Assembly (NCBI GenBank): GCA_001899635.1
Contig: MKVQ01000048.1
Span: 434,001-498,000, forward strand
DNA: 64,000 nt
Direction: 5' to 3'
Source: Myxococcales bacterium 68-20
GTDB taxonomy: Bacteria > Myxococcota_A > Polyangia > Polyangiales > Polyangiaceae
Below are positions 1 through 64,000 of the stretch, in pieces; the first letter of the stretch is position 1; the number at the start of each line of letters is the position of its first letter. The notes beneath the pieces are model-generated. The model was not told where the DNA came from. It saw nothing but the letters and a program-made list of their open reading frames with translations, and did not search any database. The translations under genes and the position numbers were made by a program.

Positions 1-383
1 ACCGCGACGGTGCCGTGCTTGCTGTGGACGACGGCGGCGCGCGCGAGCTTCCCCCCGGGCGCCCCGTAAATGAGAGGCAGCTCGTTGTGCGTGTGAACGA
101 CGTCTGCACCGTACCTCCGGAACCACCGTGCCAAGCGGAGGGGCAACGAGAGATCGGTGCCGCGCCACTTCGGGACGGCCTCGAGGGTATCGACGACCCC
201 CTGGAACTCGGCGGCCATCGCCCCGCGCACGTTGCTGAGCGTCACCACGGAGACGCGGTGACCATCCGCACGCTGCGCCCGTGCGAGATCGAGCACCACC
301 CGCTCTGCACCCCCGACCTCGACGGACCAGAGGACGTGGCAGATCGAGAGGGGCAAGCGCCCGCTAGCCGTGCGCGAGGACAC
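1..383 (-). CDS. Glycosyltransferase family 4 (GT-B), N-terminal part, cut by the window edge
   Basis: The reverse strand is open from a GTG at 383 to the window edge, giving about 127 residues of N-terminal sequence. It shows the GT4 N-lobe signature: the nucleotide-sugar transferase loop VEVGGAERVVLDLA, then a Rossmann strand (HRVSVVTL), a second strand with ADVVHTHN, and a third with AAVVHSKHGT. These match GT-B enzymes that build exopolysaccharide or lipopolysaccharide. The catalytic C-lobe lies beyond the window, so donor and acceptor cannot be named. It is divergent from a polysaccharide deacetylase, which supports a surface-polysaccharide role. GTG at 383 is the best start I see; a TTG lies a few codons further in and no ideal ribosome site is visible. 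Confidence 0.8.
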   Translation of the reverse strand, partial: MSSRTASGRLPLSICHVLWSVEVGGAERVVLDLARAQRADGHRVSVVTLSNVRGAMAAEFQGVVDTLEAVPKWRGTDLSLPLRLARWFRRYGADVVHTHNELPLIYGAPGGKLARAAVVHSKHGTVA

Positions 384-740
384 CTTGTCGACCGAGGTAG
401 CGTTCAAGCTGCGGACTCCTCTCGTTTCCAAGCCAACAGGTGGTCATGTAGTCGACGGAGGGGATAGCCAATACGCCCATTCGACGCACTCGCAAGCCTC
501 CCGGCTCTCGTCTAGAGTCCGTCCTGGGCCTCGGCCCGACATGATCGACAACCTCGTCCGTGTCGTCGTTCCTTCGAGCAACGGTTCGTACTGGATCGCG
601 AGGACGGACGATAGCGTGCTCGGACAGCCGCGTCGCAGCATGAAGGCGACCATGGTCGACGAAGGCTCGACCTACAACACACACGATCGGGAACCTGCTC
701 ACATCCGCTCGCGGAGCATCATCGTCGAAGGGGGAGCAAC
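384..740. other. Intergenic region between divergent polysaccharide genes
   Basis: This 357-bp gap separates the divergent glycosyltransferase and deacetylase genes and must carry both promoters. I see no clear promoter consensus. Open frames here have arginine/serine-rich translations without domain features and are probably not genes. A run gggggag at about 730-736 serves as the ribosome site of the deacetylase. Confidence 0.5.
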
Positions 741-1760
741 GTGAGGACGGCGGCAATCGCTAGACGGGTCGCGGGGACCATCGCTGTGAGGACGCCCGCC
801 GCCGCGAGGCGCCTGGCCGGTGCCGTCGTGCGCTGGAAAGGAATCCTCGGCCTCAACTATCATCGGATCGGTGATGGTCGGCGAACCATCTTCGATCGCG
901 GCCTCTACAGCGCCACGGCAGAGGACTTTGACGCGCACGTCCGCTGGCTCAAGGCAAACTTCGACGTCATCGCCCCACGCGACGTCGACACGGCAGTCCG
1001 TGCGAAGCGTGGCCGTCACGTCATCGTCACCTTCGACGACGGCTACGCCGACAACCACGAGCACGCGTTCCCGATCCTGAAGTCGCACGGCGTCACCGGC
1101 ACGTTCTTCATCGCGACCGGGTTCATCGACGACCCCCGCCTCCCCTGGTGGGACGAGATCGCCTGGATGGTTCGCACGAGCAAGCGGTCGGGCGTGGAAA
1201 TGCCGGGGTTCCTCGACGCCCGCGTTTCGTTCGACGAGCCCGACCGCGAGCGGGCGGTTCGCGCGCTGCTCCATGCTTACAAGAAGCTGCCCGACTCCAT
1301 CACGACGAAGTTCCTCGACGCTGCCGGAGGAGCGACCGGCACCGGAAGGCCTCCGATGGACGTCGTCGATCGCCAAACCGTCTGGATGACCTGGGACATG
1401 ATCCGCGAGATGCACGCGGGAGGGATGACCATCGGCGGACACACGGCTCGACATCCCGTGCTCTCACGGCTCTCCCGCGAGGAGCAGGCGAAGGAGATCG
1501 CGATGTGCGAGCGCCGGCTGAAGGAGGAGCTCGGCATTCCGATGACGACCTTCTCGTATCCGGTCGGCACCCTGGACGCGTTCAACTCCGAGTCGCGCGC
1601 ATGCTTGCGCGAACGTGGTGTGCACACCGCCTTCTCGTACTACGGCGGCATGCGCAGCCTCCGCGACTGGGACCACTACGACATCCGCCGGATCGCGATC
1701 GAGCAGGACACCAGCTTCGACGAGTTCCGCGCGATGGTCATGTTTCCTTGGACGACCTAG
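741..1760 (+). CDS. Polysaccharide deacetylase, NodB/CE4 family
   Basis: This 339-residue protein should remove N-acetyl groups from an amino-sugar polymer in a metal-dependent reaction. The CE4 motifs are present: TFDDGY at about 97-102 (catalytic base and metal Asp), GTFFIATG at 120-127, GGHTARHPVLS with metal-binding His at 234 and 238, and FSYPVG at 271-276. The N-terminus is basic and hydrophobic but not a clear signal peptide. The GTG start at 741 has a ribosome site gggggag a few bases upstream. The length is usual for exopolysaccharide-cluster deacetylases. The divergent glycosyltransferase and downstream beta-helix protein suggest it modifies exported polysaccharide; the substrate is not determinable from sequence. 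Confidence 0.88.
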   Translation: MRTAAIARRVAGTIAVRTPAAARRLAGAVVRWKGILGLNYHRIGDGRRTIFDRGLYSATAEDFDAHVRWLKANFDVIAPRDVDTAVRAKRGRHVIVTFDDGYADNHEHAFPILKSHGVTGTFFIATGFIDDPRLPWWDEIAWMVRTSKRSGVEMPGFLDARVSFDEPDRERAVRALLHAYKKLPDSITTKFLDAAGGATGTGRPPMDVVDRQTVWMTWDMIREMHAGGMTIGGHTARHPVLSRLSREEQAKEIAMCERRLKEELGIPMTTFSYPVGTLDAFNSESRACLRERGVHTAFSYYGGMRSLRDWDHYDIRRIAIEQDTSFDEFRAMVMFPWTT

Positions 1761-1814
1761 CCCCGCTCGCTTCGACGTGGCCATCGGCGATCTCGCGCGC
1801 GAACGGCCCTTCGC

Positions 1815-3347
1815 TCAACGGGCGGAGCGGCGGCGGCGTACGAGGACGGCGAGGGCGCCGAGCCCCGTGACCAGGGCGACGCCGGACAGGTTCAGCGCGC
1901 AGCGCCCAACGGCGCGGCAACCGCAGCCGCCATCGTCTCCCGGAGCGGCACCGCCGCCGCCGACGCCGCTGCCGCCGCTAGGGTCCCCGTTGGTGTTGCC
2001 GCTCGATGTGCCGCCGCTGCCTGGCGGAGGCGCCGCGGTGCCCGAGCCGACCTCGAAGGCGCCGATGTCGAGCGCCCCCGACGCCACGCGCGCAATCGGC
2101 GCGGTCGACGGCTGACGCGACGGTGGCACGGACGTCGGCGCTCCGAGCGGGTTCGGAAACTCACGTCCGGAGACCGAGGCCGGGTTCGCAGCGCCCTTGT
2201 CGACGAGCGGGCTATCGCCCTTCGGCCGCACATCGAGCTTCGCCAGGTCGACGAGGCCGGGATCGCTTCCCGTTAGCGTCCCCTTCCAGGCCTCGGGCGC
2301 GCCCGTGAGGCCCTCCTGGACCCAGTTGTTCGATCCCGCGAGCGACGGTCCGTTCACCCATCGCACCTCTTTCGTCTCGAACAGCGGCCCGGTCCCCTGC
2401 CCTGCGCGGACGAACGCGTTGTTGTGCATCTCGACGGTGTCGACACGCAGCATGGCGCGTACGGCCGAGTGAGCCCCACCCGCGCCGATCACGAACGTGT
2501 TGTTGACGAAGCGGTAGCGCCCGCTGGTGTCGGCCTCCTCCTTGTCTCCGCCGATGCGGACGAGGTGCCAGTTCTGCGGGCCGCCGCCGAGGATCACGTT
2601 GCCGACGACGTCGCTGTCCTCGCGTGCGGGTGTGGCCGGGCTCTTGTCCGGGCCGATCATCTCGAGGGCGTGGTAGTGCGCGCTCTCGATCCAGTTGAAA
2701 TAGATCTCGTTTCGCTGCGAGCGCGTCTTGACGTTGTTGCCGCCGTTGCCGTCGTGGACGTAGCAATGCTGCATCCGGAACACGGCGCCCGGATACATCT
2801 CTTGCCCCGTGGTCATGTAGATCTGGTGCTCGAAGGTCCCGTTACCGCACTTGTAGAACTCGCTGTGCTCGAGCGTGAGCGAGCCGGCTTCGTCATCGTG
2901 ACCGAGCAGCCCGTGGCCGGGGCAGTCGTGCACGACGAAGTCGCGGATCGTGATGTCGTCTCCCTTGTGCACCACGCACGTGTGAGCGGAGCCCGTCACC
3001 TCGAGCGACTCGAGGACGTAGTGGCTGCCGTTCAGGACCATTCCGAGACCGTCGAGCACGCCACTGCCGCCCCCCGAGATGACCGGACGCTTCCCGTTCA
3101 CCTTGATCCCGCGGATGGTGATCTTCTGCGACGCCGTCCCGCTCTGCGCGGCTCGGAAGAACACGCCCCCTGCATACGTCGCGTCTCCGTCGACCTCGAC
3201 GATGTCGCCTGGCTTCAGCCTCTGTTGCACGGCCTGGAGGTCCTTGTGGGCCTTCGCAGGACCGACCTGGTAGGTCTCGGCGGTAGCGCTGCGGGCTAGG
3301 AAGGTCGCGACGAAGACGCTACCGAACGTCAGGAGTGCGCGGAGCAT
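1815..3347 (-). CDS. Secreted right-handed beta-helix protein with MYXO-CTERM tail
   Basis: This is a protein of about 510 residues starting at the ATG at 3347, with a signal peptide (MLRALLTFGSVFVATFLARSATA). A longer in-frame start at 3431 exists but would bury the signal peptide. The body has irregular repeats of short beta strands (VLESLEVTGS, ITIRDFVVHDCPG, LTLEHSEFYKCG and similar), typical of pectate-lyase-like parallel beta-helix proteins. After a Gly/Ser-rich linker it ends with a Gly-Cys-Gly-Cys motif, a hydrophobic helix and an Arg cluster, the layout of MYXO-CTERM sorting tails that anchor proteins to the myxobacterial surface. It may be a lyase, epimerase or polysaccharide-binding protein; catalytic residues are not assignable. 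Converges with the deacetylase. Confidence 0.85.
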   Translation of the reverse strand: MLRALLTFGSVFVATFLARSATAETYQVGPAKAHKDLQAVQQRLKPGDIVEVDGDATYAGGVFFRAAQSGTASQKITIRGIKVNGKRPVISGGGSGVLDGLGMVLNGSHYVLESLEVTGSAHTCVVHKGDDITIRDFVVHDCPGHGLLGHDDEAGSLTLEHSEFYKCGNGTFEHQIYMTTGQEMYPGAVFRMQHCYVHDGNGGNNVKTRSQRNEIYFNWIESAHYHALEMIGPDKSPATPAREDSDVVGNVILGGGPQNWHLVRIGGDKEEADTSGRYRFVNNTFVIGAGGAHSAVRAMLRVDTVEMHNNAFVRAGQGTGPLFETKEVRWVNGPSLAGSNNWVQEGLTGAPEAWKGTLTGSDPGLVDLAKLDVRPKGDSPLVDKGAANPASVSGREFPNPLGAPTSVPPSRQPSTAPIARVASGALDIGAFEVGSGTAAPPPGSGGTSSGNTNGDPSGGSGVGGGGAAPGDDGGCGCRAVGRCALNLSGVALVTGLGALAVLVRRRRSAR

Positions 3348-3919
3348 GCGGTCGAGGGTACACCTGCGCACCGTCGACAGCATCACGGACGACAGGCATC
3401 GCTGGCCATTGCGCTCCGTTGCATCGAGCACTCACGCTGGTTGCGTCCAAGCCGCGTGCCCCTGTCGGACATCGAGCAGAATCTTGCGGTGCAGCACGCA
3501 TCCACACCTTCGCCACCTCGAGCCGCGGATGACGCCATCGTCGACAGCGCCGTCGTTCACACCAACGGCGATGCTCTGGCAGCATCGGCTTCGCTCACGG
3601 GGGGAGCGGCTCGTGAGACGGCACCACGATCTTCCTCGGTGACTGGTCGCGCGCTCCGCGATCCCTCTGGCCTCGCCAGTACCAGCTGGGCGCGCCTCCG
3701 ACGGCGCCCGTCGACCGTCTCGCGAGGGCGGCCTTCCCGACCGCCACCGCGGCCACCTCCGCCCCGCTCCTCCCTGCGACCGTCACGCAGCACGTCCCCG
3801 ACGGCTGACTCGACGGTCCGGGACATCGGACGCGCTCACGGTATCCTGCGGCCGGCCGGGTCCGCGGGTGGTTGGGCCACAACCACGGATGGTTGGGACG
3901 CAGCCGGGCGCATCCGAGC
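3348..3919. other. Intergenic stretch without convincing gene
   Basis: About 570 bp separate the beta-helix gene start from the end of the STAS gene. Long open frames exist on both strands because of high GC, but their translations are Arg/Ser/Pro-rich without domain character. It contains the beta-helix promoter region and a short hairpin near 3868-3886 downstream of the STAS gene. Confidence 0.5.
3868..3886 (-). terminator. Possible hairpin terminator of the STAS/RsbW operon
   Basis: An inverted repeat with 7-bp arms (gtggttg and caaccac) and a 5-nt loop lies about 35 bp past the STAS stop codon. No U-tract follows, so it could be a weak or Rho-assisted terminator. Confidence 0.3.
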
Positions 3920-4243
3920 TCAGCCGTTCGACGTCAGGCCGAAAACGCGGTCGAGCTTCAGAAGCTTGAACACCGCGAGAGGCTGCTCGCGCGCACCGAC
4001 CACCACCACCGTGCCTCCGTTCGCCTTCACGCGCTTGAAGAGAGACACGATGGCGCCAACACCCGAGCTGTCGATGAGGTTCAGCTTGTCGATGTCGACG
4101 GTGACTCGGCGCGGTCGGTCGGCAACGACAGCGTCGATCACCGGGCGGATGTCACGGACCGTCAATGCGTCGAGCGCGCCTCCGAGTTCGAGCCGCGACT
4201 CGCCGTTGTTGTCCGTCCTGACGCAGTTCATCTCAGTGGCCAT
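3920..4243 (-). CDS. STAS-domain anti-sigma factor antagonist
   Basis: This 107-residue single-domain protein has the SpoIIAA/RsbV layout: beta strand, then VTVDIDKLNLIDSSGVGAI with the DSSG motif whose second Ser is the expected phosphorylation site, then a final alpha/beta unit. By analogy it binds the neighbouring RsbW-like kinase when unphosphorylated and so releases a sigma factor or other client. The ATG overlaps the end of the kinase gene by 11 bp, so the two are translationally coupled. The FHA-GAF-PP2C phosphatase at 5454 is the natural candidate for dephosphorylating it. The client is not encoded nearby. Confidence 0.9.
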   Translation of the reverse strand: MATEMNCVRTDNNGESRLELGGALDALTVRDIRPVIDAVVADRPRRVTVDIDKLNLIDSSGVGAIVSLFKRVKANGGTVVVVGAREQPLAVFKLLKLDRVFGLTSNG

Positions 4244-4649
4244 CGTTCTCGCTCGCTGCAGCCGTCCTCTTGGTCAACGAAAGCACGTTGGGGGTGCCGC
4301 TGTGATAGACGACTTCGTCCACCAGGGCGTGGATCATGAAGACCCCCATCCCGCCCTCGGGCAGGCTGTCGAGGTCGGGGGGCTTGAGTCCCGCGAAGTC
4401 GACCTCGTGTCCGGTGTCGCTCAGGCGCAGCGTGATCTGCTCCGTTGAGAACTCAGCCTCGACGTCCAGCATTCCATCGGTCCGGTCTCGATAGCCATGG
4501 ATCACGATGTTGTTGAACGCTTCGCCGAACGCGGTGATTAGCTCATGGCGGAAGTTGCGATCGGCCTTCGCGACGTGCCCGACGATCGCCGACACGATGT
4601 CGATGGCGAGGTGCCGCCGCTCGAGCGACGCACGTAGCCTGAACGCCAT
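4233..4649 (-). CDS. RsbW-like anti-sigma regulatory factor (HATPase_c Ser kinase)
   Basis: A protein of 138 residues with the GHKL ATPase motifs of RsbW/SpoIIAB: the N-box at 40-52 (AFGEAFNNIVIHGYR), the G1 box LRLSDTGHEVDF at about 74-85, and the G2 region EGGMGVFMIHALVDE at 98-112. It should phosphorylate the STAS protein and sequester a client. I use the ATG at 4649; an in-frame GTG at 4688 would add 13 residues and cannot be excluded, and longer extensions are Arg-rich and unlikely. Its 3' end overlaps the STAS start. No sigma-factor gene is adjacent, so the controlled process is unknown. Confidence 0.87.
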   Translation of the reverse strand: MAFRLRASLERRHLAIDIVSAIVGHVAKADRNFRHELITAFGEAFNNIVIHGYRDRTDGMLDVEAEFSTEQITLRLSDTGHEVDFAGLKPPDLDSLPEGGMGVFMIHALVDEVVYHSGTPNVLSLTKRTAAASENDGH

Positions 4650-4829
4650 TCGGGTGACAGAGCTCGGCTCGGGGTGAAGAGTCGCCACCACCGGGGCCGA
4701 CGCTAACAGTGAGCTGTGGGCAGGACAAGCGGGACGGCGCATCCTGCCGAACGCTCGATGTCCGCGCCACCGGAGCATGACGATCGGCGTCGTGCGCAGG
4801 ATCTGCGTCTCCATCCGCATGCGTCCACT

Positions 4830-5110
4830 AGCAACACGCGGTACCTCATCGTGCTCGCGCCGTCCGAACGTGTGCAGAGCGCAACGACCTCGCAAACGGT
4901 TGGAAACTCTACGGCGACAATCACCTTCGTGGGCGGCGCGACGGGGACGATCGCGTTCTCGACCGACGGCACCGGCGGGCACGTACGCTGACGGGCGAGC
5001 TCTCGATCGATGCGAACCTCGCCACGAGCGTGCAGCAGATCCCCGTGCTCGTCCGTAGCTCGGCGCGGCGGGCGCATGACTGTAGCGTCGCCGCGACACC
5101 CACGACTTGA
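4830..5110 (+). pseudogene. Possible frameshifted remnant of a beta-rich protein gene
   Basis: Frame one reads NTRYLIVLAPSERV, then Thr/Gly-rich strands (TATITFVGG, GTIAFSTDGTGG) and stops at 4991. The +2 frame then continues with LTGELSIDANLATSVQQIPV and stops at 5110. Together they look like one secreted beta-sandwich-like segment broken by an indel. There is no good start codon or ribosome site. This is inference from residue composition only. Confidence 0.22.
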
Positions 5111-5128
5111 CTGTAGCGTCGCCGCGAC
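5077..5128. repeat. Two-copy 21-bp direct repeat, 31-bp period
   Basis: The 21-bp word beginning tgactgtagcgtcgcc occurs at 5077-5097 and again, identical, at 5108-5128, separated by 10 bp. It sits about 330 bp upstream of the PP2C gene and could be a pair of regulator half-sites or a small duplication. Confidence 0.75.
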
Positions 5129-5453
5129 GCCGACCGTTGAGGCATCGAGGCCTCGTCGCAGCGATCGGCACGCGATCCGTCGGTCGGAGCTACCGGCGGT
5201 GTTTCGACCCACGAACTGACTAGACCGACGGAGATACACGCGCCTCCGAGCCCCGAAAAGATGGGCTTGCTGCGTGTCGCGCCGCCTCTGGCGGAACGAC
5301 ACCCCTCGGTCCTCACCGTCATCGAAATGAGTGACGACACGTCCCACGGCAGTCGTTGACTTGAGCGCCGATCCAACGGAACCTCTCCCCTCCTGGGGGC
5401 GGAGGTTTCCGGGGAGACTCGTCGGTCGAACTCGGGAAATTCGCTAGCTCGAC

Positions 5454-7229
5454 ATGGACAACGGAAACGCCCCGAATGGCCGCAAAGGCACCTACTGGCT
5501 AGTCGGGGTCGAGGGCAAGGCGCGGAAGGTCCGCCTGCCGATCAACACGCCGCTCCTCATCGGACGCGGCGCCTCCAACCATATCGTCCTCGACGATCCG
5601 CGCATCTCGCGACAACACGCCCGGCTGGCGCCCGAGAAAGATGGCGCCGTCATCTACGACTTGAACAGCGCGAACGGGACGATCGTCAACGGCGTCGCGG
5701 TCTCGAAGCACAAGCTCCAGCCCGACGACATCATTCGCTTCGCGCGCTACGCCTTCCGCATCGAGCACATCGTCGACGCGGACACGCCTCCGGGCGATGT
5801 CGAGACGCCGACGCTCGTCGCGACCGAGAGCGTCGCCCGGATGCTCGTCGCGCGAGAGTCGACGGGCTCGGGTGAGCGCCACTTGGTCGACCTGACGCAG
5901 CTCGAGGACGCTCATCAGAAGCTTGGGACGCTCTACGGCTTCATGAAGGCGATCAGCTCGACGATCGACAAGGGCGAGCTCCTTCGCCTCATTGGAGGGA
6001 AGATCCGCGAGGTCTATCCGCTCGCACGCGCCGTCGCAATCTACATCCGGAACAGCGGCGGACGCGGTGGCGGCTCGTTCCAGCTCGCACACTTCACAGG
6101 GGCGAGCATCCTCTCGGACGAGCCGGCGCTCCCCGACGACGTGAGCGAGGGGCTCCTCACCTCGGCGCAGGCCTTCCTCACGGGTGAGTCACCCGAATCG
6201 ACGCGCGCCCCCGGCGGGACGGACATGTTCGCACCGATGATCGATCGAGGCGAGGTCCTCGGTGTGATCCACGTGGCTGCCTTCGAGAACCGAGCCGCGT
6301 TCTCGAAGGCGGATCTCGGGCTCCTGAACGGCATGGCGGCCACGTCGGCCATGATGCTGCAGAACACGCGGATGCACGACGAGACGCTCCTCAGGGACCG
6401 GCTCAAGTACGATCTCGAGCTCGCCGCGAAGATCCAGAAGAGCTTCCTTCCGCGCGAGGTGATCTCGGTGGAAGGGCTCGAGCTGTTCGCCGAGTACCGC
6501 GCCGCCTACACGGTCGGCGGCGACTTCTACGACGTCTTCTGGGTCGGGGAGGACAAGCTCGCCGTCTTCATCGGCGACATCTCCGGCAAGGGCGTGGCAG
6601 CGGCGCTGCTGATGGCGCGTATCTCGAGCGAGCTCCGGGTGGCGGCGCTCGCCCACGTCGAACCGGCCGCCGTGATGACCGCGATGAATGACGCGATCCT
6701 CGCGAGCGATCAGCCGGAGCTCTTCTTCACCGCGATCTATCTCACATTCGACGTGAAGACCGGCGAGATCAACCTCGCCAACGCCGGACATCCGACGCCG
6801 TACTGGTGTCGTCCGGGCAAGCCGCTGGAAGCGATCACGGGCGGCGCCGCGAGCGCGATCGGCATCCTGGACGACCCGGGCTTCATCGCCACCTCGTTCT
6901 GTCTCGAACAGGGAGAGTCGCTCGTCCTCTACACCGACGGCGTCGTCGAGGCAGCCAATGCCCGAGGCAGCCTCTACGGCTCGGAGCGCCTCGAGGACTG
7001 TCTCGCCGGCGTCACGAGCACCCGCCCGAACGACATCGCCGAGCGCATCCTCCGGAGCGTGGAGGAGCACGCGATGGATACGGCGGTGAGCGACGACCTG
7101 ACGCTCTTCATCTGCCATCGCACGAGCGGGCGCATGGCTACGCTCCAGCCGCAGCGCCGGAGCGGCCAGATGTCCGCGGTGAACGTACCGATTCCGCGCA
7201 ACCCGGTCCCGTCCACGGAGCCGCGCTAA
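5454..7229 (+). CDS. FHA-GAF-PP2C (SpoIIE/RsbU-type) protein phosphatase
   Basis: A protein of 591 residues with three domains. Residues about 13-105 are an FHA phosphothreonine-binding domain (LIGRGASNHIVLDD, then SRQHARL and NSANGT). Residues about 160-310 form a GAF-like sensor domain. Residues about 330-555 are a PPM phosphatase of the SpoIIE class, with metal-binding GGDFYDVF, IGDISGKGVAAAL, ANAGHPTPYW, LYTDGVVEA and SDDLTLF. It should dephosphorylate the STAS antagonist encoded divergently at 3920, coupling Hanks-kinase signalling (through FHA) and a small-molecule or redox signal (through GAF) to partner switching. No membrane segment is seen. The ATG at 5454 follows a long divergent intergenic region. 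Confidence 0.92.
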   Translation: MDNGNAPNGRKGTYWLVGVEGKARKVRLPINTPLLIGRGASNHIVLDDPRISRQHARLAPEKDGAVIYDLNSANGTIVNGVAVSKHKLQPDDIIRFARYAFRIEHIVDADTPPGDVETPTLVATESVARMLVARESTGSGERHLVDLTQLEDAHQKLGTLYGFMKAISSTIDKGELLRLIGGKIREVYPLARAVAIYIRNSGGRGGGSFQLAHFTGASILSDEPALPDDVSEGLLTSAQAFLTGESPESTRAPGGTDMFAPMIDRGEVLGVIHVAAFENRAAFSKADLGLLNGMAATSAMMLQNTRMHDETLLRDRLKYDLELAAKIQKSFLPREVISVEGLELFAEYRAAYTVGGDFYDVFWVGEDKLAVFIGDISGKGVAAALLMARISSELRVAALAHVEPAAVMTAMNDAILASDQPELFFTAIYLTFDVKTGEINLANAGHPTPYWCRPGKPLEAITGGAASAIGILDDPGFIATSFCLEQGESLVLYTDGVVEAANARGSLYGSERLEDCLAGVTSTRPNDIAERILRSVEEHAMDTAVSDDLTLFICHRTSGRMATLQPQRRSGQMSAVNVPIPRNPVPSTEPR

Positions 7230-7247
7230 GGTACTCCGGCGATGAAG

Positions 7248-7272
7248 CTCGCCGACGGGACACGCCGGCGAG
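7248..7272 (+). terminator. Possible hairpin after the PP2C phosphatase
   Basis: Perfect 7-bp arms (ctcgccg and cggcgag) with an 11-nt loop start about 18 bp after the stop codon. There is no T-tract, so terminator function is only suggested. Confidence 0.3.
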
Positions 7273-7524
7273 CACGCTCGATCGCGTTTGGCCGACACGT
7301 CGCTACCCATGACGTCGTCGGCGGACCGAGAGAGATGCTCGGTCCGGTGGCCTTCACCGCAGCCGACCTCGAGCCGCCGCCCGAAGCGCGTGCCGAGCCG
7401 TGCTCGCGTACGGCTCGGCTCGGCGCACGGCACACTCACATGCGCCGATCGCAAGGCCGCATCGGATGAGCGCCTCCGTCGACCGAGCGGCCCGAACGGA
7501 GGCCCACATCAAGCGATCACCGCC

Positions 7525-7941
7525 TTACCGGCGTTGGACCGAGCGCTCGATCACTCCGCGGAGCACCTGGCAGAGGTCGCTCGGCAAGCAGGGCTTCGTG
7601 AGCACGAGCATCGCTCCGCACTCCTCGGCGCGCTTCTTCTGATCGGGCTGAGCATTGCCGGTGAGGACGACGATCGGGATGTCCTTCGTGCGCGGATCCG
7701 CGTGGAGGATGCGCGTGGCTTCCCATCCGTCCATGACCGGCATCGCCAGGTCCATCACGATGGCGTCCGGATGCGCGCGGAGCGCACGGCGTACGGCTTG
7801 CCGTCCGTTCTCTGCGGTCTCAGCCCGCATGCCCGCGTGATCGAGGTACTCGGCGTACATGTCCCGTGTGTCGGAAACGTCGTCGACGACGAGGACGAGC
7901 GGCGGCTTGGAGACCGAGGCCGTGCGAGGGAACCCAACCAT
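7525..7941 (-). CDS. Stand-alone response-regulator receiver protein (CheY-like)
   Basis: A 138-residue protein consisting of a receiver domain only. The acidic pair is D20-D21, the phosphoacceptor is D64 (IVMDLAMPVMDG), the switch Thr is T94 (VVLTG), and the conserved Lys is K116 (LTKP). There is no output domain, so it should act by protein interaction within a phosphorelay, as many orphan myxobacterial receivers do. No histidine kinase is adjacent, so its partner must be elsewhere. It converges with the PP2C gene; a functional link is possible but not shown. Confidence 0.92.
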   Translation of the reverse strand: MVGFPRTASVSKPPLVLVVDDVSDTRDMYAEYLDHAGMRAETAENGRQAVRRALRAHPDAIVMDLAMPVMDGWEATRILHADPRTKDIPIVVLTGNAQPDQKKRAEECGAMLVLTKPCLPSDLCQVLRGVIERSVQRR

Positions 7942-8154
7942 CCGGCGCGCTATGTAGCAACGTCCGGACCGCAGCGGACGATCAAGCGCGTGTCGATGTT
8001 CGATGCAGACGTCTGCGAGTAGTTTGAGCGCGACCGCGGGTCTTCGGAGCGCGAGCCGATTTCGTAATGTCGAGCTCGAGATCGCTGAGGCGCTGTCGAG
8101 ACGGTATGCCGGTGACCCGTTTCGTCAGGCGCGGCGACTCTCACTGGGAGCGCG

Positions 8155-8469
8155 ATGAGATCCCCCTTCGACTCCAGCGACTCTTCTTGGTGGGCAGTGC
8201 ACGGCGCATCGTCGAGCTCCCCGCCCGCAACTTCGGTCGAGCTCGAGCAGACGCTCTACGAGGCGGTCGAGGACCTCGTCTCCGACACGCCGGAGCCGGC
8301 GTGGGCAGCGGACGTAGCTCCTCCGTCGCGCGGCGTCTTCTCTCCGCCCGACGACGAGGTTGCGCTTCGCGAGCTGCTCGCCGCGACCGAACGCGAGACA
8401 GTGAAGGATCTCGCGCTCGTCCGTACCGCGGCCGCGCTCATGAACGATCAGCCGCCGCCGTCGGCCTGA
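8155..8469 (+). CDS. Small acidic hypothetical protein
   Basis: A 104-residue frame starting at an ATG preceded by gggag about 6 bp upstream. The product is acidic and Ser/Glu-rich, with a predicted helical stretch (VELEQTLYEAVEDLVS) and a second helix (EVALRELLAATERETVKDLALVRTA region) but no domain I recognise. It is flanked upstream by about 210 bp of non-coding sequence and downstream by the palindromic repeat array, which begins about 10 bp after the stop. Codon third positions are G/C-rich. It is plausible as a real gene but unsupported by homology I can recall. Confidence 0.5.
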   Translation: MRSPFDSSDSSWWAVHGASSSSPPATSVELEQTLYEAVEDLVSDTPEPAWAADVAPPSRGVFSPPDDEVALRELLAATERETVKDLALVRTAAALMNDQPPPSA

Positions 8470-8478
8470 TCCCCGCCG

Positions 8479-8767
8479 TGAGCGTCAGCCTGCGCTCGTG
8501 ATCGATCACACGCCGTGGCATGACGCTCAGCGTCGTGCGCGTGGTCGATCGTGCCCAATCGGCTGACGCTCAGCGTCGTGCGCGTGAGCGTTCGTAGGCG
8601 ATCGGCGTGACGCTCAGCGTCGCGCTCGCGATCGATCGCAGGTCCGCGCGACGTCCAGTGTCGTGCTCGCGATCGCTCGCGCGCCATGCTCGTGGTCGAG
8701 CACATGCCATCGCGCGCACTCGCGATCGAGCGCGCGCCGGCGTGACGCCCAGCGTCACGCCCGCGCC
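8479..8767. repeat. Degenerate ~43-bp tandem repeat array with palindromic core
   Basis: Units begin at 8479, 8521, 8564, 8608, 8649 and 8743 (steps 42, 43, 44, 41, then about two units with decayed copies between). Most units contain an interrupted palindrome tgacgct-c-agcgtcg, followed by a spacer with a second near-palindrome of the form gctcgcgatcgatcgc. The two best copies share tgacgctcagcgtcgtgcgcg exactly. The array fills the convergent gap between the small acidic gene and asd. It is unlike CRISPR because the spacers are themselves related. Confidence 0.8.
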
Positions 8768-8777
8768 ACCCGCGCAA

Positions 8778-9794
8778 TCAGCGCTGGACGAAGAGCTTCT
8801 CGGCGATCTGTACCGCGTTCAGCGCCGCGCCCTTGCGGAGGTTGTCCGCGACGACGAACATCTTGATCGCGCCCTTCACGGCGAGGTCATCGCGCACTCG
8901 ACCGACGAACACCGGATCGGTGCCCGTCGCGGAGAACGGCTGCGGGTGATTGCCGGGCGCGTACGCGTCGTCCATCAGCACCACCCCCTCCGCGTCACGG
9001 AGGAGCGTCTTCGCTTCCTCTGCCGTCATCGGCCGGTGGAACTGGACGTGGACCGACTCCGAGTGGCCGTTGATGACCGGCACGCGCACCGTCGTGGGGG
9101 ACACGCCGATCGTGTCGTCTCCCATGATCTTGCGCGTCTCGTTGACCATCTTGAGCTCTTCCTCGGAGTAGTCGTTCTCCCCTGCCTTCCAGTCGCAGAG
9201 GACGTTGAACGCCATCTGTCCGGGGAACACGGCGGGCGTCACCTTCTCACCGGCGAGCACCGAGCGCGTCTGCTGGAGGAGGTCCTCCACCGCCGCGTGC
9301 CCCTTGCCGCTCGTCGCCTGGTAGGTGCTCACCACGATCGTCTTGATGCGCGCAGCGTCGTGCAGCGGCTTCAGCGCGACGACCATCTGGATCGTCGAGC
9401 AGTTCGGGTTCGCGATGATGCCCTTCGGACGGACCTTCGCCGCCTCGATGTTCACCTCGGGCACGACGAGCGGGACGTCGGGGTCCATGCGCCATGCGCT
9501 CGAGTTGTCGATGACGACCGCTCCGGACTTGGCCGCGATGGGCCCGTATTCCCGCGCCACGCTCGCGCCCGCGCTGAAGAGCGCGATGTCGACGCCCTCG
9601 AAGGACTTCGGGCCGAGCTCTTCGATGACGACCTCGCCACCACGAAACGGGAGCTTCTGCCCTGCGCTGCGCTTGCTCGCGAGCGGCACGAGCTTCGACA
9701 CGGGGAAGCTCCTCTGCTCGAGCGTACGAAGCATCTCGCGACCGACAGCGCCGGTCGCGCCGGCAACGGCAACGACGAAGGAGGCTTTCGACAT
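8778..9794 (-). CDS. asd: Aspartate-semialdehyde dehydrogenase
   Basis: Catalyses NADPH-dependent reduction of L-aspartyl-4-phosphate to aspartate semialdehyde, the branch step to lysine/diaminopimelate, threonine and methionine. The 338-residue protein starts with the Rossmann motif VAGATGAVG (about 10-18). The catalytic Cys is C132 in ANPNCSTIQ, and downstream are ATSGKG and the catalytic His region INGHSESVHVQFHRP. The length is standard. I chose the ATG at 9794 (MSKASFVV), which places the Rossmann loop normally; an ATG at 9806 would add four residues and longer versions are unlikely. The gene stands alone, converging with the repeat array. Confidence 0.95.
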   Translation of the reverse strand: MSKASFVVAVAGATGAVGREMLRTLEQRSFPVSKLVPLASKRSAGQKLPFRGGEVVIEELGPKSFEGVDIALFSAGASVAREYGPIAAKSGAVVIDNSSAWRMDPDVPLVVPEVNIEAAKVRPKGIIANPNCSTIQMVVALKPLHDAARIKTIVVSTYQATSGKGHAAVEDLLQQTRSVLAGEKVTPAVFPGQMAFNVLCDWKAGENDYSEEELKMVNETRKIMGDDTIGVSPTTVRVPVINGHSESVHVQFHRPMTAEEAKTLLRDAEGVVLMDDAYAPGNHPQPFSATGTDPVFVGRVRDDLAVKGAIKMFVVADNLRKGAALNAVQIAEKLFVQR

Positions 9795-10237
9795 GGTGCG
9801 TTCCATACCAGGACTGCTCGATATGAGGAGAGCTCGTGAGAGCTTGCGTGAGCTGATCCCACGCACATCTCATCACACGAAAGAGGCGCATCTCCAGAAT
9901 GGGGCAAGCTCTCCTCTGCTTGCGCTTACGCGCGCTCGCCACGCGCACGCCCGACCGAGCTCGCGCGGGCAGCTCGAGCGCAAGCGTCCCTGCCCTCACC
10001 GATCGAGCCTCGGGCTCTCGTCCGCGAGCAGCAGGCGTCACGTCGCGGCGATCGACGACAGCGCGGAGATCCGCCTCCACCTCGACGGCGACGGCATCGC
10101 CGAGCTGCGAGCTGCGTGGCGGCGCCGCGTCCTCGGCTCCGCGCCTGGAGGTCGCTCCGATCCGACCGCTCCGCTCGTCAGGAGGGCGTCGCCGCTGTCC
10201 CGGGAACGAAGGACCTCGCGTGTTACTCTGACGAGCG
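9795..10237. other. Divergent promoter region between asd and a large lipoprotein gene
   Basis: About 440 bp with no convincing gene. It should carry the asd promoter and that of the lipoprotein starting at 10238. Open frames through it have Arg/Ala/Ser-rich translations and look like artefacts of high GC. Confidence 0.5.
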
Positions 10238-13200
10238 ATGCGTGCTTCGGTGACAGGCATCGTCGTGCTCGCGCTGCTTGCTGTTGCGTGCGGTCGCTCT
10301 GGAACGGGCGCCCGAAACGCGGAGATGCGCAGCTTTCGAGCCGTCGGTGTCGGCGCGAGCGTCGATCCCACCGTCCATCCGGCAAGGCTCTTGCCCGAGA
10401 CCGTGGACCAGACGACGACCTACGGCGCGGAGGCGGGCGGAGGAGCGCGCGTCATCACCGCTGGGCTGCGCGTGGTCACGTCCCCGAAGGGGGCGATCGT
10501 CGCAGCCGAGGATCGTCTGCCCCAACCGCCGCAGAGCACCATCGCCTTGCCCGAGCGGCTCGGCGGAGGATTCCTCTTCGTCATCGGGACCACGTTGTGG
10601 CGGGCCGATCACTGGCTCGGACCGGCAAAGCCGATCTTCGCGTCCGCTTCGCCGATGCAGGCCGTCGTGCCGGGGCTCGATCGCGTCTACGTGCGCGCGC
10701 AGAGCTCGGTCATCGCGCTCGACGGGCGGACCGGGCAGGTCCTCGATCTCGGACCGTGGCCGGCGAGCCCGTACGTTGCGAGCTACGCCGCTGCCGATGG
10801 CTGGCGTGCGGCCGCGGTCACGGACCTGCGTGGTGTCGTCGCCACGTTCGATGCTGGGGCGACCTGGCGAACGCTCGACCTCCCGATCGAGCCGAAGGAG
10901 GTCGTCGTGTCGAGCGACAGCCTCGCGATCGGCGGCTTCGAGGGCGGGCGGAGCGAGACGTGGTACGAGCTCCGCGCCGACGGCAGCGTCGCCCGGATGG
11001 GTGGAGCGCCGCGTGACGTGAAGACGAAGCTCACGCCGACCGCGCCTCCACGCCCGACGTCGTTCGGCGGCTTCCCCGCGCCGGGCGGGCTCGTGATACC
11101 GGCACCGGTCCCCGCACCACCATCGACGACGGCGACCTCGCGGCCGGGGAACGACGTGCACGCGCGCTCGGACTCCGACAAGGACGATCTCGCGGCGAAG
11201 ACGTTCGGCAAGAGACCGCTCGCGACCGCCATCGAGGACGGCTGGCCGCTCACCGACGGGACCGCGGTGATCGCACGCGACGGCTCGCTCGCACGAGTGC
11301 GGCTCGCCGACGGCGCGCTCCTCGAGCTCGTGCGCGACGCCTTCCCACTCGAGTCGGCGCGGTGTCATCCGGTGACGCTCACGCGGCCGAGCGCGGCCGG
11401 TGCGTTCGGCTTCGTGTGCGGCGAGCCGCGCGGGACCACGGTCATCTACGCGTACGAGCCGTTGCGCGGACGGCTCGCCGAGCTCAAGCGCTTCGACCGG
11501 CCGCGCGTCGTCACCTCGTCCGGCAACGGCGCGCTCGCGGTCCGCGGTCCGTGCGCCGAGGACGGCGAACCGCCGCCGCCGCCGCGCCCCGAGCCGGCGA
11601 AGCTCGAGAAGACCGACAAGAGCAAGGACGACCACGAGCACGATCGGCCGAAAGAGCCGGCCGCGAAGGCGCTTCGAAAAGCGAAGGACGGGGCGACCGC
11701 CACGGACGAAAACCACGAGCCGAACGCGACAGCGAGCGCGAAGGAGCATCCGCCCGCCAACGAGGTGCATCCTTACTGCGTCCTCGGACACGACGACACG
11801 TGGCGCGAGATCCACGTGCGCGGAGACGTCGGCGGCGAGCGAGTCGTCGTTCTCGCCGACGGTCGCATCGCCGTCGTCTCTCCACCTCAGGGCGTCGGCA
11901 CCCCCGCGCGGCTCACGCTTCTCGAGCGCGCCGCGGGGCCGAACGGAAAGGCGCGCGCGACGACGATCCCGATCGTCTTCCCGCGCGTCCCGAACGACAT
12001 CGGTCGCGTGCTGCGCCTCGGGCTCTGGCTCGACGGCTTCGAGGAGCGTCGTCCCGGTGTCCTCGGCGGATGGATCGAGGCGGGCGGCGTGATGCTCGGG
12101 ATCGAGATCGCGCTCGACGGAAAGGCGACTCCGGGTCAGTACATCCGCGACGCGGGCATGCCGTTCGTCTCGGGGCGATACGGACTCGGGTGGACAGCTT
12201 CACGGCGCGGCTACGAGACGACCGACGGCGGAATGACGTGGTCGAGCATCGACCTGCCCGATCCGCTCGTGCCTGTCGCGAAGGTCGAGCGTCGCGCGTG
12301 TGGACCGATCGGCTGCCTCGCACACGGCTGGCTCCGCGTGGGATGGGGAGACTCGAAGCGCTCTCCCGCGCCGACGCCGCCCCCGCCGTATCGACCGACG
12401 AACGCGAGCCTCGCGGTGCCTCAGGTCCAGCTCGCCTGCGAGCCGCTCGCTTCGCTACCGCAAGCGCCGCCCGCGCCCCGCAAGCCCCCGACGCTCCCGA
12501 ACACGGTCCCGGCCCGAGCGCGCCTCGGAGGCTTCGGCGGTCCGCCCGTGCTCGCAAGCTTCAACGGACTGAGCGAGCTGCCGCCGTTCTTCTCGCAGCC
12601 CGCGCAGGTGCTCCGCGAGTCGGAGCGCGGGCTCAACATCGAGGTGCGTGAGCTCGCGGAGCGCTACCCCAGCGTGGGCTCGCTCGCTCGCATCTACGGA
12701 TGGGGACCGAAGACCGGCGACTGGGATACGCTTGGTCGCTGGCAGGTGAAGTGGCTCTCGCCCTTCGCCGGGTGGCCCGAGGTCCGCGCCAGCCTCGCGT
12801 CCCCTCCACCGCAGATGATCGTCGACATGACGCGCGCGGCGGCGACCTATTACGGAGGCTACGGGATCGCCCAGAGCAGCTTCCAGCTCGCGCCGGCAGA
12901 CGACGCATCGCACGCGTTGCTCGTCGGCAAACGAATCGTGCGCTCGGAAGGCGTGGTCTACGAGCTGGAGGCCGAGCGCGCGCCCATCGAGGTCCGTCGC
13001 GCGGACGGCGAGCCGTTCGGCGAGATCGAAGGCATCGTGCGCGCAGCGGGCCGCTGGTTCATCGCGACGCCGCCCGCACCGGGCACGACACCGACGACGA
13101 TCATCTGGCAGATCGAAGGCGGCGTGGCGCGCGAGCTCGTGCGCGTGCCCCGCGCGACGAACGACGCGCAGTCCTCGTCGAACGGACGCACGAGGCTCGC

Positions 13201-13684
13201 CCGTCGCTCCGACGGTCGAGCGATCGCGCTCGTGGTGGATGGTCAGCCGACGGCAGAGCGATCCTCGAGCGTGCGATGGGCCCTGCCGATCGATCTCGAG
13301 AGCGGTGCTCTCGGAGAGCCCGAGCCTCTCGGCTACGTCGACCTCGCCGGACGCACGCTCGACGCCTGCACCGATGACGTCGCTGGGTGGGTGCTCGACA
13401 CGTCGATCCCCGCCTCCTCCGTACGCGTGCGTCTCCCGCACGGCAGCGGCTCGCTCAACGGCGTCCTCGCTCGGCTCCGACTCACGAGCGCGCGGGCGTG
13501 CATCGAACGCCTCGCCGGCACCTACGACGGTCAGACGCAGGACCGCACCGCCCAGCTCACGCGGCCCGGCACCAGCAGCATCCGAAGCACCACGCCCCTC
13601 CGCCCCGGCGAGCTCTTCGTCACCGCGATGAGCGCGCAGACGCGTTTCCCGCTCAAGTGCTCGGTCGACCGCTCGGGGAAGTGA
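10238..13684 (+). CDS. Large surface lipoprotein with BNR/sialidase-type repeats
   Basis: A protein of 1148 residues with a lipoprotein signal (lipobox LAVAC, Cys18). Two stretches match the BNR/Asp-box pattern of sialidase and photosynthesis-assembly-type beta-propellers: FDAGATWRTLDLP at about 208-220 and TDGGMTWSSIDLP at about 665-677. Between them, at about 440-510, lies a low-complexity Lys/Glu/Asp/Pro-rich linker. Other propeller-like turns recur throughout. No catalytic motif is recognised. It is likely a surface-exposed binding or structural propeller protein. The start has a normal signal sequence; the gene is isolated, with a 563-bp gap downstream. The product is lineage-specific as far as I can judge. 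Confidence 0.85.
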   Translation: MRASVTGIVVLALLAVACGRSGTGARNAEMRSFRAVGVGASVDPTVHPARLLPETVDQTTTYGAEAGGGARVITAGLRVVTSPKGAIVAAEDRLPQPPQSTIALPERLGGGFLFVIGTTLWRADHWLGPAKPIFASASPMQAVVPGLDRVYVRAQSSVIALDGRTGQVLDLGPWPASPYVASYAAADGWRAAAVTDLRGVVATFDAGATWRTLDLPIEPKEVVVSSDSLAIGGFEGGRSETWYELRADGSVARMGGAPRDVKTKLTPTAPPRPTSFGGFPAPGGLVIPAPVPAPPSTTATSRPGNDVHARSDSDKDDLAAKTFGKRPLATAIEDGWPLTDGTAVIARDGSLARVRLADGALLELVRDAFPLESARCHPVTLTRPSAAGAFGFVCGEPRGTTVIYAYEPLRGRLAELKRFDRPRVVTSSGNGALAVRGPCAEDGEPPPPPRPEPAKLEKTDKSKDDHEHDRPKEPAAKALRKAKDGATATDENHEPNATASAKEHPPANEVHPYCVLGHDDTWREIHVRGDVGGERVVVLADGRIAVVSPPQGVGTPARLTLLERAAGPNGKARATTIPIVFPRVPNDIGRVLRLGLWLDGFEERRPGVLGGWIEAGGVMLGIEIALDGKATPGQYIRDAGMPFVSGRYGLGWTASRRGYETTDGGMTWSSIDLPDPLVPVAKVERRACGPIGCLAHGWLRVGWGDSKRSPAPTPPPPYRPTNASLAVPQVQLACEPLASLPQAPPAPRKPPTLPNTVPARARLGGFGGPPVLASFNGLSELPPFFSQPAQVLRESERGLNIEVRELAERYPSVGSLARIYGWGPKTGDWDTLGRWQVKWLSPFAGWPEVRASLASPPPQMIVDMTRAAATYYGGYGIAQSSFQLAPADDASHALLVGKRIVRSEGVVYELEAERAPIEVRRADGEPFGEIEGIVRAAGRWFIATPPAPGTTPTTIIWQIEGGVARELVRVPRATNDAQSSSNGRTRLARRSDGRAIALVVDGQPTAERSSSVRWALPIDLESGALGEPEPLGYVDLAGRTLDACTDDVAGWVLDTSIPASSVRVRLPHGSGSLNGVLARLRLTSARACIERLAGTYDGQTQDRTAQLTRPGTSSIRSTTPLRPGELFVTAMSAQTRFPLKCSVDRSGK

Positions 13685-14247
13685 TCCCAGGACGCGGTCA
13701 GCGTGCCGCTCGAGCTATCGGCAGGTTATTCGCCGCACCGCGTCGTGCAAAATCGCAGCAAGACCTCTTGCAGAAATGCATCGACGCTCGCCTGATCGGC
13801 TGTGAACAAGCGCAAGAAATCCCGTATTTCTTGAGATGACGAGCTCTGGCACGAACTTCGCATCATTCCTGCCTGCTCGCGTGGAGTGCGGCTGCCCCCC
13901 CGGCCCCTTCGCGCGAGCTTTTTCTTTTTGTCGCAACGCGAGCGACCCGAGGCCCCGAACGCCTCCGCGCGCCCCTTCCCGCCGCGTCCGTTCTCCCGCA
14001 GGTCGGTTGCGAGCGAGTTCCGGAGGGTTTGTTCGGAAGCGGGTCGCGCGACCACAGGTTCGATGATGGCCAAACGGGAACCGCCCGCCCCCTCGGCGAG
14101 CCTCCCGCTTCCTCGCTCGATCGAGGGTGGCCGGCAGAAGGAGGCGTGAACCACCGCTTCGGAACGGCATTCCGGGACGCAGTCGAGGCGTACGGCCGAG
14201 CTGTTTCGGCAAATGCCGAACCGCGTTGGAAGCTATTCTCCGCGCGA
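13685..14247. other. Intergenic region with short hairpin
   Basis: About 560 bp without a convincing gene. A hairpin with 8-bp arms (caagaaat and atttcttg) and a 5-nt loop lies at 13813-13833. On the minus strand a short frame ending at 13726 has a plausible helical C-terminal segment but lower third-position GC than neighbours; it may be a remnant. The promoter of the esterase lipoprotein must lie near 14200. Confidence 0.45.
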
Positions 14248-17178
14248 ATGAGCTCATCCTCGCTCGGCAGATCGCTCGGCCACGTGTGCCTCCTTCTCCT
14301 CGTCGCCGCTTCGTGCTCCGACGATCCGGCGCCCCCGAGCACACCGCGGGACCAGCTCGAGCCGGGGGAGACCTGCGACAACAGGCATGAGCTCAAGCTC
14401 ACGATGGATCCGCCCGAGGTGATCGTCGCTCCAGGCGCGACGCGCCCGGTCCGCCTCACGATCGAGCCCGATGCGTGCGACCCGATCACCGCGCGCTTCG
14501 CGTCTGCGAATCCTGCCGTGGCGGTGGCTCCGCGCGAGGCGCACTTCGATCTGCGCCATGCGACCTTCGACTTCCTCGTGACGGGAGGCGCCCTGGGCCG
14601 AACCACCATCACGGCGTCGATGGCCGGAAAAGACATCAACGACGTCCCGTACACCGCGACGGTCGAGCTGCCGATCGACGTCCGTGATCCCGCGGTCCCC
14701 ACGTGCGACGCCACGAGTAACGCGGCGGGAACGCTCGAGGCGAACAACGTCGCGCTCCACGGCCAGGGCGCGCTCGCGAAGGCCGCCGTCTCCGCGCGCC
14801 CCGAGGCCTTCACGCGAGCGGACGAGTTCTCCCTGCCTGCGTTCCCGGGCGAGGTCGCGTGCCATCCGGAAGACCTCACCGCGAAGCTGCCGAACGCGAA
14901 GCTGAGGAGGCTCGGGCCCGCGGTCACCTTCACCGCGCGCGCGCCGCTCTCGATGGCGAAGCCGCTGCGACGCGACATCGATTTCGCGATCCCGGTGAAC
15001 CCCGCGTCGTTCCCGTCGGGCGCGCGGCTCCGTCACCTCACCATCCTCTACTCCGGACCGCGCGCGAAAGAGCCGCGCCCGATCCCCGTGTCGAACGCGC
15101 GCATCGAGGCAGACGGCAACGACTACGTCATCAAGTTCGCATCGCCCTGGCTCGGCACCTACCAGGCGGCGGTTGCGGAAGACGCGGGCCTCAAGCGGCG
15201 GACGCGCAAGCTCACGCACCGCGCAGTGATCGGCTTCTCGATGGGAGGCGGCGGCGCGGCGGTGTTCGGGCTCCGCCATCATGATCTCTTCGACGTCGTC
15301 GCGCCGCTCGGTGGACCGAGCGACTGGACGTGGCTCCTCTGGTACCTCGAGCAGTATCCGCTCGGCGGGTTCTGCCCCGCCGGGCAGACGTGCGAGAAGG
15401 TCGCGCCGAACCGCTACCCGCTCGACGAGCCGTTCGCCCACACCATGGACTACGACCACTGGTGGTACGAGAAGGGCAACGGCAACGGCGGCAGCTTCCC
15501 GCGCTCGGAGTACATCCAGATCTTCGAAGACCTCGCGCTCTCGATGGGCAACGGCAACGGCTGGAACCAGGAGTCGGGGCTCCTCCACATGGCGCCGGGC
15601 CCGAAGCCGAGCGATCCGTGGGTGAAGGGTCCGGACGGCCTCGACTGCACGTACACGGTCGAGCCGATCAAGGACGACCCCAACGAGAAGAAGCAGCGCG
15701 AGCGCGAGGCGGCATGCCGTACCTGGCGCTGCGATCCCAAGAACGCCTGGAAGGCGGAGACGAACTACTTCGACGACGAGTTCAACCCGGACGGGACGAA
15801 GCCCGTGATCTCGTTCTGCGACGGCAACCAGAACGGCGAAAGCCCGTACACGAACACGTTCGCACCCGGCGGTCAGAAGCCGGTGAACCTGCTGCTCGCC
15901 GTCGACCTCAACGGCAACGGCGTGCGCGACGAGGGCGAGCCGATCATCCGCAGCGGCCACGAGCCCTTCAGCGACTGCGGGGCCGACGGCCTCTGCAACC
16001 CCGACGAGCCCGGCTACCACCCGGAGAACAACCCGGATCCGAACCAGGACGATTACGACTACCTCCTCAACCCGAACGGGCTCGAGGGCAATCACCGCTG
16101 GGATCCGGGCGAGCCCTTCCAGGACGTCGGCCTCGACGGTGTCCCCAACACCGCCTCGCGCCACGTCGCAGGCGATCCGGGCGAGGGCGACGGCAAGTAC
16201 ACCGAGACGCCCGGGCTGAGTAACTTCTACGCGAACGACCCGCACAGCATGCTCGCGCGCCGGACGACGGACCTTCCCGGCGGCCCGATCACCGACGCGG
16301 CGCTCCAACGCGTCGACATCCTCACCGATGGCGGCGTGCGCGACCTCTTCAACTTCGCCTCGGTCGCGAGCCACCTCAAGGGGCAGGTCTTCGGGCGCAA
16401 CGGCGCGAACGGGCTGCCGCTCCGCTCGGTTGCATTCTACAACGGCTTCGACATGCTGCCGGGCCAGGTCCGGGGCAGGCCCGACGACTTCTCGCCGGCG
16501 CTTCTCCGCTGGGCCGACATCGCCGAGATGCCGAGCATTCGCTACGGCGATCTCGACGCGAGCCGCCAGCAGATCGAACAGGGCGACGGCCAGCACGTCG
16601 GGAAGGCGAACCAGCTCCTCTTCCGCCTCGAGACGGCATTCTTCTACGTCGGACAGCGCTGGCCCGACGCGGACCGCCGCACCACGATCGACTCGCGCGA
16701 CGACGCGGCCACGACGACGATCAACGAGCTCGGCGTCGAGTGCGAGGTATTCGGCAAGTGCGAGAAGATCTTCACCGGCCCGACGACCAAGCGCACCGGC
16801 CCGATCGCGGTGTCACTCCCGCCGGGCTACGCGCAGAAGGACAACGTCGCGCGCAACGTCCGCTATCCGGTCCTCTACGTGCTCCACGGGTACGGCCAGG
16901 ATCCGCGTGATCTCGAGGCCGTCGCGATCTTCACCAACAACTTCATGAATGGGACGAACCGCTCGTACGCGACGCGGCTCCCGAAGTTCATCATCGTCTA
17001 CGTCGACGGCCGCTGCCGCTCGCCCGACGGCAAGGACGAGTGCATCCGCGGCACGTTCTACATGGACTCCGCCCGCGACAACGGCGCCAAGATGGACGCC
17101 TGGTTCAACGAGGTCGTGCAGTACGTCGACCAGAACTACCGCACGATGCCCCCGAGCGAGGTCGAGGTCACCGAATGA
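14248..17178 (+). CDS. Esterase-like lipoprotein with circularly permuted alpha/beta-hydrolase halves
   Basis: A protein of 976 residues starting at the ATG at 14248, with lipobox VAASC (Cys23). A longer frame upstream is ignored because it buries the signal. Residues about 40-150 are an Ig-like region. At about 320-350 it has HRAVIGFSMGGGGAAVFGL, the nucleophile elbow (GFSMG) of PF00756 esterases, followed by HDLFDVVAPLGG. The middle holds Ca-loop-like Asp-rich segments (DLNGNGVRDEGEP). The C-terminus (about 850-976) has the part that normally precedes the elbow: YPVLYVLHGYGQDP, then a strand FIIVYVDGR and the helix AWFNEVVQYVDQNYRT. The two halves are therefore in reversed order. It is likely a surface esterase; the substrate is unknown. 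Confidence 0.85.
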   Translation: MSSSSLGRSLGHVCLLLLVAASCSDDPAPPSTPRDQLEPGETCDNRHELKLTMDPPEVIVAPGATRPVRLTIEPDACDPITARFASANPAVAVAPREAHFDLRHATFDFLVTGGALGRTTITASMAGKDINDVPYTATVELPIDVRDPAVPTCDATSNAAGTLEANNVALHGQGALAKAAVSARPEAFTRADEFSLPAFPGEVACHPEDLTAKLPNAKLRRLGPAVTFTARAPLSMAKPLRRDIDFAIPVNPASFPSGARLRHLTILYSGPRAKEPRPIPVSNARIEADGNDYVIKFASPWLGTYQAAVAEDAGLKRRTRKLTHRAVIGFSMGGGGAAVFGLRHHDLFDVVAPLGGPSDWTWLLWYLEQYPLGGFCPAGQTCEKVAPNRYPLDEPFAHTMDYDHWWYEKGNGNGGSFPRSEYIQIFEDLALSMGNGNGWNQESGLLHMAPGPKPSDPWVKGPDGLDCTYTVEPIKDDPNEKKQREREAACRTWRCDPKNAWKAETNYFDDEFNPDGTKPVISFCDGNQNGESPYTNTFAPGGQKPVNLLLAVDLNGNGVRDEGEPIIRSGHEPFSDCGADGLCNPDEPGYHPENNPDPNQDDYDYLLNPNGLEGNHRWDPGEPFQDVGLDGVPNTASRHVAGDPGEGDGKYTETPGLSNFYANDPHSMLARRTTDLPGGPITDAALQRVDILTDGGVRDLFNFASVASHLKGQVFGRNGANGLPLRSVAFYNGFDMLPGQVRGRPDDFSPALLRWADIAEMPSIRYGDLDASRQQIEQGDGQHVGKANQLLFRLETAFFYVGQRWPDADRRTTIDSRDDAATTTINELGVECEVFGKCEKIFTGPTTKRTGPIAVSLPPGYAQKDNVARNVRYPVLYVLHGYGQDPRDLEAVAIFTNNFMNGTNRSYATRLPKFIIVYVDGRCRSPDGKDECIRGTFYMDSARDNGAKMDAWFNEVVQYVDQNYRTMPPSEVEVTE

Positions 17179-17239
17179 GCACCGAGCAACACACACGCTC
17201 CGCAGCCGTGCGCGAGAGCGCGACGCGGGAGGTTTCGTG

Positions 17240-17494
17240 ATGTCCGACGGCGGAGCCCCTCTTCGATTGGGACGCGCGCAGGGAAGCGATCGCTGGCTCC
17301 TCGACGATCGGCCGCTCAGCGGCGGGGACATCGTGCAGCTCTGCTGCTCGGGCGGCTGGCTCACCGGACGCTTCGAATGCGACTCCGGCACCGGCGGCGC
17401 GCCGACGTTCTACTTCTCGATCGAGCTCGGGGCCGGACGCGTCGAGCAGCAGAAGCTGATCCTGCCGGAAGGTGCGCTCCTTCGCAGGCCGTGA
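17240..17494 (+). CDS. Small conserved-looking hypothetical protein
   Basis: An 84-residue protein with an ATG at 17240 preceded by the strong ribosome site gggagg at 17227-17232. It lies 61 bp after the esterase stop and may be co-transcribed. The sequence is compact and beta-rich: WLLDDRPLSGGDIVQLCCSGGW, then LTGRFECD and FYFSIELG. This resembles small DUF5348-like domains (W...D...L..GD.I.....G.W...R.E), but that is only a pattern impression. There is no signal peptide or membrane segment. Confidence 0.62.
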   Translation: MSDGGAPLRLGRAQGSDRWLLDDRPLSGGDIVQLCCSGGWLTGRFECDSGTGGAPTFYFSIELGAGRVEQQKLILPEGALLRRP

Positions 17495-17570
17495 GGGCGG
17501 CCGAGAGAACAGCGGCTCCCCGAGGACGCTCCCCACGTCCTCGGTCTCCGACTGCTCGGCGGTTCGACGC

Positions 17571-18230
17571 TCAGAGACGACGCGCGCTCTTGATGTGAAT
17601 CTGCGTGAGCGGAGCATCTTTATCGAACGGACCACCTTCGCCCGTCGGCACGGCCACGATCTTGTCAGCGACGTCCATGCCCGACGTGACCTTGCCGAAC
17701 ACTGCGTAGCCCCAGCCGGTCGTGTTCTTGGCGGTGAAGTCGAGCGGCTTGTTGTCGGCGACGTTGATGAAGAACTGGTTCGTGGCCGAGTGCGGCGCAT
17801 TCGTGCGCGCCATCGCGATCGTGCCGCGGACATTCTTCAGCCCGTTGTCCGCTTCGTTCTTGATGGCGGGATGGGTGTCCTTCTGCTTGTAGTCGCTGTC
17901 GAACCCACCGCCCTGAATCATGAAGCCGGGGATCACGCGATGAAACAGCGTGCCGTCGTACGCCTTCTCGTCGACGTACGTCAGGAAGTTCGCCACCGTC
18001 TTCGGTGCCTTTGCCGCGTCGAGCTCGATCTCGATGTTGCCGAGGTCCGTCTCGAGGACGATGCTCACCGGCTTCGGCACTTCGGGCTCTTCCGACCCCT
18101 CGCCGACTCCGCTATCGGATTCGGTGTCGGGCGATCCCGCATCGGGCCCGGGATTGGGGTCGCCTGACGAGGAGCTCGAGCAGGCGAGGAAGAGGAAGGG
18201 GGCGAGGAGGAACGAGCACGCGGTGCGCAT
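17571..18230 (-). CDS. Cyclophilin-type peptidyl-prolyl isomerase lipoprotein
   Basis: A protein of 219 residues with a lipoprotein signal (lipobox LFLAC, Cys17), a Ser/Asp/Glu-rich linker to about residue 52, then a cyclophilin domain at 55-216. Catalytic features are [13 protein letters not shown] (active Arg in FHRV), [17 protein letters not shown], and the substrate-pocket Trp/Phe region [10 protein letters not shown]. It should catalyse prolyl isomerisation of exported proteins while anchored to a membrane. It is similar to PpiA but lipidated. The gene is monocistronic, convergent with the small gene upstream. Confidence 0.93.
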
Positions 18231-18420
18231 GCCTTAGGCCACTAACAGTCGCGTTCGTGGCAGCAAGAGCACAACGAAAGCTCTTCCGTACTTTTGTCGT
18301 ACTCGCGGCTCGAGGCGTAACCCGGCTGCGCCGATCCAGAGAAGGAAGGAGCGCGCTCAGACCACGCCGAAAGGACCTCGATCAATTGGGGCTCGCGCCC
18401 CGAATTCAGGTGAGCGCGCT

Positions 18421-19113
18421 CTAGCGGACGACGCCAGCAGCGGACGCACGTGCAACATACACGTAATGAATCCGCGCCCCAAAGCCGGACCGCTCGAGCT
18501 GGTAGCGGAAGCCGGCGGCACGGAGGGACCGCTCGAAGCCGGCGGAACCGCCTTCGCACCACACCGCGAAGACTCCGTTGGGCGCCAGCGCCTTCCTGAC
18601 TCGCAGCACCGCGGAAGGTCCGTAGAGGGGATCGTTCGGGCGAACGCGGGTCTGCGGGCCTTCGTACATGTCGAGGACGATGGCGTCGAACCTCGGCACG
18701 TGGGCGTCTCGGGCGACGTCTGCAATGCGGACGGCGACGTCCACGACGTCCACCGTCACGCGCGGATCACGTGCGGCCTCGGCGGTCAACGGAGCAAGCG
18801 GGCCCTTGCACCACTCGACCACCACCGCGTTGAGCTCGGCGACCGTCACCACGGCGTCGTCCGCGAGCTCGTCGAGTGCGGCGCGTAGCGTGAAGCCCAT
18901 GCCGAGGCCGCTCACGAGGACGCGAGCACGCCGCCGCTTCCGGAGCCCCGCACACGCCAGCCTGGCGAGTGCGTCCTCCGAACGGTGAGCCGCGCTGGTC
19001 ATCAGCACGCGGCCGTTGATCGTGATGAGAAAGTCCTTCTCACCCCGGCGCCTCAAGTCGAGGGGGCCCTCAGCCGTGGGCACAGATGCGAGGGTTTCCC
19101 AGGGACGTGCCAA
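18421..19113 (-). CDS. Spermidine-synthase-like methyltransferase-fold protein
   Basis: A protein of about 230 residues with the Rossmann fold of the spermidine/spermine synthase family: RVLVSGLGMGFTLRAALDE (motif I), VTVAELNAVVVEWCKG (acidic end of strand 2), FDAIVLDMYEGP (strand 4), and GVFAVWCEG (strand 5). It lacks a clear polyamine-synthase gatekeeping signature, so aminopropyl transfer is not certain. I chose a TTG at 19113 because it has agggggttcgtc directly upstream and gives the usual family N-terminus (ARPWETL). An ATG at 19257 would add 48 residues of unlikely character. It is the last gene of a five-gene operon that begins with folE. Confidence 0.75.
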   Translation of the reverse strand: MARPWETLASVPTAEGPLDLRRRGEKDFLITINGRVLMTSAAHRSEDALARLACAGLRKRRRARVLVSGLGMGFTLRAALDELADDAVVTVAELNAVVVEWCKGPLAPLTAEAARDPRVTVDVVDVAVRIADVARDAHVPRFDAIVLDMYEGPQTRVRPNDPLYGPSAVLRVRKALAPNGVFAVWCEGGSAGFERSLRAAGFRYQLERSGFGARIHYVYVARASAAGVVR

Positions 19114-19284
19114 GACGAACGAACCCCCTATTCCATTGATCGCCTCCGGAATCCAGCTCGCTCGTTCTGCCGCGCCTTTCCGACGTGAGACCTCGCAATC
19201 GCGGTCCACGTCCGACGCCTTCGGAGGATCGCGCCCGAGCACGTGCGCGGCATGCACGACATGCGCGGCGATCCAGCGCCGGGC

Positions 19285-19623
19285 TCAGCCGACCACGAGG
19301 CTGAAGGTGTCGTAGACGACGACCTCGTCGCCTTCGATCTCCGCCTCGTACGTCCGCTGATCGCCACAGAGGCCCTTCGGCCGCTGGAGCTTGCCGGTCC
19401 GAAGCTCGAAGACGTAGGCGTGCATCGGGCAGACGACGCAGTCGTCTTCGAGCCACCCCTCGGCGAGGCTCGCACCGGCGTGGTTGCACGCGTCCTCGAT
19501 CGCGAAGACCTCTCCATCGGACCAGGCGACGAGGACGTCGAACGGCGGATGCGTGAGCCGCACGAGGCCCTTCTCCTTCACCTCCGCAACCGAGACCCGC
19601 CCGACCTCTTTCTTCGGCGCCAT
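19285..19623 (-). CDS. Rieske [2Fe-2S] ferredoxin
   Basis: A small protein (112 residues from the ATG at 19623) with both Rieske cluster boxes: C-N-H (DACNHAGASL) and C-P-M-H (VVCPMHAYVF), spaced 17 residues apart. It is soluble, without a membrane anchor, so it is a NirD/BphF-type electron carrier or a small redox subunit. A TTG at 19641 would overlap the LON-gene stop as TTGA and add six residues; both starts are plausible. It lies between the LON-domain gene and the spermidine-synthase-like gene in one transcription unit. The redox partner is not encoded here. Confidence 0.88.
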   Translation of the reverse strand: MAPKKEVGRVSVAEVKEKGLVRLTHPPFDVLVAWSDGEVFAIEDACNHAGASLAEGWLEDDCVVCPMHAYVFELRTGKLQRPKGLCGDQRTYEAEIEGDEVVVYDTFSLVVG

Positions 19624-19637
19624 TCCGAGAATGACCG

Positions 19638-20306
19638 TCAATTGAGGACCGTGCCCTTCGTCTCGCCCAGCATCGCCCCGTGCTGCGCCGCGAGCTGAGC
19701 CATCACCATCCGCACGCGCGCTCGCGGATCGAGCTCCTCGAGGATGGCTTGCCTGACCTGGGCGTCGACCACCAGCTGGAACGCGCAGATGTCGGCGAGT
19801 GCGCCGGCCTTCGCGCCGCTCGTCTCGGTCCCGCGAAGCCCCTTCGGCATGCGGAGCTCGAACTTGGTGTCGTGCTTCTTCACCTCGGTGACGAACATCC
19901 TGGCGGCTGCGAGGAGCGCCGCATGGTCGGCGTCACTCACGGTGACGTCGACCTCGTGGAGTCGGCTCGCACGCGCACGCTTGTACGGGTAACGCGGCAG
20001 CTCCTCGACGACGAGCTCGTCCAGATGCACCCGTGCCGAGCCGGCAACGACGATGTTCGATCGCCCGTCGGGCAGCGGCTGGTGCTCGACGATGACACCC
20101 ACGGATGCGACCTCGGCGATGCGCGCGCCGCTACGGTCGACCTGCGCGATCACGATCGCGCCGTCGCGGTCGAGGCAGTCCGAGAGCATCGCCCGGTAGC
20201 GAGGCTCGAAGATGTGGAGCGGCAGGAGCGTCTCTGGAAACAGCACGACGTTCGGCAACGGAAAGACCGGAACGTCCGCGAGGGCATCTTCTTCGAGTCG
20301 AGTCAT
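19638..20306 (-). CDS. LON substrate-binding domain protein
   Basis: A protein of 222 residues consisting of the Lon N-terminal substrate-binding domain alone, without AAA or protease modules. Diagnostic stretches are VPVFPLPNVVLFPETLLPLHIFEPRYRAM at 12-40 (read here as FPLPNVVLFP followed by PLHIFEPRY) and the downstream SVGVIVEHQPLPDGR with IVVAGSARVHL. Stand-alone LON-domain proteins occur widely in bacteria with unclear roles; binding of misfolded proteins is the family expectation. It starts 12 bp after the SDR stop and abuts the Rieske gene, so it is within the folE operon. Confidence 0.9.
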   Translation of the reverse strand: MTRLEEDALADVPVFPLPNVVLFPETLLPLHIFEPRYRAMLSDCLDRDGAIVIAQVDRSGARIAEVASVGVIVEHQPLPDGRSNIVVAGSARVHLDELVVEELPRYPYKRARASRLHEVDVTVSDADHAALLAAARMFVTEVKKHDTKFELRMPKGLRGTETSGAKAGALADICAFQLVVDAQVRQAILEELDPRARVRMVMAQLAAQHGAMLGETKGTVLN

Positions 20307-20318
20307 GATCGGCGCAGG

Positions 20319-20999
20319 TCAGGGCCCGAAGGCATCCACACAGCTTCCGTTCATCGCAGCGGGCGCGTCGAGCGCGACCCAGGCGACGAGCCGCGCGATG
20401 TCCTCAGACGTCATCGCGGGGGAGAAGCCACTGCCCCGCAGCATATCCGTGTCGACGGACCCTGGCATCACGCACATCGACTGGAGCCCCGTACCGCGGA
20501 GCTCTTCGGCGAGGGACTTGACGAAGCCCACCGTGCCCCATTTCGACGCGCAGTACGCGCTCAGCCGCGGCGTGCCCATCGTCCCGGAGATGCTGCCGAT
20601 GGCGATGAATCGGCCGCTCCTCTCCGCGAGCATCGGCCGGAGGAAAGCCCTGGTGACGAGGTACGTGCCCTTGAGGTTCACGTCGAGCACCTCGTCCCAC
20701 TGCGCCTCGGTGGTGTCGAGCACGGACGTGCGATGGACGATGCCGGCGTTCGAGACGACCACACGCGGGACGCCGAATTCGACGAGCACGCGTGAGGTCG
20801 CGCTCTCGACCTCCGCCGAACGCGAGACGTCGCACGGGAGCGCGAGCGCCTTCCGGCCTCGGCGCACGATCTCTTCCGCTGCCGACGCGAGCGTCTCCTG
20901 TTTCCGCCCGAGCAGCGCGACGTCGCAGCCGCGATCGGCGAGCTCGAGGGCAATCGCACGTCCGATACCACGACCACCGCCGGTAACGACCGCGATCAC
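20319..20999 (-). CDS. Short-chain dehydrogenase/reductase (SDR)
   Basis: A classical SDR of 226 residues. The NAD(P) loop is TGGGRGIG at residues 6-13, the structural NAG motif is NAG in VVSNAGIVH, the catalytic Ser is in IGSISGTMG, and the active-site YxxxK is YCASK. Arg at the end of strand 2 (GRKQ) suggests NADPH preference. Its GTG start overlaps the folE stop as GTGA, so it is translationally coupled to GTP cyclohydrolase I. That invites the idea of a pterin reductase (sepiapterin- or FolM-like), but sequence alone also fits a FabG-like 3-ketoacyl reductase. Confidence 0.88.
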   Translation of the reverse strand: MIAVVTGGGRGIGRAIALELADRGCDVALLGRKQETLASAAEEIVRRGRKALALPCDVSRSAEVESATSRVLVEFGVPRVVVSNAGIVHRTSVLDTTEAQWDEVLDVNLKGTYLVTRAFLRPMLAERSGRFIAIGSISGTMGTPRLSAYCASKWGTVGFVKSLAEELRGTGLQSMCVMPGSVDTDMLRGSGFSPAMTSEDIARLVAWVALDAPAAMNGSCVDAFGP

Positions 21000-21598
21000 G
21001 GCGCCGCTCCTCGACCAACGCCGAGCGCAAGATGGGCCTCGGCAACGCGATCGGCCGGACCGCGAAGCGCGACGGTCTCCACCCGCGTGCCGACCGAGCG
21101 CTCGCCGCGAGCGATCATGCAGCCGTGCGCGAGGACGAGCCGGCAGCCCACCCATTCGGGCGTCAGGACGGCGTCGAGATCGTCGACGACGCTCTCGCCG
21201 ATCTTCTCCTGGAGCGCGAGCCGCCGCGCATGCGCGTCGACGAGCGCTGCGACGGTCCCGAGGCCGAGTAGGCGCACCGTTGCCTTGAACGCGACCGTGG
21301 CAGTCCCGAGCGACGGGAGGAGGTGATGCGGGCACGTCGTGACGACCGGAACGTCTCGGACGACCACGAGCGTCGGTGAGGTCGTGTCGATGGCGCTCGC
21401 CTCGACGAGCCGCCGCGTGTCGATCGCGTAGCCAGTGCAGAGCTCGTCGACGAACATGTCGGCGACGCGAGCGCCGGTGCCTCGAACCTCCGGCTCGTCG
21501 CGACCGAGCGCGCGGAGGAAGGCCTCGATGGCGGCCGCAGCCGCTTGACGATCGGCCGGCGGACGGGACGTGGAGGGAGCCTGGCTGCGCTGAGGCAT
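20996..21598 (-). CDS. folE: GTP cyclohydrolase I
   Basis: Converts GTP to 7,8-dihydroneopterin triphosphate, the first step to folates and other pterins. The protein is 200 residues from the ATG at 21598. Zinc ligands are recognisable: Cys and His in TTCPHHLLPS (normally CEHH, here CPHH) and the second Cys in LAHGCMIARGERS. The GTP-binding and catalytic region around VVDDLDAVL and CRLVLAHGC is intact. Its 5' end and upstream region are duplicated in decayed form at 23433-23620. It leads a unit folE, SDR, LON domain, Rieske and spermidine-synthase-like. The replacement of Glu by Pro in the first zinc motif is unusual. Confidence 0.92.
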   Translation of the reverse strand: MPQRSQAPSTSRPPADRQAAAAAIEAFLRALGRDEPEVRGTGARVADMFVDELCTGYAIDTRRLVEASAIDTTSPTLVVVRDVPVVTTCPHHLLPSLGTATVAFKATVRLLGLGTVAALVDAHARRLALQEKIGESVVDDLDAVLTPEWVGCRLVLAHGCMIARGERSVGTRVETVALRGPADRVAEAHLALGVGRGAAP

Positions 21599-21661
21599 GA
21601 CCCGCGAGCGTACCAAAGCCGCGCGCCTTTCGCTCGGCGCGCCGACCTCGGGCATGGCCGA

Positions 21662-22468
21662 TCAGCCCGCGTCGCTTGCTCCACCACCGGGGACGGGGAT
21701 GTCGATCCAGAGCGCCGAGGCCGTCGCCTCGGTCTCGAGCACGACGTCGCCCTCGAGGAGCTCCGCCCCGTCGCCCGTTTCGAGCGAAGCGCCGCTTGCC
21801 CGGAGCGAACCGGAGAGCGCGAGCAGATAGCCCGCCCGCCCTGGACGCACCTCGAGCCTGGTCTCGCTGCGAGAGCTCAGGTCCAGCCACCACACGCGCG
21901 CGTCGCAGCGCAGCGGCATCCCGTCGTCACCCGCCACGAGATGGCGGCCCGCGCTCACGGACGGCAGCTGCCGCTGGTAGTAGGCCGCCTCGCCCCCGTG
22001 GACGTTCGGCGAGAACCAGAGCTGCAGCATGCGCGTCGCCCGCTCCGTGTCGTTGCCCTCGGCGTGGACCATGCCGTCGCGCGCCGAGATGAGCTGCGCG
22101 CCGCGCGGGCGGACGACGGCGTCGTGCGCCTGGTTGCCGTGATGGCTCAGGTCGCCGTCGAGCACGATGCTCAGGATCTCCATCTCGCGATGCGGGTGGA
22201 GCGGAAACCGGGAACGCGGCGCGAACGTCGCATCGGCGAGCACGACGAGAGGCCCCATCGGGCGCCCCGTACCGGCGTGCTCGCCGACGGTGGCGACGAA
22301 GTGGTCCTTCAACCTCAGCCACGAGAGCTCGGTCGAAGGCAGGGTGTGCGAGGGCCTCGGTCGTACGTTGCTCAAGCTGCCTCCGGGACGGGCGCGCGAC
22401 GGGTTGCAGCCGAGCGCCGTGGCCAGCCCCAGCTGGCCGGCACCGATGACGAAGTCACGTCGGCTCAT
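21662..22468 (-). CDS. Pirin-family protein with twin-arginine-like signal
   Basis: A 268-residue bicupin. The pirin metal motif is HPHREMEILSIVLDGDLSHH at 91-110, followed by VVRPRGAQLISARDGMVHAEGN with the other metal ligands. Unusually for a pirin, it begins with SRRDFVIGAGQLGLATALGC, a Tat-type signal that ends in a Cys and could even be a lipoprotein signal, so the product may be exported. Pirins are quercetinase-like or redox-sensing iron proteins. It is divergent from a LysR regulator, a common arrangement for regulated pirins. Start: ATG at 22468, immediately before the RR motif. Confidence 0.88.
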   Translation of the reverse strand: MSRRDFVIGAGQLGLATALGCNPSRARPGGSLSNVRPRPSHTLPSTELSWLRLKDHFVATVGEHAGTGRPMGPLVVLADATFAPRSRFPLHPHREMEILSIVLDGDLSHHGNQAHDAVVRPRGAQLISARDGMVHAEGNDTERATRMLQLWFSPNVHGGEAAYYQRQLPSVSAGRHLVAGDDGMPLRCDARVWWLDLSSRSETRLEVRPGRAGYLLALSGSLRASGASLETGDGAELLEGDVVLETEATASALWIDIPVPGGGASDAG

Positions 22469-22541
22469 CACCACGGCTTCAGGAATAGGCGCCCCGGGCG
22501 CGCTTGACGACCCCGCGAGGACGCACACAGCATGTGCGTTG

Positions 22542-23381
22542 ATGCACATGTCCTGGGAAGACCTCCAGACGATCGAGTCGCTCGTTCGAACCGGCAGCGT
22601 CGTCGGAGCAGCACGGGAGCTCGGACTGCGGCACTCTTCGATCTCGCGCCGCGTCGACGCGCTCGAGCGCAGTCTGGGGGAGCCGCTCTTCCTTCGTGGT
22701 CCGCGGCTCCGTCCCACCACGCTGGCGACGGCGATCGCCGCTCGGGCGACCGCAATGGCGAAGCACGCCCACGAGATCGAGGCGCTGATCGAGGGAGAGC
22801 GGCGCGCACGTGAGCTTCGGATCGTGATCACGACCAACGACGTGCTCGCGCCACTGGTCTTCACCGCGCTCGCGGGGCGCGCGCTCGAAGAGACGGTGCA
22901 GGTCCGCGTCTCCGACGTCGAGGCTGAGCTCGAACCGGGGACGACCGATCTCGCGCTCCGGCCAGGGGGTCAGCCGTCGGGAGCGCTACGCGGGTGGCGG
23001 CTCGGTCGGTTGCGCGTCGGCATCTTCCGGGCGCGGTCCGCCCAGCAAGGCGCGCGAACGTGGATCTTGCCGTCCGCCGATCTCAGGAAGCGCTCTTCGA
23101 TGCGATGGTGGAAGTCCGTGCCCGACGACGCGGAGGGGCGTGTCGAATGCAACTCACTGCTCTCGATGCGCGACGCCTGCATCGCCGGCCTCGGCCGGGC
23201 CGCGCTCCCGTCGCTGCTGGCCGCCCACGACACGCGCCTCCAGCTCGAGGAGGAGATCGACGGAGGGCCGCCGGTCTGGCTGTTGGCGCCGGCGACCCGC
23301 CGTGCCGATGCCCGGCGAAGACGCGTGGCTCAGCTCCTCGTCTCGTCCATCCGCAGCGCGCGCGGCGTCTGGGTCACGTGA
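22542..23381 (+). CDS. LysR-family transcriptional regulator
   Basis: A protein of 279 residues with an N-terminal winged helix-turn-helix (MSWEDLQTIESLVRTGSVVG start, then AARELGLRHSSISRRVDALERSLGEPLF) and a C-terminal periplasmic-binding-like effector domain with strands around RIVITTNDVL and CNSLLSMRDACIAGLG. Two start ATGs, 22542 and 22548, are in frame; neither has a clear ribosome site. It is divergent from the pirin gene with a 73-bp intergenic region, the usual place for a LysR operator, so it probably controls pirin and itself. Confidence 0.88.
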   Translation: MHMSWEDLQTIESLVRTGSVVGAARELGLRHSSISRRVDALERSLGEPLFLRGPRLRPTTLATAIAARATAMAKHAHEIEALIEGERRARELRIVITTNDVLAPLVFTALAGRALEETVQVRVSDVEAELEPGTTDLALRPGGQPSGALRGWRLGRLRVGIFRARSAQQGARTWILPSADLRKRSSMRWWKSVPDDAEGRVECNSLLSMRDACIAGLGRAALPSLLAAHDTRLQLEEEIDGGPPVWLLAPATRRADARRRRVAQLLVSSIRSARGVWVT

Positions 23382-23432
23382 GAGCACCGGAGAGCACCTG
23401 AGGAGCGTGCTCGCGTGGCTGCGACGCGCGCG

Positions 23433-23620
23433 CCGTGCCACGAACCTCGAGCTCGTCGCAGCCGGTCGCGCAGAGCAATGCCTCGATGGCGGCTGCGGCA
23501 ACCGCCGTTCGACGATCCACGGCGGACGTGAGCTGGAAGGACTGTGGCTGCCCGGTGGTCTGGCCCGTAAGCGTACCAAAGCCCAGCGCCTTTTCGTTTC
23601 GCCCAGGTCGGAGAGAGCCG
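23433..23620 (-). pseudogene. Truncated, decayed duplicate of the folE 5' end and upstream region
   Basis: The minus strand here aligns with the folE promoter and first ~40 codons. Shared are the upstream block ctttggtacgct and cgcctttcg-like sequence (in the same order), and the translated segment AAAAIEALLCATGCDELEVRGT, which matches folE residues AAAAIEAFLRALGRDEPEVRGT. The position equivalent to the folE ATG is mutated, and similarity ends abruptly at about 23433. The fragment lies in the same orientation as folE, so the pirin-LysR pair is flanked by direct repeats of the folE 5' region. Confidence 0.75.
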
Positions 23621-23624
23621 GCTG

Positions 23625-25658
23625 GTGAATGGGGCACGACGATTGCCCCGAGAGATCGCGGTGCGCGCTCCACCTCTGCTTCTCTTGTTCGCCTCGGCCC
23701 TGGCGCCGCCGGCCGCGACGGCTGCCGAGCCGCCGTCGATCGCGGACGATCCGCTGTTGCAGAGCCATCTCCTGCATCGGCTCGTCGAGCGGGAGCGCTC
23801 GCCGCTCCTCGTGCCGCAGAGCATCCGCCACGCGCAGGTCCCGCTGCTGCGCCCTCCGTACGTGGCCCATGCCGTCTCGGCGCTGGACTGCGAACACGCG
23901 ACGCACGACATCACGCTCGACCCGGAGACCGGCGTCACGAAGGCAACCCTCCAGCTGCAGGTGAAGGCGACGCACTCGCCGCTCGCATCGGTCAGCTTCG
24001 CGTTCGATGCCGGCCTCGAGACGGAGGGCATCTGGGCAACGGACCGCAAGGTGATCGTCGGGCAGGCGATGCTCGCACCGATGCGGGTCGTCCGCGTCGA
24101 CCTCGACCCGCCGCTCGCGCCCGGCGCGTCGACGGTCATCACGATGCCCTACGCGGGGACGCTCTCGTGCGCGACGGCGGACGGCGGATCGATCACCTGC
24201 TCGAAAGGCGCCGAGTTCTCGTACTTCGCCCACCAGTCCATCTTCCCGTACGTCTTCGATCCCGAGGCTCCGGAGGACTTCGTCCTCGACGGGCTCACAC
24301 GCGACATCGTGCTTCGTGTCCCCGCTGTGCACGACGTGGTCGCCACCGGCCAGAAGATCTCCGAGACGCTCGATGGCTCGACGAAGATCTCGAGGTGGTC
24401 GATCGACAAGCCGCTCTCGCGCGTCGTTGGTCTCTACGCCTTCGCCGGGAAGCTCGGCCTCCTGCCTGTCGGGGGTCGGACGGCACCGACGACGTTCATC
24501 TTCCCCTCCCCCGAGAAGCCGATCGATCGCGACCTCGTCTCCTGGTCCACGCCGGCGCTCGAGTTCGTGGAGCGCACCAGCGGCTCGAGGCTCCCGTTCG
24601 ATCGCAGTCTCTCCCTCGTGCGTCTCCCTCAGACGTTCGGCGATCCCGGCACGGCCACCTTCGGGATGACCCTGCTCTCGGACTCGTACGCTCGCATGGG
24701 CAACATCCTCTACGAAGAGACGTGGGCGCACGAGAACGCGCATCTCTTCTGGGGCGTCGTCGTCCCGGAGACGAACTCGAACGAGAGCCGACTGATGAGC
24801 GAGGGCATGGCGACCCTCACCGAGATCGACTACACGTTCGCGCGTCACTTTCCCGCCGAGGATCGCGACCTCTATCTCGCCCGCCGGTTCCTCCCGATGG
24901 GGCTCGACCTCCGCGTCAGCGGAAAGGACCTCCCGCCGGCGCAGCTCACCGCGGGAATGGATCTCCCGCAGGACTTCCGGACGCGTCGCTACACGCTCTG
25001 GGCCTACTATCGGACGGCGATCACGCTCGACCACCTCCGCGTGACCCTCGGCGAGGACGTCTTCTCGAACGTGCTCACCGACTACGTTGCGCGCTGCCGT
25101 TTCGTCGGCTGCCGTCCCGACGTCCTCCGCGAGATCGCGAGCGAGAAGAGCGGTAAGGACATGCAGCCGTTCTTCGAGCGCTGGGTCACGGCCAACGAGC
25201 GCCCGCGTGTCCTCGTCGGCTTCATACCCGCGAACGGCGGCGCCGACGTCGAGCTCACGAAAGGCGACGACCGACCGATGACACTCGAGCTCTGGCTCGG
25301 GCTCGCGAATGGAGCCCGAGTGAAGCGCCGCGTCGACCTCGGGCCGCACACGACCCGCATCCGTCTCGACGCGCCCGCGCCCGTGCTCACCGTCGCGGCG
25401 AGCCCACGCCACGACGTGCTCGTCGACGTGCGCTCGCTCGTCGACGGAGACCTCGACTTCGACGGCGAGACCGACGGCTTCGACGTGCTGCGCTGCGCAC
25501 CCCTCGTCGGACGGAGATACGACTCGGTCGGCGCGACCGGGCTGTGGAACGTCGACGAGAGGTTCGACCCGCGCTGCGACGCGAACGGAGATCTCGCGAT
25601 CGACGATCAGGACCTCGCCGCGATGGCCGCGCAGTTCGGCAAGCTGAGGGCGCGATGA
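23625..25658 (+). CDS. Secreted M1-like metallopeptidase with C-terminal dockerin
   Basis: A 677-residue protein with an N-terminal signal peptide (PPLLLLFASALAPPAATA). Residues about 85-280 resemble the aminopeptidase N-terminal beta-domain. The catalytic region has WAHENAHLFWG with HENAH at 369-373 and a downstream MSEGMATL whose Glu393 would be the third zinc ligand, one residue further than in canonical M1 enzymes. Residues about 606-677 carry two Ca-binding dockerin-like repeats, VDGDLDFDGETDGFDV and CDANGDLAIDDQDL. The stop overlaps the start of the cohesin lipoprotein gene (ATGA). It is inferred that the peptidase docks on that lipoprotein at the cell surface. The GTG at 23625 has ggagag upstream. 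Confidence 0.88.
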   Translation: MNGARRLPREIAVRAPPLLLLFASALAPPAATAAEPPSIADDPLLQSHLLHRLVERERSPLLVPQSIRHAQVPLLRPPYVAHAVSALDCEHATHDITLDPETGVTKATLQLQVKATHSPLASVSFAFDAGLETEGIWATDRKVIVGQAMLAPMRVVRVDLDPPLAPGASTVITMPYAGTLSCATADGGSITCSKGAEFSYFAHQSIFPYVFDPEAPEDFVLDGLTRDIVLRVPAVHDVVATGQKISETLDGSTKISRWSIDKPLSRVVGLYAFAGKLGLLPVGGRTAPTTFIFPSPEKPIDRDLVSWSTPALEFVERTSGSRLPFDRSLSLVRLPQTFGDPGTATFGMTLLSDSYARMGNILYEETWAHENAHLFWGVVVPETNSNESRLMSEGMATLTEIDYTFARHFPAEDRDLYLARRFLPMGLDLRVSGKDLPPAQLTAGMDLPQDFRTRRYTLWAYYRTAITLDHLRVTLGEDVFSNVLTDYVARCRFVGCRPDVLREIASEKSGKDMQPFFERWVTANERPRVLVGFIPANGGADVELTKGDDRPMTLELWLGLANGARVKRRVDLGPHTTRIRLDAPAPVLTVAASPRHDVLVDVRSLVDGDLDFDGETDGFDVLRCAPLVGRRYDSVGATGLWNVDERFDPRCDANGDLAIDDQDLAAMAAQFGKLRAR

Positions 25659-26203
25659 TGAAGGCGCTCGCTGTCCTCGCGACCCACGCGGCCCTTCTCG
25701 TCGCCGGCTGCAGCAGCAGCTCGGATCAACCGAAGAAGGCGCCGTTTCCGGCACCGGCGAGCTTCGCGACGGACGAGCCGGCGATCGGCAACCATATCGT
25801 GTACCTCCGCGGCAGGTCCGAGAGCCCGGGAGCCGAGCGCGTCGTGCTCGACGTGGTCGCACAGGGAGCGGGGCCGAGCGTGCACGGCGCGGCGTTCCGG
25901 CTCAGCTGGGATACCGCCAAGCTCGCGTTCGTGGAGGCGCACGTCGGCGCGGTGTGGTCGAAACAGGCCGTGGCTCTCGCGAAGGAAGGGCTCCCCGGCG
26001 AGCTCGTCGTCGTGTGGAGCGAGAAAGGGAACAGCCCCGGTGTGGACGCAAGTGGCGAGACGGTCCTCGGCTCGATCGACTTCCGGCTGAAGACGGGAGA
26101 GGCATCGACGCTCGCGTTCCGGCCCGATCGTTCCACGCTGCGCGACCGGGACGGCGCGCCCGTGACGGTCGAGTGGCGCGGTGGTCGGATCGCTCCGCGC
26201 TGA
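25655..26203 (+). CDS. Cohesin-domain lipoprotein
   Basis: A 182-residue lipoprotein (lipobox LVAGC, Cys19). Residues about 45-180 fit the cohesin fold: a VVLDVVAQGAG strand, then VHGAAFRLSWDTAKLAFVEA (the characteristic strand-turn after which the domain continues with a Val/Gly turn), GELVVVWSEKGNSPG, TVLGSIDFRLKTGEAS, and a final beta strand TVEWRGGRI. The ATG at 25655 overlaps the peptidase stop by four bases; a second ATG at 25658 is possible. As a lipidated cohesin next to a dockerin-bearing peptidase, its likely role is to tether that enzyme to the outer membrane. Cohesin assignment is by sequence pattern only. Confidence 0.82.
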   Translation: MMKALAVLATHAALLVAGCSSSSDQPKKAPFPAPASFATDEPAIGNHIVYLRGRSESPGAERVVLDVVAQGAGPSVHGAAFRLSWDTAKLAFVEAHVGAVWSKQAVALAKEGLPGELVVVWSEKGNSPGVDASGETVLGSIDFRLKTGEASTLAFRPDRSTLRDRDGAPVTVEWRGGRIAPR

Positions 26204-26285
26204 GCGACGGGCGCGAGCCGGAGCCGCCGAGCGCCAGCGCCATGGCACGACGGATGCTCCGACGCCGAGAGCTGGAGGAGTCGAC

Positions 26286-26381
26286 ATGACGCGTGACGAT
26301 GAGCTTCGTCCTCGGCGCGTTGCCCGTGCCGTCGCGGGAGCGAACGCAACGTCGATCGACCCGAGCCGGAGCGTCGAGTGA
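26286..26381 (+). CDS. Possible 31-residue leader peptide upstream of the antiporter gene
   Basis: An ATG at 26286 follows a near-ideal ribosome site, ggaggag at 26274-26280, and opens a 31-codon frame that ends by overlapping the antiporter GTG (GTGA at 26378-26381). The peptide is basic at its centre (ELRPRRVARAVAG) with no other feature. It may be a coupling leader or a translational regulator; it could also be chance. Confidence 0.4.
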   Translation: MTRDDELRPRRVARAVAGANATSIDPSRSVE

Positions 26382-28174
26382 GTGAGATGCCGCACGAGAC
26401 GGCGCTCATCGGCACGGTCGCGGTCGGGCTCGGACTGGCTTTCGTGTTCGGCTTCGGAGTGAAGCGCGTCGGCCTCCCGCCGCTCGTGGGCTACCTGCTG
26501 GCGGGGGTCGCGATCGGCCCCTTCACGCCTGGCTTCGTCGGACACACCGGCCTCGCGCAACAGCTCGCCGAGATCGGCGTCATCCTGCTCATGTTCGGCG
26601 TGGGCATCCACTTCTCGGTCGCCGATCTGCTCGCCGTTCGTCGCGTCGCGCTGCCGGGGGCCATCGCGCAGATCGCGCTCGCCACCGTCCTCGGCGCAGT
26701 CGTGGCTCACCTGTGGGGCTGGTCCTGGGGCGCCGGGATCGTGTTCGGCGTCTGCCTCTCCGTGGCGAGCACCGTCGTCCTCCTTCGCGCGCTCGAGGAC
26801 CGTGGGCTGATCGACTCGGTCGACGGTCGAATCGCCATCGGCTGGCTGATCGTCGAAGACCTCGCGACCGTCCTCGTGCTCGTCCTGTTGCCCGCATTCG
26901 CGGCGGCGATGGGCAAGAGCCCCGAGGCGGAGGACGTAAATGAAGCAGCGACGAGCGGGCCGCCTCTACCGGTGACGCTCGGCATCACTCTCGCAAAGGT
27001 CGGCGCCTTCGTCGCGCTGATGTTCGTCGTGGGGCGACGCGCGGTGCCATGGTTGCTCGAACAGGTCGCTCGCACAGGCTCACGCGAGCTCTTCACGCTC
27101 TCCGTGCTCGCCGTGGCGCTCGGCATCGCGGTCGGTTCGGCCGCGCTCTTCGGCGTCTCCGTCGCGCTGGGAGCGTTCTTCGCAGGCATGGTCGTCAACG
27201 GCTCCGACCTCAGTCACGAGGCCGCGACGGACGCGCTCCCCCTCCAGGACGCGTTCTCGGTGCTCTTCTTCGTCGCCGTCGGGATGCTGTTCGATCCGGC
27301 CATCTTGGTGCGGGAGCCGCTCGAGGTGCTCGCGGTCCTAGCGATCGTGATGGTCGGAAAGTCGCTCGGCGCGGCGATCATCGTGCTGGTCTTCCGCCAT
27401 CCGGTCCACACGGCGTTGCGCATCTCCGCGAGCCTGGCGCAGGTCGGAGAGTTCTCGTTCATCCTCGGCGCACGCGCCGTGACCCTCGACCTGCTGTCGT
27501 CCGAGGCGCAGAGCCTGATCATCGCCGCGGCGCTCCTGTCGATCAGCCTCAATCCCCTCGCCTTCTGGGGGGCCGAGCGAGCCAGCCGATGGCTGAACGC
27601 TCGCCCCGAGCTCCTCCGTCCCTTCGAGGGACCAACGGGGGCGCTGGTACAGCTCCCGAAGGGGAACGGCGGCGGTGAGGAAGCGCCGAGCGACCACGCC
27701 ATCGTCGTCGGCTTCGGCCGGGTCGGTGGCGCGATCGGCGCGACCTTCGAGGAGAAGGGGCTCCCGTACGTCGGCATCGAACAGCGCCGGGAGATCGCCG
27801 AGCCTCTCCGAGCGAAGGGTCGCCCGCTCCTTCACGGCGACGCGACGCGACCGGACGTCCTCGCAGCGGCGCACGTCGGTCGAGCGCGTCTCCTCGTGGT
27901 CACCGCTCCGGATCCTTTCCAGGCGCGCGCGGTGGTCGAAGCCGCCCGCGCGGCCAACCCCGCGATCGAGACGGTCGTCCGCGCGCACAGCGAAGACGAG
28001 CGAGCGTGGCTCGAGGAGCATGGCGTCGGGCTGGCCCTGATCGGTGAGCGTGAGCTCGCCCTCGGCCTCGCCCAGTACGCGCTCGTGCACATGGGGTGCG
28101 GCGAAGAAGAAGCGCACGCCACCGTCGACGCGATGCGCGAGCGCCGTGAACCGAGGGTGCTGGCGCCGGCGTGA
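26378..28174 (+). CDS. ybaL: Cation:proton antiporter of the CPA2 family, YbaL/KefB type, with TrkA-N domain
   Basis: A protein of 598 residues. The N-terminal ~410 residues are a Na+/H+ exchanger-type membrane domain; VGYLLAGVAIGPFTPGF, LAEIGVILLMFGVGIHFS and IGWLIVEDL are the conserved CPA2 segments. Residues about 432-575 are a cytosolic TrkA-N/RCK nucleotide-binding domain (AIVVGFGRVGGAIGATF, then IEQ and HGDATRPDVL). It should exchange K+ or Na+ for H+ under nucleotide or glutathione-adduct control. The N-terminal sequence closely resembles E. coli YbaL. The GTG at 26378 has ggag at good spacing; an ATG at 26387 matches the YbaL start. Confidence 0.93.
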   Translation: MSEMPHETALIGTVAVGLGLAFVFGFGVKRVGLPPLVGYLLAGVAIGPFTPGFVGHTGLAQQLAEIGVILLMFGVGIHFSVADLLAVRRVALPGAIAQIALATVLGAVVAHLWGWSWGAGIVFGVCLSVASTVVLLRALEDRGLIDSVDGRIAIGWLIVEDLATVLVLVLLPAFAAAMGKSPEAEDVNEAATSGPPLPVTLGITLAKVGAFVALMFVVGRRAVPWLLEQVARTGSRELFTLSVLAVALGIAVGSAALFGVSVALGAFFAGMVVNGSDLSHEAATDALPLQDAFSVLFFVAVGMLFDPAILVREPLEVLAVLAIVMVGKSLGAAIIVLVFRHPVHTALRISASLAQVGEFSFILGARAVTLDLLSSEAQSLIIAAALLSISLNPLAFWGAERASRWLNARPELLRPFEGPTGALVQLPKGNGGGEEAPSDHAIVVGFGRVGGAIGATFEEKGLPYVGIEQRREIAEPLRAKGRPLLHGDATRPDVLAAAHVGRARLLVVTAPDPFQARAVVEAARAANPAIETVVRAHSEDERAWLEEHGVGLALIGERELALGLAQYALVHMGCGEEEAHATVDAMRERREPRVLAPA

Positions 28175-28225
28175 AGTATTGCGACGAGCCGGACGGGTGA
28201 TGCTCGAGCGGGCGCCGTTCTCCCG

Positions 28226-29995
28226 TCACCGATTCGATCGAAGCGGCGAAGATGATGCGTGGAGCGTCTTCTTCGCGGCGACCTGCTGCTGCGCCGGCGC
28301 CGGACTGACGAAGTAGACGAGATAGGCGCCCCACGCCGAATTCTCCGGGCGGTAGTGCGTGACGACCACGCGCACCGCGAGCGGGCCGGGAGCAAGCAGC
28401 TCCTTCGGGAACGTCATGTCATCGAGGCTCTGCGTGACGGCCACCCATCCACGCAGCGGGTGCCCGAGGCGCTGTGCCTCCGTCCCGAGCGCGCTCTCGA
28501 GCGCCGCCATCGGCTCGCGCTGCCCGGCGTGCACGAGCCTGGCCTCGTCGACGAGACTGGGGACGTCACCAAACGCGCTCGCAGGAGCGAGCCCGCGAGC
28601 GGCCCGGTGCTGAGCGAGGCGATTCATGACGCGCGTCGCGTTCGCCTGATGATCCTCGGCGCCGAAGAGCGAATACGTCGTGATGACGACGCCGAGGCCG
28701 CTTCCTTCGATCGGCGTCGGTCCGATGGCGATCTGCCGTGCACCGGGCTCGAGAAGCGTGAAGCGCCCCATCGGATGCTCGAGCGCGTAGTCGACCCAGC
28801 TCGACGCCTCCTTCGCGCCCGAGAGCATCGTGCCGAAGAAGCTCCCGTCGCGAATCGTGCCCTCGATGTCCCACCCTGCGAGGAGCCCGAGCGCGACGAC
28901 GTCGGTCGTGTGAGCATCGGCGGTCGCCTCGGCATCGAAGAAATGGGCTGCGAGCCGCGCGTTCACGTCCGCTTGTTTGGGCGCCAGCGTGAGCGCTCCG
29001 AGCTTGGCGCTCGTGCGAATGCGGTTCACCCCTTCGAGGACGGAGGCCACGACGTCCGCCTGGGAAGCGCCCGCGTTCGAGCTCGCCGTTCCTCGAGCGA
29101 GCTCCACCGGCTCGCGAGGGTCGCGCCGCGCAAGCAGGAGCGCTGCCGGACGGAGGAGGATCCGCCCGGAGCTGCGCTTCAGCACCTCGATCCACGCCCA
29201 GGAGTCGTCGTCGCGCATCCGGCATTCGAATGCGAACTGCGGGAGCTCGACGCTCGGGTTCGGTTCGCATCGCGCGACGCCGTCGCGCCCCTGATTGACG
29301 AGCGCGATGACCTGTTCGACGTCGGATGACGCCGTGCCTCGAACGGTCACGACGCCCGGAGTATCCCCCGGAGAGAACGTGACCCCGCTCTCGTCGTGAC
29401 CGCTCGCGATCATCAGGACCGCTTGCTTCCCTTTTCGCGTGAGCCAGGCGCCTGCAGACTTGCCCTTGAACGAAGGCGGGAGCGCGATCTGCCCCTTCCA
29501 CGCCTGGAGCAGCTGTTCGTCCGAGACCTCGGCGGGCGCGTCGCCGGTCAGATAGTACGTCGCCACCCCCGACGGGCTCGTGCTGCCGCACGCGCCGACG
29601 ATGAATCGTTGGACGCGCTCGTCGGGCTCGGCGCGGTGCTCGGCGCGAAATCGTCCCAGCTCGCGGGCAACACAGCGAAGCTCGCGCGTGAAGGTGTGGT
29701 CTTTGGCTGCCGCCGAGTGCTCGACGAGGAGCTTCTCGACCGGCGAAGAGCCCGGAACATCGCTGGTGTCGACACGCCACTCGGGGACCGCGGCAACCGC
29801 ACGCGCAGGCCGCGGCTTGATCGGCGAACGCGCGACGCTCTCGAGCGCGTCCTTCGTCGGGAACGGATTCGGAACCGTGAGCGCCTTGGGCGACTTCGCG
29901 TCCGGGCCACCGCAGCCCACGTTGGTCAGCGCGAGCACCCCCATCAAACCGGCCGAGAGGAGCGAGCCGTGCACGCGACGGACTTGGAGCAGCAT
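28226..29995 (-). CDS. Large lipoprotein, possibly with a CAP/SCP-like domain
   Basis: A protein of 589 residues starting at the ATG at 29995 (ribosome-like gcgagg just upstream), with lipobox LTNVGC. A longer frame to 30031 is unlikely. The N-terminal half shows no domain I recognise. Around residues 330-460 the sequence VNRIRTSAKLGALTLAPKQ, NARLAAHFF and later GARQIAIGPTPIEGSGLGVVI resembles the loose pattern of CAP-superfamily domains, but key His residues are not certain. It converges with the antiporter gene and is divergent to nothing nearby. Function unknown; a surface or periplasmic location is expected. Confidence 0.75.
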   Translation of the reverse strand: MLLQVRRVHGSLLSAGLMGVLALTNVGCGGPDAKSPKALTVPNPFPTKDALESVARSPIKPRPARAVAAVPEWRVDTSDVPGSSPVEKLLVEHSAAAKDHTFTRELRCVARELGRFRAEHRAEPDERVQRFIVGACGSTSPSGVATYYLTGDAPAEVSDEQLLQAWKGQIALPPSFKGKSAGAWLTRKGKQAVLMIASGHDESGVTFSPGDTPGVVTVRGTASSDVEQVIALVNQGRDGVARCEPNPSVELPQFAFECRMRDDDSWAWIEVLKRSSGRILLRPAALLLARRDPREPVELARGTASSNAGASQADVVASVLEGVNRIRTSAKLGALTLAPKQADVNARLAAHFFDAEATADAHTTDVVALGLLAGWDIEGTIRDGSFFGTMLSGAKEASSWVDYALEHPMGRFTLLEPGARQIAIGPTPIEGSGLGVVITTYSLFGAEDHQANATRVMNRLAQHRAARGLAPASAFGDVPSLVDEARLVHAGQREPMAALESALGTEAQRLGHPLRGWVAVTQSLDDMTFPKELLAPGPLAVRVVVTHYRPENSAWGAYLVYFVSPAPAQQQVAAKKTLHASSSPLRSNR

Positions 29996-30118
29996 GCCTC
30001 GCCATCTATCAGCCGCGCCCTCCCGCTTCAATACGTGTAAACCGATATAGCCGTGAAGCCAGCGGCTACAGCCGATTCCGCACTTGGAGCTCGGCGTGGT
30101 CTCCGCCCAGTCCGGCCC

Positions 30119-31009
30119 TCACCGCAGGCTGCGCACGCGCTCACGTTGGGCGCGATACTCGACGATCTCGCCGCGACGTACCGCGATTCTCCAGAGGAAC
30201 ACCGACGCGACGACGCAGACGGCGACCGCAACCGGCGACGCCTCCACCCCGAAGTCTCCGCCGGAGATCGTGGTCGAACCAGTCGGCGACGAGATGAGGA
30301 GCGACGACGTGACGGGAGTCCCCGAGACGCGGATCCCGAAGACGGATCCCTGCGCGTAGTTCCATCCCAGGTGAAGGCCCCACGCGAGCCAGATACGTCG
30401 CGTGACCATGTATGCGATCGCGAGGAGAAGGCCGGCCTCGAGCATGATCGCAGTCGCAGCAATCAGCGTCGCTCCTGGATTGCCGAGATGGAGTGCGCCG
30501 AACAGCGCCGCTTGGATGCCGAGCGCGGCGCGCGAGCCGATCGCCTCCTCCGTGATCTTGAAGACGAGGGCGCGGAGGAGGATCTCTTCGAGGAGCGCGT
30601 GGGGAGCGAACTGGACGAAGCCCGTCACGAGGGCCATCGCACTGCCTCCCGTCTCGACACGATAGAGCCCGAACATCGCGAGCAACGCGACGGTGACGGC
30701 GAGGAGGGCCGTTCCGCCGGCAACGCCGACGATCCACTCGGTGAACGCGCCCTTCAGCGCGAGCTCGCGCGGCGGTCTGCGCTCCACGACGTGCGCGAAC
30801 GCCGCCAGCAGCGCGAGGAAGAGGACGATGACGGCCGTGCTGGCAGCGATGGACGCGCCGATCGGCGCAGCCTTCATCGCAAGGAGCTCGGCGAATGTTC
30901 CCGGCAGGATGAAGATGAAGCCGATGAAGATCCGGACGGGAGCGACCTGGATCGCCCGCTGCCACCACGTCTTCCGCAGGGCCTGGCTGAAGAGGTCGGA
31001 GGCGGGCAT
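30119..31009 (-). CDS. CPBP-family intramembrane glutamic protease (CAAX-protease-like)
   Basis: A protein of 296 residues with about eight hydrophobic helices. The CPBP catalytic motifs are all present: EEILLR (Glu141, Glu142 and Arg146), FGALH (His174), and HLGWN (His213 and Asn217). Related proteins cleave prenylated or membrane-embedded substrates; some serve in bacteriocin maturation or self-immunity. No such cluster is adjacent, so this is likely a housekeeping member. The ATG at 31009 is chosen over an upstream TTG (31024). The gene is divergent from a lipoprotein gene. Confidence 0.9.
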   Translation of the reverse strand: MPASDLFSQALRKTWWQRAIQVAPVRIFIGFIFILPGTFAELLAMKAAPIGASIAASTAVIVLFLALLAAFAHVVERRPPRELALKGAFTEWIVGVAGGTALLAVTVALLAMFGLYRVETGGSAMALVTGFVQFAPHALLEEILLRALVFKITEEAIGSRAALGIQAALFGALHLGNPGATLIAATAIMLEAGLLLAIAYMVTRRIWLAWGLHLGWNYAQGSVFGIRVSGTPVTSSLLISSPTGSTTISGGDFGVEASPVAVAVCVVASVFLWRIAVRRGEIVEYRAQRERVRSLR

Positions 31010-31140
31010 CGGGCTGGCTCGCAAGCAGCGTCGAACGTAGCAGGCGTGGTCGTGCGCTCACGAGACGGAAGTGACTGCCCCGACGAGCAACATGTCGCGC
31101 CGCCTGATGCGCTCTCGATCGTTCTGGTAGCCTCGGGCGA

Positions 31141-32250
31141 ATGCGCTTCCCGCTCGCGCTTTTCTTGGGCACTTCACTCGTCCTGACGGCCGCAGTCGCG
31201 TGCACGGCGTTCGACGCTGCCAACCAGCAGCCGCAGCCGCCCGCGGACTCGGACGGAGGACCCAACGCCAGCGACGCCAATCAGGGCGGCGAGCCGGACG
31301 CGAACAACCAACCGGACGCGACCGACGACGCGTCGACGTGCGCCCACGATTGCGGCGGCGCCGCTTGCCAGAACGGTGCATGCGTCGCGATCCCCGTGCT
31401 CGACGACATCGACGACCTCTTCGGCATCACCGCCGACGACGCCGACCTCTTCTACTCTCGCCGCGCGGCGCTCGGCGGCATCGGCCGCCTGGGACCGAAC
31501 GGAAACGCGTCCGAGTACGTCCCCATGCTCGATCGCCCGAACGACGTCGTCCTCGTCGGCCCCCGCCTCTACTTCGCCGTCGAGGGGACGGCGTCGATCA
31601 AATACATGGACCGCGCGGCCGTAGTACCGGTCTCCGTGAGCGCGACGGCTACTCCCCTTCGCCTGAGCGCCGACGGCAGCGGAGCGGCCTGGCTCACGGC
31701 CAGCTCCGTCGTCTGGACGAGCGGCGGCCTCGGCGACCTGACGAGCCAGTCTTTCGATCTGGCCGCGGTTGGAGAGGCCACCGCTCTCACGGTGGGCAAT
31801 GGGAAGACGTGGATCGTCCGCGGTGTGAGCGGCGGCGCGCACGCGCTCGAAGTCTTCGGACGCCCGGGCCCTCGCACGGAGACCGTCCCGCTCCCCGCCG
31901 CGAGCGTGACGGCGATCGACAACGGGGCGAGCGGCGTCTTCCTGGCCGCCGACACAGGGGTCATCGTCGTGTCGAACGCCGGCGGCAGCAGCGTCGCAGA
32001 GACGGTGGTGCCCCCCGTATCGCTCGGAGGAGAGCCTCGCGGCATCGACGAGCTCGATGGTGTGCTCTACGTCGTCACCGACAACGGCGATGTCTGGCGC
32101 GTCAAGCCGGACGGCACGGGGCTCACGCTCCTCGCGCGCGCGCCGGCCTGCACCGGCGAGAGGATCGCGGTCTCCGCGAGCTGGGTCTACTGGACGTGCA
32201 TGGCCTCGAGCACCAACAAAGGATCGATCCGGAAGACCCCGCGCCGGTAG
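31141..32250 (+). CDS. Lipoprotein with beta-propeller-like repeats
   Basis: A 369-residue protein with lipobox AAVAC (Cys21) followed by an Asp/Asn/Gly-rich linker and a CAHDCGGAACQNGAC Cys-rich motif (about 67-81), then repeated segments typical of six- or seven-bladed propellers (DDLFGITADDADLFYSRR, LRLSADGSGAAWLTASS, GIDELDGVLYVVTDNG). This layout, a Cys-rich stalk plus propeller, is frequent among myxobacterial surface lipoproteins. No catalytic motif. It stands alone with its own promoter region, divergent from the CPBP gene. Confidence 0.82.
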   Translation: MRFPLALFLGTSLVLTAAVACTAFDAANQQPQPPADSDGGPNASDANQGGEPDANNQPDATDDASTCAHDCGGAACQNGACVAIPVLDDIDDLFGITADDADLFYSRRAALGGIGRLGPNGNASEYVPMLDRPNDVVLVGPRLYFAVEGTASIKYMDRAAVVPVSVSATATPLRLSADGSGAAWLTASSVVWTSGGLGDLTSQSFDLAAVGEATALTVGNGKTWIVRGVSGGAHALEVFGRPGPRTETVPLPAASVTAIDNGASGVFLAADTGVIVVSNAGGSSVAETVVPPVSLGGEPRGIDELDGVLYVVTDNGDVWRVKPDGTGLTLLARAPACTGERIAVSASWVYWTCMASSTNKGSIRKTPRR

Positions 32251-32382
32251 CAACGACGACGCCTCCGAGCTGCCGCTCCGATCGTTCGGACACCACGGTC
32301 TCATCGAGCAGCCCACGCTGCGAAGGTAGAGCTCTGCTCACGATCGCATGCGCTCGGCGCCGTTTTCTGCCAAGTAGAGCGC

Positions 32383-33210
32383 ATGAAGATCCGAGCCCTC
32401 ATGCTCCTCCTTCCGCTCGTGCTCGTTGCTTGCGCACCGAACGCGAAGGCGCCCTCGACGAGCGCCGACGCGCCGCCTGCTGACCGCGACGCGCCGCCTG
32501 GCCGCGCCGACAAGACGACCCTCATCAATCATCGCTGGGCACTCGAGTCGGCGGTCGACGCGCAGGGCAAGCGAATCGATGCCTTGTTCCCGGGCCCCAA
32601 GCACACGCTGACGTTGAGCTTCGAAGCCGATAGCGCCGGCGTCTCCGGCGGCTGCAACCAGATGGGCGGCGCCTACACGCTCGATGCGCAGAGCCAGCTG
32701 GCGATCGGCCAAATGCGCTCCACGATGCGGGCCTGCGAAGACGCGCTGATGCAGGCCGATCAGGCGATCCGTACGCTCTTGTCGACGCCGCAACGAAGCC
32801 ACGTCGAAGGGAGCGCGCAGCCGCGCCTCCACCTCGAGTCAGGCTCGGGCGAGACCTCGATCTGGGTCGGGCAGCCGACTGCCGAAGCACGCTACGGCGG
32901 CCCGGGCGAGACCATGTTCCTGGAGGTCGCCCCCAAGCGCATCGCCTGCAACCATCCGATGATCCCCAACCATCAGTGCCTGCACGTGCGCGAGATCCGC
33001 TACGACGCGCAGGGGCTCAAGCAGTCGCCGCCCGGTGAATGGCAGCCGCTGTACGAGAACATCGAAGGCTTCGAACACCGCGCTGGAGTGCGTCACGTTC
33101 TGCGGGTGAAGAAGTTCAAGCGCGCCGCGCCCCCCGCCGATGCCTCGTCGATCGTCTACGTGTTCGACATGGCGGTCGAGACGGAGCAGATGCCCGCCGA
33201 CGCCAAGTAA
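32383..33210 (+). CDS. META-domain (HslJ-like) plus DUF4377 lipoprotein
   Basis: A 275-residue lipoprotein (lipobox VLVAC, Cys17). Residues about 45-155 form a META domain: RWALESAVDAQGKRIDALFP, LSFEADSAGVSGGCNQMGGAYTL-type stretch with the SGCNxxGG-like motif, and MRSTMRACEDALMQAD. Residues about 180-270 match DUF4377 (MFLEVAPKRIACNHP, CLHVREI, WQPLYENIEGFEHRAGV). The META/DUF4377 combination is known from lipoproteins of uncertain function linked to envelope stress. A long hairpin follows 16 bp after the stop, likely a terminator. Confidence 0.9.
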   Translation: MKIRALMLLLPLVLVACAPNAKAPSTSADAPPADRDAPPGRADKTTLINHRWALESAVDAQGKRIDALFPGPKHTLTLSFEADSAGVSGGCNQMGGAYTLDAQSQLAIGQMRSTMRACEDALMQADQAIRTLLSTPQRSHVEGSAQPRLHLESGSGETSIWVGQPTAEARYGGPGETMFLEVAPKRIACNHPMIPNHQCLHVREIRYDAQGLKQSPPGEWQPLYENIEGFEHRAGVRHVLRVKKFKRAAPPADASSIVYVFDMAVETEQMPADAK

Positions 33211-33225
33211 CGTCGGCGCGGCGCG

Positions 33226-33259
33226 CGACGACGCGTGAGCCGACGCTCACGCGTCGTCG
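33226..33259 (+). terminator. Strong hairpin downstream of the META/DUF4377 gene
   Basis: A perfect 15-bp stem (cgacgacgcgtgagc with gctcacgcgtcgtcg) and 4-nt loop starts 16 bp past the stop codon. No T-tract follows. The length of perfect pairing makes a terminator or RNA 3'-end function likely. Confidence 0.65.
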
Positions 33260-33552
33260 TACGGAATGAGCTCCACTCGACCGTCACGCCCTGGCCGAAC
33301 GACGGCGGCGCCGAGGCCAGTCCGAGTCCCTCCGGCGAGCGAGCGCAGTTCGTACTGTCCGCTGCAGTGCAGGGCCAAGGTCGAGTCGTCGATATCGGCC
33401 AGGGCAGAGGGCGCGTCGAACTCACGGGCCTCTTTCCGCTCGGACGGCTCGCGGACAGTGATCGTTGGCGGCTCACGATCCGATCGTCGGATGGGTCAGC
33501 GCGGGCTGACATTGTCGCCCATGACGAGGGCCAATTCAGCGGTCGCGTGTAG
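33235..33552 (+). CDS. Small hypothetical protein, doubtful
   Basis: A 105-residue frame with G/C-rich third positions and a beta-rich C-terminal half (RVVDIGQGRGRVELTGLF, DRWRLTIRSSDGSARADIV). Its only start, a GTG at 33235, lies inside the hairpin at 33226-33259, so initiation there is unlikely and the gene may be a remnant or start elsewhere. No domain is recognised. Confidence 0.35.
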   Translation: MSRRSRVVVRNELHSTVTPWPNDGGAEASPSPSGERAQFVLSAAVQGQGRVVDIGQGRGRVELTGLFPLGRLADSDRWRLTIRSSDGSARADIVAHDEGQFSGRV

Positions 33553-33623
33553 ACCTCAGTCCTCATCCGCGCGGGTGTCGCGTCGGAGGGACCGCCTGGC
33601 TCTGGCCGATACGAGGTCGATGC

Positions 33624-34226
33624 TCACTCTCCCGGCTCGAAGATGATGGGATAGAGGATCCTGGCAACCTCACCGTCGGGCTTCGGGAACCGCAAATTCC
33701 TGGCTTCCTGCACCACGCAGGCAACGACGCTTGGGTCGGAAACCGTCGCCTCGGCGGCCTCCGACTTCGCGACATGGCCGGCCTCATCGATGACGAACAT
33801 GATCGTTATCGTGCCTCGAAGCCGAGCGTCGCGTGCGAGGCCCGCCTCATAACATTGGAGGAAGACGCCGAATCGGGCGCGCACCGATGCTTGAACGAGC
33901 TCCGGCCAAATGCGCCGTCGTACGCCGTTTGCATCCGCGTCGGACCTGCCCTCCATCCACTCAATGGCCATGCGGTCGCGCGCGCATTGGGCGACTGCAG
34001 CGTCGACGTCCGTTGCGGCGTATGCGGCACGGAAACAGTCGATCCTGGGGTCACCGGTCGACCGAATGTTCGCCGGTCTTTCGGAGATCGGCGGCGCAAC
34101 GTTCGCCGGCGTCGCGGAGACCGTGGGCGCAGCCTTCGCCTCTGGCGCCTGACCGTGCGACACGCGGTCCGGTGACCCGGCGCACGCAGCGAGGATAACG
34201 ACCAGGACAGGCGCGGCACGACGCAT
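33624..34226 (-). CDS. AgmX/PglI-type C-terminal domain lipoprotein
   Basis: A 200-residue lipoprotein (lipobox VILAAC, Cys15) with a Pro/Ala-rich linker and a C-terminal domain: LQCYEAGLARDARLRGTITI, FVIDEAGHVAKSEAAE, VVACVVQEARNLRFPKPDGE. This is the TonB-like domain found at the C-terminus of myxobacterial AgmX/PglI and related gliding-motility proteins, though most carriers are not motility proteins. A longer frame to 34295 adds 23 residues before the signal and is unlikely. It should be tethered in the envelope and interact with other envelope proteins. Confidence 0.85.
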   Translation of the reverse strand: MRRAAPVLVVILAACAGSPDRVSHGQAPEAKAAPTVSATPANVAPPISERPANIRSTGDPRIDCFRAAYAATDVDAAVAQCARDRMAIEWMEGRSDADANGVRRRIWPELVQASVRARFGVFLQCYEAGLARDARLRGTITIMFVIDEAGHVAKSEAAEATVSDPSVVACVVQEARNLRFPKPDGEVARILYPIIFEPGE

Positions 34227-34425
34227 GGCGTCGCGGACCCTACGATTCCGGCCGAGCGCTGTCGATCCGTATCGAGGATTCCTCGCTTCGCCCATATGCG
34301 CCTCGGGGGGAGCGAGCTTCCGATCGCGCCCCGATGATGCACACGACGCTCGTGCGAAGGCGATTGCCGTCGACGGCCAACGAGGTCGCGGATCCGCGGC
34401 GCCGCACAGCGAGACAGTGTCAGCT

Positions 34426-34839
34426 TTATTTTCGCTGCGCGCGCAGCTCGTTGCCCTGCTTCACGAGCCCTCTCAACTCCTCGCCAGTGATGACGCCCCA
34501 ACTGCCTTGCGGATAGTCCCTCGTGCGCTCGCGTTGCACCCACCACAGCTCCTGGGTCTGTGGATCCAGGTCTGGCTCATACTGAAACTGAAATGGAAGA
34601 TCGCCACGGTGATATGCGCGCGCGATGATGCCTACGCCCTCGACCTCGAGCCCACCACCGTCCGGCAGTAGCGCCGTGCGCCACTGCTCGCCCGACTGTG
34701 GCGCGAGCGCGAGCGCAAGTGCAGCCGCAATCGTGCCGTCGGGGTCGTCCGTCAGGGTGAAGCTGCGCGTTCTCGGCACACGCGCGTCATATCGATGATG
34801 CGTCTCATGGGTTGAACGGGCCTCCCTTGGCGAAGGCAT
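34426..34839 (-). CDS. Hypothetical protein
   Basis: A 137-residue frame from an ATG at 34839; the first ~21 residues (Arg/His-rich) may not be real and a GTG at about 34777 gives a start VPRTRSFTL. The body looks protein-like: RSFTLTDDPDGTIAAALALALAP, then LPDGGGLEVEGVGIIARAYHRGD, and Trp-rich EPDLDPQTQELWWVQRERTRD. No domain is recognised. The stretch from 34840 to 35124 holds competing open frames on both strands that I cannot decide between and a locally AT-richer segment near 34840-34865. Confidence 0.45.
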   Translation of the reverse strand: MPSPREARSTHETHHRYDARVPRTRSFTLTDDPDGTIAAALALALAPQSGEQWRTALLPDGGGLEVEGVGIIARAYHRGDLPFQFQYEPDLDPQTQELWWVQRERTRDYPQGSWGVITGEELRGLVKQGNELRAQRK

Positions 34840-35124
34840 CTTGATTGATCAACCAAGTATTCAAATCGAGAACGCCCGCAACGCGATCCGGACCTATGCG
34901 CTCCGCGTGTTCGCTCACGCGGACGAGTACGACGCAGAGCTCGCGGAGTCGCTGCTCGCACCTCTCTCGGGTTGGGAGTCGCGCACTGCGACACGAAGCG
35001 CGAACGCGTCGCGTGGGGTCCATCCTCGACGTGCAAGAGCACGTCTGCGGGGTCTCGCCTGCGCGCCACGCCGGATCTCCCGGCACCTCGACGCCCTCGC
35101 TGCGAAGTCCGTGAGTAATCCGGG

Positions 35125-35568
35125 CTAGTTCAAGTGACGCGAGCGCATGCTCTGAGCAATGGGCTTCCTCCCCGAGAAGCCCTCCGTCAACGCGTGGTAG
35201 TGCGCGACCTCGCTCTCGCCGTACCTCCAGCAGAGCCAGACGAGCTTGCCGTCGACGGTGCCGTAGAAATCGAGAAGGCCCATGCGCGCGTCCTTGAGCA
35301 CGGCGCCCACGTCCTCGATGGCCTTCCAGCCCGCGCGGTAGACTTCGATCCGCGAGACGAGATCGCGCTTGAGCGCGCGCAGGTCGGCCGGATCGGACGG
35401 ATCGAGGACGATGCGGTCGGGCACGTCGCCGAGCTCGCGGCCGAGCTGGATCAGCAGGCTCTCGATCTCCGAGCGACGCTCGAGCTGTTCCTTCACCGCG
35501 ACGCTGAGCTTCGGGACGAGGTCGTTGACCTCCTCCAGAGTGAAGACGCGTGAGTCGCGATGTTCCAC
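35125..35568 (-). CDS. DUF2203-family protein
   Basis: A 147-residue cytosolic protein matching the DUF2203 family: RVFTLEEVNDLVPKLS at the N-terminus, a long amphipathic helix, then VLKDARMGLLDFYGTVDGK and the family hallmark LVWLCWRYGESEVAHYHAL ending in EGFSGRKPI. Function is unknown in the family. It starts 13 bp after the FtsX-type permease gene stop and is probably the last gene of the operon led by the lipoprotein at 38587. Confidence 0.88.
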   Translation of the reverse strand: MEHRDSRVFTLEEVNDLVPKLSVAVKEQLERRSEIESLLIQLGRELGDVPDRIVLDPSDPADLRALKRDLVSRIEVYRAGWKAIEDVGAVLKDARMGLLDFYGTVDGKLVWLCWRYGESEVAHYHALTEGFSGRKPIAQSMRSRHLN

Positions 35569-35581
35569 GCGCGTCAGCGTA

Positions 35582-36751
35582 TCACGACCGCATCGATTCG
35601 AGCGGGTCCGCGGTCGCTGCGCGCCATGCGGGCACGACGCTCAGCAGCACGAACGGACCGAGCACTGCGATCGTCACGCCGAGGAGCTGCGCGACGTCGA
35701 CCACCGGAGTGAGCGAAGCCCGCGGATACAACACGCTCCAGCCGACGAGCGCAGGCCGGAGCCCCGGGGCCCCGAGCCAGAACACCCACGCATAGCCGAG
35801 CAGGAGACCGAGCGCCGTCGCTCCCGCACCGACGAGGATCGACTCGAAGAGCTTCGCCCACAGAACGTCGCTCGTGGACCAACCGACGGCCTTGAGGACC
35901 GCGATCTCGCGGCGCTCGTCGGCACCGATCCCGCTCGCGCGATCCCACGCGAGGACGAGCAGCGCCAGGATCGCGGGGATCGAGGCGCCGAGCACGAGGC
36001 CGGCGCGGCGGCCGTACGAGAGATGATGGACGCGCTCGAGGAGGTCACGCTCGATCACGCGCGCCGTCGGGAGGCGCTCGATGATCGTGCCGGCGACGAT
36101 TCGCGCCTCGGCCGGGTTCGCGAGCGTGACCGCGAGGTCGGTCGCGTCCCCGTCGGGCAGCCCGAGGAGCGCGCGCGCGTCGTCCTCGTCGCAGAGGATG
36201 ACGTCGGCGGTCCAGAGGTCGAGCGACGACTTGAACGTGCCGACGAGCTTCATCGCATGGGCGCGCGGGTCGGCGGACGGAAGCCCGAGCTCGTCGCCGG
36301 GGAGCATGCCGAGGAAGTGAGCGAGGTCCACGCCCGCGATCATCTCGTGCTCGCCGGGCACGAGATCACGGCCGCTGTGGAGCGCGCCGTTCGCGACCGA
36401 GATCGGGGGCACACCGCGCGGCGTCCCGACGACGGTGACGTTGCCTTGCAGCGCGGGAAGGAAGATGTAGCCCCAGACCCGCGGCGTGACCTCGCGCACC
36501 GAAGGGATGTCGGCGATCTTGGCGCGCTCGCTCGCCGGGATCGTCGTGGGGCGGCCACCGACGAGCTTCTGCACCACGATGTCGGGATGCGCAGCATGGG
36601 CGCGCTCGGCCTCCCCCCGGAGCGATTCGGTCAGGAAGAGCACGGCGGCGACGAGCGCGACGGCGAACGCGAGGCCTCCGCCGAGCGCGATCGAGCGCGC
36701 CCTTCGGCGGGCGAGCGCGCCGAACGCGTGTGCGAGGAGCGATCCCTTCAT
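35582..36751 (-). CDS. FtsX/MacB-type ABC transporter permease
   Basis: A 389-residue protein with one N-terminal transmembrane helix (SIALGGGLAFAVALVAAVLF), a large extracytoplasmic domain (about 45-245), and three C-terminal helices (LVLGASIPAILALLVLA; ILVGAGATALGLLLGYAW; and a last one near LLGVTIAVLGPFVLLSV), the FtsX/MacB topology. The cytoplasmic coupling segment ERREIAVLKAVGWSTSDV is typical. Such permeases drive mechanotransmission or lipoprotein/peptide export with an ATPase of the LolD/MacB type, but no ATPase is encoded nearby. Its ATG overlaps the preceding gene stop (ATGA at 36748-36751). Confidence 0.9.
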   Translation of the reverse strand: MKGSLLAHAFGALARRRARSIALGGGLAFAVALVAAVLFLTESLRGEAERAHAAHPDIVVQKLVGGRPTTIPASERAKIADIPSVREVTPRVWGYIFLPALQGNVTVVGTPRGVPPISVANGALHSGRDLVPGEHEMIAGVDLAHFLGMLPGDELGLPSADPRAHAMKLVGTFKSSLDLWTADVILCDEDDARALLGLPDGDATDLAVTLANPAEARIVAGTIIERLPTARVIERDLLERVHHLSYGRRAGLVLGASIPAILALLVLAWDRASGIGADERREIAVLKAVGWSTSDVLWAKLFESILVGAGATALGLLLGYAWVFWLGAPGLRPALVGWSVLYPRASLTPVVDVAQLLGVTIAVLGPFVLLSVVPAWRAATADPLESMRS

Positions 36752-37119
36752 CGGCTCCGCGCTCCCTTCTCGATGAGCATGCGTGCCGGCGAACCTGCCG
36801 GCCTCGAGCGCTCCGCCGCGGCGGACCACACGTCGAGCGGCGGGGCCATCGCACCGCCGGCGGGATCGGGATCGGGCAGCGCCGGGCCATCGGCGAACGC
36901 CGCGCCCGGCTCCTCGATCGAGGGGGCGCGAAGCCAGCGCGCGCCGCCCGAGAGCGCGAGATCGCTCGACGGAAGGCGAACCGCGACCGCCGCGAGCGCG
37001 GGCTCCTCCGCACGGCGCGCCGCGCGACGCGCGCGCGCGTCGACCGTGAGCGTCGCGACCACGAGCGCAGGGCTCGCGAGGAGGAGGAGGCCGATCGCCC
37101 TCGCGCGAGCATCCGTCAT
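36748..37119 (-). CDS. Small single-span membrane protein in the permease operon
   Basis: A 123-residue protein with an N-terminal membrane helix (AIGLLLLASPALVVATLTV) followed by a basic stretch and an Ala/Pro-rich extramembrane tail. It overlaps the MlaE-type gene before it and the FtsX-type gene after it, each by ATGA, so all three are translationally coupled. It has no recognised domain; it may be an accessory or periplasmic adaptor of one of the two transporters. Confidence 0.78.
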   Translation of the reverse strand: MTDARARAIGLLLLASPALVVATLTVDARARRAARRAEEPALAAVAVRLPSSDLALSGGARWLRAPSIEEPGAAFADGPALPDPDPAGGAMAPPLDVWSAAAERSRPAGSPARMLIEKGARSR

Positions 37120-38042
37120 GAGGTCTGGAAGAGCATCAGGAGCTTCGTCAGCACGAAGTCCGCGATGAGGATCGCGATCGATACCGCGACGACGGAGCGC
37201 GTGGTGGAGAGGCCGACGCCCTCGGTGCCGCCGGTCGTTCGCAGGCCGAAATGACAGCCGACGATCGCGATGATGTACCCGAAGAACGGCGTCTTCGCGA
37301 CGCCGGCCACGAAGTCCATGATGCGGACGGACTCGAGCGACGAGTTGATGAAGAACGTCGGCGAGATGTCGAACTGCGCCGCGCAGATGATGACCGCGCC
37401 GCCGACGCCGAGCGCGAGCGCGTAGACGCTCAGCACCGGCATCACGATGATCGCCGCCAGCATCCGCGGCAAGACGAGCTTCTTCGCCGGATCGGCGCCG
37501 AGCGCGCGGATGGCGTCGACCTGCTCGGTGACGTTCATCGCTCCGACCTCGGCCGCCATGCCGCTCGCGATGCGGCCGCCGACGATGACCGCGGTGAGCG
37601 TTGGCGCGAGCTCTCGGCAGAAGGAGAGCGATACGACGCGCGGGATGTACTCGATGCCGCCGAAGCGGCGGAGGCCGAACGCGAACTGGATCGTCATGAC
37701 CATGCCGATGAAGACCGACGTGACCGTGACGATGCCCAGCGAACGAACGCCGAGGGACTCGAGCTGCTGGATCGTCGAGCTCAGCTCGAACGGCCGCCGG
37801 AAGAGCGACTTCGTCGTTCGCGCGGTGAGGAGCGAGACCTCGCCGAGGTGCTCCAGGAACTGGCGCCACCGCGTCGCGTGGTACTCCCAGAATTTCGGCT
37901 GCGCCGGCGGAGGCGGGACCGAGAAGCCACGCTGCATCGACCGACCCGACATCGGCGGACGGGACTCCGGCCCGCTCCCCGCCGACGGATCGTGGAGCCC
38001 GACGTCTGCGGGAGGGCCGGACGCACCGGATCCCGGCTTCAT
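37116..38042 (-). CDS. MlaE/YrbE-family ABC transporter permease
   Basis: A 308-residue integral membrane protein. After a Gly/Pro-rich N-terminus, MlaE hallmarks are present: a coupling helix (FFELSSTIQQLESLGVRS-like stretch at about 75-95), SVFIGMVMTIQFAFGLRRFG, the conserved PRVVSLSFCRELAPTLTAVI, and VGAMNVTEQVDAIRALGADPAK, LVLPRMLAAII. This family moves phospholipids or other lipids with an MCE protein (MlaD) and ATPase (MlaF); neither is encoded nearby. The ATG overlaps the preceding lipoprotein stop (ATGA). A longer frame to 38207 reads through that lipoprotein gene and is artefactual. Confidence 0.93.
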   Translation of the reverse strand: MKPGSGASGPPADVGLHDPSAGSGPESRPPMSGRSMQRGFSVPPPPAQPKFWEYHATRWRQFLEHLGEVSLLTARTTKSLFRRPFELSSTIQQLESLGVRSLGIVTVTSVFIGMVMTIQFAFGLRRFGGIEYIPRVVSLSFCRELAPTLTAVIVGGRIASGMAAEVGAMNVTEQVDAIRALGADPAKKLVLPRMLAAIIVMPVLSVYALALGVGGAVIICAAQFDISPTFFINSSLESVRIMDFVAGVAKTPFFGYIIAIVGCHFGLRTTGGTEGVGLSTTRSVVAVSIAILIADFVLTKLLMLFQTS

Positions 38043-38587
38043 CCGACGACTCCAGAGCCACGCAGAGTGCGGAAGCCGCGCACGAACGACTCGAACGTCG
38101 GCGCGCCGCCCTCGGAGCCGGCCTGCGAGCCGAGGTAGATGAAGTCGTAGATGCAGCCGTCCTTCGACAGGACGAAGACGTCGATGAACATCGGCACGCC
38201 GTCCCACTTCGCCTTGAGCTTCGTGTGGAGCGCCTCGCGGCTGTCGAACGGCACCGTCTCCTGGCTCAGGTACTCACGCTCGGTCGCGCCGATGAGCAGG
38301 TGGTTCGTGAGCGCAACGAGCGGCGTGCGATCGTCGGCGGAGAGGCAGCGTGCGTTGAGGAGCACCGAGGCGGCGTGCGCTTCGTCACGAAACGCGAGGC
38401 TCGCGTCGTCGACGGCGATGCGCTTCCAGCCGGCCGGCGGGTCCGGGAGCTGGAAGGCGATCGGACCTTTGCGGTAGACGTTGCCGTCGAACGAGCCGGT
38501 CGCCTTCCCTCCACCGCATGCGGCAGCCCCCGACGCGACGACCGCGACGAGACCGAGCCCAAGAAGCGACCGGAGCCGGGGCCACAT
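38039..38587 (-). CDS. Lipoprotein at the head of the permease operon
   Basis: A 182-residue lipoprotein (lipobox ASGAAAC, Cys24). The body is a compact domain with RKGPIAFQLPDPPAGWKRI, LAFRDEAHAASVLLNARC, and a C-terminal FIDVFVLSKDGCIYDFIYLG, without a family I can name. It starts at the ATG 38587 and its stop overlaps the MlaE-type permease start. As the first gene it could be the substrate-delivering or periplasmic partner of the permeases (inference). The gene is divergent from cysS with a 55-bp gap. Confidence 0.8.
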   Translation of the reverse strand: MWPRLRSLLGLGLVAVVASGAAACGGGKATGSFDGNVYRKGPIAFQLPDPPAGWKRIAVDDASLAFRDEAHAASVLLNARCLSADDRTPLVALTNHLLIGATEREYLSQETVPFDSREALHTKLKAKWDGVPMFIDVFVLSKDGCIYDFIYLGSQAGSEGGAPTFESFVRGFRTLRGSGVVG

Positions 38588-38642
38588 CGCCCGATCAGAT
38601 AGCATCGCCTGCGCTCGAAATAGAGGTAATCTCTCCGGCCCG

Positions 38643-40175
38643 ATGCCGGTGCGCCTCTACAATACTCTCACGCAGAAAATCGAGGACTTCGTCCCCCTCA
38701 CGCCGGGGAAGGTGAAGCTCTACGTCTGCGGCATCACCGTCTACGACCTCGCCCACGCCGGCCACGGCCGGACGTACACCACGTTCGACGTGCTCGTGCG
38801 CTTCCTCCGTGCGCGTGGCTTCGAGGTCAGCCATTGCCAGAACGTCACCGACGTCGACGACAAGATCGTGAACCGCGCGAAGGAGCGGGGGGAAGATCCC
38901 CTCGCGCTCTCGAAGCGGATGGGTGAGCTCGCGGACGCGCACCTCGAGGCGATCGGCTGCGCCAAGCCCACCGTGATGCCGCGCGTCTCGACGACGATCG
39001 ACGGCATCGTCGACATCACCGAGAAGCTCATCCGTAATGGCCACGCCTACGTCGCCGAGACCCCGCAGGGCAATGACGTCTACTTCGCCGTCCGCGACTT
39101 CCCTGGGTACGGGAAGCTCTCGCGGCGCAACCTCGACGACCTCCGCGCGGGCGCAAGCGAGCGCCTCGCCGAGGGAGCGACCGACATAAAGAAGGACCCG
39201 CTCGACTTCGCGCTGTGGAAGGCGGCCGGTCCGGACGCCTTCGGCTTCGACAGCCCGTGGGGCAAGGGCCGGCCGGGATGGCACATCGAGTGCTCGGCCA
39301 TGGCCTTCGCCGAGCTCGGCGAGCAGATGGACATCCACGGCGGCGGAATGGACCTCGTCTTCCCGCACCATGAGAACGAGATCGCGCAGAGCGAGGCGTG
39401 CAGCGGCAAGGAGTTCGCCCGCTACTGGATGCACGGCGGCTTCCTCGAGATCGACAGCGAGAAGATGGCGAAGTCGCTCGGCAACTTCGTCACGATCAAG
39501 GACGTCCTCGACAAGAACGATCCCGAGGGCTACCGCTACTTCGTCCTCGGCACGCACTACCGCGGCCCGCTCTCGTTCGACGTCGAGAAGCACCCCGACG
39601 GGCGCGTCACCTTTCCGGGCCTCGACGAAGCCGAGCGGCGGATGGACTACCTCTACGCGACGCGCGACGCGCTCGTGAGCCTCGCCGGCGATGCCGAGCC
39701 CAGCGAGCCGAACATCCTCCAGGGCCAGGCGCAGATCGTCGCCGAAGCCAAGGAGAAGGTCCTCGAGGCGCTCGACCGCGATCTCAACACCCCCGTCGCG
39801 CTGAGCGTCCTCGCGGAGCTCGGCAAGGCAGGCAACGAGATCGTGATGCAGGCCCCGAAGATGCGGAAGGACCCGGCGAAGAACGAGGCGATCAAGAAGC
39901 TCGCGGCCTCCGCCGTGCGCGCCCTCGACGCCGCGTGCGCGCCGCTTGGTCTCATGCAGGCGAAGTCGGACGCGTACTGGGCGCGGACGCGGGAGCGCCG
40001 CCTCCGCCTCCGCGGCCTCGATGCCAGCGCGATCGACGCGAAGGTTGCCGAGCGCGGCGAGGCCCGCAAGGCGAAGGACTTCGCGAAGGCCGACGCGATC
40101 CGCAAGGAGCTCGGCGAGGTCGGGGTCGAAATCTTCGACGCCGCCGACACGAGCAGCTGGAAGATCGCGCTCTGA
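38643..40175 (+). CDS. cysS: Cysteinyl-tRNA synthetase
   Basis: A class I synthetase of 510 residues, standard length. The N-terminal catalytic domain carries YVCGITVYDLAHAGHGRT with a HIGH-type motif reading HAGH, the zinc-binding Cys/His residues (C in VCGIT, C in HIECSAMA, and HHENE), and the KMSKS-type motif EKMAKSLGN. The middle and C-terminal helical domain and an anticodon-binding tail with SWKIAL end complete the protein. It charges tRNA-Cys. A longer frame to 38481 is rejected. It stands alone with a short intergenic region; an unusually strong hairpin follows it. Confidence 0.97.
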   Translation: MPVRLYNTLTQKIEDFVPLTPGKVKLYVCGITVYDLAHAGHGRTYTTFDVLVRFLRARGFEVSHCQNVTDVDDKIVNRAKERGEDPLALSKRMGELADAHLEAIGCAKPTVMPRVSTTIDGIVDITEKLIRNGHAYVAETPQGNDVYFAVRDFPGYGKLSRRNLDDLRAGASERLAEGATDIKKDPLDFALWKAAGPDAFGFDSPWGKGRPGWHIECSAMAFAELGEQMDIHGGGMDLVFPHHENEIAQSEACSGKEFARYWMHGGFLEIDSEKMAKSLGNFVTIKDVLDKNDPEGYRYFVLGTHYRGPLSFDVEKHPDGRVTFPGLDEAERRMDYLYATRDALVSLAGDAEPSEPNILQGQAQIVAEAKEKVLEALDRDLNTPVALSVLAELGKAGNEIVMQAPKMRKDPAKNEAIKKLAASAVRALDAACAPLGLMQAKSDAYWARTRERRLRLRGLDASAIDAKVAERGEARKAKDFAKADAIRKELGEVGVEIFDAADTSSWKIAL

Positions 40176-40241
40176 CCGGACGCGCGCCCGACACGCATCC
40201 GCTCTACAGCCGCGTCGAATGAGCCGGTAGCGACCTCCGAC

Positions 40242-40275
40242 CGCGGTGTGCGACGTCCGCCCGTCGCACACCGCG
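40242..40275 (+). terminator. Strong hairpin downstream of cysS
   Basis: A perfect 13-bp stem (cgcggtgtgcgac with gtcgcacaccgcg) and 8-nt loop lie 66 bp past the cysS stop. No T-tract follows. Its length suggests a terminator or processed 3' end. Confidence 0.6.
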
Positions 40276-40382
40276 AGCGCCTCGTCCCGGCGAGCGGGTA
40301 TCATCGGTGCCATGCACCGCCGCTTCAGCGACCGCTCCGAGCGAACCGCGCAGCAGCGCGCGTCGGACGCGAGCACGGCGTG

Positions 40383-41072
40383 ATGGCGAACATCGAAGCG
40401 GGAGGTCCGCCTCGCCTCGAAGCGCGGGACGTGCGCTTCACCGTTCGCGGCCGGCACATCGTGGACGGTGTGTCGTTGTCGCTGGGCGCAGGCGAGGTGG
40501 TCACCATCGAGGGGGCGTCCGGGAGCGGAAAGACCACGTTCCTCCGCATCCTCGCGACGCAGGTCGAGCCGGACGCCGGTACGATCCTCCTCGACGGCAC
40601 CGATGCGCGCGCGATTACGCCGAGCGTGTTCCGAACGCGCGTGGCGTACGTGCTGCAGGAGTCGCCGATGTTCGACGGTACGGTCGCGGACAACGTCGCG
40701 ACCGGTCCGCGACTTCGCGGAAAGACCATGAGCGCCGGCGCGATTGCCGCGGCGCTCGACCGTGTCGGGCTCGCCGGGCTGAGCGGCCGCATCGCACGAG
40801 AGCTGTCCGGCGGCGAACGGCAGCGCGTCGCGCTCGCCCGAGCGCTCGCGAACGAGCCGGACGTGCTCCTCCTCGACGAGCCCACGTCGGCGCTCGACCC
40901 GAGCTCCGCTCAGCGCGTGCTCGCGGTCGTGCGCGCGCTCGCCGACAGTGGGCTCGCGGTGGTGCTGGTGACGCACGTCGCCGAGCACGCGCTCTCCCTC
41001 GGCGGACGACACCTCGTCTTCGAGGAGGGCCGCATCGTGGGCACCGCCGATCAGCGCCCGGAGACCACGTGA
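40383..41072 (+). CDS. fetA: ABC transporter ATPase, FetA/YbbL type
   Basis: A 229-residue ATP-binding protein: Walker A GASGSGKTT (about 40-48), signature LSGGERQR, Walker B VLLLDEPTSALD, and switch His in LVTHVAEH. The single following permease of the FetB/UPF0014 family identifies it as FetA, part of an iron-export or iron-homeostasis system in E. coli. The ATG at 40383 is preceded by an overlapping GTG; frames starting earlier lack support. Its stop overlaps the permease start as GTGA, so the pair is translationally coupled. Confidence 0.9.
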   Translation: MANIEAGGPPRLEARDVRFTVRGRHIVDGVSLSLGAGEVVTIEGASGSGKTTFLRILATQVEPDAGTILLDGTDARAITPSVFRTRVAYVLQESPMFDGTVADNVATGPRLRGKTMSAGAIAAALDRVGLAGLSGRIARELSGGERQRVALARALANEPDVLLLDEPTSALDPSSAQRVLAVVRALADSGLAVVLVTHVAEHALSLGGRHLVFEEGRIVGTADQRPETT

Positions 41073-41863
41073 GCTACGTCGAGGTCTCGCTCCCAAGGCT
41101 CGCGATCGCGCTCCTCTTCATCGCGATCGCGTGCGGCGTGTCGTGGCGCCTTCGGCTCGGTCTCGGAAGCGCGCTCGTCGTCGGGGCGATCCGAGCCGCG
41201 GTGCAGCTCATCGCGATCGGCTACTTCCTCGTCTTCCTCTTCGCACACGAGAGGGCGTGGCTCGTGCTCACGGTGCTGATCGCGATGCTCCTCGTCGCGG
41301 CGCTCACCAGCGCGCGCCGGCTCGAGCACGGCCCGGGGCTGCGCGTGCTCCTGCCCTACGCCCTCGCAGCGGTCGGAGGCGGCGCCGCCATCGCGCTCTT
41401 GCCGCTCTTCACGCTGATCGTCGTCCCGCATCCGTGGTTCGAGGCGCGATACCTCGTTCCGCTCAGCGGGATGATGATGTCGAGCGCGATGAACGTGGTC
41501 GCGCAGGTGTTCGAGCGCGTCTTCGCGATGGCGCGCAGCGAGCGAGCCGTGATCGAGCAGCTCCTCGCGCTGGGTGCATCGTCCGTCCAGGCAACGCAGT
41601 CGCACACACGCGCGGCGGTCCGCGCGGCCCTCATCCCGACGATCAACGGTCTGGTCACCGTCGGGCTCGTCGCCCTCCCGGGCATGATGACGGGACAGAT
41701 CCTGAGCGGCACGGCTCCAGGGCAAGCGGTCCGTTACCAGGTCGTGATCATGTACCAGCTCGTCGCCGTCGCCGCGGTCTCGGGCGCGCTCGCAACCCGC
41801 TTCGCGCGCCGGATGCTCTTCACGCCGCGCGAGCAACTCCGACGCGATCCCGAGCTTCGTTGA
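41069..41863 (+). CDS. fetB: FetB-type (UPF0014) ABC transporter permease
   Basis: A 264-residue integral membrane protein with about seven helices, belonging to UPF0014: VGAIRAAVQLIAIGYFLVF, EARYLVPLSGMMMSSAMNVV and ALPGMMTGQILSGTAPGQAVRYQ-type conserved segments. With FetA it forms an exporter implicated in iron homeostasis and oxidative-stress resistance. The GTG start at 41069 overlaps the FetA stop. The neighbouring pentahaem cytochrome lipoprotein adds weight to an iron or haem context, but this is inference. Confidence 0.92.
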   Translation: MSYVEVSLPRLAIALLFIAIACGVSWRLRLGLGSALVVGAIRAAVQLIAIGYFLVFLFAHERAWLVLTVLIAMLLVAALTSARRLEHGPGLRVLLPYALAAVGGGAAIALLPLFTLIVVPHPWFEARYLVPLSGMMMSSAMNVVAQVFERVFAMARSERAVIEQLLALGASSVQATQSHTRAAVRAALIPTINGLVTVGLVALPGMMTGQILSGTAPGQAVRYQVVIMYQLVAVAAVSGALATRFARRMLFTPREQLRRDPELR

Positions 41864-42009
41864 GAAGCTCGCGGGGCTCGGCAAAGCTCCGCTCGCTCGT
41901 CTCCCGACTGTCGCGCAGGCACGCGATCTGCTCGTTCCCGCGTGCCGATCGTTCGTCCCCGACACCGCGGCCGGAGGAATCGGTGTGATCTCGGGCGGAA
42001 GGACACCAC

Positions 42010-43782
42010 GTGGCAGCTCGTCTCCTTCGACTGCGGCGCGCATCATTCGCGCGTAGCGCGCAAGACTTGCGCGTGGTGCTCGTCGCGCTGTTGGCCATCG
42101 CCGCGTGCTCGTCGGAGCCCGACGGCGCAGGCGGCGGCGGCCGGTCGAAGCCGAAGCCGGGCGCGACGCCTCCTCCCGCCTGGGTCGACGGGAAGGGCGA
42201 GTTGCTCGCGCCGCTGCCAGCGCATCAGCAGGCGACGACCTCGAGGTTCTCGACGCACGACGTCTGTGCGCAATGCCACTCGGCAGGAGACACGGCGCTC
42301 CGCGACGAGAAGGGACGCGACGTGTCCCCGGTCGGTACGTGGAAGGCCTCCCCGATGGCGCTGGCAGCGCGCGATCCGTACTACCTGGCGGTCGTCGCCG
42401 AGGAGCTCGCCTTTCGCCCCGGCCTGAAGCTCACGGTCGAACGGACATGCACGCGCTGTCATGCGCCCGAGGCCTCCGTCGAGCTCGAAGCGGAAGGGAT
42501 CGGGCCGAGCTTCGCCACACTCACCACCGGCACCACGCCCGAGGCACACCTCGCGCGTGAGGGCGTCGCCTGCACGGGCTGCCACCAGATCGCCGATTCG
42601 AACCTCGGTACGCTCGAGAGCTTCTCGGGCGCCTTCGTGATCGAGGACGCGCGCCTGATCTACGGACCGTACAAGGATCCGCGCGGCGACTTCATGCGCA
42701 CGATCGCGAACTACTCGCCGACGTACGGCGCTCACGTCTCGCGCAGCGCTCTCTGCGCGACCTGCCACACCGTGATCACCCGACCGCGCGACGCGAAGGG
42801 AAACGTCGGCCCGAACTTCCCGGAGCAGACGCCGTACCTCGAATGGGCTGCCTCGGCGTACGCGACGGAGGGAACGCTCGGGGAGCGCTCGGCCGAGTGC
42901 CAGGACTGTCACATGCCGTCGATCTCCGACGACGAGGTCGAGCTCGAGCTGGCGATCGCGAAACAGCCCGACGGATTGCCTCGCCGAAAGCCGTTTCGCC
43001 GGCATGGGTTCGCCGGCGCAAACGTGGCGTTGTCACGGTTCGGGGCGAGCGATCCGAGCTGGTTCGGGGCGAACGTCACCAAGGAGGAGCACGAAGCGCA
43101 GGCCCGCTCCGCGGAGGCCATGCTTCGACGAGCCGCGACCGTCGAGGCGCGCGAGGTCCGACGCTCCGGCGATGGGATCGAGCTCGTCGTCAGCGTCGCG
43201 AATCAGTCGGGCCACAAGTTCCCGACGGGCTATCCGTCGCGCCGCGCGTTCCTGCACGTGCTCGTCACCGCTCCCGACGGACGCGTCGTCTTCGAGTCCG
43301 GCAAGACCGACGCCTACGGTCGTCTCGTGACGTCGACCGGTGCGCTCGCCGAGGCGAAGACGTTCCACCCTCACCTCGACGTCGTCGACCGAGAGGATCT
43401 CGTCCAGATCTACGAGTCGGTGCCCGTCGACAACCAAGGCAAGGTGGCTCACCGTCCGCTCGACGCGCTTCGCTACGCGAAGGACAACCGCCTCCTGCCG
43501 GTCGGCTTCGATCGACGGAGCCGATTCTCGGCGTACATCTCTCCGGTCGGGACCGACGCCGATCCGGGCTGGGGCCACGAGGACACCGTCACGTATCGGA
43601 TCCCGAAGGCGCCGGCGGCATCCACGATCGTCGTGGAGCTCCTCTTTCAGGTCGCGCGGCCGTCGGAGCTCGAAGCCCTCGCGGTGCGGCCCACGCCGGC
43701 CGCGCGCCGACTCTTTGCGTTCGCCGACGCCGCCCCGCTCGCGCCCGTGCTCGTAGCACGGGCCGAGACGCGAGCGCCCTGA
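42010..43782 (+). CDS. Pentahaem cytochrome c lipoprotein
   Basis: A 590-residue lipoprotein (lipobox AIAAC, Cys33) with five CxxCH haem-binding motifs at residues 86-90, 147-151, 188-192, 249-253 and 297-301 (the last followed by Met). The region is like cytochrome c554-type multihaem domains. The C-terminal ~250 residues (SGHKFPTGYPSRRAFLHV onwards) are a beta domain that often follows haem domains in such proteins. It should transfer electrons at the cell surface or in the periplasm. The GTG start at 42010 is preceded by ggaagga. It may be co-regulated with fetAB upstream (146-bp gap). Confidence 0.9.
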   Translation: MAARLLRLRRASFARSAQDLRVVLVALLAIAACSSEPDGAGGGGRSKPKPGATPPPAWVDGKGELLAPLPAHQQATTSRFSTHDVCAQCHSAGDTALRDEKGRDVSPVGTWKASPMALAARDPYYLAVVAEELAFRPGLKLTVERTCTRCHAPEASVELEAEGIGPSFATLTTGTTPEAHLAREGVACTGCHQIADSNLGTLESFSGAFVIEDARLIYGPYKDPRGDFMRTIANYSPTYGAHVSRSALCATCHTVITRPRDAKGNVGPNFPEQTPYLEWAASAYATEGTLGERSAECQDCHMPSISDDEVELELAIAKQPDGLPRRKPFRRHGFAGANVALSRFGASDPSWFGANVTKEEHEAQARSAEAMLRRAATVEAREVRRSGDGIELVVSVANQSGHKFPTGYPSRRAFLHVLVTAPDGRVVFESGKTDAYGRLVTSTGALAEAKTFHPHLDVVDREDLVQIYESVPVDNQGKVAHRPLDALRYAKDNRLLPVGFDRRSRFSAYISPVGTDADPGWGHEDTVTYRIPKAPAASTIVVELLFQVARPSELEALAVRPTPAARRLFAFADAAPLAPVLVARAETRAP

Positions 43783-43820
43783 CGCGCTGAACAAGCGCCG
43801 GGCCCGTCGCGGCTAGTCGA

Positions 43821-45488
43821 TCACCAGAGCCCGATGCTGAAAAGTCCGAGCCTGGTATCGGCGTAGCTGGCGGCCACGAGGAGGCGTCCGTTTGCCTTGT
43901 CGAGGACGGCGGACGGGTTCGAGATTTTCTCGTGCCCGACGGAGATGTCCGTATGCGTGCAGGCGGTGCCGTCGAGATTGCACCGAAACAGGCCCATCGT
44001 GGAGAAATGGTCCGGACTCACGGCAACGACGAGGAGCTTCCCGTTGGCGGTGTCGATCACCGCCGAAGGGCTGCGCCCGCTATTGTCCGGTTGCCCCGCG
44101 GAGATGTTGGTCGGCAGCGTGCAGCCGGCGTCAGTATCGAGATCGCAACGCACGAGGGCGGGCCTGCCGGCGAACGTGAGGTTCGGACCGACGACGAGGA
44201 GCTTTCTGCCCACGGCATCGACGACTGGCGCAAGACGGTCCCAGTACGAGCCACCTGCGAGGAACGAAGAGAGCTCCTGAAACGTGCAGTTCGTTCCGTC
44301 GAGGTTGCAGCGAGCGACTCGAGATCGAGCGTTGGTTGCGTCACCCATGACGACGAATACCTTGCCATTGACCTCGTCGAGGACAGCTGACGGATACCGG
44401 GCGACTCCCACCCTGCCACCGTCTGGCGACATATCCCTGGACGAGCAGTTGCCGGTGGCGATGTCACACCGATACAAGAGGGACCGGTCAGCGTCATCGC
44501 GGTTCGCCACCGCCACGAGCACCTTGCCGTTGGCAGTGTCGAGCACGGCGGACGGACCGCGAATCCTTGGGCCCTCTACGGTGTGAGCTCTGGCACCGCT
44601 GCCGTCGAGGTTGCTGCTGAAAAAGCCGAGACGGCTGCCGTCCAAGACGGAGGCCTTCTGCGTCGCAACGAGCAGCTTGCCGCTGGCCGGGTCGATGACG
44701 GCCGACGGAGTCGTCCCGCTGTACTCTCCCGCCGGATGGGAGATGTCTCTGAGCTTGCAGTTCGTCCCGTCGAGATTGCAGTGGACCAGGCCGAGTCGGC
44801 CAGTCGTCGGCACGCTCGTGATCGCGACGAGCAGCTTGCCGTTCACGTCGTCGACGACCGCCGACGGATCCCGTCCGACGCCGCCGCCTTCCACCACCGT
44901 GATGTCCACGAACACCGGGAAGTTGTCGACCGCAGGCGTGGTCGCGCCCGGACTCGTCTCGCCTTCGTCGTTGGCAGAAAGCGCGATCAAGTGAGCGCCG
45001 CCGTCCGGCACCGAGGCGTCCAGCTCGTAGGTGATGTCACTGCCCGTCTTGGGGAGCGAAGCGAAGGCCGGCCCGAGCGTCGTCGAAGGGTCGGATGCCC
45101 AGTAGAGCCTGTACGCGTTGACGTCGCTCTCGTCGGGAGCCTTCCCGATGACGACGGTCCCTGCGATGAAGCCGGGCCTCGGATCCTGATCGCGTCCAAA
45201 GCGAAGTGAGCTCGGCGCATGACGAGGCCGACCGTCTCCATCAGTTCCCCCGGAGCTGTCTGCGCCGCCGTCGCTGGCGGTCCCACCACCGTCGCCGCCC
45301 GTCCCACCGTCCGGCGGCGTCGCGTGCGAGTCGGAGCTCTCGCTACCGCAGCCCGTGCCCGCGCCGAAACCATAGAACGCCGCGACGAGGGCAAGTGCGC
45401 AGAGACGCCACGTCCCGACGGTACGAGACCGTCGCGACGCTAACGCAACGGCTTCGCTGTTCGACAAGCGGCTAGCACTGTACTTCAC
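43821..45488 (-). CDS. Seven-repeat beta-propeller lipoprotein
   Basis: A 555-residue protein from a GTG at 45488 (gagag upstream) with a late lipobox (GTGC, Cys47) and an Asp/Gly-rich linker. After a first domain at about 75-200, seven repeats of about 48 residues follow, each with PSAVxD..NGKLLV and most ending RCNLDGT.CT..DIS. This is the blade pattern of a seven-bladed propeller. A longer frame to 45773 is ignored. The protein should be surface exposed; no catalytic residues. It converges with the cytochrome gene. Confidence 0.85.
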   Translation of the reverse strand: MKYSASRLSNSEAVALASRRSRTVGTWRLCALALVAAFYGFGAGTGCGSESSDSHATPPDGGTGGDGGGTASDGGADSSGGTDGDGRPRHAPSSLRFGRDQDPRPGFIAGTVVIGKAPDESDVNAYRLYWASDPSTTLGPAFASLPKTGSDITYELDASVPDGGAHLIALSANDEGETSPGATTPAVDNFPVFVDITVVEGGGVGRDPSAVVDDVNGKLLVAITSVPTTGRLGLVHCNLDGTNCKLRDISHPAGEYSGTTPSAVIDPASGKLLVATQKASVLDGSRLGFFSSNLDGSGARAHTVEGPRIRGPSAVLDTANGKVLVAVANRDDADRSLLYRCDIATGNCSSRDMSPDGGRVGVARYPSAVLDEVNGKVFVVMGDATNARSRVARCNLDGTNCTFQELSSFLAGGSYWDRLAPVVDAVGRKLLVVGPNLTFAGRPALVRCDLDTDAGCTLPTNISAGQPDNSGRSPSAVIDTANGKLLVVAVSPDHFSTMGLFRCNLDGTACTHTDISVGHEKISNPSAVLDKANGRLLVAASYADTRLGLFSIGLW

Positions 45489-45834
45489 GGTTCGACTCTC
45501 TTCCCCACGACGTTGTCCGGCCCCGAGTCTTCCAGCTGAACAGGAAGCTTGGACGCGGTAAATGGGCAATCCGTCTCTACAGAGAAAGACGGTGATATTG
45601 CTGATGGCCGCAGCAGGCTTCGATCGCCCACCGCGAGATTCACCCTGCTGACGGAGCGAACGGGTTCTCCACCCAGCGCACGAAGGTGACGGCGCGGCGA
45701 GCGAGAAGCGCTCGGCAGCCAACAGGGGCATCGAGGCAGTGGAGTGCCGGTCGACGCGCCGGCGGGCGCTCACACCGGCGCCGCCAGCGCCTCAGGCCTG
45801 ACGCGGCGCCACCGCGCGAAACGAGGTCGCACGC
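45489..45834. other. Non-coding stretch before the phased palindrome array
   Basis: About 345 bp upstream of the propeller lipoprotein without a convincing gene. The promoter of that gene lies here. Long open frames on either strand have no domain character. Confidence 0.45.
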
Positions 45835-46100
45835 AGGTCCCGGGACATCGCAAACGACACGCGCATCGGTCGCCGAGGTCCGGGGACCTTCACCGACGAC
45901 ACGTCGCATCGAACGGAAGGTCTACGGACCTTCCTTTTCCATGCAAACCGCCGAAGATTGCGTCCTTCGACCACACGCCCACGGCGCTCGATCGCCAAAG
46001 CGAGGTCCGGGGACCTCGCCCGGGCTCACGAAGGTCGAACGCCAAGGTCTCGGGACCTTGCACGGCGCCGCGCGCATCGGTCGACGAGATCCCGATCGGG
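45835..46100. repeat. Phased array of palindromes, 42-bp period, immediately 3' of dnaA
   Basis: Inverted repeats of the form aaggtc-n4-gacctt occur at 45835-45848, 45876-45889, 45915-45934 (perfect 20-bp ggaaggtctacggaccttcc), 46000-46019 and 46043-46060, with degenerate matches at 45961-45972 and 46087-46100. Centre-to-centre steps are 41, 42, 42, 43, 42 and 42 bp, close to four helical turns. Spacers share a catcggtcg-like block. The array ends about 27 bp before the dnaA stop codon. It resembles the 8479 array in design but with a different core. Confidence 0.85.
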
Positions 46101-46126
46101 CCGGCCCCTCGATGCGCAGCGAGAAG

Positions 46127-47584
46127 CTAGTCGGTGCCGAGCTTGCGCTCGATGGCCTCGAGGTGCGCGCGCACCTCGGGATCGGTGGTGCGGAGGTGCT
46201 CGACCTTGCGGACCGCGCTCATGACCGTGGTGTGATCGCGGTTGCCGAACGCGCGCCCAAGCTCCGGGAAGCTGCACTTGAGGCGCTGCTTGCACAGGTA
46301 CATCGCGACGTGACGCGCGAAGGCGATGCTCTTGTGGCGGTCCTTCGAGAGGAGATCGCTCGTGCGGAGCTTGAAGTGGTGGCAGACGACGCGCTGGATG
46401 TCGTCGACGCCAGCCTCGTTCGGGCGCGGGCTCGTCGTGGCCGCGAGCTCCTGCCGGGCGAAGTCGAGATCGATCAGGCGACCGAGGAGCGACGACTTCG
46501 CAGCCAGCCGGATGAGCGTGCCTTCGAGCTCGCGGACGTTCGAGCGGATCGTCTGCGCGAGGTAGAGCACGACCTCGTCGGCCAGCTCGATCTGCTCCAT
46601 CTGCGCCTTCTTGCGAAGGATGGCGACACGCGTCTCGAGCTCGGGGCCCTGGATGTCGGCGACGAGCCCCCACGAGAAGCGCGACACGAGACGCTCTTCC
46701 ATCCGCTCGAGCTGCTGCGGGTACTTGTCGCTCGTGACGATGATCTGCTTGTCCGCCAGGTGGAGCGCGTTGAACGCGTGGAAGAACTCCTCCTGCGTCT
46801 GCGTCTTCGAGGCGAGGAACTGGATGTCGTCGACGAGCAGGAGGTCGCAGCGCTCACGGTAGCGGCTGCGGAACTCGCTCATCCGGTTCTCCTGGAGAGA
46901 CTGGACGAACTCGTTCACGAACTTCTCCGCCGACACGTACAGGATGCGCGACTGCGGACGCTCCGCACGGATGCGATGAGCGACGGCATGGACGAGATGC
47001 GTCTTGCCGAGGCCCGTGCCACCGCACAAGAAGAGCGGGTTGTGACGCGGACCGCCGCCGCCTGCCGCGCCGATCGCCGCAGCATGGGCGAGCTGGTTCG
47101 ACGGACCGACGACGAAGTTCGCGAAGGTGTACTTCGGGTTCAGCCCCTCGAGCGGGGGCGGCGTCACCTTCGCCGTGACCGCACGGCGCGAGACCGGAGA
47201 CTCGTCCTCCACCGGCGCGAGGGCCGACACAGCGTCGTCCGTCCGGACGGCGTGCGTGCCGTTCGCGACGAAGTTCCGAACCCGCATTCCCGAGGCCACG
47301 GCCTCCCCCAAAGAGGACGCCACTGGACGCTCCAGCTCGCCTCCCACGCTCCACGCAATCTGCACGCTCCACCCCGTCTGGCTACGCAGGTAATCGACGA
47401 GGGTGGGGAGAAAGTGTTGATCGACCCATTCGCGGACGAACTCGTCACGAGCGCGCAGGCAGACGACCCCATCGGTCATGCCGTCGTACTGAACGCCAGA
47501 AAACCACTGCTCGAAACTCGCGGGGGACTTTGCCCGCGTGAACGCCACTGCTTCGTTCCAGAGCGATTCGTGATGCATCTCCAT
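46127..47584 (-). CDS. dnaA: Chromosomal replication initiator DnaA
   Basis: A 485-residue AAA+ protein that binds DnaA boxes and opens the origin. Features: N-terminal domain I (residues 1-80), a Pro/Glu-rich linker, AAA+ Walker A GGTGLGKT (188-195), Walker B LLLVDDIQF, sensor motifs around VTSDKYPQQL and NVRELEGTLIRL, and the C-terminal DNA-binding signature GRAFGNRDHTTVMSAVRKVE. The start is the ATG at 47584 (an ATG at 47578 is close by); a longer frame to 47695 adds 37 Arg-rich residues and is rejected. Upstream lies a candidate origin; downstream lies the phased palindrome array. Confidence 0.97.
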   Translation of the reverse strand: MEMHHESLWNEAVAFTRAKSPASFEQWFSGVQYDGMTDGVVCLRARDEFVREWVDQHFLPTLVDYLRSQTGWSVQIAWSVGGELERPVASSLGEAVASGMRVRNFVANGTHAVRTDDAVSALAPVEDESPVSRRAVTAKVTPPPLEGLNPKYTFANFVVGPSNQLAHAAAIGAAGGGGPRHNPLFLCGGTGLGKTHLVHAVAHRIRAERPQSRILYVSAEKFVNEFVQSLQENRMSEFRSRYRERCDLLLVDDIQFLASKTQTQEEFFHAFNALHLADKQIIVTSDKYPQQLERMEERLVSRFSWGLVADIQGPELETRVAILRKKAQMEQIELADEVVLYLAQTIRSNVRELEGTLIRLAAKSSLLGRLIDLDFARQELAATTSPRPNEAGVDDIQRVVCHHFKLRTSDLLSKDRHKSIAFARHVAMYLCKQRLKCSFPELGRAFGNRDHTTVMSAVRKVEHLRTTDPEVRAHLEAIERKLGTD

Positions 47585-48319
47585 CCGTTCCAGCGAATGA
47601 AAACCCTTGGGCGCCACGCCGGCGCCCCACCTTCGTTCATCTCGATCCGACAAACCTCGATCCTCGCGGACCTCAGGTCGGACCGGCCCCACCACTATTC
47701 ACAAGTTCTCCACAGACCTGTGGACACTGTCCTCGGGAGATCGAACGCTCGCTCGTGGACAGCTCCGACATCTCAGAGAAAGCCTTTTCCGGACAAAGGT
47801 CCCCTGGCCTTCCGCGCGGCACTGACATTCGGCCAGCATCGCGTTTCGGCGAGACTCGTTGCAAGTTCCCGACATTACGGACGATCGAGGATGAGTGCTC
47901 CGCAAGGTACACCCGCACCCAAGATGCCTGAGCACCTCGCCGCAGGGCCGGAGCACTGATCGCCGACCTCCCGTCGTGACGGAAAGATGGAGCTAGCACC
48001 GTCTGCGAACGCTCGTCATGTCCATTGTGTCGAAACCTCACAACTCGATGGAAGGATGCGGCTTTATTCCTTGTAAACCGCCGACAAATTGCCGGCGGTG
48101 CGCATGCAATTTTGCGCGTCGCCGATAAGTCCACGTCGTCCCACCTGAATCGGTGCGTTACCTGGCGGACGCATTTCCAGCTGGTCGGTTTTGCCGAGCT
48201 TCTTCGTGTCAAGAGTGGACGATCTGCCGTGATTTTCGGGCCGATCGCGTGAGACCCCCGATCACGTTTTCGCCGAAAAGTTGTCCTGGGGCACCGGGGC
48301 CTGGTTAGGGTGCCCGGCG
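47585..48319. other. dnaA upstream region, candidate replication origin
   Basis: A 735-bp gap upstream of dnaA. DnaA-box-like words are present: ttctccaca at 47706-47714 (one mismatch to ttatccaca), an inverted partner in tccacag-ac-ctgtgga at 47709-47724, and ctattcaca at 47695-47703 (two mismatches). A locally AT-richer segment with the hairpin accgccg-n9-cggcggt lies at 48060-48110. This arrangement, boxes next to dnaA plus an AT-richer block, is what an oriC would look like, though the box number seen is small. Confidence 0.45.
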
Positions 48320-49339
48320 GTGCAACTCACTTCGAGACACGGCGCCGGGCTCCGGTCGCGCTTCCGCTACCTGGCAGCAGGGTTCGTTGCCCTTGCAGCT
48401 TCTGCGTCGTCGGGGCGTGTGCATGCTGCACCTTCCTCGACCTCGATCGAGCAAGGCTACGAGCTCGGAGAGGTACAGCACCCGCGCTCGGTCGCGCTCG
48501 CCGGCGCCCAGCAGGTGTGGGGCGGCTCGACGACCGCAGTGTTCGTCAACCCCGCCAACCTCTCGCTCTATCGCGTCTATCACCTCGAAGGGCTCGCGTC
48601 GTTCGGGCCCGAGGCAAGACGCCAGAGCTACGGCGGCGCCGTCGTCGACTCGAGCACGAGCCGCCTCGCGGGCGGATTCGGAGGCACGTGGTCGCAGATG
48701 GATCCCGACGGCATTCGCCGTCAGTGGACGGACTTGCGGCTGGCGCTCGCCTACCCGCTCGGTGATCGCTTTCACCTCGGCATGACCGGCCGTTACATGC
48801 GGGTGAACCAGGGCGCGACGCGCGGTCCGTTCGGCGCGAGCCTCGCTTCCGATGGCACGTCGGGCGAGCCCATCGTCAACGAGTTCACGTTCGACGCGGG
48901 CGCCGCCATCGCGATCACGGAACAGCTCCGCTTCGCGGTCAGCGGGCGCAACCTCACCGCACCCGGCACGGGTCTGATGCCGCTCGGCGTTGCGGGCGGC
49001 CTCGGCTGGTCGAACCAGACGGTCACCGCCGAGGCCAACACCCTCGTCGACTTCACCACGTTCGGCGCCGCGCGCATGCGCATGATGGCCGGCGCGGAGA
49101 TCCTGCTCGCCGATCGGATCCCGCTGCGCGCGGGCTACCGCTACGACGCAGGCATGAAGACGCACGCGATCGGTGCCGGTGCGGGCTACGTCGATCGCCG
49201 CTTCTCGATCGAGGTCGGAGGACGGCGCGACGTCGTCGCCGATCATCCGTCGACGATGATCTCCGTCGGGCTCCGTTTCTTCCTCGATTCGGGCGGCTCG
49301 AGCGGCAGCGGCGGCGGCGGCGAGAGCGACGGCTTCTAA
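48320..49339 (+). CDS. Outer-membrane beta-barrel protein, PorV/FadL-like
   Basis: A 339-residue exported protein from a GTG at 48320, with a signal peptide (AAGFVALAASASSGRVHA). The N-terminus of the mature part, VQHPRSVALAGAQQVWGG followed by FVNPANLSLYRVYHLEG, is the hatch pattern of PorV/FadL-type barrels (PRSxALGGA...NPA). The remaining sequence alternates beta strands, and the last strand ends with aromatic Phe (SVGLRFFLD), then a Gly/Ser-rich tail. Function could be hydrophobic-compound uptake or a secretion scaffold. It is divergent from dnaA and converges with the next gene. Confidence 0.85.
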   Translation: MQLTSRHGAGLRSRFRYLAAGFVALAASASSGRVHAAPSSTSIEQGYELGEVQHPRSVALAGAQQVWGGSTTAVFVNPANLSLYRVYHLEGLASFGPEARRQSYGGAVVDSSTSRLAGGFGGTWSQMDPDGIRRQWTDLRLALAYPLGDRFHLGMTGRYMRVNQGATRGPFGASLASDGTSGEPIVNEFTFDAGAAIAITEQLRFAVSGRNLTAPGTGLMPLGVAGGLGWSNQTVTAEANTLVDFTTFGAARMRMMAGAEILLADRIPLRAGYRYDAGMKTHAIGAGAGYVDRRFSIEVGGRRDVVADHPSTMISVGLRFFLDSGGSSGSGGGGESDGF

Positions 49340-49364
49340 AGCGTCACCCGCGCGGGCGAACGCT
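49340..49364. terminator. Bidirectional hairpin between convergent genes
   Basis: The sequence agcgt...cccgcgcggg...acgct forms a two-part stem directly after the barrel gene stop and overlapping the end of the opposing gene. It fits a shared terminator for both transcription units. Confidence 0.55.
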
Positions 49365-50259
49365 ACGGCGCCTTGGGCTGGGCGTGCCACATCCGCACGC
49401 AGAGATCGTCGGTCGCGCGGCGCACGGCGAGGACCGGCGCGATCGCCGACGGACGCTCGACCTGAGGCGGACGCGGGATCATGCCCACGGCGAGCGGATG
49501 CGGATCGGCGTCCGGCCCGCAGAGCTTCGCCTCCACGCGCGCGAGCGGGGATGACGGAGGAGCGGCGGTCGCGACGATCCGACCGAGCGTGAGCGGCGTG
49601 CCGCGCGAGGCTCCGAGACGAACGACGACGGAGGTGGCGCCGGATGTGTCCGGCTCCGTCGCATCGACGAGCGAGCGGATCCGCAGTGATGCCATGTTGC
49701 CGCGAGCGAACGCCGTCGTGAGCGCATCGGCGGGGACGTTGACGACGATCCCGGCCATGGTCTCGCGACCGAGGAGCGGATGGGCATCCAGCGGGCGCCG
49801 CGGCACGCGCTCGATCGTGAGGACCTCGCCCGCGTCGTCGTCGTCCGGCTCGAGCTCGCCGTCACCGACGCCGACGAGTTGCGCGTCGATCGCGCGCGGA
49901 CCGGGGGCGCCGAACGCGACGTGAAAGCGAAGCGCCTCGCCCTTCCAGTCGCCGCGCGGGAGGTTCACCTCCTCGACGATGGAGATCGCCTTGCCGTGGC
50001 TCGTGACCTTCACGCGCGCCACGCTCGGAAGGGTCGCCAGCGGAACGAGAGGCGCCACTCGCTTCGCAGGCGCATCGAGGCTCGGCTTGGATGCGCCCGG
50101 CTTCGATGCGCCCGGCTTCGATGCGCCGGGCTTCGTCGCGCCGGGCTTCGTCGCGCCGGGCTTCGTCACGGGCGGCGCGGCAGGCGCGGGGCGCGGGCTC
50201 GCCGCGAAGGACCCGAGGAGGATGGTCACGGCAAGGGCCCGCCGTGCGCCGGCCCTCAA
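49363..50259 (-). CDS. Secreted protein with KPGA pentapeptide repeats
   Basis: A 298-residue protein with a signal peptide (AVTILLGSFAASPRPAPA), then tandem KPGAT/KPGAS pentapeptides, then a folded region with no recognised domain (SVARVKVTSHGKAISIVEEVN, a strand pattern, and a C-terminal LCVRMWHAQPKAP). The start is a TTG at 50259 whose codon overlaps the previous gene stop as TTGA, so it is translationally coupled. It is the third gene of a MiaE-led unit and should act in the envelope or outside. Confidence 0.78.
   Translation of the reverse strand: MRAGARRALAVTILLGSFAASPRPAPAAPPVTKPGATKPGATKPGASKPGASKPGASKPSLDAPAKRVAPLVPLATLPSVARVKVTSHGKAISIVEEVNLPRGDWKGEALRFHVAFGAPGPRAIDAQLVGVGDGELEPDDDDAGEVLTIERVPRRPLDAHPLLGRETMAGIVVNVPADALTTAFARGNMASLRIRSLVDATEPDTSGATSVVVRLGASRGTPLTLGRIVATAAPPSSPLARVEAKLCGPDADPHPLAVGMIPRPPQVERPSAIAPVLAVRRATDDLCVRMWHAQPKAP
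50092..50170 (-). repeat. 15-bp in-frame minisatellite encoding KPGA[T/S]
   Basis: Five near-identical 15-bp units encode five KPGAT or KPGAS pentapeptides after the signal peptide. Such in-frame repeats can vary in number by slippage, changing a linker length without loss of frame. Confidence 0.8.
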
Positions 50260-51686
50260 CCGAGCGCCTCCTCGAAGCTGCGCGCAGCCGCACGAGCCGC
50301 GCCGGGCTCCGGCACTTCACCCTGCCACACGGGGCCCGCACCGATGCTCGCGAAGTGCGCGCCGGCGCGCGGGTTGTCGAACCAGTCTTCGTCGAATCGA
50401 TCGACGAGATCGCGAACGACGCCGTGGGTGCGTACCGCAGCGACGAGCCGCGCAGGAAGGTCGATGCGCGCGTTGCCCGCGAAGCCTCCGAACGACCACG
50501 CGACCGCGAGGTCCGACGGGAGCGGAGCGCCGAAGACACGCGCCGTCAGCTCCTCGAGCTCGTCGCCGCGGACGGAGTCGCGCATGCCGGCGACGAACAT
50601 CGCCGCGGTCGTCCGGAGCGTGACGAAGAGGACGCGCGTGAGCGCGCGGGCGTGGGCGTCGGCCGAGCGCGCGGGCAGACCAAGCTTGCGCTTGGCGAAC
50701 ACGCGATCCGAGACGGCGACTGCGAGCGCTCCGCCGAGAACGAACGCCTCGACGGGGTACGGATCCCGCGCGAGCGCGAACGGGAGCGACCGCGCCACGG
50801 CTCCGAGCCGGAGCGCGGCGCCCCACCGGGAAGCGGCTCGGAGGAAGCTCGCACCACCCAGGGCGGGAGGGAGGGCGAGAACGCGCGGCGCGCGCGGCGC
50901 GATCGCGCGGAAGACCTCCTCGAGCCACCGCGTCCCGAGACGGGCCGGCCATCCTTCGCGCGCATCGCGCCCGAACGCGTCGAAGACGAACGCCGCCGCG
51001 GCACCTTCCGCCGTCACTTCGGTGCGGCGCCGGAGGTCCTTGTGCAGCTCGCGGGCGAGGGGCTCCGTCGCGTCGAGGACGGCTCGCGCGAGGGCATCGA
51101 GGTCGTTCGTGCTCGCGCCCGTCGCGAGCGCCCACGGATGGTCGAGCCCGAGCCGGCGCGCGGCCTCGAAGCGGCGTGCGCGGAGCTCCTTGCGCACGGC
51201 GGCCATGGGCGCAGCGAGGTCGACGAGCCTCTGGAACGCGGTGCCGGCAACGGCCACGGTCGGCGCTTCGATCAACGCACGTCGTGCTTGGTCGAAGGAG
51301 ACGAGCACCGTCGCGGGCTCACCTCCGCCCGTGTGCTCGCGGGCGAGAGCGCGGGACGCGAGCGACGGATCGGGCGCATGCGCCGCGTCGGCCTCGTCGA
51401 GGCCGAGATCCCAGCCCACGCGCGCCTGGAGGAGCTCGTGGACCCAGCGCAGGAGCGCGTCGCGATGGGGCGCGTGGACGGGGCCGGGGTCGAGGGCACG
51501 CAGTCCCGTGAACATCGACTGCCCCGCCACGTCGCGCACGCCCGCGAACGGATCGCGCGCGCGAGCCTCCTCCCGCGCTTGTTTCTGACTCGTCGCGAGG
51601 CGGGCATGCTCGCGCTCGAGAGAGCGCTGCGCCCGAGCGACGCGGCCGTCCACCGTGGCGAGGTCGAGCGGCCCCTCGAGCGTCAT
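50256..51686 (-). CDS. Hypothetical protein coupled to MiaE
   Basis: A 476-residue protein from the ATG at 51686, which overlaps the MiaE-like gene stop (ATGA). The first ~60 residues form a charged helical segment with coiled-coil character (RAQRSLEREHARLATSQKQA). The rest is Ala/Arg-rich and mostly helical, with an aromatic motif AVAWSFGGFAGNARIDLPARL near the C-terminus. No HExxH or other catalytic motif is seen, and I recognise no family. It ends overlapping the next gene (TTGA). The frame extends upstream to 52310 only because the MiaE-like gene lacks stops in that frame. Confidence 0.75.
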   Translation of the reverse strand: MTLEGPLDLATVDGRVARAQRSLEREHARLATSQKQAREEARARDPFAGVRDVAGQSMFTGLRALDPGPVHAPHRDALLRWVHELLQARVGWDLGLDEADAAHAPDPSLASRALAREHTGGGEPATVLVSFDQARRALIEAPTVAVAGTAFQRLVDLAAPMAAVRKELRARRFEAARRLGLDHPWALATGASTNDLDALARAVLDATEPLARELHKDLRRRTEVTAEGAAAAFVFDAFGRDAREGWPARLGTRWLEEVFRAIAPRAPRVLALPPALGGASFLRAASRWGAALRLGAVARSLPFALARDPYPVEAFVLGGALAVAVSDRVFAKRKLGLPARSADAHARALTRVLFVTLRTTAAMFVAGMRDSVRGDELEELTARVFGAPLPSDLAVAWSFGGFAGNARIDLPARLVAAVRTHGVVRDLVDRFDEDWFDNPRAGAHFASIGAGPVWQGEVPEPGAARAAARSFEEALG

Positions 51687-52291
51687 CCGTGCACCGTTCC
51701 GCGCGCATCGCGCTCCGCGAGCGAGCGCACGATCCCCGCCTCCGCCTCGGCGAGGGCCTGGAGTCGCGGCTCCACCAGCGCGGCGAGCGAGCCCGCCGCG
51801 CGGAGCGCCAGGTCGACGTACTGGCGGTAGTGACGTGCCTCGCACGCGAAAAGCTCTTCGTAGAAGGCACGGAGGTCGGCGGGACAGCTCTCGGGCAGCA
51901 CCTGGATGAGGAGCTTGAAGCGCTCGCAGGACCGCGCCTCGATGAGCGCGCCGACGAGGAGCCGATCGACGACGAGCGGCAGATCCGTCGCAGGGAGCCG
52001 GTTCATCGCACGGCGGAGCTCGGCGGCGTAGTCGTCGACGGGCGGCGAGCCGAGACGGAGCCCGCGAGCCTCGAGGAAATCGACGACGCGCTGGAAATGC
52101 TCGAGCTCCTCCCGCGCGATTTCCGTGAGCGCACGCACGAGGCCGAGGTCGCTCGAGTGCCGGACGACGAGCGACAACGCGTTCGTCGCCGCCTTCATCT
52201 CGCAGTGGGCGTGATCGACGAGGACCGCATCGAGGTCCGTTACGGCGCTCGTCGCCCAGGCAGAGTCCGTCGCGGCGCGAAGGCAGAACAT
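51683..52291 (-). CDS. miaE: MiaE-like tRNA hydroxylase (diiron)
   Basis: A 202-residue ferritin-like protein. The diiron ligands fit MiaE: DHAHCEMKAATNAL (Glu31), AREELEHFQRV (Glu61, Glu62 and His65), RLLVGALIEARSCERF (Glu118 and Glu123 region), and FACEARHYRQYVD (Glu151 and His154). MiaE hydroxylates the ms2io6A precursor at position 37 of tRNAs using O2. The ATG at 52291 is chosen. It leads a three-gene unit of overlapping genes; partners are of unknown function. Confidence 0.9.
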   Translation of the reverse strand: MFCLRAATDSAWATSAVTDLDAVLVDHAHCEMKAATNALSLVVRHSSDLGLVRALTEIAREELEHFQRVVDFLEARGLRLGSPPVDDYAAELRRAMNRLPATDLPLVVDRLLVGALIEARSCERFKLLIQVLPESCPADLRAFYEELFACEARHYRQYVDLALRAAGSLAALVEPRLQALAEAEAGIVRSLAERDARGTVHG

Positions 52292-52367
52292 GCGTCCGAG
52301 GGGATAGCACGGCCGCCCTCGCGCGCCGAACGCCGGTGACGATCGCGCGCGCGCGTTCCCTCGGGCT

Positions 52368-52928
52368 TCAGCTACCGCTCTTCGCGGGCGGCGCCTCTTT
52401 GGGCGGCGCGGCCCGGCGCGATGCTCCAAGGCTGCCGCCCCACGCGGCAAAGCCGACGGCGACGCCGATGGTCACCGCCCCGGCCACCAACGTGGCGACG
52501 GTGAAGCCCGCCCACGCGATGGCGGTCGCGATGAGGGCAGTCACCGCGCCCGACATCGCAGCGACGCGCGCGGGACGAACGCCGCTCCCGAAGCGCCCGA
52601 CGATCACGCCGCCTCCGAACGCGGCGAGCGCAAGGCCGAGGATGCTCGGGAGCGCGACCGTCGCCATGAGCCGAGCGCGCTCCCCCGACGTCATCGCGGA
52701 GAGCGCGAGGTCGATGGCTTCCTTCGAGGCATCGGCGCCGAAACGGGCGGCCATCACCCGTGCCGAGAGCGCGCCTGCGACGTACGCGAGGGGAAGCCAG
52801 CCTGCGAAGATCGCCACCGTGCCGAAGCCCACCCAATGCCACGGCGGACGGGCGTCGTCGCCGGCCTCGGGCTCGGCAGCACGAGGCGGATCGTTCGAGA
52901 GGACGGGCAGTCGGCGGCGCTCGGCCAT
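52368..52928 (-). CDS. Four-helix membrane protein of unknown function
   Basis: A 186-residue protein with an N-terminal polar segment and four likely transmembrane helices (WHWVGFGTVAIFAGWLPLAY; VALPSILGLALAAFGGGVIVG; AAMSGAVTALIATAIAWAGF; and LVAGAVTIGVAVGFAAWGG). The C-terminus is Pro/Lys-rich. No domain is recognised. It is divergent from the thioesterase and upstream of the MiaE unit. Confidence 0.72.
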   Translation of the reverse strand: MAERRRLPVLSNDPPRAAEPEAGDDARPPWHWVGFGTVAIFAGWLPLAYVAGALSARVMAARFGADASKEAIDLALSAMTSGERARLMATVALPSILGLALAAFGGGVIVGRFGSGVRPARVAAMSGAVTALIATAIAWAGFTVATLVAGAVTIGVAVGFAAWGGSLGASRRAAPPKEAPPAKSGS

Positions 52929-52972
52929 CGGGAGGGCCCAAGCTTACCTCGCAATGTGCTAATCGCGAGGCC

Positions 52973-53413
52973 GTGAGCTCGCCCTTCGCCGAGATCGACC
53001 CGCAGAAGAGCACGAGCGCGATGGACCTCCGTGTGCGCTTTTGCGAGACGGACCTCATGGGGATCGTCCATCACGGCTCGTACCTCGTGTACTTCGAGGC
53101 CGGCCGCGTGGAGTGGTTGCGACGCCGCGGCGTGACCTACGCCGACTGGGCGAGCCGCGGCGTTCACCTGCCCGTCGTCGAGGCCCACGTGGGCTACAAG
53201 GCTCCCTCGCGCTTCGACGACCTGCTCGTCGTCGAGACCACGCTCGCCGAGCTCCGCTCCGTGTCGATGAAGTTCAGCTACGTCATCCGTCGCGGCACGA
53301 CGACGATCGCGGAGGGGTGGACGCGCCTCGGCTGCATCGACGACAAGCACAAGCTGCTCCGCATCCCGGACCACATGCGCGACGTGCTCCTCGCCAGCGA
53401 AGCTACCGCCTGA
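52973..53413 (+). CDS. 4HBT-family acyl-CoA thioesterase (YbgC/FcbC-type)
   Basis: A 146-residue hotdog-fold protein. The motif ETDLMGIVHHGSYLVYFEAGRVEWLR is diagnostic of the YbgC/4-hydroxybenzoyl-CoA thioesterase group, with catalytic Asp in ETD. It hydrolyses short acyl-CoAs; the preferred substrate is not clear from sequence. I use the GTG at 52973; an ATG at 53021 gives a shorter protein starting at the fold proper. It is divergent from the membrane-protein gene and converges with the kinase. Confidence 0.9.
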   Translation: MSSPFAEIDPQKSTSAMDLRVRFCETDLMGIVHHGSYLVYFEAGRVEWLRRRGVTYADWASRGVHLPVVEAHVGYKAPSRFDDLLVVETTLAELRSVSMKFSYVIRRGTTTIAEGWTRLGCIDDKHKLLRIPDHMRDVLLASEATA

Positions 53414-53421
53414 GGTAGATC

Positions 53422-53437
53422 TCCGCGCCGGCGCGGA
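53422..53437. terminator. Palindrome between convergent thioesterase and kinase genes
   Basis: A perfect 16-bp palindrome tccgcgccggcgcgga lies 8 bp after the thioesterase stop and 15 bp before the kinase end. It could act as a shared terminator. Confidence 0.4.
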
Positions 53438-53451
53438 TCGACACGACGAGC

Positions 53452-54894
53452 TCAGCCGACGGCGTTGCACGCGCCGTGGATGACGGCGCACGAGCCTGCA
53501 AACAGCACGGCCAGGACGAACAGGATGATCGTGACGACCGCGACCGGGCTCGTCCCGTCTGCACGCACGAACGGCAACCGGCGCGGCGCGTGGCCGGGCG
53601 GGAGCGTCCCCGGGGGCGGGCTTGCCCCGTACGGCATCAGCGGCGCGTGGAACCCAGCGGGACCGGTCCCCGGTGGCGGGCTCGGCGGCATCGGCGCTAG
53701 CCCCGGCGGCCGCGTACCGAGCGGCGGGCTCGGCGCCGTCATCGGAAGCGGGGTGCCGCGCCGAGGGGTGATCGTCGTTCGCTGCGGGCCCGCCACATGA
53801 CCGGGCGGCGCGGCGTGCGTCGCTGCCAGCGGGTGCGCCCCCGGCGCGACGACGGCCGGCGGCGGAGCATGCGGATGCGCCGGGACGACCGGCGGCGGCT
53901 GCATCGTCGTCGAGCCGCGCGCACCGTCACGCGCCGCGACGAGCGCGGCCCAGAGCTCGGAGACGGACGCGAAGCGATCCTTCGGATCGACCGAGAGGGC
54001 GCGCCGACAGACAGCCTCGATCTCGTCGGGGACGTTGGCGCCGCGCGTCCGCGGCGTCGGCCGTTGGTTCGGGTCGGTCGCCGCCCTCATGATGCCGACG
54101 ACGTCCCCCTCGTCGACCGGCCGCCGATCCGTGAGGAGCTCGGTCACGAGGAGCGCGAAGGCGTACACGTCCGTCGCGAGCCCCGTCGCGCCGATGCGTG
54201 GATCGAGCTGTTCGGGCGTCGCATAGAGCCAGGTGAAGGACGCGAAGGTCCCCTTCGTCCCGGCCGACTCACCCTCCTTCATGATCTTGGCGATCCCGAA
54301 ATCGAGCACCTTCACCTGCGGCCCGGGCCGGCCCTGCGTTTGCCCGGCGAGGAGGAAGATGTTCGCCGGCTTCACGTCGCGATGCGCGACCTGCTGCACG
54401 TGTGCCGCGGCCAGACCATCGGCGACGGGCTCGAGGATCGCGAAGGCCTCGGCGAGTGAGCGCCCGCGCATCCCGCGCTGGCGGCGCTCGGCGAGATCGT
54501 CCGCGAGCGAGCGGCCCTCGAGCCACTCGAGGATCATGAACGGAGCCCATGCCCCGAACGGCATCGTGGCCGCACCGAAGTCGAGCGCCCGGACGATGTG
54601 GAGAGAGGACTGCGAGAGCGTGTAGAGGAGCCGCGCCTCGGCCCGGAACTTCTCGAGGACGAGGGCGTTGATCCGCGGGTCGCCGCCGTCGAGGCCCTTC
54701 AGGACCTTGATCGCGATCGGCTGGTCGAGGGACAGGTGACGCCCGCGATAGACGACGCCGAACCCGCCCTCGCCCACCACCGCGTCCGCGCGGTACTGGC
54801 CCTCGAGCAGCGTGCCCGCGAGCCCGAACGGGTCTTGGAGGAGGGCACCCTGGTTCACTGCCCCCCATGTCTTATCCCAGGCGGTCCCGGTCAT
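53452..54894 (-). CDS. Hanks-type Ser/Thr protein kinase with Pro-rich tail and membrane anchor
   Basis: A 480-residue protein. The kinase domain (about 30-310) is intact: glycine loop GEGGFGVVYRG, AIKVLK (Lys), catalytic HRDVKPANIF, DFG, and APE-type TPEQLDP. A Pro/Gly/Ala-rich linker spans about 325-445, followed by a single transmembrane helix (VAVVTIILFVLAVLFAGSCAVI) near the C-terminus. This is the usual layout of myxobacterial eukaryotic-like kinases. The extracytoplasmic end is only ~10 residues, so there is no sensor domain. The ATG at 54894 is preceded by an overlapping GTG. It converges with the thioesterase. Confidence 0.93.
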   Translation of the reverse strand: MTGTAWDKTWGAVNQGALLQDPFGLAGTLLEGQYRADAVVGEGGFGVVYRGRHLSLDQPIAIKVLKGLDGGDPRINALVLEKFRAEARLLYTLSQSSLHIVRALDFGAATMPFGAWAPFMILEWLEGRSLADDLAERRQRGMRGRSLAEAFAILEPVADGLAAAHVQQVAHRDVKPANIFLLAGQTQGRPGPQVKVLDFGIAKIMKEGESAGTKGTFASFTWLYATPEQLDPRIGATGLATDVYAFALLVTELLTDRRPVDEGDVVGIMRAATDPNQRPTPRTRGANVPDEIEAVCRRALSVDPKDRFASVSELWAALVAARDGARGSTTMQPPPVVPAHPHAPPPAVVAPGAHPLAATHAAPPGHVAGPQRTTITPRRGTPLPMTAPSPPLGTRPPGLAPMPPSPPPGTGPAGFHAPLMPYGASPPPGTLPPGHAPRRLPFVRADGTSPVAVVTIILFVLAVLFAGSCAVIHGACNAVG

Positions 54895-54995
54895 CACCCG
54901 AAAGACGCGGAGAACCTCCCCCTCCCCGGGCGCCTTGCTGTACGCTGTCGAGCCAGCACCGATGGCATCTCCGATGCCCGGCGGCCCCCGACCTC

Positions 54996-55388
54996 ATGCG
55001 CAAGCTCGTCCTCGCTGCCGCCCTGGCCGCGCCCCTCCTCGCCTTCGCCGTGGGATGCAAACATCCCGGTTCGCAGAAGCTCGAGGGTCGCTGGAAGGGA
55101 CAGAAGGCGGAGGGCGTCCCCGATACGGCCCAGCTCTCCGCGAACTCGTTCGCGACGAACACCGAGATCATCGCGCAGGGCAATCAGATCTCGATCCACA
55201 CCCCCGGCGGGCGCAACGGCACGGGCGCGATGGCGACATACACGGTCGACAAGGAAGATCCGACCACGCTCGTCATCCACACCGATCGCGACGGCAGCGC
55301 CGAGACCTTCACCTTCAACGAGAAGGCGGACGTGATGGTGTGGAAGATCGACGACCGGCGCTCGATCACCTTCAAGAAGGTGCAGTAG
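54996..55388 (+). CDS. Small lipoprotein
   Basis: A 130-residue lipoprotein from the ATG at 54996 (lipobox AFAVGC). The mature part is compact and beta-rich: LEGRWKGQKAEGVPDTAQLSA, EIIAQGNQISIHTPGG, MATYTVDKEDPTTLVI, then KIDDRRSITFKKVQ. It resembles lipocalin-like or DUF4923-type stress lipoproteins in shape, but I cannot name a family. A frame starting at 54867 precedes it but lacks sense. It converges with the next gene. Confidence 0.78.
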   Translation: MRKLVLAAALAAPLLAFAVGCKHPGSQKLEGRWKGQKAEGVPDTAQLSANSFATNTEIIAQGNQISIHTPGGRNGTGAMATYTVDKEDPTTLVIHTDRDGSAETFTFNEKADVMVWKIDDRRSITFKKVQ

Positions 55389-55426
55389 TCGCGAGCTCGA
55401 GCCCGAGCGACGGGCCGAGCTCGAGC

Positions 55427-58399
55427 TCAGCGTCGGACGGCTTCGCGCGCGATCCGGAGAGCGATGACGCGCTCGCCGCGTCGGACCTTCACGAGGACGT
55501 CGTCGTGGATCGGCCCCGAGAGGCGGGCGCGAGCTTCGGTGATCGACGCGACCTTCGCGCCGCCGACCTCGATGATGACGTCACCCGCGACGAGGCCGCC
55601 GCGCTCGGCCTCGCTGGTCTCCGACACCGCGACGACGACGACCTCCGGCCCCTCGAGCCCCGCGGCCGTCTCGCCGAGCGTGATCGCGACGCCGCCCGTC
55701 GCGATCGGCTCCTTCGGGAGCGACTCCCCACGCGCGATGACGAGCTTCACGTCGCCCGTCGTTCGACCGGCGCGAACGGCGACGTCGGTCCGACGCGTAC
55801 GGCCGACGTCGGCAGCATACGCCTCGAGCGCGATCGTCCCTTCGCCGAGCTCGCCGAGGCGGAAGCGCCCCTTCCCGTCGGTGACGGCCATGCCGGTCAT
55901 CGTGGCACCGACCGGCAGATACGTCGGGACCGCATCCTTCGCCACGCGCGCTCCGGGGATCGGATCGCCTCGCCCGTCGACGACGACGCCCTCGACGACG
56001 CCCTCCTCGACGAGCTCGAAGCGCGGCACCTCGGTCGGACGCCGTCCGCCGCGGTCCTCGATCACGATCGCGCGCTCCTCCGGCGCGCGACCCGACAGGC
56101 GAACGCGCAGACGCGCGGGCCCGGGCGCGACGTCGCCGATGGTGAAGAGCCCCTCGCCGTTCGTCCGTGTATGGCGGACGCCGGACTCGGTCTGCAGCGT
56201 CACGGCCGCGCCGGCGAGCGGCTCGCGACGGCGGGTGACGACCTCGCCGGTCACACTCTCCGCCGGCGCGAGCTCCACGACCAGCTCGGGCATCTCTGCG
56301 GTCGTCACCACGACCTGCGTGGCCCGGCCGGGCGCACGCACCTCGATCCGCGCGGCGATTCCTCTCGCTCCAGCGAGCTCGGCCCGACCGCGCGGATCGG
56401 TGAACGCCGTCACGCGCAGCGCCTCGCTCGGATCGAGGCTCGCCGCCGTGACCTGCGCGGCTTCGATCCCGCTGCCGCGGTGATCGGTGACCTTAACCGG
56501 GAGCGGCGGGCGCGGCTCGGGAAGCGTGATCTCGATCGTCTTCTTCCCCGCCTCCGGGACCGTCAGCTCGACGCGCGCCACGACCGTCGTCGGGTCCTCG
56601 TCCCGCGCGACGAGGATTGTGACTGCGTCGGGGAGCGCAGCGAATGCGAACGAGCCGTCGGTCCCGCTGCGCGTCATGTGCTCGAGCGAGCCACGTGTCG
56701 CGAGCGCCGTGACGTGCGCGCCGGCCACCGGTCGCCTTCGCGCGTCGACCACGCGCCCTTCGAGATCGCCGCCACGCTGGAGCACGATCTCGACCCGCGC
56801 CTCCTTGTCGGACTCGAGCAGGACGACCTCGCTCATCGCCTCGACGTACTGCGGATGATGAACGAGCGCGCGAACCCGGCCCGGAGTGACCGGCGTCGCG
56901 CGGAACGTGCCGTCACGTCCGGAGACCCACGGATCGGCCTGGACCGTACGGCTCGTCACCGATGCACCCGCGGGCGCGCTCCCGCCGAACGAGAGACCGA
57001 CCGCAGGGCCGTGCGGGATCGCCGGCACCGGGCCCGGCATCACGCCGAGCTCGCCGGCGGGGAGGAGCGGCGACGGCCCCTTGAGCTGCGCGGTGAAGTG
57101 CGCCTCGCGGAAGGACATGCGCGACGGGTCCTCGTCGATCGGCATCCCCTCGAGGTCGGTGCCGATGACGCGGATCGTCGCGCCGTCCACCGCATAGCCG
57201 CGCGCGTCCGTGATCTTGCCGATCAGCACGCCGCCGCGCGCGAGCGCGATCTTCACCTCGGACGGCGAGCCCTCGTCGAGCGCCACCGCCGCCTTCGGGA
57301 CGAAGCCGTCCGCACGCGCAGACAGCGTCGCGGGCCCGCGCGTGATCGGCCCCAGCACGACCCGACCGCGCTTGTCGGTGACTCCCTCGATCGGAAATGG
57401 AGAGAGACCACCCTCGGCTAGCGTGAGACGCGCGTCACGCACGTCCTCATCCGTGGCTGCGTCGACCACGTGCGCCGTGACCATCACGCCGGGCCCGAGC
57501 GCGAGTCGCACCGTCTTCTCCTCGCCCTTCGTGAGGATGAGCCCGAGCTCGATCGGCGAGACGCGCGATCCGTTGACCGCACGGAGCGCGTAGCTGCCGC
57601 TGTCGAGGCCGGCGATCCGGACCGTTCCGTCCTTCCCCGTCTCCGCGACGCGCGCGGAGTCGAGGGCCGGCGAGCCGACGAGGACCCGCGACGACGGAGC
57701 CGGCGAGCCGTCCTCCCCGACGACCTCGACGACCAGGGCCCCCTGCTTGCCGAGGACGATCACGAGCAGCTGCCCCTCGGGCACACGCCGCTTCGTCACC
57801 TCTTCGAACCCGGGCGCGCGCGCGATCACGGTGTACGGCCCCTCGCCGAGGCGTCCCACACTCGCCCGACCGCCGATGCCCGTGCGCGCACCGACAGGGA
57901 ATGGATCGGGGCCGCGAACCTCGATCTCCGCTCCCGCCATCGGCGCGCCTTGCTCGTCCTTCACCTCGACCTCGAGCGTGTGCTCGGGACCGAGCTCGAG
58001 ATCGAGTCGCCGCGCGCCCGCGACGACGACGACCATCTGCGAGGCGCGTGCGCGCCCGGGCGCCTCGGCGACGATCCAGTGCTCGGCCTGCGGCAGGTCC
58101 CGGAGCGTCGCCCGGCCTTCGCTGTCCGACTCGGCCTCCCCGGCGGCGTGCGCACGTCCGTCGAGGATGGCGAACGCCCGGACGCGCGCACCGGCGATCG
58201 GGTCGCCGTCGCCGTCGCCGCCCTGCCCAGGCACGCCACGAACGACGACGTCGAGGATCCCATCGCGGCCCGTGATCTCCCTCGGCACCGCAGGCGCGAC
58301 CAGCTCCACGACGGTCGCGCGGAGCGCCGACCCAGGCCAGCTCGCCACGAAGACGAGGCCCACGAGCGCGAGCAGAATGGCGCGGAGGCGGAGGAGCAT
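55427..58399 (-). CDS. Secreted carboxypeptidase-regulatory-like multi-repeat protein with C-terminal PDZ
   Basis: A 990-residue exported protein with an N-terminal hydrophobic helix (AILLALVGLVFVASWPG). Most of the length is a chain of about eight carboxypeptidase-regulatory-like (Ig-fold) modules, each with GxVxDxxGxPxxGAxVxV and a downstream GxFxIxxLPPGxYxLxA pattern (examples near 70-150, 235-320, 510-590, 680-760, 765-850). Residues about 885-985 form a PDZ domain, VVAVSETSEAERGGLVAGDVII. No protease domain precedes the PDZ. It is likely a surface adhesin or assembly scaffold. Divergent from the VWA gene with 88 bp between. Confidence 0.85.
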   Translation of the reverse strand: MLLRLRAILLALVGLVFVASWPGSALRATVVELVAPAVPREITGRDGILDVVVRGVPGQGGDGDGDPIAGARVRAFAILDGRAHAAGEAESDSEGRATLRDLPQAEHWIVAEAPGRARASQMVVVVAGARRLDLELGPEHTLEVEVKDEQGAPMAGAEIEVRGPDPFPVGARTGIGGRASVGRLGEGPYTVIARAPGFEEVTKRRVPEGQLLVIVLGKQGALVVEVVGEDGSPAPSSRVLVGSPALDSARVAETGKDGTVRIAGLDSGSYALRAVNGSRVSPIELGLILTKGEEKTVRLALGPGVMVTAHVVDAATDEDVRDARLTLAEGGLSPFPIEGVTDKRGRVVLGPITRGPATLSARADGFVPKAAVALDEGSPSEVKIALARGGVLIGKITDARGYAVDGATIRVIGTDLEGMPIDEDPSRMSFREAHFTAQLKGPSPLLPAGELGVMPGPVPAIPHGPAVGLSFGGSAPAGASVTSRTVQADPWVSGRDGTFRATPVTPGRVRALVHHPQYVEAMSEVVLLESDKEARVEIVLQRGGDLEGRVVDARRRPVAGAHVTALATRGSLEHMTRSGTDGSFAFAALPDAVTILVARDEDPTTVVARVELTVPEAGKKTIEITLPEPRPPLPVKVTDHRGSGIEAAQVTAASLDPSEALRVTAFTDPRGRAELAGARGIAARIEVRAPGRATQVVVTTAEMPELVVELAPAESVTGEVVTRRREPLAGAAVTLQTESGVRHTRTNGEGLFTIGDVAPGPARLRVRLSGRAPEERAIVIEDRGGRRPTEVPRFELVEEGVVEGVVVDGRGDPIPGARVAKDAVPTYLPVGATMTGMAVTDGKGRFRLGELGEGTIALEAYAADVGRTRRTDVAVRAGRTTGDVKLVIARGESLPKEPIATGGVAITLGETAAGLEGPEVVVVAVSETSEAERGGLVAGDVIIEVGGAKVASITEARARLSGPIHDDVLVKVRRGERVIALRIAREAVRR

Positions 58400-58487
58400 C
58401 GAGACGCAGGTAACCAGAGCACAACAGAGGTGCTCCCTGAAGCTTCCGTTGTGTCGCCCCGGCCGACAGTTCTGCTACTTTTTCGAT

Positions 58488-59660
58488 GTGGCGCGTTCGA
58501 GCAGGCTCGGGAGTGGGCTCGGTGCGCTCGTGCTCGGCTTCGGCCTCGCGGTGGGATGCGGGACGGAGCGGCCACCCGTGTCGGGCGATGGTTCGGGTGC
58601 CGGCGGCGCCGTCGGCGGCGGCTCGCAGTTCAACACCGACGCGGGCTCGGGCAAGCCTCCGGGCTGCGGGACGAAGCCGGACGGCTCGCAGTGCGAGTGC
58701 CTCGATGTCCCGCTCTTCGTCGACCCCCCGACGATCTACTTCGTGCTCGATCGCTCGGGGAGCATGGGATCCCCGGACAAGTGGAATCAGGTCCGCGTGA
58801 CGGTCGGCAAGATCATGCGGAGCCTCGGGCCACGCGCGAGCTTCGGCGCCGCGATGTTCCCCGCAGCAAGCACGACCGACGCCTGCCTTCCTGGCGACGA
58901 GATCATGTCCGTGCGTGCCGGCGACCCGCCGTCGTCCGGCGTCGACGGTCCCACGACGTCGGCACTGCTTGCGTCGACGCGCGTGACGCCGGGCGGCGGA
59001 ACGCCAACCGGCCCGACGCTCGAGCTCGTGCGGACGCGCCTCGACAAGATCGCGGGCCAGAAGTTCGTCATCCTCGCGACCGACGGCGCACCGAACTGCA
59101 ACCCGAACGCAGGCTGCGGTTACGATCGGTGTCAGCTCAACATCGAGAACCGGCAGGGATGCCCGAAGGAAGGGCCTCGCAACTGCTGCGAGCCGCCGGA
59201 CGGGCTCCGCGAGAACTGCACCGACTCGGCATCGACGCTCGCCGCGATCAGCGGGCTGAAGACGAGCGGGGTCCCCGTCTACGTCGTCGGGCTCCCGGGC
59301 GCCGCTCCGTATGCGTCGCTGCTCGAAGAGATGGCGACGATGGGCGGAACGGCGCTCTCGACGAGCCCGAAGTACTTCGCCGTCAACGCCGCGAGCGAGG
59401 ACGTGATGCTCACCGCGCTCAAGAAGGTGGCCGCGAAGATCACCGGCACGTGCACCTTCGACCTCAAGGAAGAGCCCGCCGACGCCTCCCTGGTGAACGT
59501 CTACATGGACGACGTGGTCCTCCCCTTCGAGCCCGTCAACGGATGGACGATCTCGGGCAAGACGGTCACGCTCGTCGGAGCCGCGTGCGAGCGGGTCAAG
59601 AACGGCGACGCGCTCGACGTGCGCATCATCGCCGGCTGCCCGCGCATCGAGCCGCGCTGA
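58488..59660 (+). CDS. VWA-domain lipoprotein
   Basis: A 390-residue lipoprotein from a GTG at 58488 (lipobox LAVGC, Cys24). A Gly/Ser-rich linker and a Cys-rich stretch precede a von Willebrand factor A domain at about 80-330 with the intact MIDAS motif DRSGS (88-92) and downstream VVILATDGAPNCNP and VYVVGLPG. Extra Cys pairs in the second half suggest disulfides. VWA lipoproteins of this kind bind ligands by metal and are common on myxobacterial surfaces. Divergent from the multi-repeat PDZ protein. Confidence 0.87.
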   Translation: MARSSRLGSGLGALVLGFGLAVGCGTERPPVSGDGSGAGGAVGGGSQFNTDAGSGKPPGCGTKPDGSQCECLDVPLFVDPPTIYFVLDRSGSMGSPDKWNQVRVTVGKIMRSLGPRASFGAAMFPAASTTDACLPGDEIMSVRAGDPPSSGVDGPTTSALLASTRVTPGGGTPTGPTLELVRTRLDKIAGQKFVILATDGAPNCNPNAGCGYDRCQLNIENRQGCPKEGPRNCCEPPDGLRENCTDSASTLAAISGLKTSGVPVYVVGLPGAAPYASLLEEMATMGGTALSTSPKYFAVNAASEDVMLTALKKVAAKITGTCTFDLKEEPADASLVNVYMDDVVLPFEPVNGWTISGKTVTLVGAACERVKNGDALDVRIIAGCPRIEPR

Positions 59661-59675
59661 CCCTCGGCGCGCGCT

Positions 59676-60887
59676 TCAGTGCAGCGTGTGCCAACCGCCG
59701 TCGCGCTCGATCTTGAGTGACACGCTGACGGCGGTCGCCGTGCCGGACACCGGGCCGACCATGCTCGCGGAGACGGGGGTGAACGGTCCGTGGGACTCGG
59801 CAGCGCGCTCGGCGGCGAGCCTCGCCGCGATGCGCGCGTCCTCGATCGCCTCTTCGCGCTCCCAGCGGGCGAGGATCGCCTTCGAGCGGCGGCGGCGACG
59901 AACGTAGGCGGCGACGAGCGCCACGACGACGAGCATCCAGATGACGCCGCCGCCCGTCAGAACGGGGATGACGGAGAAGCGACGCTCGAGATCGCCGCGC
60001 CACTCGAACTCGAGACGGCGGAGGTCACTTCCGTAGGCATCGGCGACCGCGCGCTCGAAGGCCTGGCCCTCGCGCACGCGGCCGATCATCGCCGTGAAGC
60101 GAAGGCGGTCCGACTTGCGCGTGAGGAAGCGCATGAAGTCGGCGCTCTCCGCGTAGGCGATGCTGACCTCGAAGTTGTCACGCGGGAAGCTGCGATCGAG
60201 ATCCGAGAGCGGAAGGAGCGTGCCCGAGAGCGTCGCACTCCACAGGGTCTGGAGACGCGCCGCCGCGCGCTCGCCGGAGAGCGAGATCGCGAGGCCTTCG
60301 TTGAACCAGACCGGGACGTGTTTGCCCTGGACCGCATCCTCGAGCGCGACGTGGGCGAGCTCGTGCCGGAAGACCTCGTCGAGATCGACCGCCTCGGCGC
60401 CTCGCGGCTGGAGCATGCTCAAGAGGACGAGATGCAGGCCGTGATACGCGACGCCGCTGGCGTATTCGGGAGGGGGCGCGTGGGCGGGCGCGAGGCGCGC
60501 CATGTCCGCGACCGTCGGCGCGACGCGGACGGTGACACGCGAGAGCACCGGCTGCCCGAGCGCCGCCGTGAGCTCGGCTTTGATCGTGTCGGCATCCCGG
60601 ATGATCGACGCGACACGCTCGCTCGCGTTCGGCGGATACGAGAGCTCGAGCCACCCCATGTCCTTCGTGATGTACGATGGCGGGACCGGCGGGATCGTGA
60701 CCTGCGCGGTCGGCAGGACGATCGGCACGTCGTGCGGGACGACGAACGTTGGACCGTGCGCGTCGTCGCCGCCCGCTCCTGCAGGCAGGGCTCCGATCTC
60801 GGTCGGCCTCGCGGACGCAGTGAGGCTCCCGAAGCTCACGGCGAGCGCGGTCAGCAGCGCGAACAGGAAGCGAGTCCAGCGAGACAT
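59676..60887 (-). CDS. Peptidase MA-type gluzincin with C-terminal membrane helix
   Basis: A 403-residue exported protein with a signal peptide (ALLTALAVSFGSLTASA). The zinc site is HELAH at 175-179 and the third ligand Glu197 in FNEGLA, the gluzincin pattern of the MA-like domain family. A single membrane helix sits near residue 310-330 (GGVIWMLVVVALVAAYV), followed by a basic and Ala-rich cytoplasmic tail. It should be a periplasmic-facing membrane peptidase. ATG at 60887 chosen; a longer frame to 61049 adds Arg-rich residues before the signal. Confidence 0.85.
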   Translation of the reverse strand: MSRWTRFLFALLTALAVSFGSLTASARPTEIGALPAGAGGDDAHGPTFVVPHDVPIVLPTAQVTIPPVPPSYITKDMGWLELSYPPNASERVASIIRDADTIKAELTAALGQPVLSRVTVRVAPTVADMARLAPAHAPPPEYASGVAYHGLHLVLLSMLQPRGAEAVDLDEVFRHELAHVALEDAVQGKHVPVWFNEGLAISLSGERAAARLQTLWSATLSGTLLPLSDLDRSFPRDNFEVSIAYAESADFMRFLTRKSDRLRFTAMIGRVREGQAFERAVADAYGSDLRRLEFEWRGDLERRFSVIPVLTGGGVIWMLVVVALVAAYVRRRRRSKAILARWEREEAIEDARIAARLAAERAAESHGPFTPVSASMVGPVSGTATAVSVSLKIERDGGWHTLH

Positions 60888-60937
60888 CGTGAGCGGTTCG
60901 ATGCCGGAACAACTCCGGCGGGGTCGGGCTTCCCGAC

Positions 60938-61837
60938 TCAGCGAGGAACCCGCATCTGAAGATGGATCGGGTCGTTGCTCGTGTCCTGTGCGGCAAAGAA
61001 GAAGAACCCGCCGACGAGGGCCGCGGCGCCGACCGCGCCCCAGAGCCACGGCGACATGTAGAACGGCCGGCTCTCCTTCCCTTCCGAAGGGAGCTTCGGC
61101 GGAGTGCCCTGCAGCTGAGCCACCACGGGCGCCGGCGGCGGCGGGAAACGACCGGTGAGCGAGGTCACAGTGCCGCGCCAGCCGGACTCGTTGGGCTCGT
61201 AGCGCGCCGCGTCGAACTCGCCCGTATCGGCGAGGAAGAGCCTCGCGCTCACGAGCGCTCGGGGACCCGCGGCCGAGGCCTGGGCGACCGGCGGGGTCAC
61301 GCCCGCGTCAGCCTCGACGGACGGGACGGAAGGAGCGACCGACGCCGCGCCGCCGTCGACCGGGGCGCCCTCGTCCTTCGTCTCGCTCTCCTTCGTTTCC
61401 TTTTGCTCGACGGGAGCCGGCGTGCGGCTCACGACGAGCAACGCCTGGACGCCGAGCTGCTGCGCGATGCTCGCGAGGAGCCGACGACTCGCCGCGTCTT
61501 CGCCGGTGACGCCGGCGCGGAGCTCCGCGAGCTCGCGGATGTCCTTCGTCGCGGACGGCGGCGCGGGATCCCCGGCGAGGATGCGCGCGCGGAGCTCGTC
61601 GAGCTTCCGCGGGCGGAGGGAGCTTCCGTAGACGGCACGCGCGAGCGTGAACGCCTCCTCCCGCGCTGCGCCGCTCCCGAGGACGGCCACCCCTTGCCCT
61701 GCCGACTTCGGCGACGTAGCGAGCGTCTCCGTCGGCTCGAGCGGCGCCGCTTGGACCAGCTGCTGGTCCGAGACCGTCACCGTCGCGAGCGCCGCGAAGA
61801 CGAGGAACACGCGGCAAGCTCTACGAAGGGAGGACAC
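60938..61837 (-). CDS. Secreted hypothetical protein with Pro/Ala-rich linker and C-terminal anchor
   Basis: A protein of about 299 residues (GTG at 61837; GTG at 61867 would add ten) with a signal peptide (RRACRVFLVFAALATVTVS). The mature N-terminal region has a helical pattern with SAGQGVAVLGSGAAREEAF. A Pro/Glu/Asp-rich segment follows, then a domain with ALVSARLFLADTGEFDAARY, and a C-terminal hydrophobic stretch (WLWGAVGAAALVGGFFFFA). No family is recognised. It lies 51 bp upstream of the MA peptidase gene and is likely in the same unit. Confidence 0.72.
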   Translation of the reverse strand: MSSLRRACRVFLVFAALATVTVSDQQLVQAAPLEPTETLATSPKSAGQGVAVLGSGAAREEAFTLARAVYGSSLRPRKLDELRARILAGDPAPPSATKDIRELAELRAGVTGEDAASRRLLASIAQQLGVQALLVVSRTPAPVEQKETKESETKDEGAPVDGGAASVAPSVPSVEADAGVTPPVAQASAAGPRALVSARLFLADTGEFDAARYEPNESGWRGTVTSLTGRFPPPPAPVVAQLQGTPPKLPSEGKESRPFYMSPWLWGAVGAAALVGGFFFFAAQDTSNDPIHLQMRVPR

Positions 61838-61904
61838 GGGCGGCGCCAATCTAAGCCGATACGTCACCGGGTCAAGCCAGGCTCGGGTGGGTAGCGGAGG
61901 TGCA

Positions 61905-62708
61905 TCAGGAGCCGAGAAGCCCGAGCACGAAGGTGTGCATCGGGGCCGTCTCCGGGAGCGTCTGCCGGAGCGTCGGATTGAAGCGCAACAGCGTCAGCCC
62001 GACCATGATCACGAGCACCGCGAGCGGGACACCGGCGATCGCCATCGGCCGCCATCGACCGAGGAGGCGCGACGACGCGATCGTCGTGATGACCGCAAAC
62101 GCCAGCGCGTCGACGAGTGCCGCGGCGGTGTGCATGCCATCGGCGCGCGACGTCCGAACGCCGACGAGCATGATCCCGATGAACGCGCAGCCGGCAGCGA
62201 TGCCGATCCCGAGCTTCTGGAGGCTCGTGCCCCCGCGCGCGAGCACCGTCGTCACTCGGCGCGCGAAGAGGGCGACGACGACGCCGGTGACGACCGCAAA
62301 GATCGAGAACGTGACGCCGGCGAGCGCCTTGTGGTGCGTGGTCTTGCTGAGCAAGGCGCCGAACGTCGACAGCAGCCCGAGCTCGATCACGCACCACCAC
62401 AGGACGCCCATCGCGAACAGCGACGCGCGCTCGCCCGCGAGCAGCTGGACCCCGACGCGCGCGCGCCGGAGGACCGCAACCGCCGCGACCGCGAGCGGTG
62501 TGGAGAGCGCCGAGAGCACCAGCCACTGCTCGAGCGCGCGGGACGCGGAGCTCGCGTCGCCCATGCGAAGCGCCGCAGGGAGCGAGGACACGACTGCCGC
62601 CAGGACGCCGCCCGCGACGATGAAGCCGAGCCGCATCACGCTCGAAGAGCCGTCGCTCTCGGGCTCCGGCTCGCGTGCGAGGCTATGCAGCGGCGGCTGA
62701 ACGCTCAT
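61905..62708 (-). CDS. Polytopic membrane protein of unknown function
   Basis: A 267-residue protein with about seven hydrophobic helices (LGFIVAGGVLAAVVSSLPAA; WLVLSALSTPLAVAAVAVL; FAMGVLWWCVIELGLLSTF; FSIFAVVTGVVVALFARRV; and others). There is no recognised catalytic or transport motif; the layout is reminiscent of the membrane part of sulfatase-type enzymes, but no enzyme domain follows. Probably its own transcription unit. Confidence 0.75.
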   Translation of the reverse strand: MSVQPPLHSLAREPEPESDGSSSVMRLGFIVAGGVLAAVVSSLPAALRMGDASSASRALEQWLVLSALSTPLAVAAVAVLRRARVGVQLLAGERASLFAMGVLWWCVIELGLLSTFGALLSKTTHHKALAGVTFSIFAVVTGVVVALFARRVTTVLARGGTSLQKLGIGIAAGCAFIGIMLVGVRTSRADGMHTAAALVDALAFAVITTIASSRLLGRWRPMAIAGVPLAVLVIMVGLTLLRFNPTLRQTLPETAPMHTFVLGLLGS

Positions 62709-62872
62709 GGGGGCGGAGCACTATAGCGAACCGACGAGGCATCGCGTCCAGAACGCGTCAAATCGGTATGGTCGAGCCGCTCGAGCGGGCAAACGGCCCT
62801 GGCCGCGTCGAACGGATGAGCGCGACTAAGAGCGCGTTGCGCGTATGTGCCGCGAGCGAACCTGCACGCGGT

Positions 62873-64000
62873 TCAGAACGCGTCGATCGACGTCAGCGGG
62901 GGCATCTTCACGATCGCATCGACACGCGACGCCAGCCGCCCATCGGCATCGGCGAGGCCGAGCGCAACCGCATCCGTGACGGAAAGCCCGCCGTAGAGGA
63001 TGGCCGCGAGGCCGGCGCGCGTCGTCCAGAGAGCGCGCGGCTCCCGAACATCGACGCTCCCGCGCGGCGGCCCGACCTCGGCTCGCCCGTCCAGCACGCG
63101 AACCCCGACCGCGATGCCGTCGGGCTCGTCATCGTCGGAAGAGCGCACGACGACGTCGAAGGCACCATTCCCACCGTAGCCTCGCGCGACGATGGCCCGA
63201 GGGACGTCCTCGATCCTCACCATCGGCCCACCGACGATCTCGCCGAGGCCGTGCTCGACCGCATCGGTGCCGAAGCGCCGTCCGTCGGGGTCCACGAGCG
63301 CACGCTCGAGCGGGTCGGTCTCGGCGACCTCGAGGATGATCTCGGCGGCTTGATCGCGCATCCCTGCGAGCGCCCCGAGGAGTGCGCGGCGCGTCTCGTC
63401 GTCCTCGGCGACGAGCTCGTCGACCTCGACGAGCGTCTCGGCGTGGAACTGCTCCTGCGCGAGCGTGAACGCGACGTATCCCGTGGCCTTCGCGTTGCCC
63501 TGCCCCACACCCGGGCGCCGCCCCTCGCATACGAGCGTCATCCGTCGCTCGCGCGCGAGGAGCATCTCCCAGAAGCGCTTCGGCCTCGTGATCCATCCGC
63601 TCGCCCGCTCGGCCGCTCGCGCGTGGAGGCGCCGGATCGTCTTGTCGTCCCCTGGGCGCACGCCGCGAACGCGACCGCGAGCCAGCGCCCGCCACGCCCC
63701 GGGGACCGAGCGCGTATCGATCGCGAGGCGCTTGCGCGAAGACGTGGTCGCGTACCCGAGGCGCTCGTAAAAGCCGTGACGGAAAGCGTAGAGCATCGTC
63801 AGCGCGTCGCCCCTCCGGTCGGAGAGACCGTGGAGGTAGCTCATGAGCGCGGTGGCGATCCCCCGTCCCCGCGCCTCGGGCGCGATGCCGACCGAGGCGA
63901 TCCCGCCCACCTTCACGGCGACCCCGCCGAAAGAGGCCTGGAACGGGAAGAGGAATGCGTGCCCGACGACGGCCCCCGCGTCCTCGACCACGACGAGGTG
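62873..64000 (-). CDS. Eis-like GNAT acetyltransferase, cut by the window edge
   Basis: The last 375 residues of a protein whose N-terminus lies beyond the window; the reading frame continues to the edge. It has two GNAT modules and a C-terminal SCP2-like domain, the Eis family layout. The acetyl-CoA site is VGGIASVGIAPEARGRGIATAL, and the C-terminal segment LWTTRAGLAAILYGGLSVTDAVALGL matches the SCP2-like end. Eis enzymes acetylate aminoglycosides or amino groups of proteins; a distant myxobacterial member cannot be assigned a substrate. A GTG at 63991 is not the true start, because family members have about 60 more N-terminal residues. Confidence 0.85.
   Translation of the reverse strand, partial: HLVVVEDAGAVVGHAFLFPFQASFGGVAVKVGGIASVGIAPEARGRGIATALMSYLHGLSDRRGDALTMLYAFRHGFYERLGYATTSSRKRLAIDTRSVPGAWRALARGRVRGVRPGDDKTIRRLHARAAERASGWITRPKRFWEMLLARERRMTLVCEGRRPGVGQGNAKATGYVAFTLAQEQFHAETLVEVDELVAEDDETRRALLGALAGMRDQAAEIILEVAETDPLERALVDPDGRRFGTDAVEHGLGEIVGGPMVRIEDVPRAIVARGYGGNGAFDVVVRSSDDDEPDGIAVGVRVLDGRAEVGPPRGSVDVREPRALWTTRAGLAAILYGGLSVTDAVALGLADADGRLASRVDAIVKMPPLTSIDAF

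Follow-up and report, generated by a model that had tools for sequence, protein, structure and literature searches.

Two overlapping genes of Myxococcales bacterium 68-20 lie within the window, which is the whole 64,000-nucleotide stretch of DNA analysed here (contig MKVQ01000048.1, positions 434,001 to 498,000 of the forward strand). The genome measures 11.9 Mb in 52 contigs, and its nearest named records are Labilithrix MAGs. The first gene encodes a metallopeptidase that ends in a dockerin module, and the second encodes a lipoprotein with a single cohesin domain. The features of the locus, in window coordinates, are as follows.

23625-25658, + strand: gene 1, CDS of a predicted secreted M1-fold (gluzincin) metallopeptidase with a C-terminal dockerin, 677 aa (Pfam, AF2 model, Foldseek)
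24729-24743, + strand: HENAH zinc motif (H369, E370, H373), all three residues invariant in a 10- and a 12-sequence alignment
24801-24803, + strand: third zinc ligand E393, 19 residues past HExxH, invariant in the 10- and 12-sequence alignments (spacing counted in 51)
25005-25007, + strand: Y461 within W-A-Y, W-A-Y invariant in the 10- and 12-sequence alignments
25446-25655, + strand: dockerin module, residues 608-677 (alignments, family profile, Pfam, model)
25449-25484, + strand: dockerin calcium loop 1, residues 609-620, DLDFDGETDGFD (sequence; conservation in 51)
25494-25496 and 25575-25577, + strand: C624 and C651, a possible disulfide, both Cys present in 13/13 of the window's clade
25578-25613, + strand: dockerin calcium loop 2, residues 652-663, DANGDLAIDDQD (sequence; conservation in 51)
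25655-25658, + strand: ATGA stop/start overlap of genes 1 and 2 (ORF coordinates)
25655-26203, + strand: gene 2, CDS of a 182-aa lipoprotein that carries a single cohesin domain (profiles, AF2 model, Foldseek)
25700-25711, + strand: lipobox VAGC, residues 16-19, with predicted lipidated Cys19 (sequence)
25763-26194, + strand: cohesin beta-sandwich, approximately residues 37-180 (AF2 model; Foldseek 6kgf_C, 4.7e-10)

The peptidase begins with a signal peptide, as judged by eye. Its true start may be GTG 23661 rather than 23625, which would shorten the protein by 12 residues; this possibility is raised because, in a 73%-identical relative (L045), 23661 is the equivalent of the sole start codon listed close to the N-terminus. 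The flanking genes are mostly unshared among the 13 loci compared at E 1e-8 (the wider loci were left out of this comparison), and a larger conserved operon was rejected on that basis. Matches to the upstream SDR, folE, and Lon-like genes (named by eye) occur only in L042, L043, L045, and L003, the last being the same record as L042, with one further upstream match, an SDR at 28% identity, in L051. The LysR, pirin-like, Kef, and 28226-30031 genes have no match in any of the 13 loci at this threshold. The upstream block itself, a Lon-like N-domain, SDR, and folE at 19638-21893, is conserved in the Labilithrix relatives L042, L043, and L045.

Taken as a single sequence, the window peptidase scores 24.7 bits against Pfam Peptidase_M1, under the cut-off of 27.7; the same Pfam family is matched by 10/10 clade members at E 1 or better, the best at 2e-14. 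An AF2 model of the protein (pLDDT 79.8, pTM 0.80, with residues 1-82 below 50) retrieved M1 enzymes in all 50 Foldseek rows shown, IRAP and ERAP being at the top and the best match reaching 8.7e-28. The M1 fold and the HExxH...E zinc ligands are thus present. M1 peptidases have 18 residues between HExxH and the distal glutamate, and this spacing is found in 36/38 peptidases from outside the window's clade, whereas 12/13 members of the clade (the window peptidase included) have 19; the extra residue is therefore a trait of the clade. Y461 occupies the position of the M1 catalytic tyrosine, and a permissive YxKG-like pattern occurs in 51/51 peptidases. GAMEN is the M1 exopeptidase motif, and a GAMEN-like pattern is absent from all 51 (the window peptidase and 50 relatives). 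Because the zinc ligands are invariant and the tyrosine pattern universal while the GAMEN-like pattern is missing, the peptidase is probably active and perhaps not a classical aminopeptidase, its activity being inferred from sequence without any assay. The window peptidase thus has its fold, HExxH...E, and Tyr motif in common with the M1 aminopeptidases (IRAP, ERAP1/2, and tricorn factor F3) and differs from them in the GAMEN-like pattern, the clade spacing, and the C-terminal dockerin. The absence of the GAMEN-like pattern where the zinc ligands and Tyr motif are kept is a hint of non-aminopeptidase specificity.

The dockerin module comprises two calcium loops of the DxNxDGxxDxxD type, with a helix after each (618-627 and 661-668 in the AF2 model). 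In 51/51 aligned dockerins, loop 1 has aspartate at positions 9 and 12, and loop 2 has it at position 1. The two loops differ in sequence and start 43 residues apart. The near-identical repeats of type I dockerins permit dual binding, and the window dockerin fails the criterion of near-identical repeats. A disulfide between C624 and C651, spanning the long linker between the loops, is possible and is inferred only. Against Pfam Dockerin_1 (PF00404), the window dockerin scores 14.1 bits (E 0.057), under the cut-off of 22.9, and 34/51 aligned dockerins are matched by Pfam at E 0.1 or better. When a 10-row family profile was searched against the PDB, the EF-hand protein secretagogin came first (8.9e-4) and a dockerin second (1.5e-3), both weakly; with a 51-row profile, dockerin-bearing chains took places 1-5, the best being 2y3n_B at 7.2e-9. 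The latter search returned 230 PDB sequences at E 1, EF-hand proteins among them. In the bacterium's own genome, the Pfam dockerin search missed the window peptidase and matched another gene, whereas the family profile found one matching dockerin, with that other gene next at only 0.012. The other gene (L160:4747-6594, - strand) encodes a protein that ends in dockerin-like calcium repeats (Dockerin_1, 29.1 bits) and lacks HExxH; no cohesin match was found in the 10-kb locus around it.

The lipidated cysteine of the partner lipoprotein is predicted from its lipobox, and the C19 column is kept in 9/10 aligned lipoproteins, the tenth being shifted by one; a rough lipobox pattern is present in 39/45 wider relatives, two of the six misses being cut by contig ends. 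Against Pfam Cohesin (PF00963), the window lipoprotein scores 13 bits (E 0.12), under the cut-off of 24.1, and a Pfam cohesin search of the whole genome gave no match at E 1. Among aligned relatives, 26/52 are matched by Pfam Cohesin at E 0.1 or better, the best at 1.8e-10. At E 10 or better, a profile of 10 lipoproteins found 16 sequences in the PDB, every one from a cohesin entry (best 8e-5), and one of 52 lipoproteins gave 24 matches at E 1, all cohesins (best 3.5e-10). The AF2 model, built from a 12-row alignment, has a pLDDT of 86.7 and a pTM of 0.78, and its best 50 Foldseek matches in the PDB are all cohesin-bearing chains; TM scores by target range from 0.32 to 0.76, the low values reflecting multi-domain chains. 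Since single-sequence Pfam scores fall short of their cut-offs, confirmation of the domains rests on family profiles and fold. Chance resemblance, a possibility prompted by those weak scores, is rejected for both cohesin and dockerin on the same grounds. The genome contains one cohesin match below E 0.01, the next lying at E 0.044, and thus no scaffoldin with several cohesins was found in it at that threshold.

The original prediction had described a cohesin lipoprotein beside an M1-like peptidase bearing a dockerin, two dockerin-type calcium-loop repeats at about residues 606-677, an ATGA overlap of the genes, and one extra residue in the zinc spacing, and each of these claims held. The structure-prediction check proposed with it also came out in its favour, the cohesin fold being both predicted and matched and the dockerin being recognised by profile.

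The distribution of the pair was surveyed only within the Myxococcota, in an order sample of 144 genomes and a phylum sample of 377. At order level, the 10 genomes with a peptidase match below E 1e-60 are also the 10 with a lipoprotein match (E 0.001), and in every one of them the genes sit side by side and overlap by 4 bases. Another 56 genomes of the order have weaker peptidase matches, which look like general M1 enzymes. In the window's genus, the pair is present in only 3/7 genomes searched. A contig search with the peptidase alignment returned 12 loci, 11 of them of the peptidase family; the new ones (L043, L045, and L052) all carry the pair.

Across the phylum, the clade cohesin profile matched 33 genomes and the clade dockerin profile 39, with 26 in common, each time on one contig. 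Among the 29 non-seed matches to the clade-only cohesin profile, 28 adjoin a same-strand gene of the M1-dockerin type, and the 29th lies at a contig end. When the 47 loci around non-seed matches were classified, with the peptidase called by the dockerin profile (<0.5) or the catalytic profile (<1e-6), there were 39 same-strand neighbour pairs, five M1-dockerin genes without a detected cohesin, two dockerin-like non-M1 genes, and one cohesin at a contig end; the peptidase of L121 was recognised only by the dockerin profile and the HExxH motif. Because the five M1-dockerin genes (L116, L132, and L134, plus L127 and L147, which contig ends truncate) have no detected cohesin neighbour, a strict 1:1 relationship fails in some genomes. 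The paralogues L116, L132, and L134, with L127 and L147 at contig ends, come from genomes in which a complete pair is present as well, and they may share its cohesin. In one genome that is 67% complete (G349), the dockerin is matched strongly and the cohesin not at all.

A wider cohesin profile matched 60/377 genomes of the phylum, and six of 18 further loci hold the pair. The other 12 (L169, L170, L172, L173, L174, and L176-L182) were not counted as pairs: L170, L172, L173, L174, L178, L179, and L180 have weak cohesin-like matches without an M1-dockerin neighbour, L176 and L177 appear to be spurious, no ORF was matched at 0.01 in L181 and L182, and at L169 a cohesin-like lipoprotein lies at a contig end. 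The weakly cohesin-like proteins of L172, L173, L174, L179, and L180 come from other Myxococcota families, do not adjoin M1 genes, and have PEP-CTERM-like tails. The dockerin profile likewise matches weakly in other families (such as G284, G342, G382, and G401). In total, the pair is found in 49/377 sampled genomes belonging to 12 families of the phylum, two of them (G198 and G220) with a peptidase cut by a contig end before the dockerin, and there are 58 distinct pairs when records outside the sample are counted. A pair local to the bacterium's own genome is thereby rejected.

A start codon that gives an overlap of exactly four bases is available in 52 of the 58 pairs (13/13 in the window's clade, and 34/39 and 5/6 in the other sets), and the six exceptions span from an 11-base overlap to a 12-base gap. 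These counts refer to possible start codons, real start sites not being established, and there is no background rate of overlap for comparison. The order of the genes is not fixed, with the peptidase first in 26/51 rows and the cohesin first in 25/51. The catalytic-domain tree and the cohesin tree can each be explained by a single switch of order, the branch in question having modest support (74 and 83), and several independent switches were rejected for this reason. L154 is excluded from the sets used for the dockerin and the trees because its peptidase runs off its contig (its dockerin was matched on another contig of G220), and the 51-row analyses leave out six pairs that were found later.

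For 51 of the 58 pairs, co-variation between the partners was assessed. The rho between cohesin and dockerin distances is 0.61, and that between cohesin and catalytic-domain distances is 0.42; the partial correlation of cohesin with dockerin given the catalytic domain is 0.49, whereas that of cohesin with the catalytic domain given the dockerin is 0.05. None of 500 label shuffles reached the cohesin-dockerin values. When 27 segments of equal length were taken by sliding along the peptidase, the segment best correlated with cohesin distances was the dockerin segment (0.63); the two segments that contain nearly all of the dockerin gave 0.58 and 0.63, and one with approximately two thirds of it gave 0.49, not above the best dockerin-free segment (0.49). 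Between families, rho is 0.27 for the dockerin and -0.13 for the catalytic domain. With permutation restricted to within families, the overall correlation was reached by 18/500 shuffles and the partial by 64/500, so that part of the signal is deep ancestry; the within-family measures of 0.74 and 0.52 were reached by 0/500. The co-variation is compatible with contact at the dockerin, a possibility for which there are no binding data, and does not prove binding.

The likely reading of these results is that the two proteins form a self-contained docking pair of one cohesin and one enzyme that tethers a protease to the cell envelope, with binding, calcium dependence, and location all being inferred. 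In this view, both genes would be translated together, both proteins would be exported across the inner membrane, the peptidase by means of a cleavable signal peptide, and the cohesin protein would receive its lipid at Cys19. The dockerin would fold around two calcium ions in the envelope and, so loaded, bind the single cohesin of its operon partner, so that one protease is held at one lipid anchor without a scaffoldin and is not lost by diffusion. The identities of the domains, the M1 fold and zinc ligands, the lipobox, the coupling over 12 families, and the co-variation at domain level are shown by computation, while export, 1:1 stoichiometry, catalytic activity, and an outer-membrane location, like binding and its calcium dependence, remain inferences. 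The reading is supported by fold, profiles, the 12-family neighbourhood, dockerin-centred co-variation, and the single cohesin and dockerin of the genome. It is weakened by Pfam scores below cut-off, the EF-hand protein that came first with the small profile, M1-dockerin genes without a cohesin, co-variation that is partly ancestral, the presence of the pair in only some genomes of the genus, and the lack of data on a complex.

The proposal of a non-cellulosomal docking system that tethers a protease, made in the original prediction, is accordingly supported by computation, co-variation being the nearest substitute for interaction data, and the description "minimal" fits the bacterium's own genome. 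Adjacency of the genes in relatives, the other check proposed, favours it across the 12 families. The use of the overlap as support for a stoichiometric partnership held as far as coupling is concerned, the 1:1 ratio being only inferred and not strict everywhere. Placement on the cell surface has no support beyond the envelope, a periplasmic face being also possible, and there is no evidence in this analysis either for or against a role in predation.

Other explanations can account for parts of the data. The cohesin lipoprotein could be a regulator that inhibits, folds, or protects the peptidase until it is released by calcium loss or by a partner, and tight operon coupling in both orders would equally suit an enzyme-inhibitor or enzyme-chaperone pair; this is unlikely, given that co-variation peaks at the dockerin and that almost none remains between cohesin and catalytic domain once the dockerin is accounted for. 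In solved complexes, cohesin-dockerin contacts are structural rather than inhibitory, which also counts against it. It is similarly improbable that the cohesin serves as a hub for several dockerin clients, as a small protease-based analogue of the cellulosome comparable to the hypothetical planctosome. This would explain why G196, G306, G320, G427, and G251 carry additional M1-dockerin paralogues for which no separate cohesin was detected, but the bacterium's own genome has just one matching dockerin and one cohesin match below E 0.01, its other dockerin-like protein being only a marginal match, and the phylum table shows one cohesin match per protein. Least credible is that the genes are co-inherited neighbours that do not dock, the calcium module stabilising the peptidase and the cohesin-like lipoprotein binding something else. 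The lack of interaction data, the wide separation of the calcium loops, and the two extra cysteines of the clade dockerins leave room for this, but it is countered by coupling that has been kept over 12 families and through a switch of gene order, and by co-variation specific to the dockerin.

The kind of system proposed in the docking reading is already known, since cohesin-dockerin pairs outside cellulosomes are established (PMC9012536; PMC9705933; see also a review by Peer and others, to which PMC9012536 and PMC6461901 refer). A search of titles and abstract openings in the open-access literature, subscription papers being outside its scope, found no description of a pair of M1-dockerin peptidase and cohesin lipoprotein. 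The type I and II cellulosome modules of Clostridium and Acetivibrio have the same two folds and are the modules matched by Foldseek and the profiles; in contrast to cellulosomes, no scaffoldin was found in the bacterium's own genome, the pair has only one cohesin, its anchor is a lipid in a Gram-negative envelope, its client is a peptidase, and its calcium loops are separated by 43 residues. Closest in concept is the hypothetical planctosome of freshwater Planctomycetes (PMC6461901), which was inferred from comparison of sequences, motifs, and structures and from domain co-occurrence, and in which cohesin and dockerin are likewise suggested to keep zinc peptidases at the outer membrane. That system is multi-part, with an adaptor that carries both modules, an anchor of 2,210 aa, and M12B and M14 peptidases, whereas the window pair consists of two genes that overlap, one for an M1-fold peptidase and the other for a small lipoprotein. 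In Clostridium perfringens, the cohesin-dockerin complexes of toxins and hydrolases (PMC12997984) dock outside cellulosomes and pairwise, as is proposed here, and cohesins of that species (2jh2 and 2vo8) are among the Foldseek matches of the lipoprotein model; their modules are on glycoside hydrolases, and no small lipoprotein partner is mentioned in the relevant passages. The Archaeoglobus fulgidus pair, which binds (PMC9705933), and the modules of ANME archaea (PMC9012536) have no link to cellulose and have partners that differ from those of the window pair, and no protease-lipoprotein operon is described in the relevant passages of either paper.

Cohesin-dockerin modules are best known from large sugar-degrading scaffolds, and their role in bacteria without scaffolds is an open question. 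In the Myxococcota, the system comprises two genes in 12 families of a single phylum, and partner, client, and anchor are all readable from sequence; the scaffold-free role is therefore directly testable with two proteins and calcium. The 58 matched module pairs also provide a natural set for studies of specificity and for orthogonal protein tethers. A bolder reading, as likely to fail as to stand, is that this is the smallest natural cohesin-dockerin machine known, with one lipid-anchored cohesin, one enzyme, and no scaffold, that it has been inherited as an overlapping pair since early in the Myxococcota and kept through a reversal of gene order, and that its main client is a diverged M1-fold protease of non-aminopeptidase specificity. 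If that is true, it would suggest that pairwise docking at the envelope, rather than scaffolding, is a basic use of cohesin-dockerin modules.
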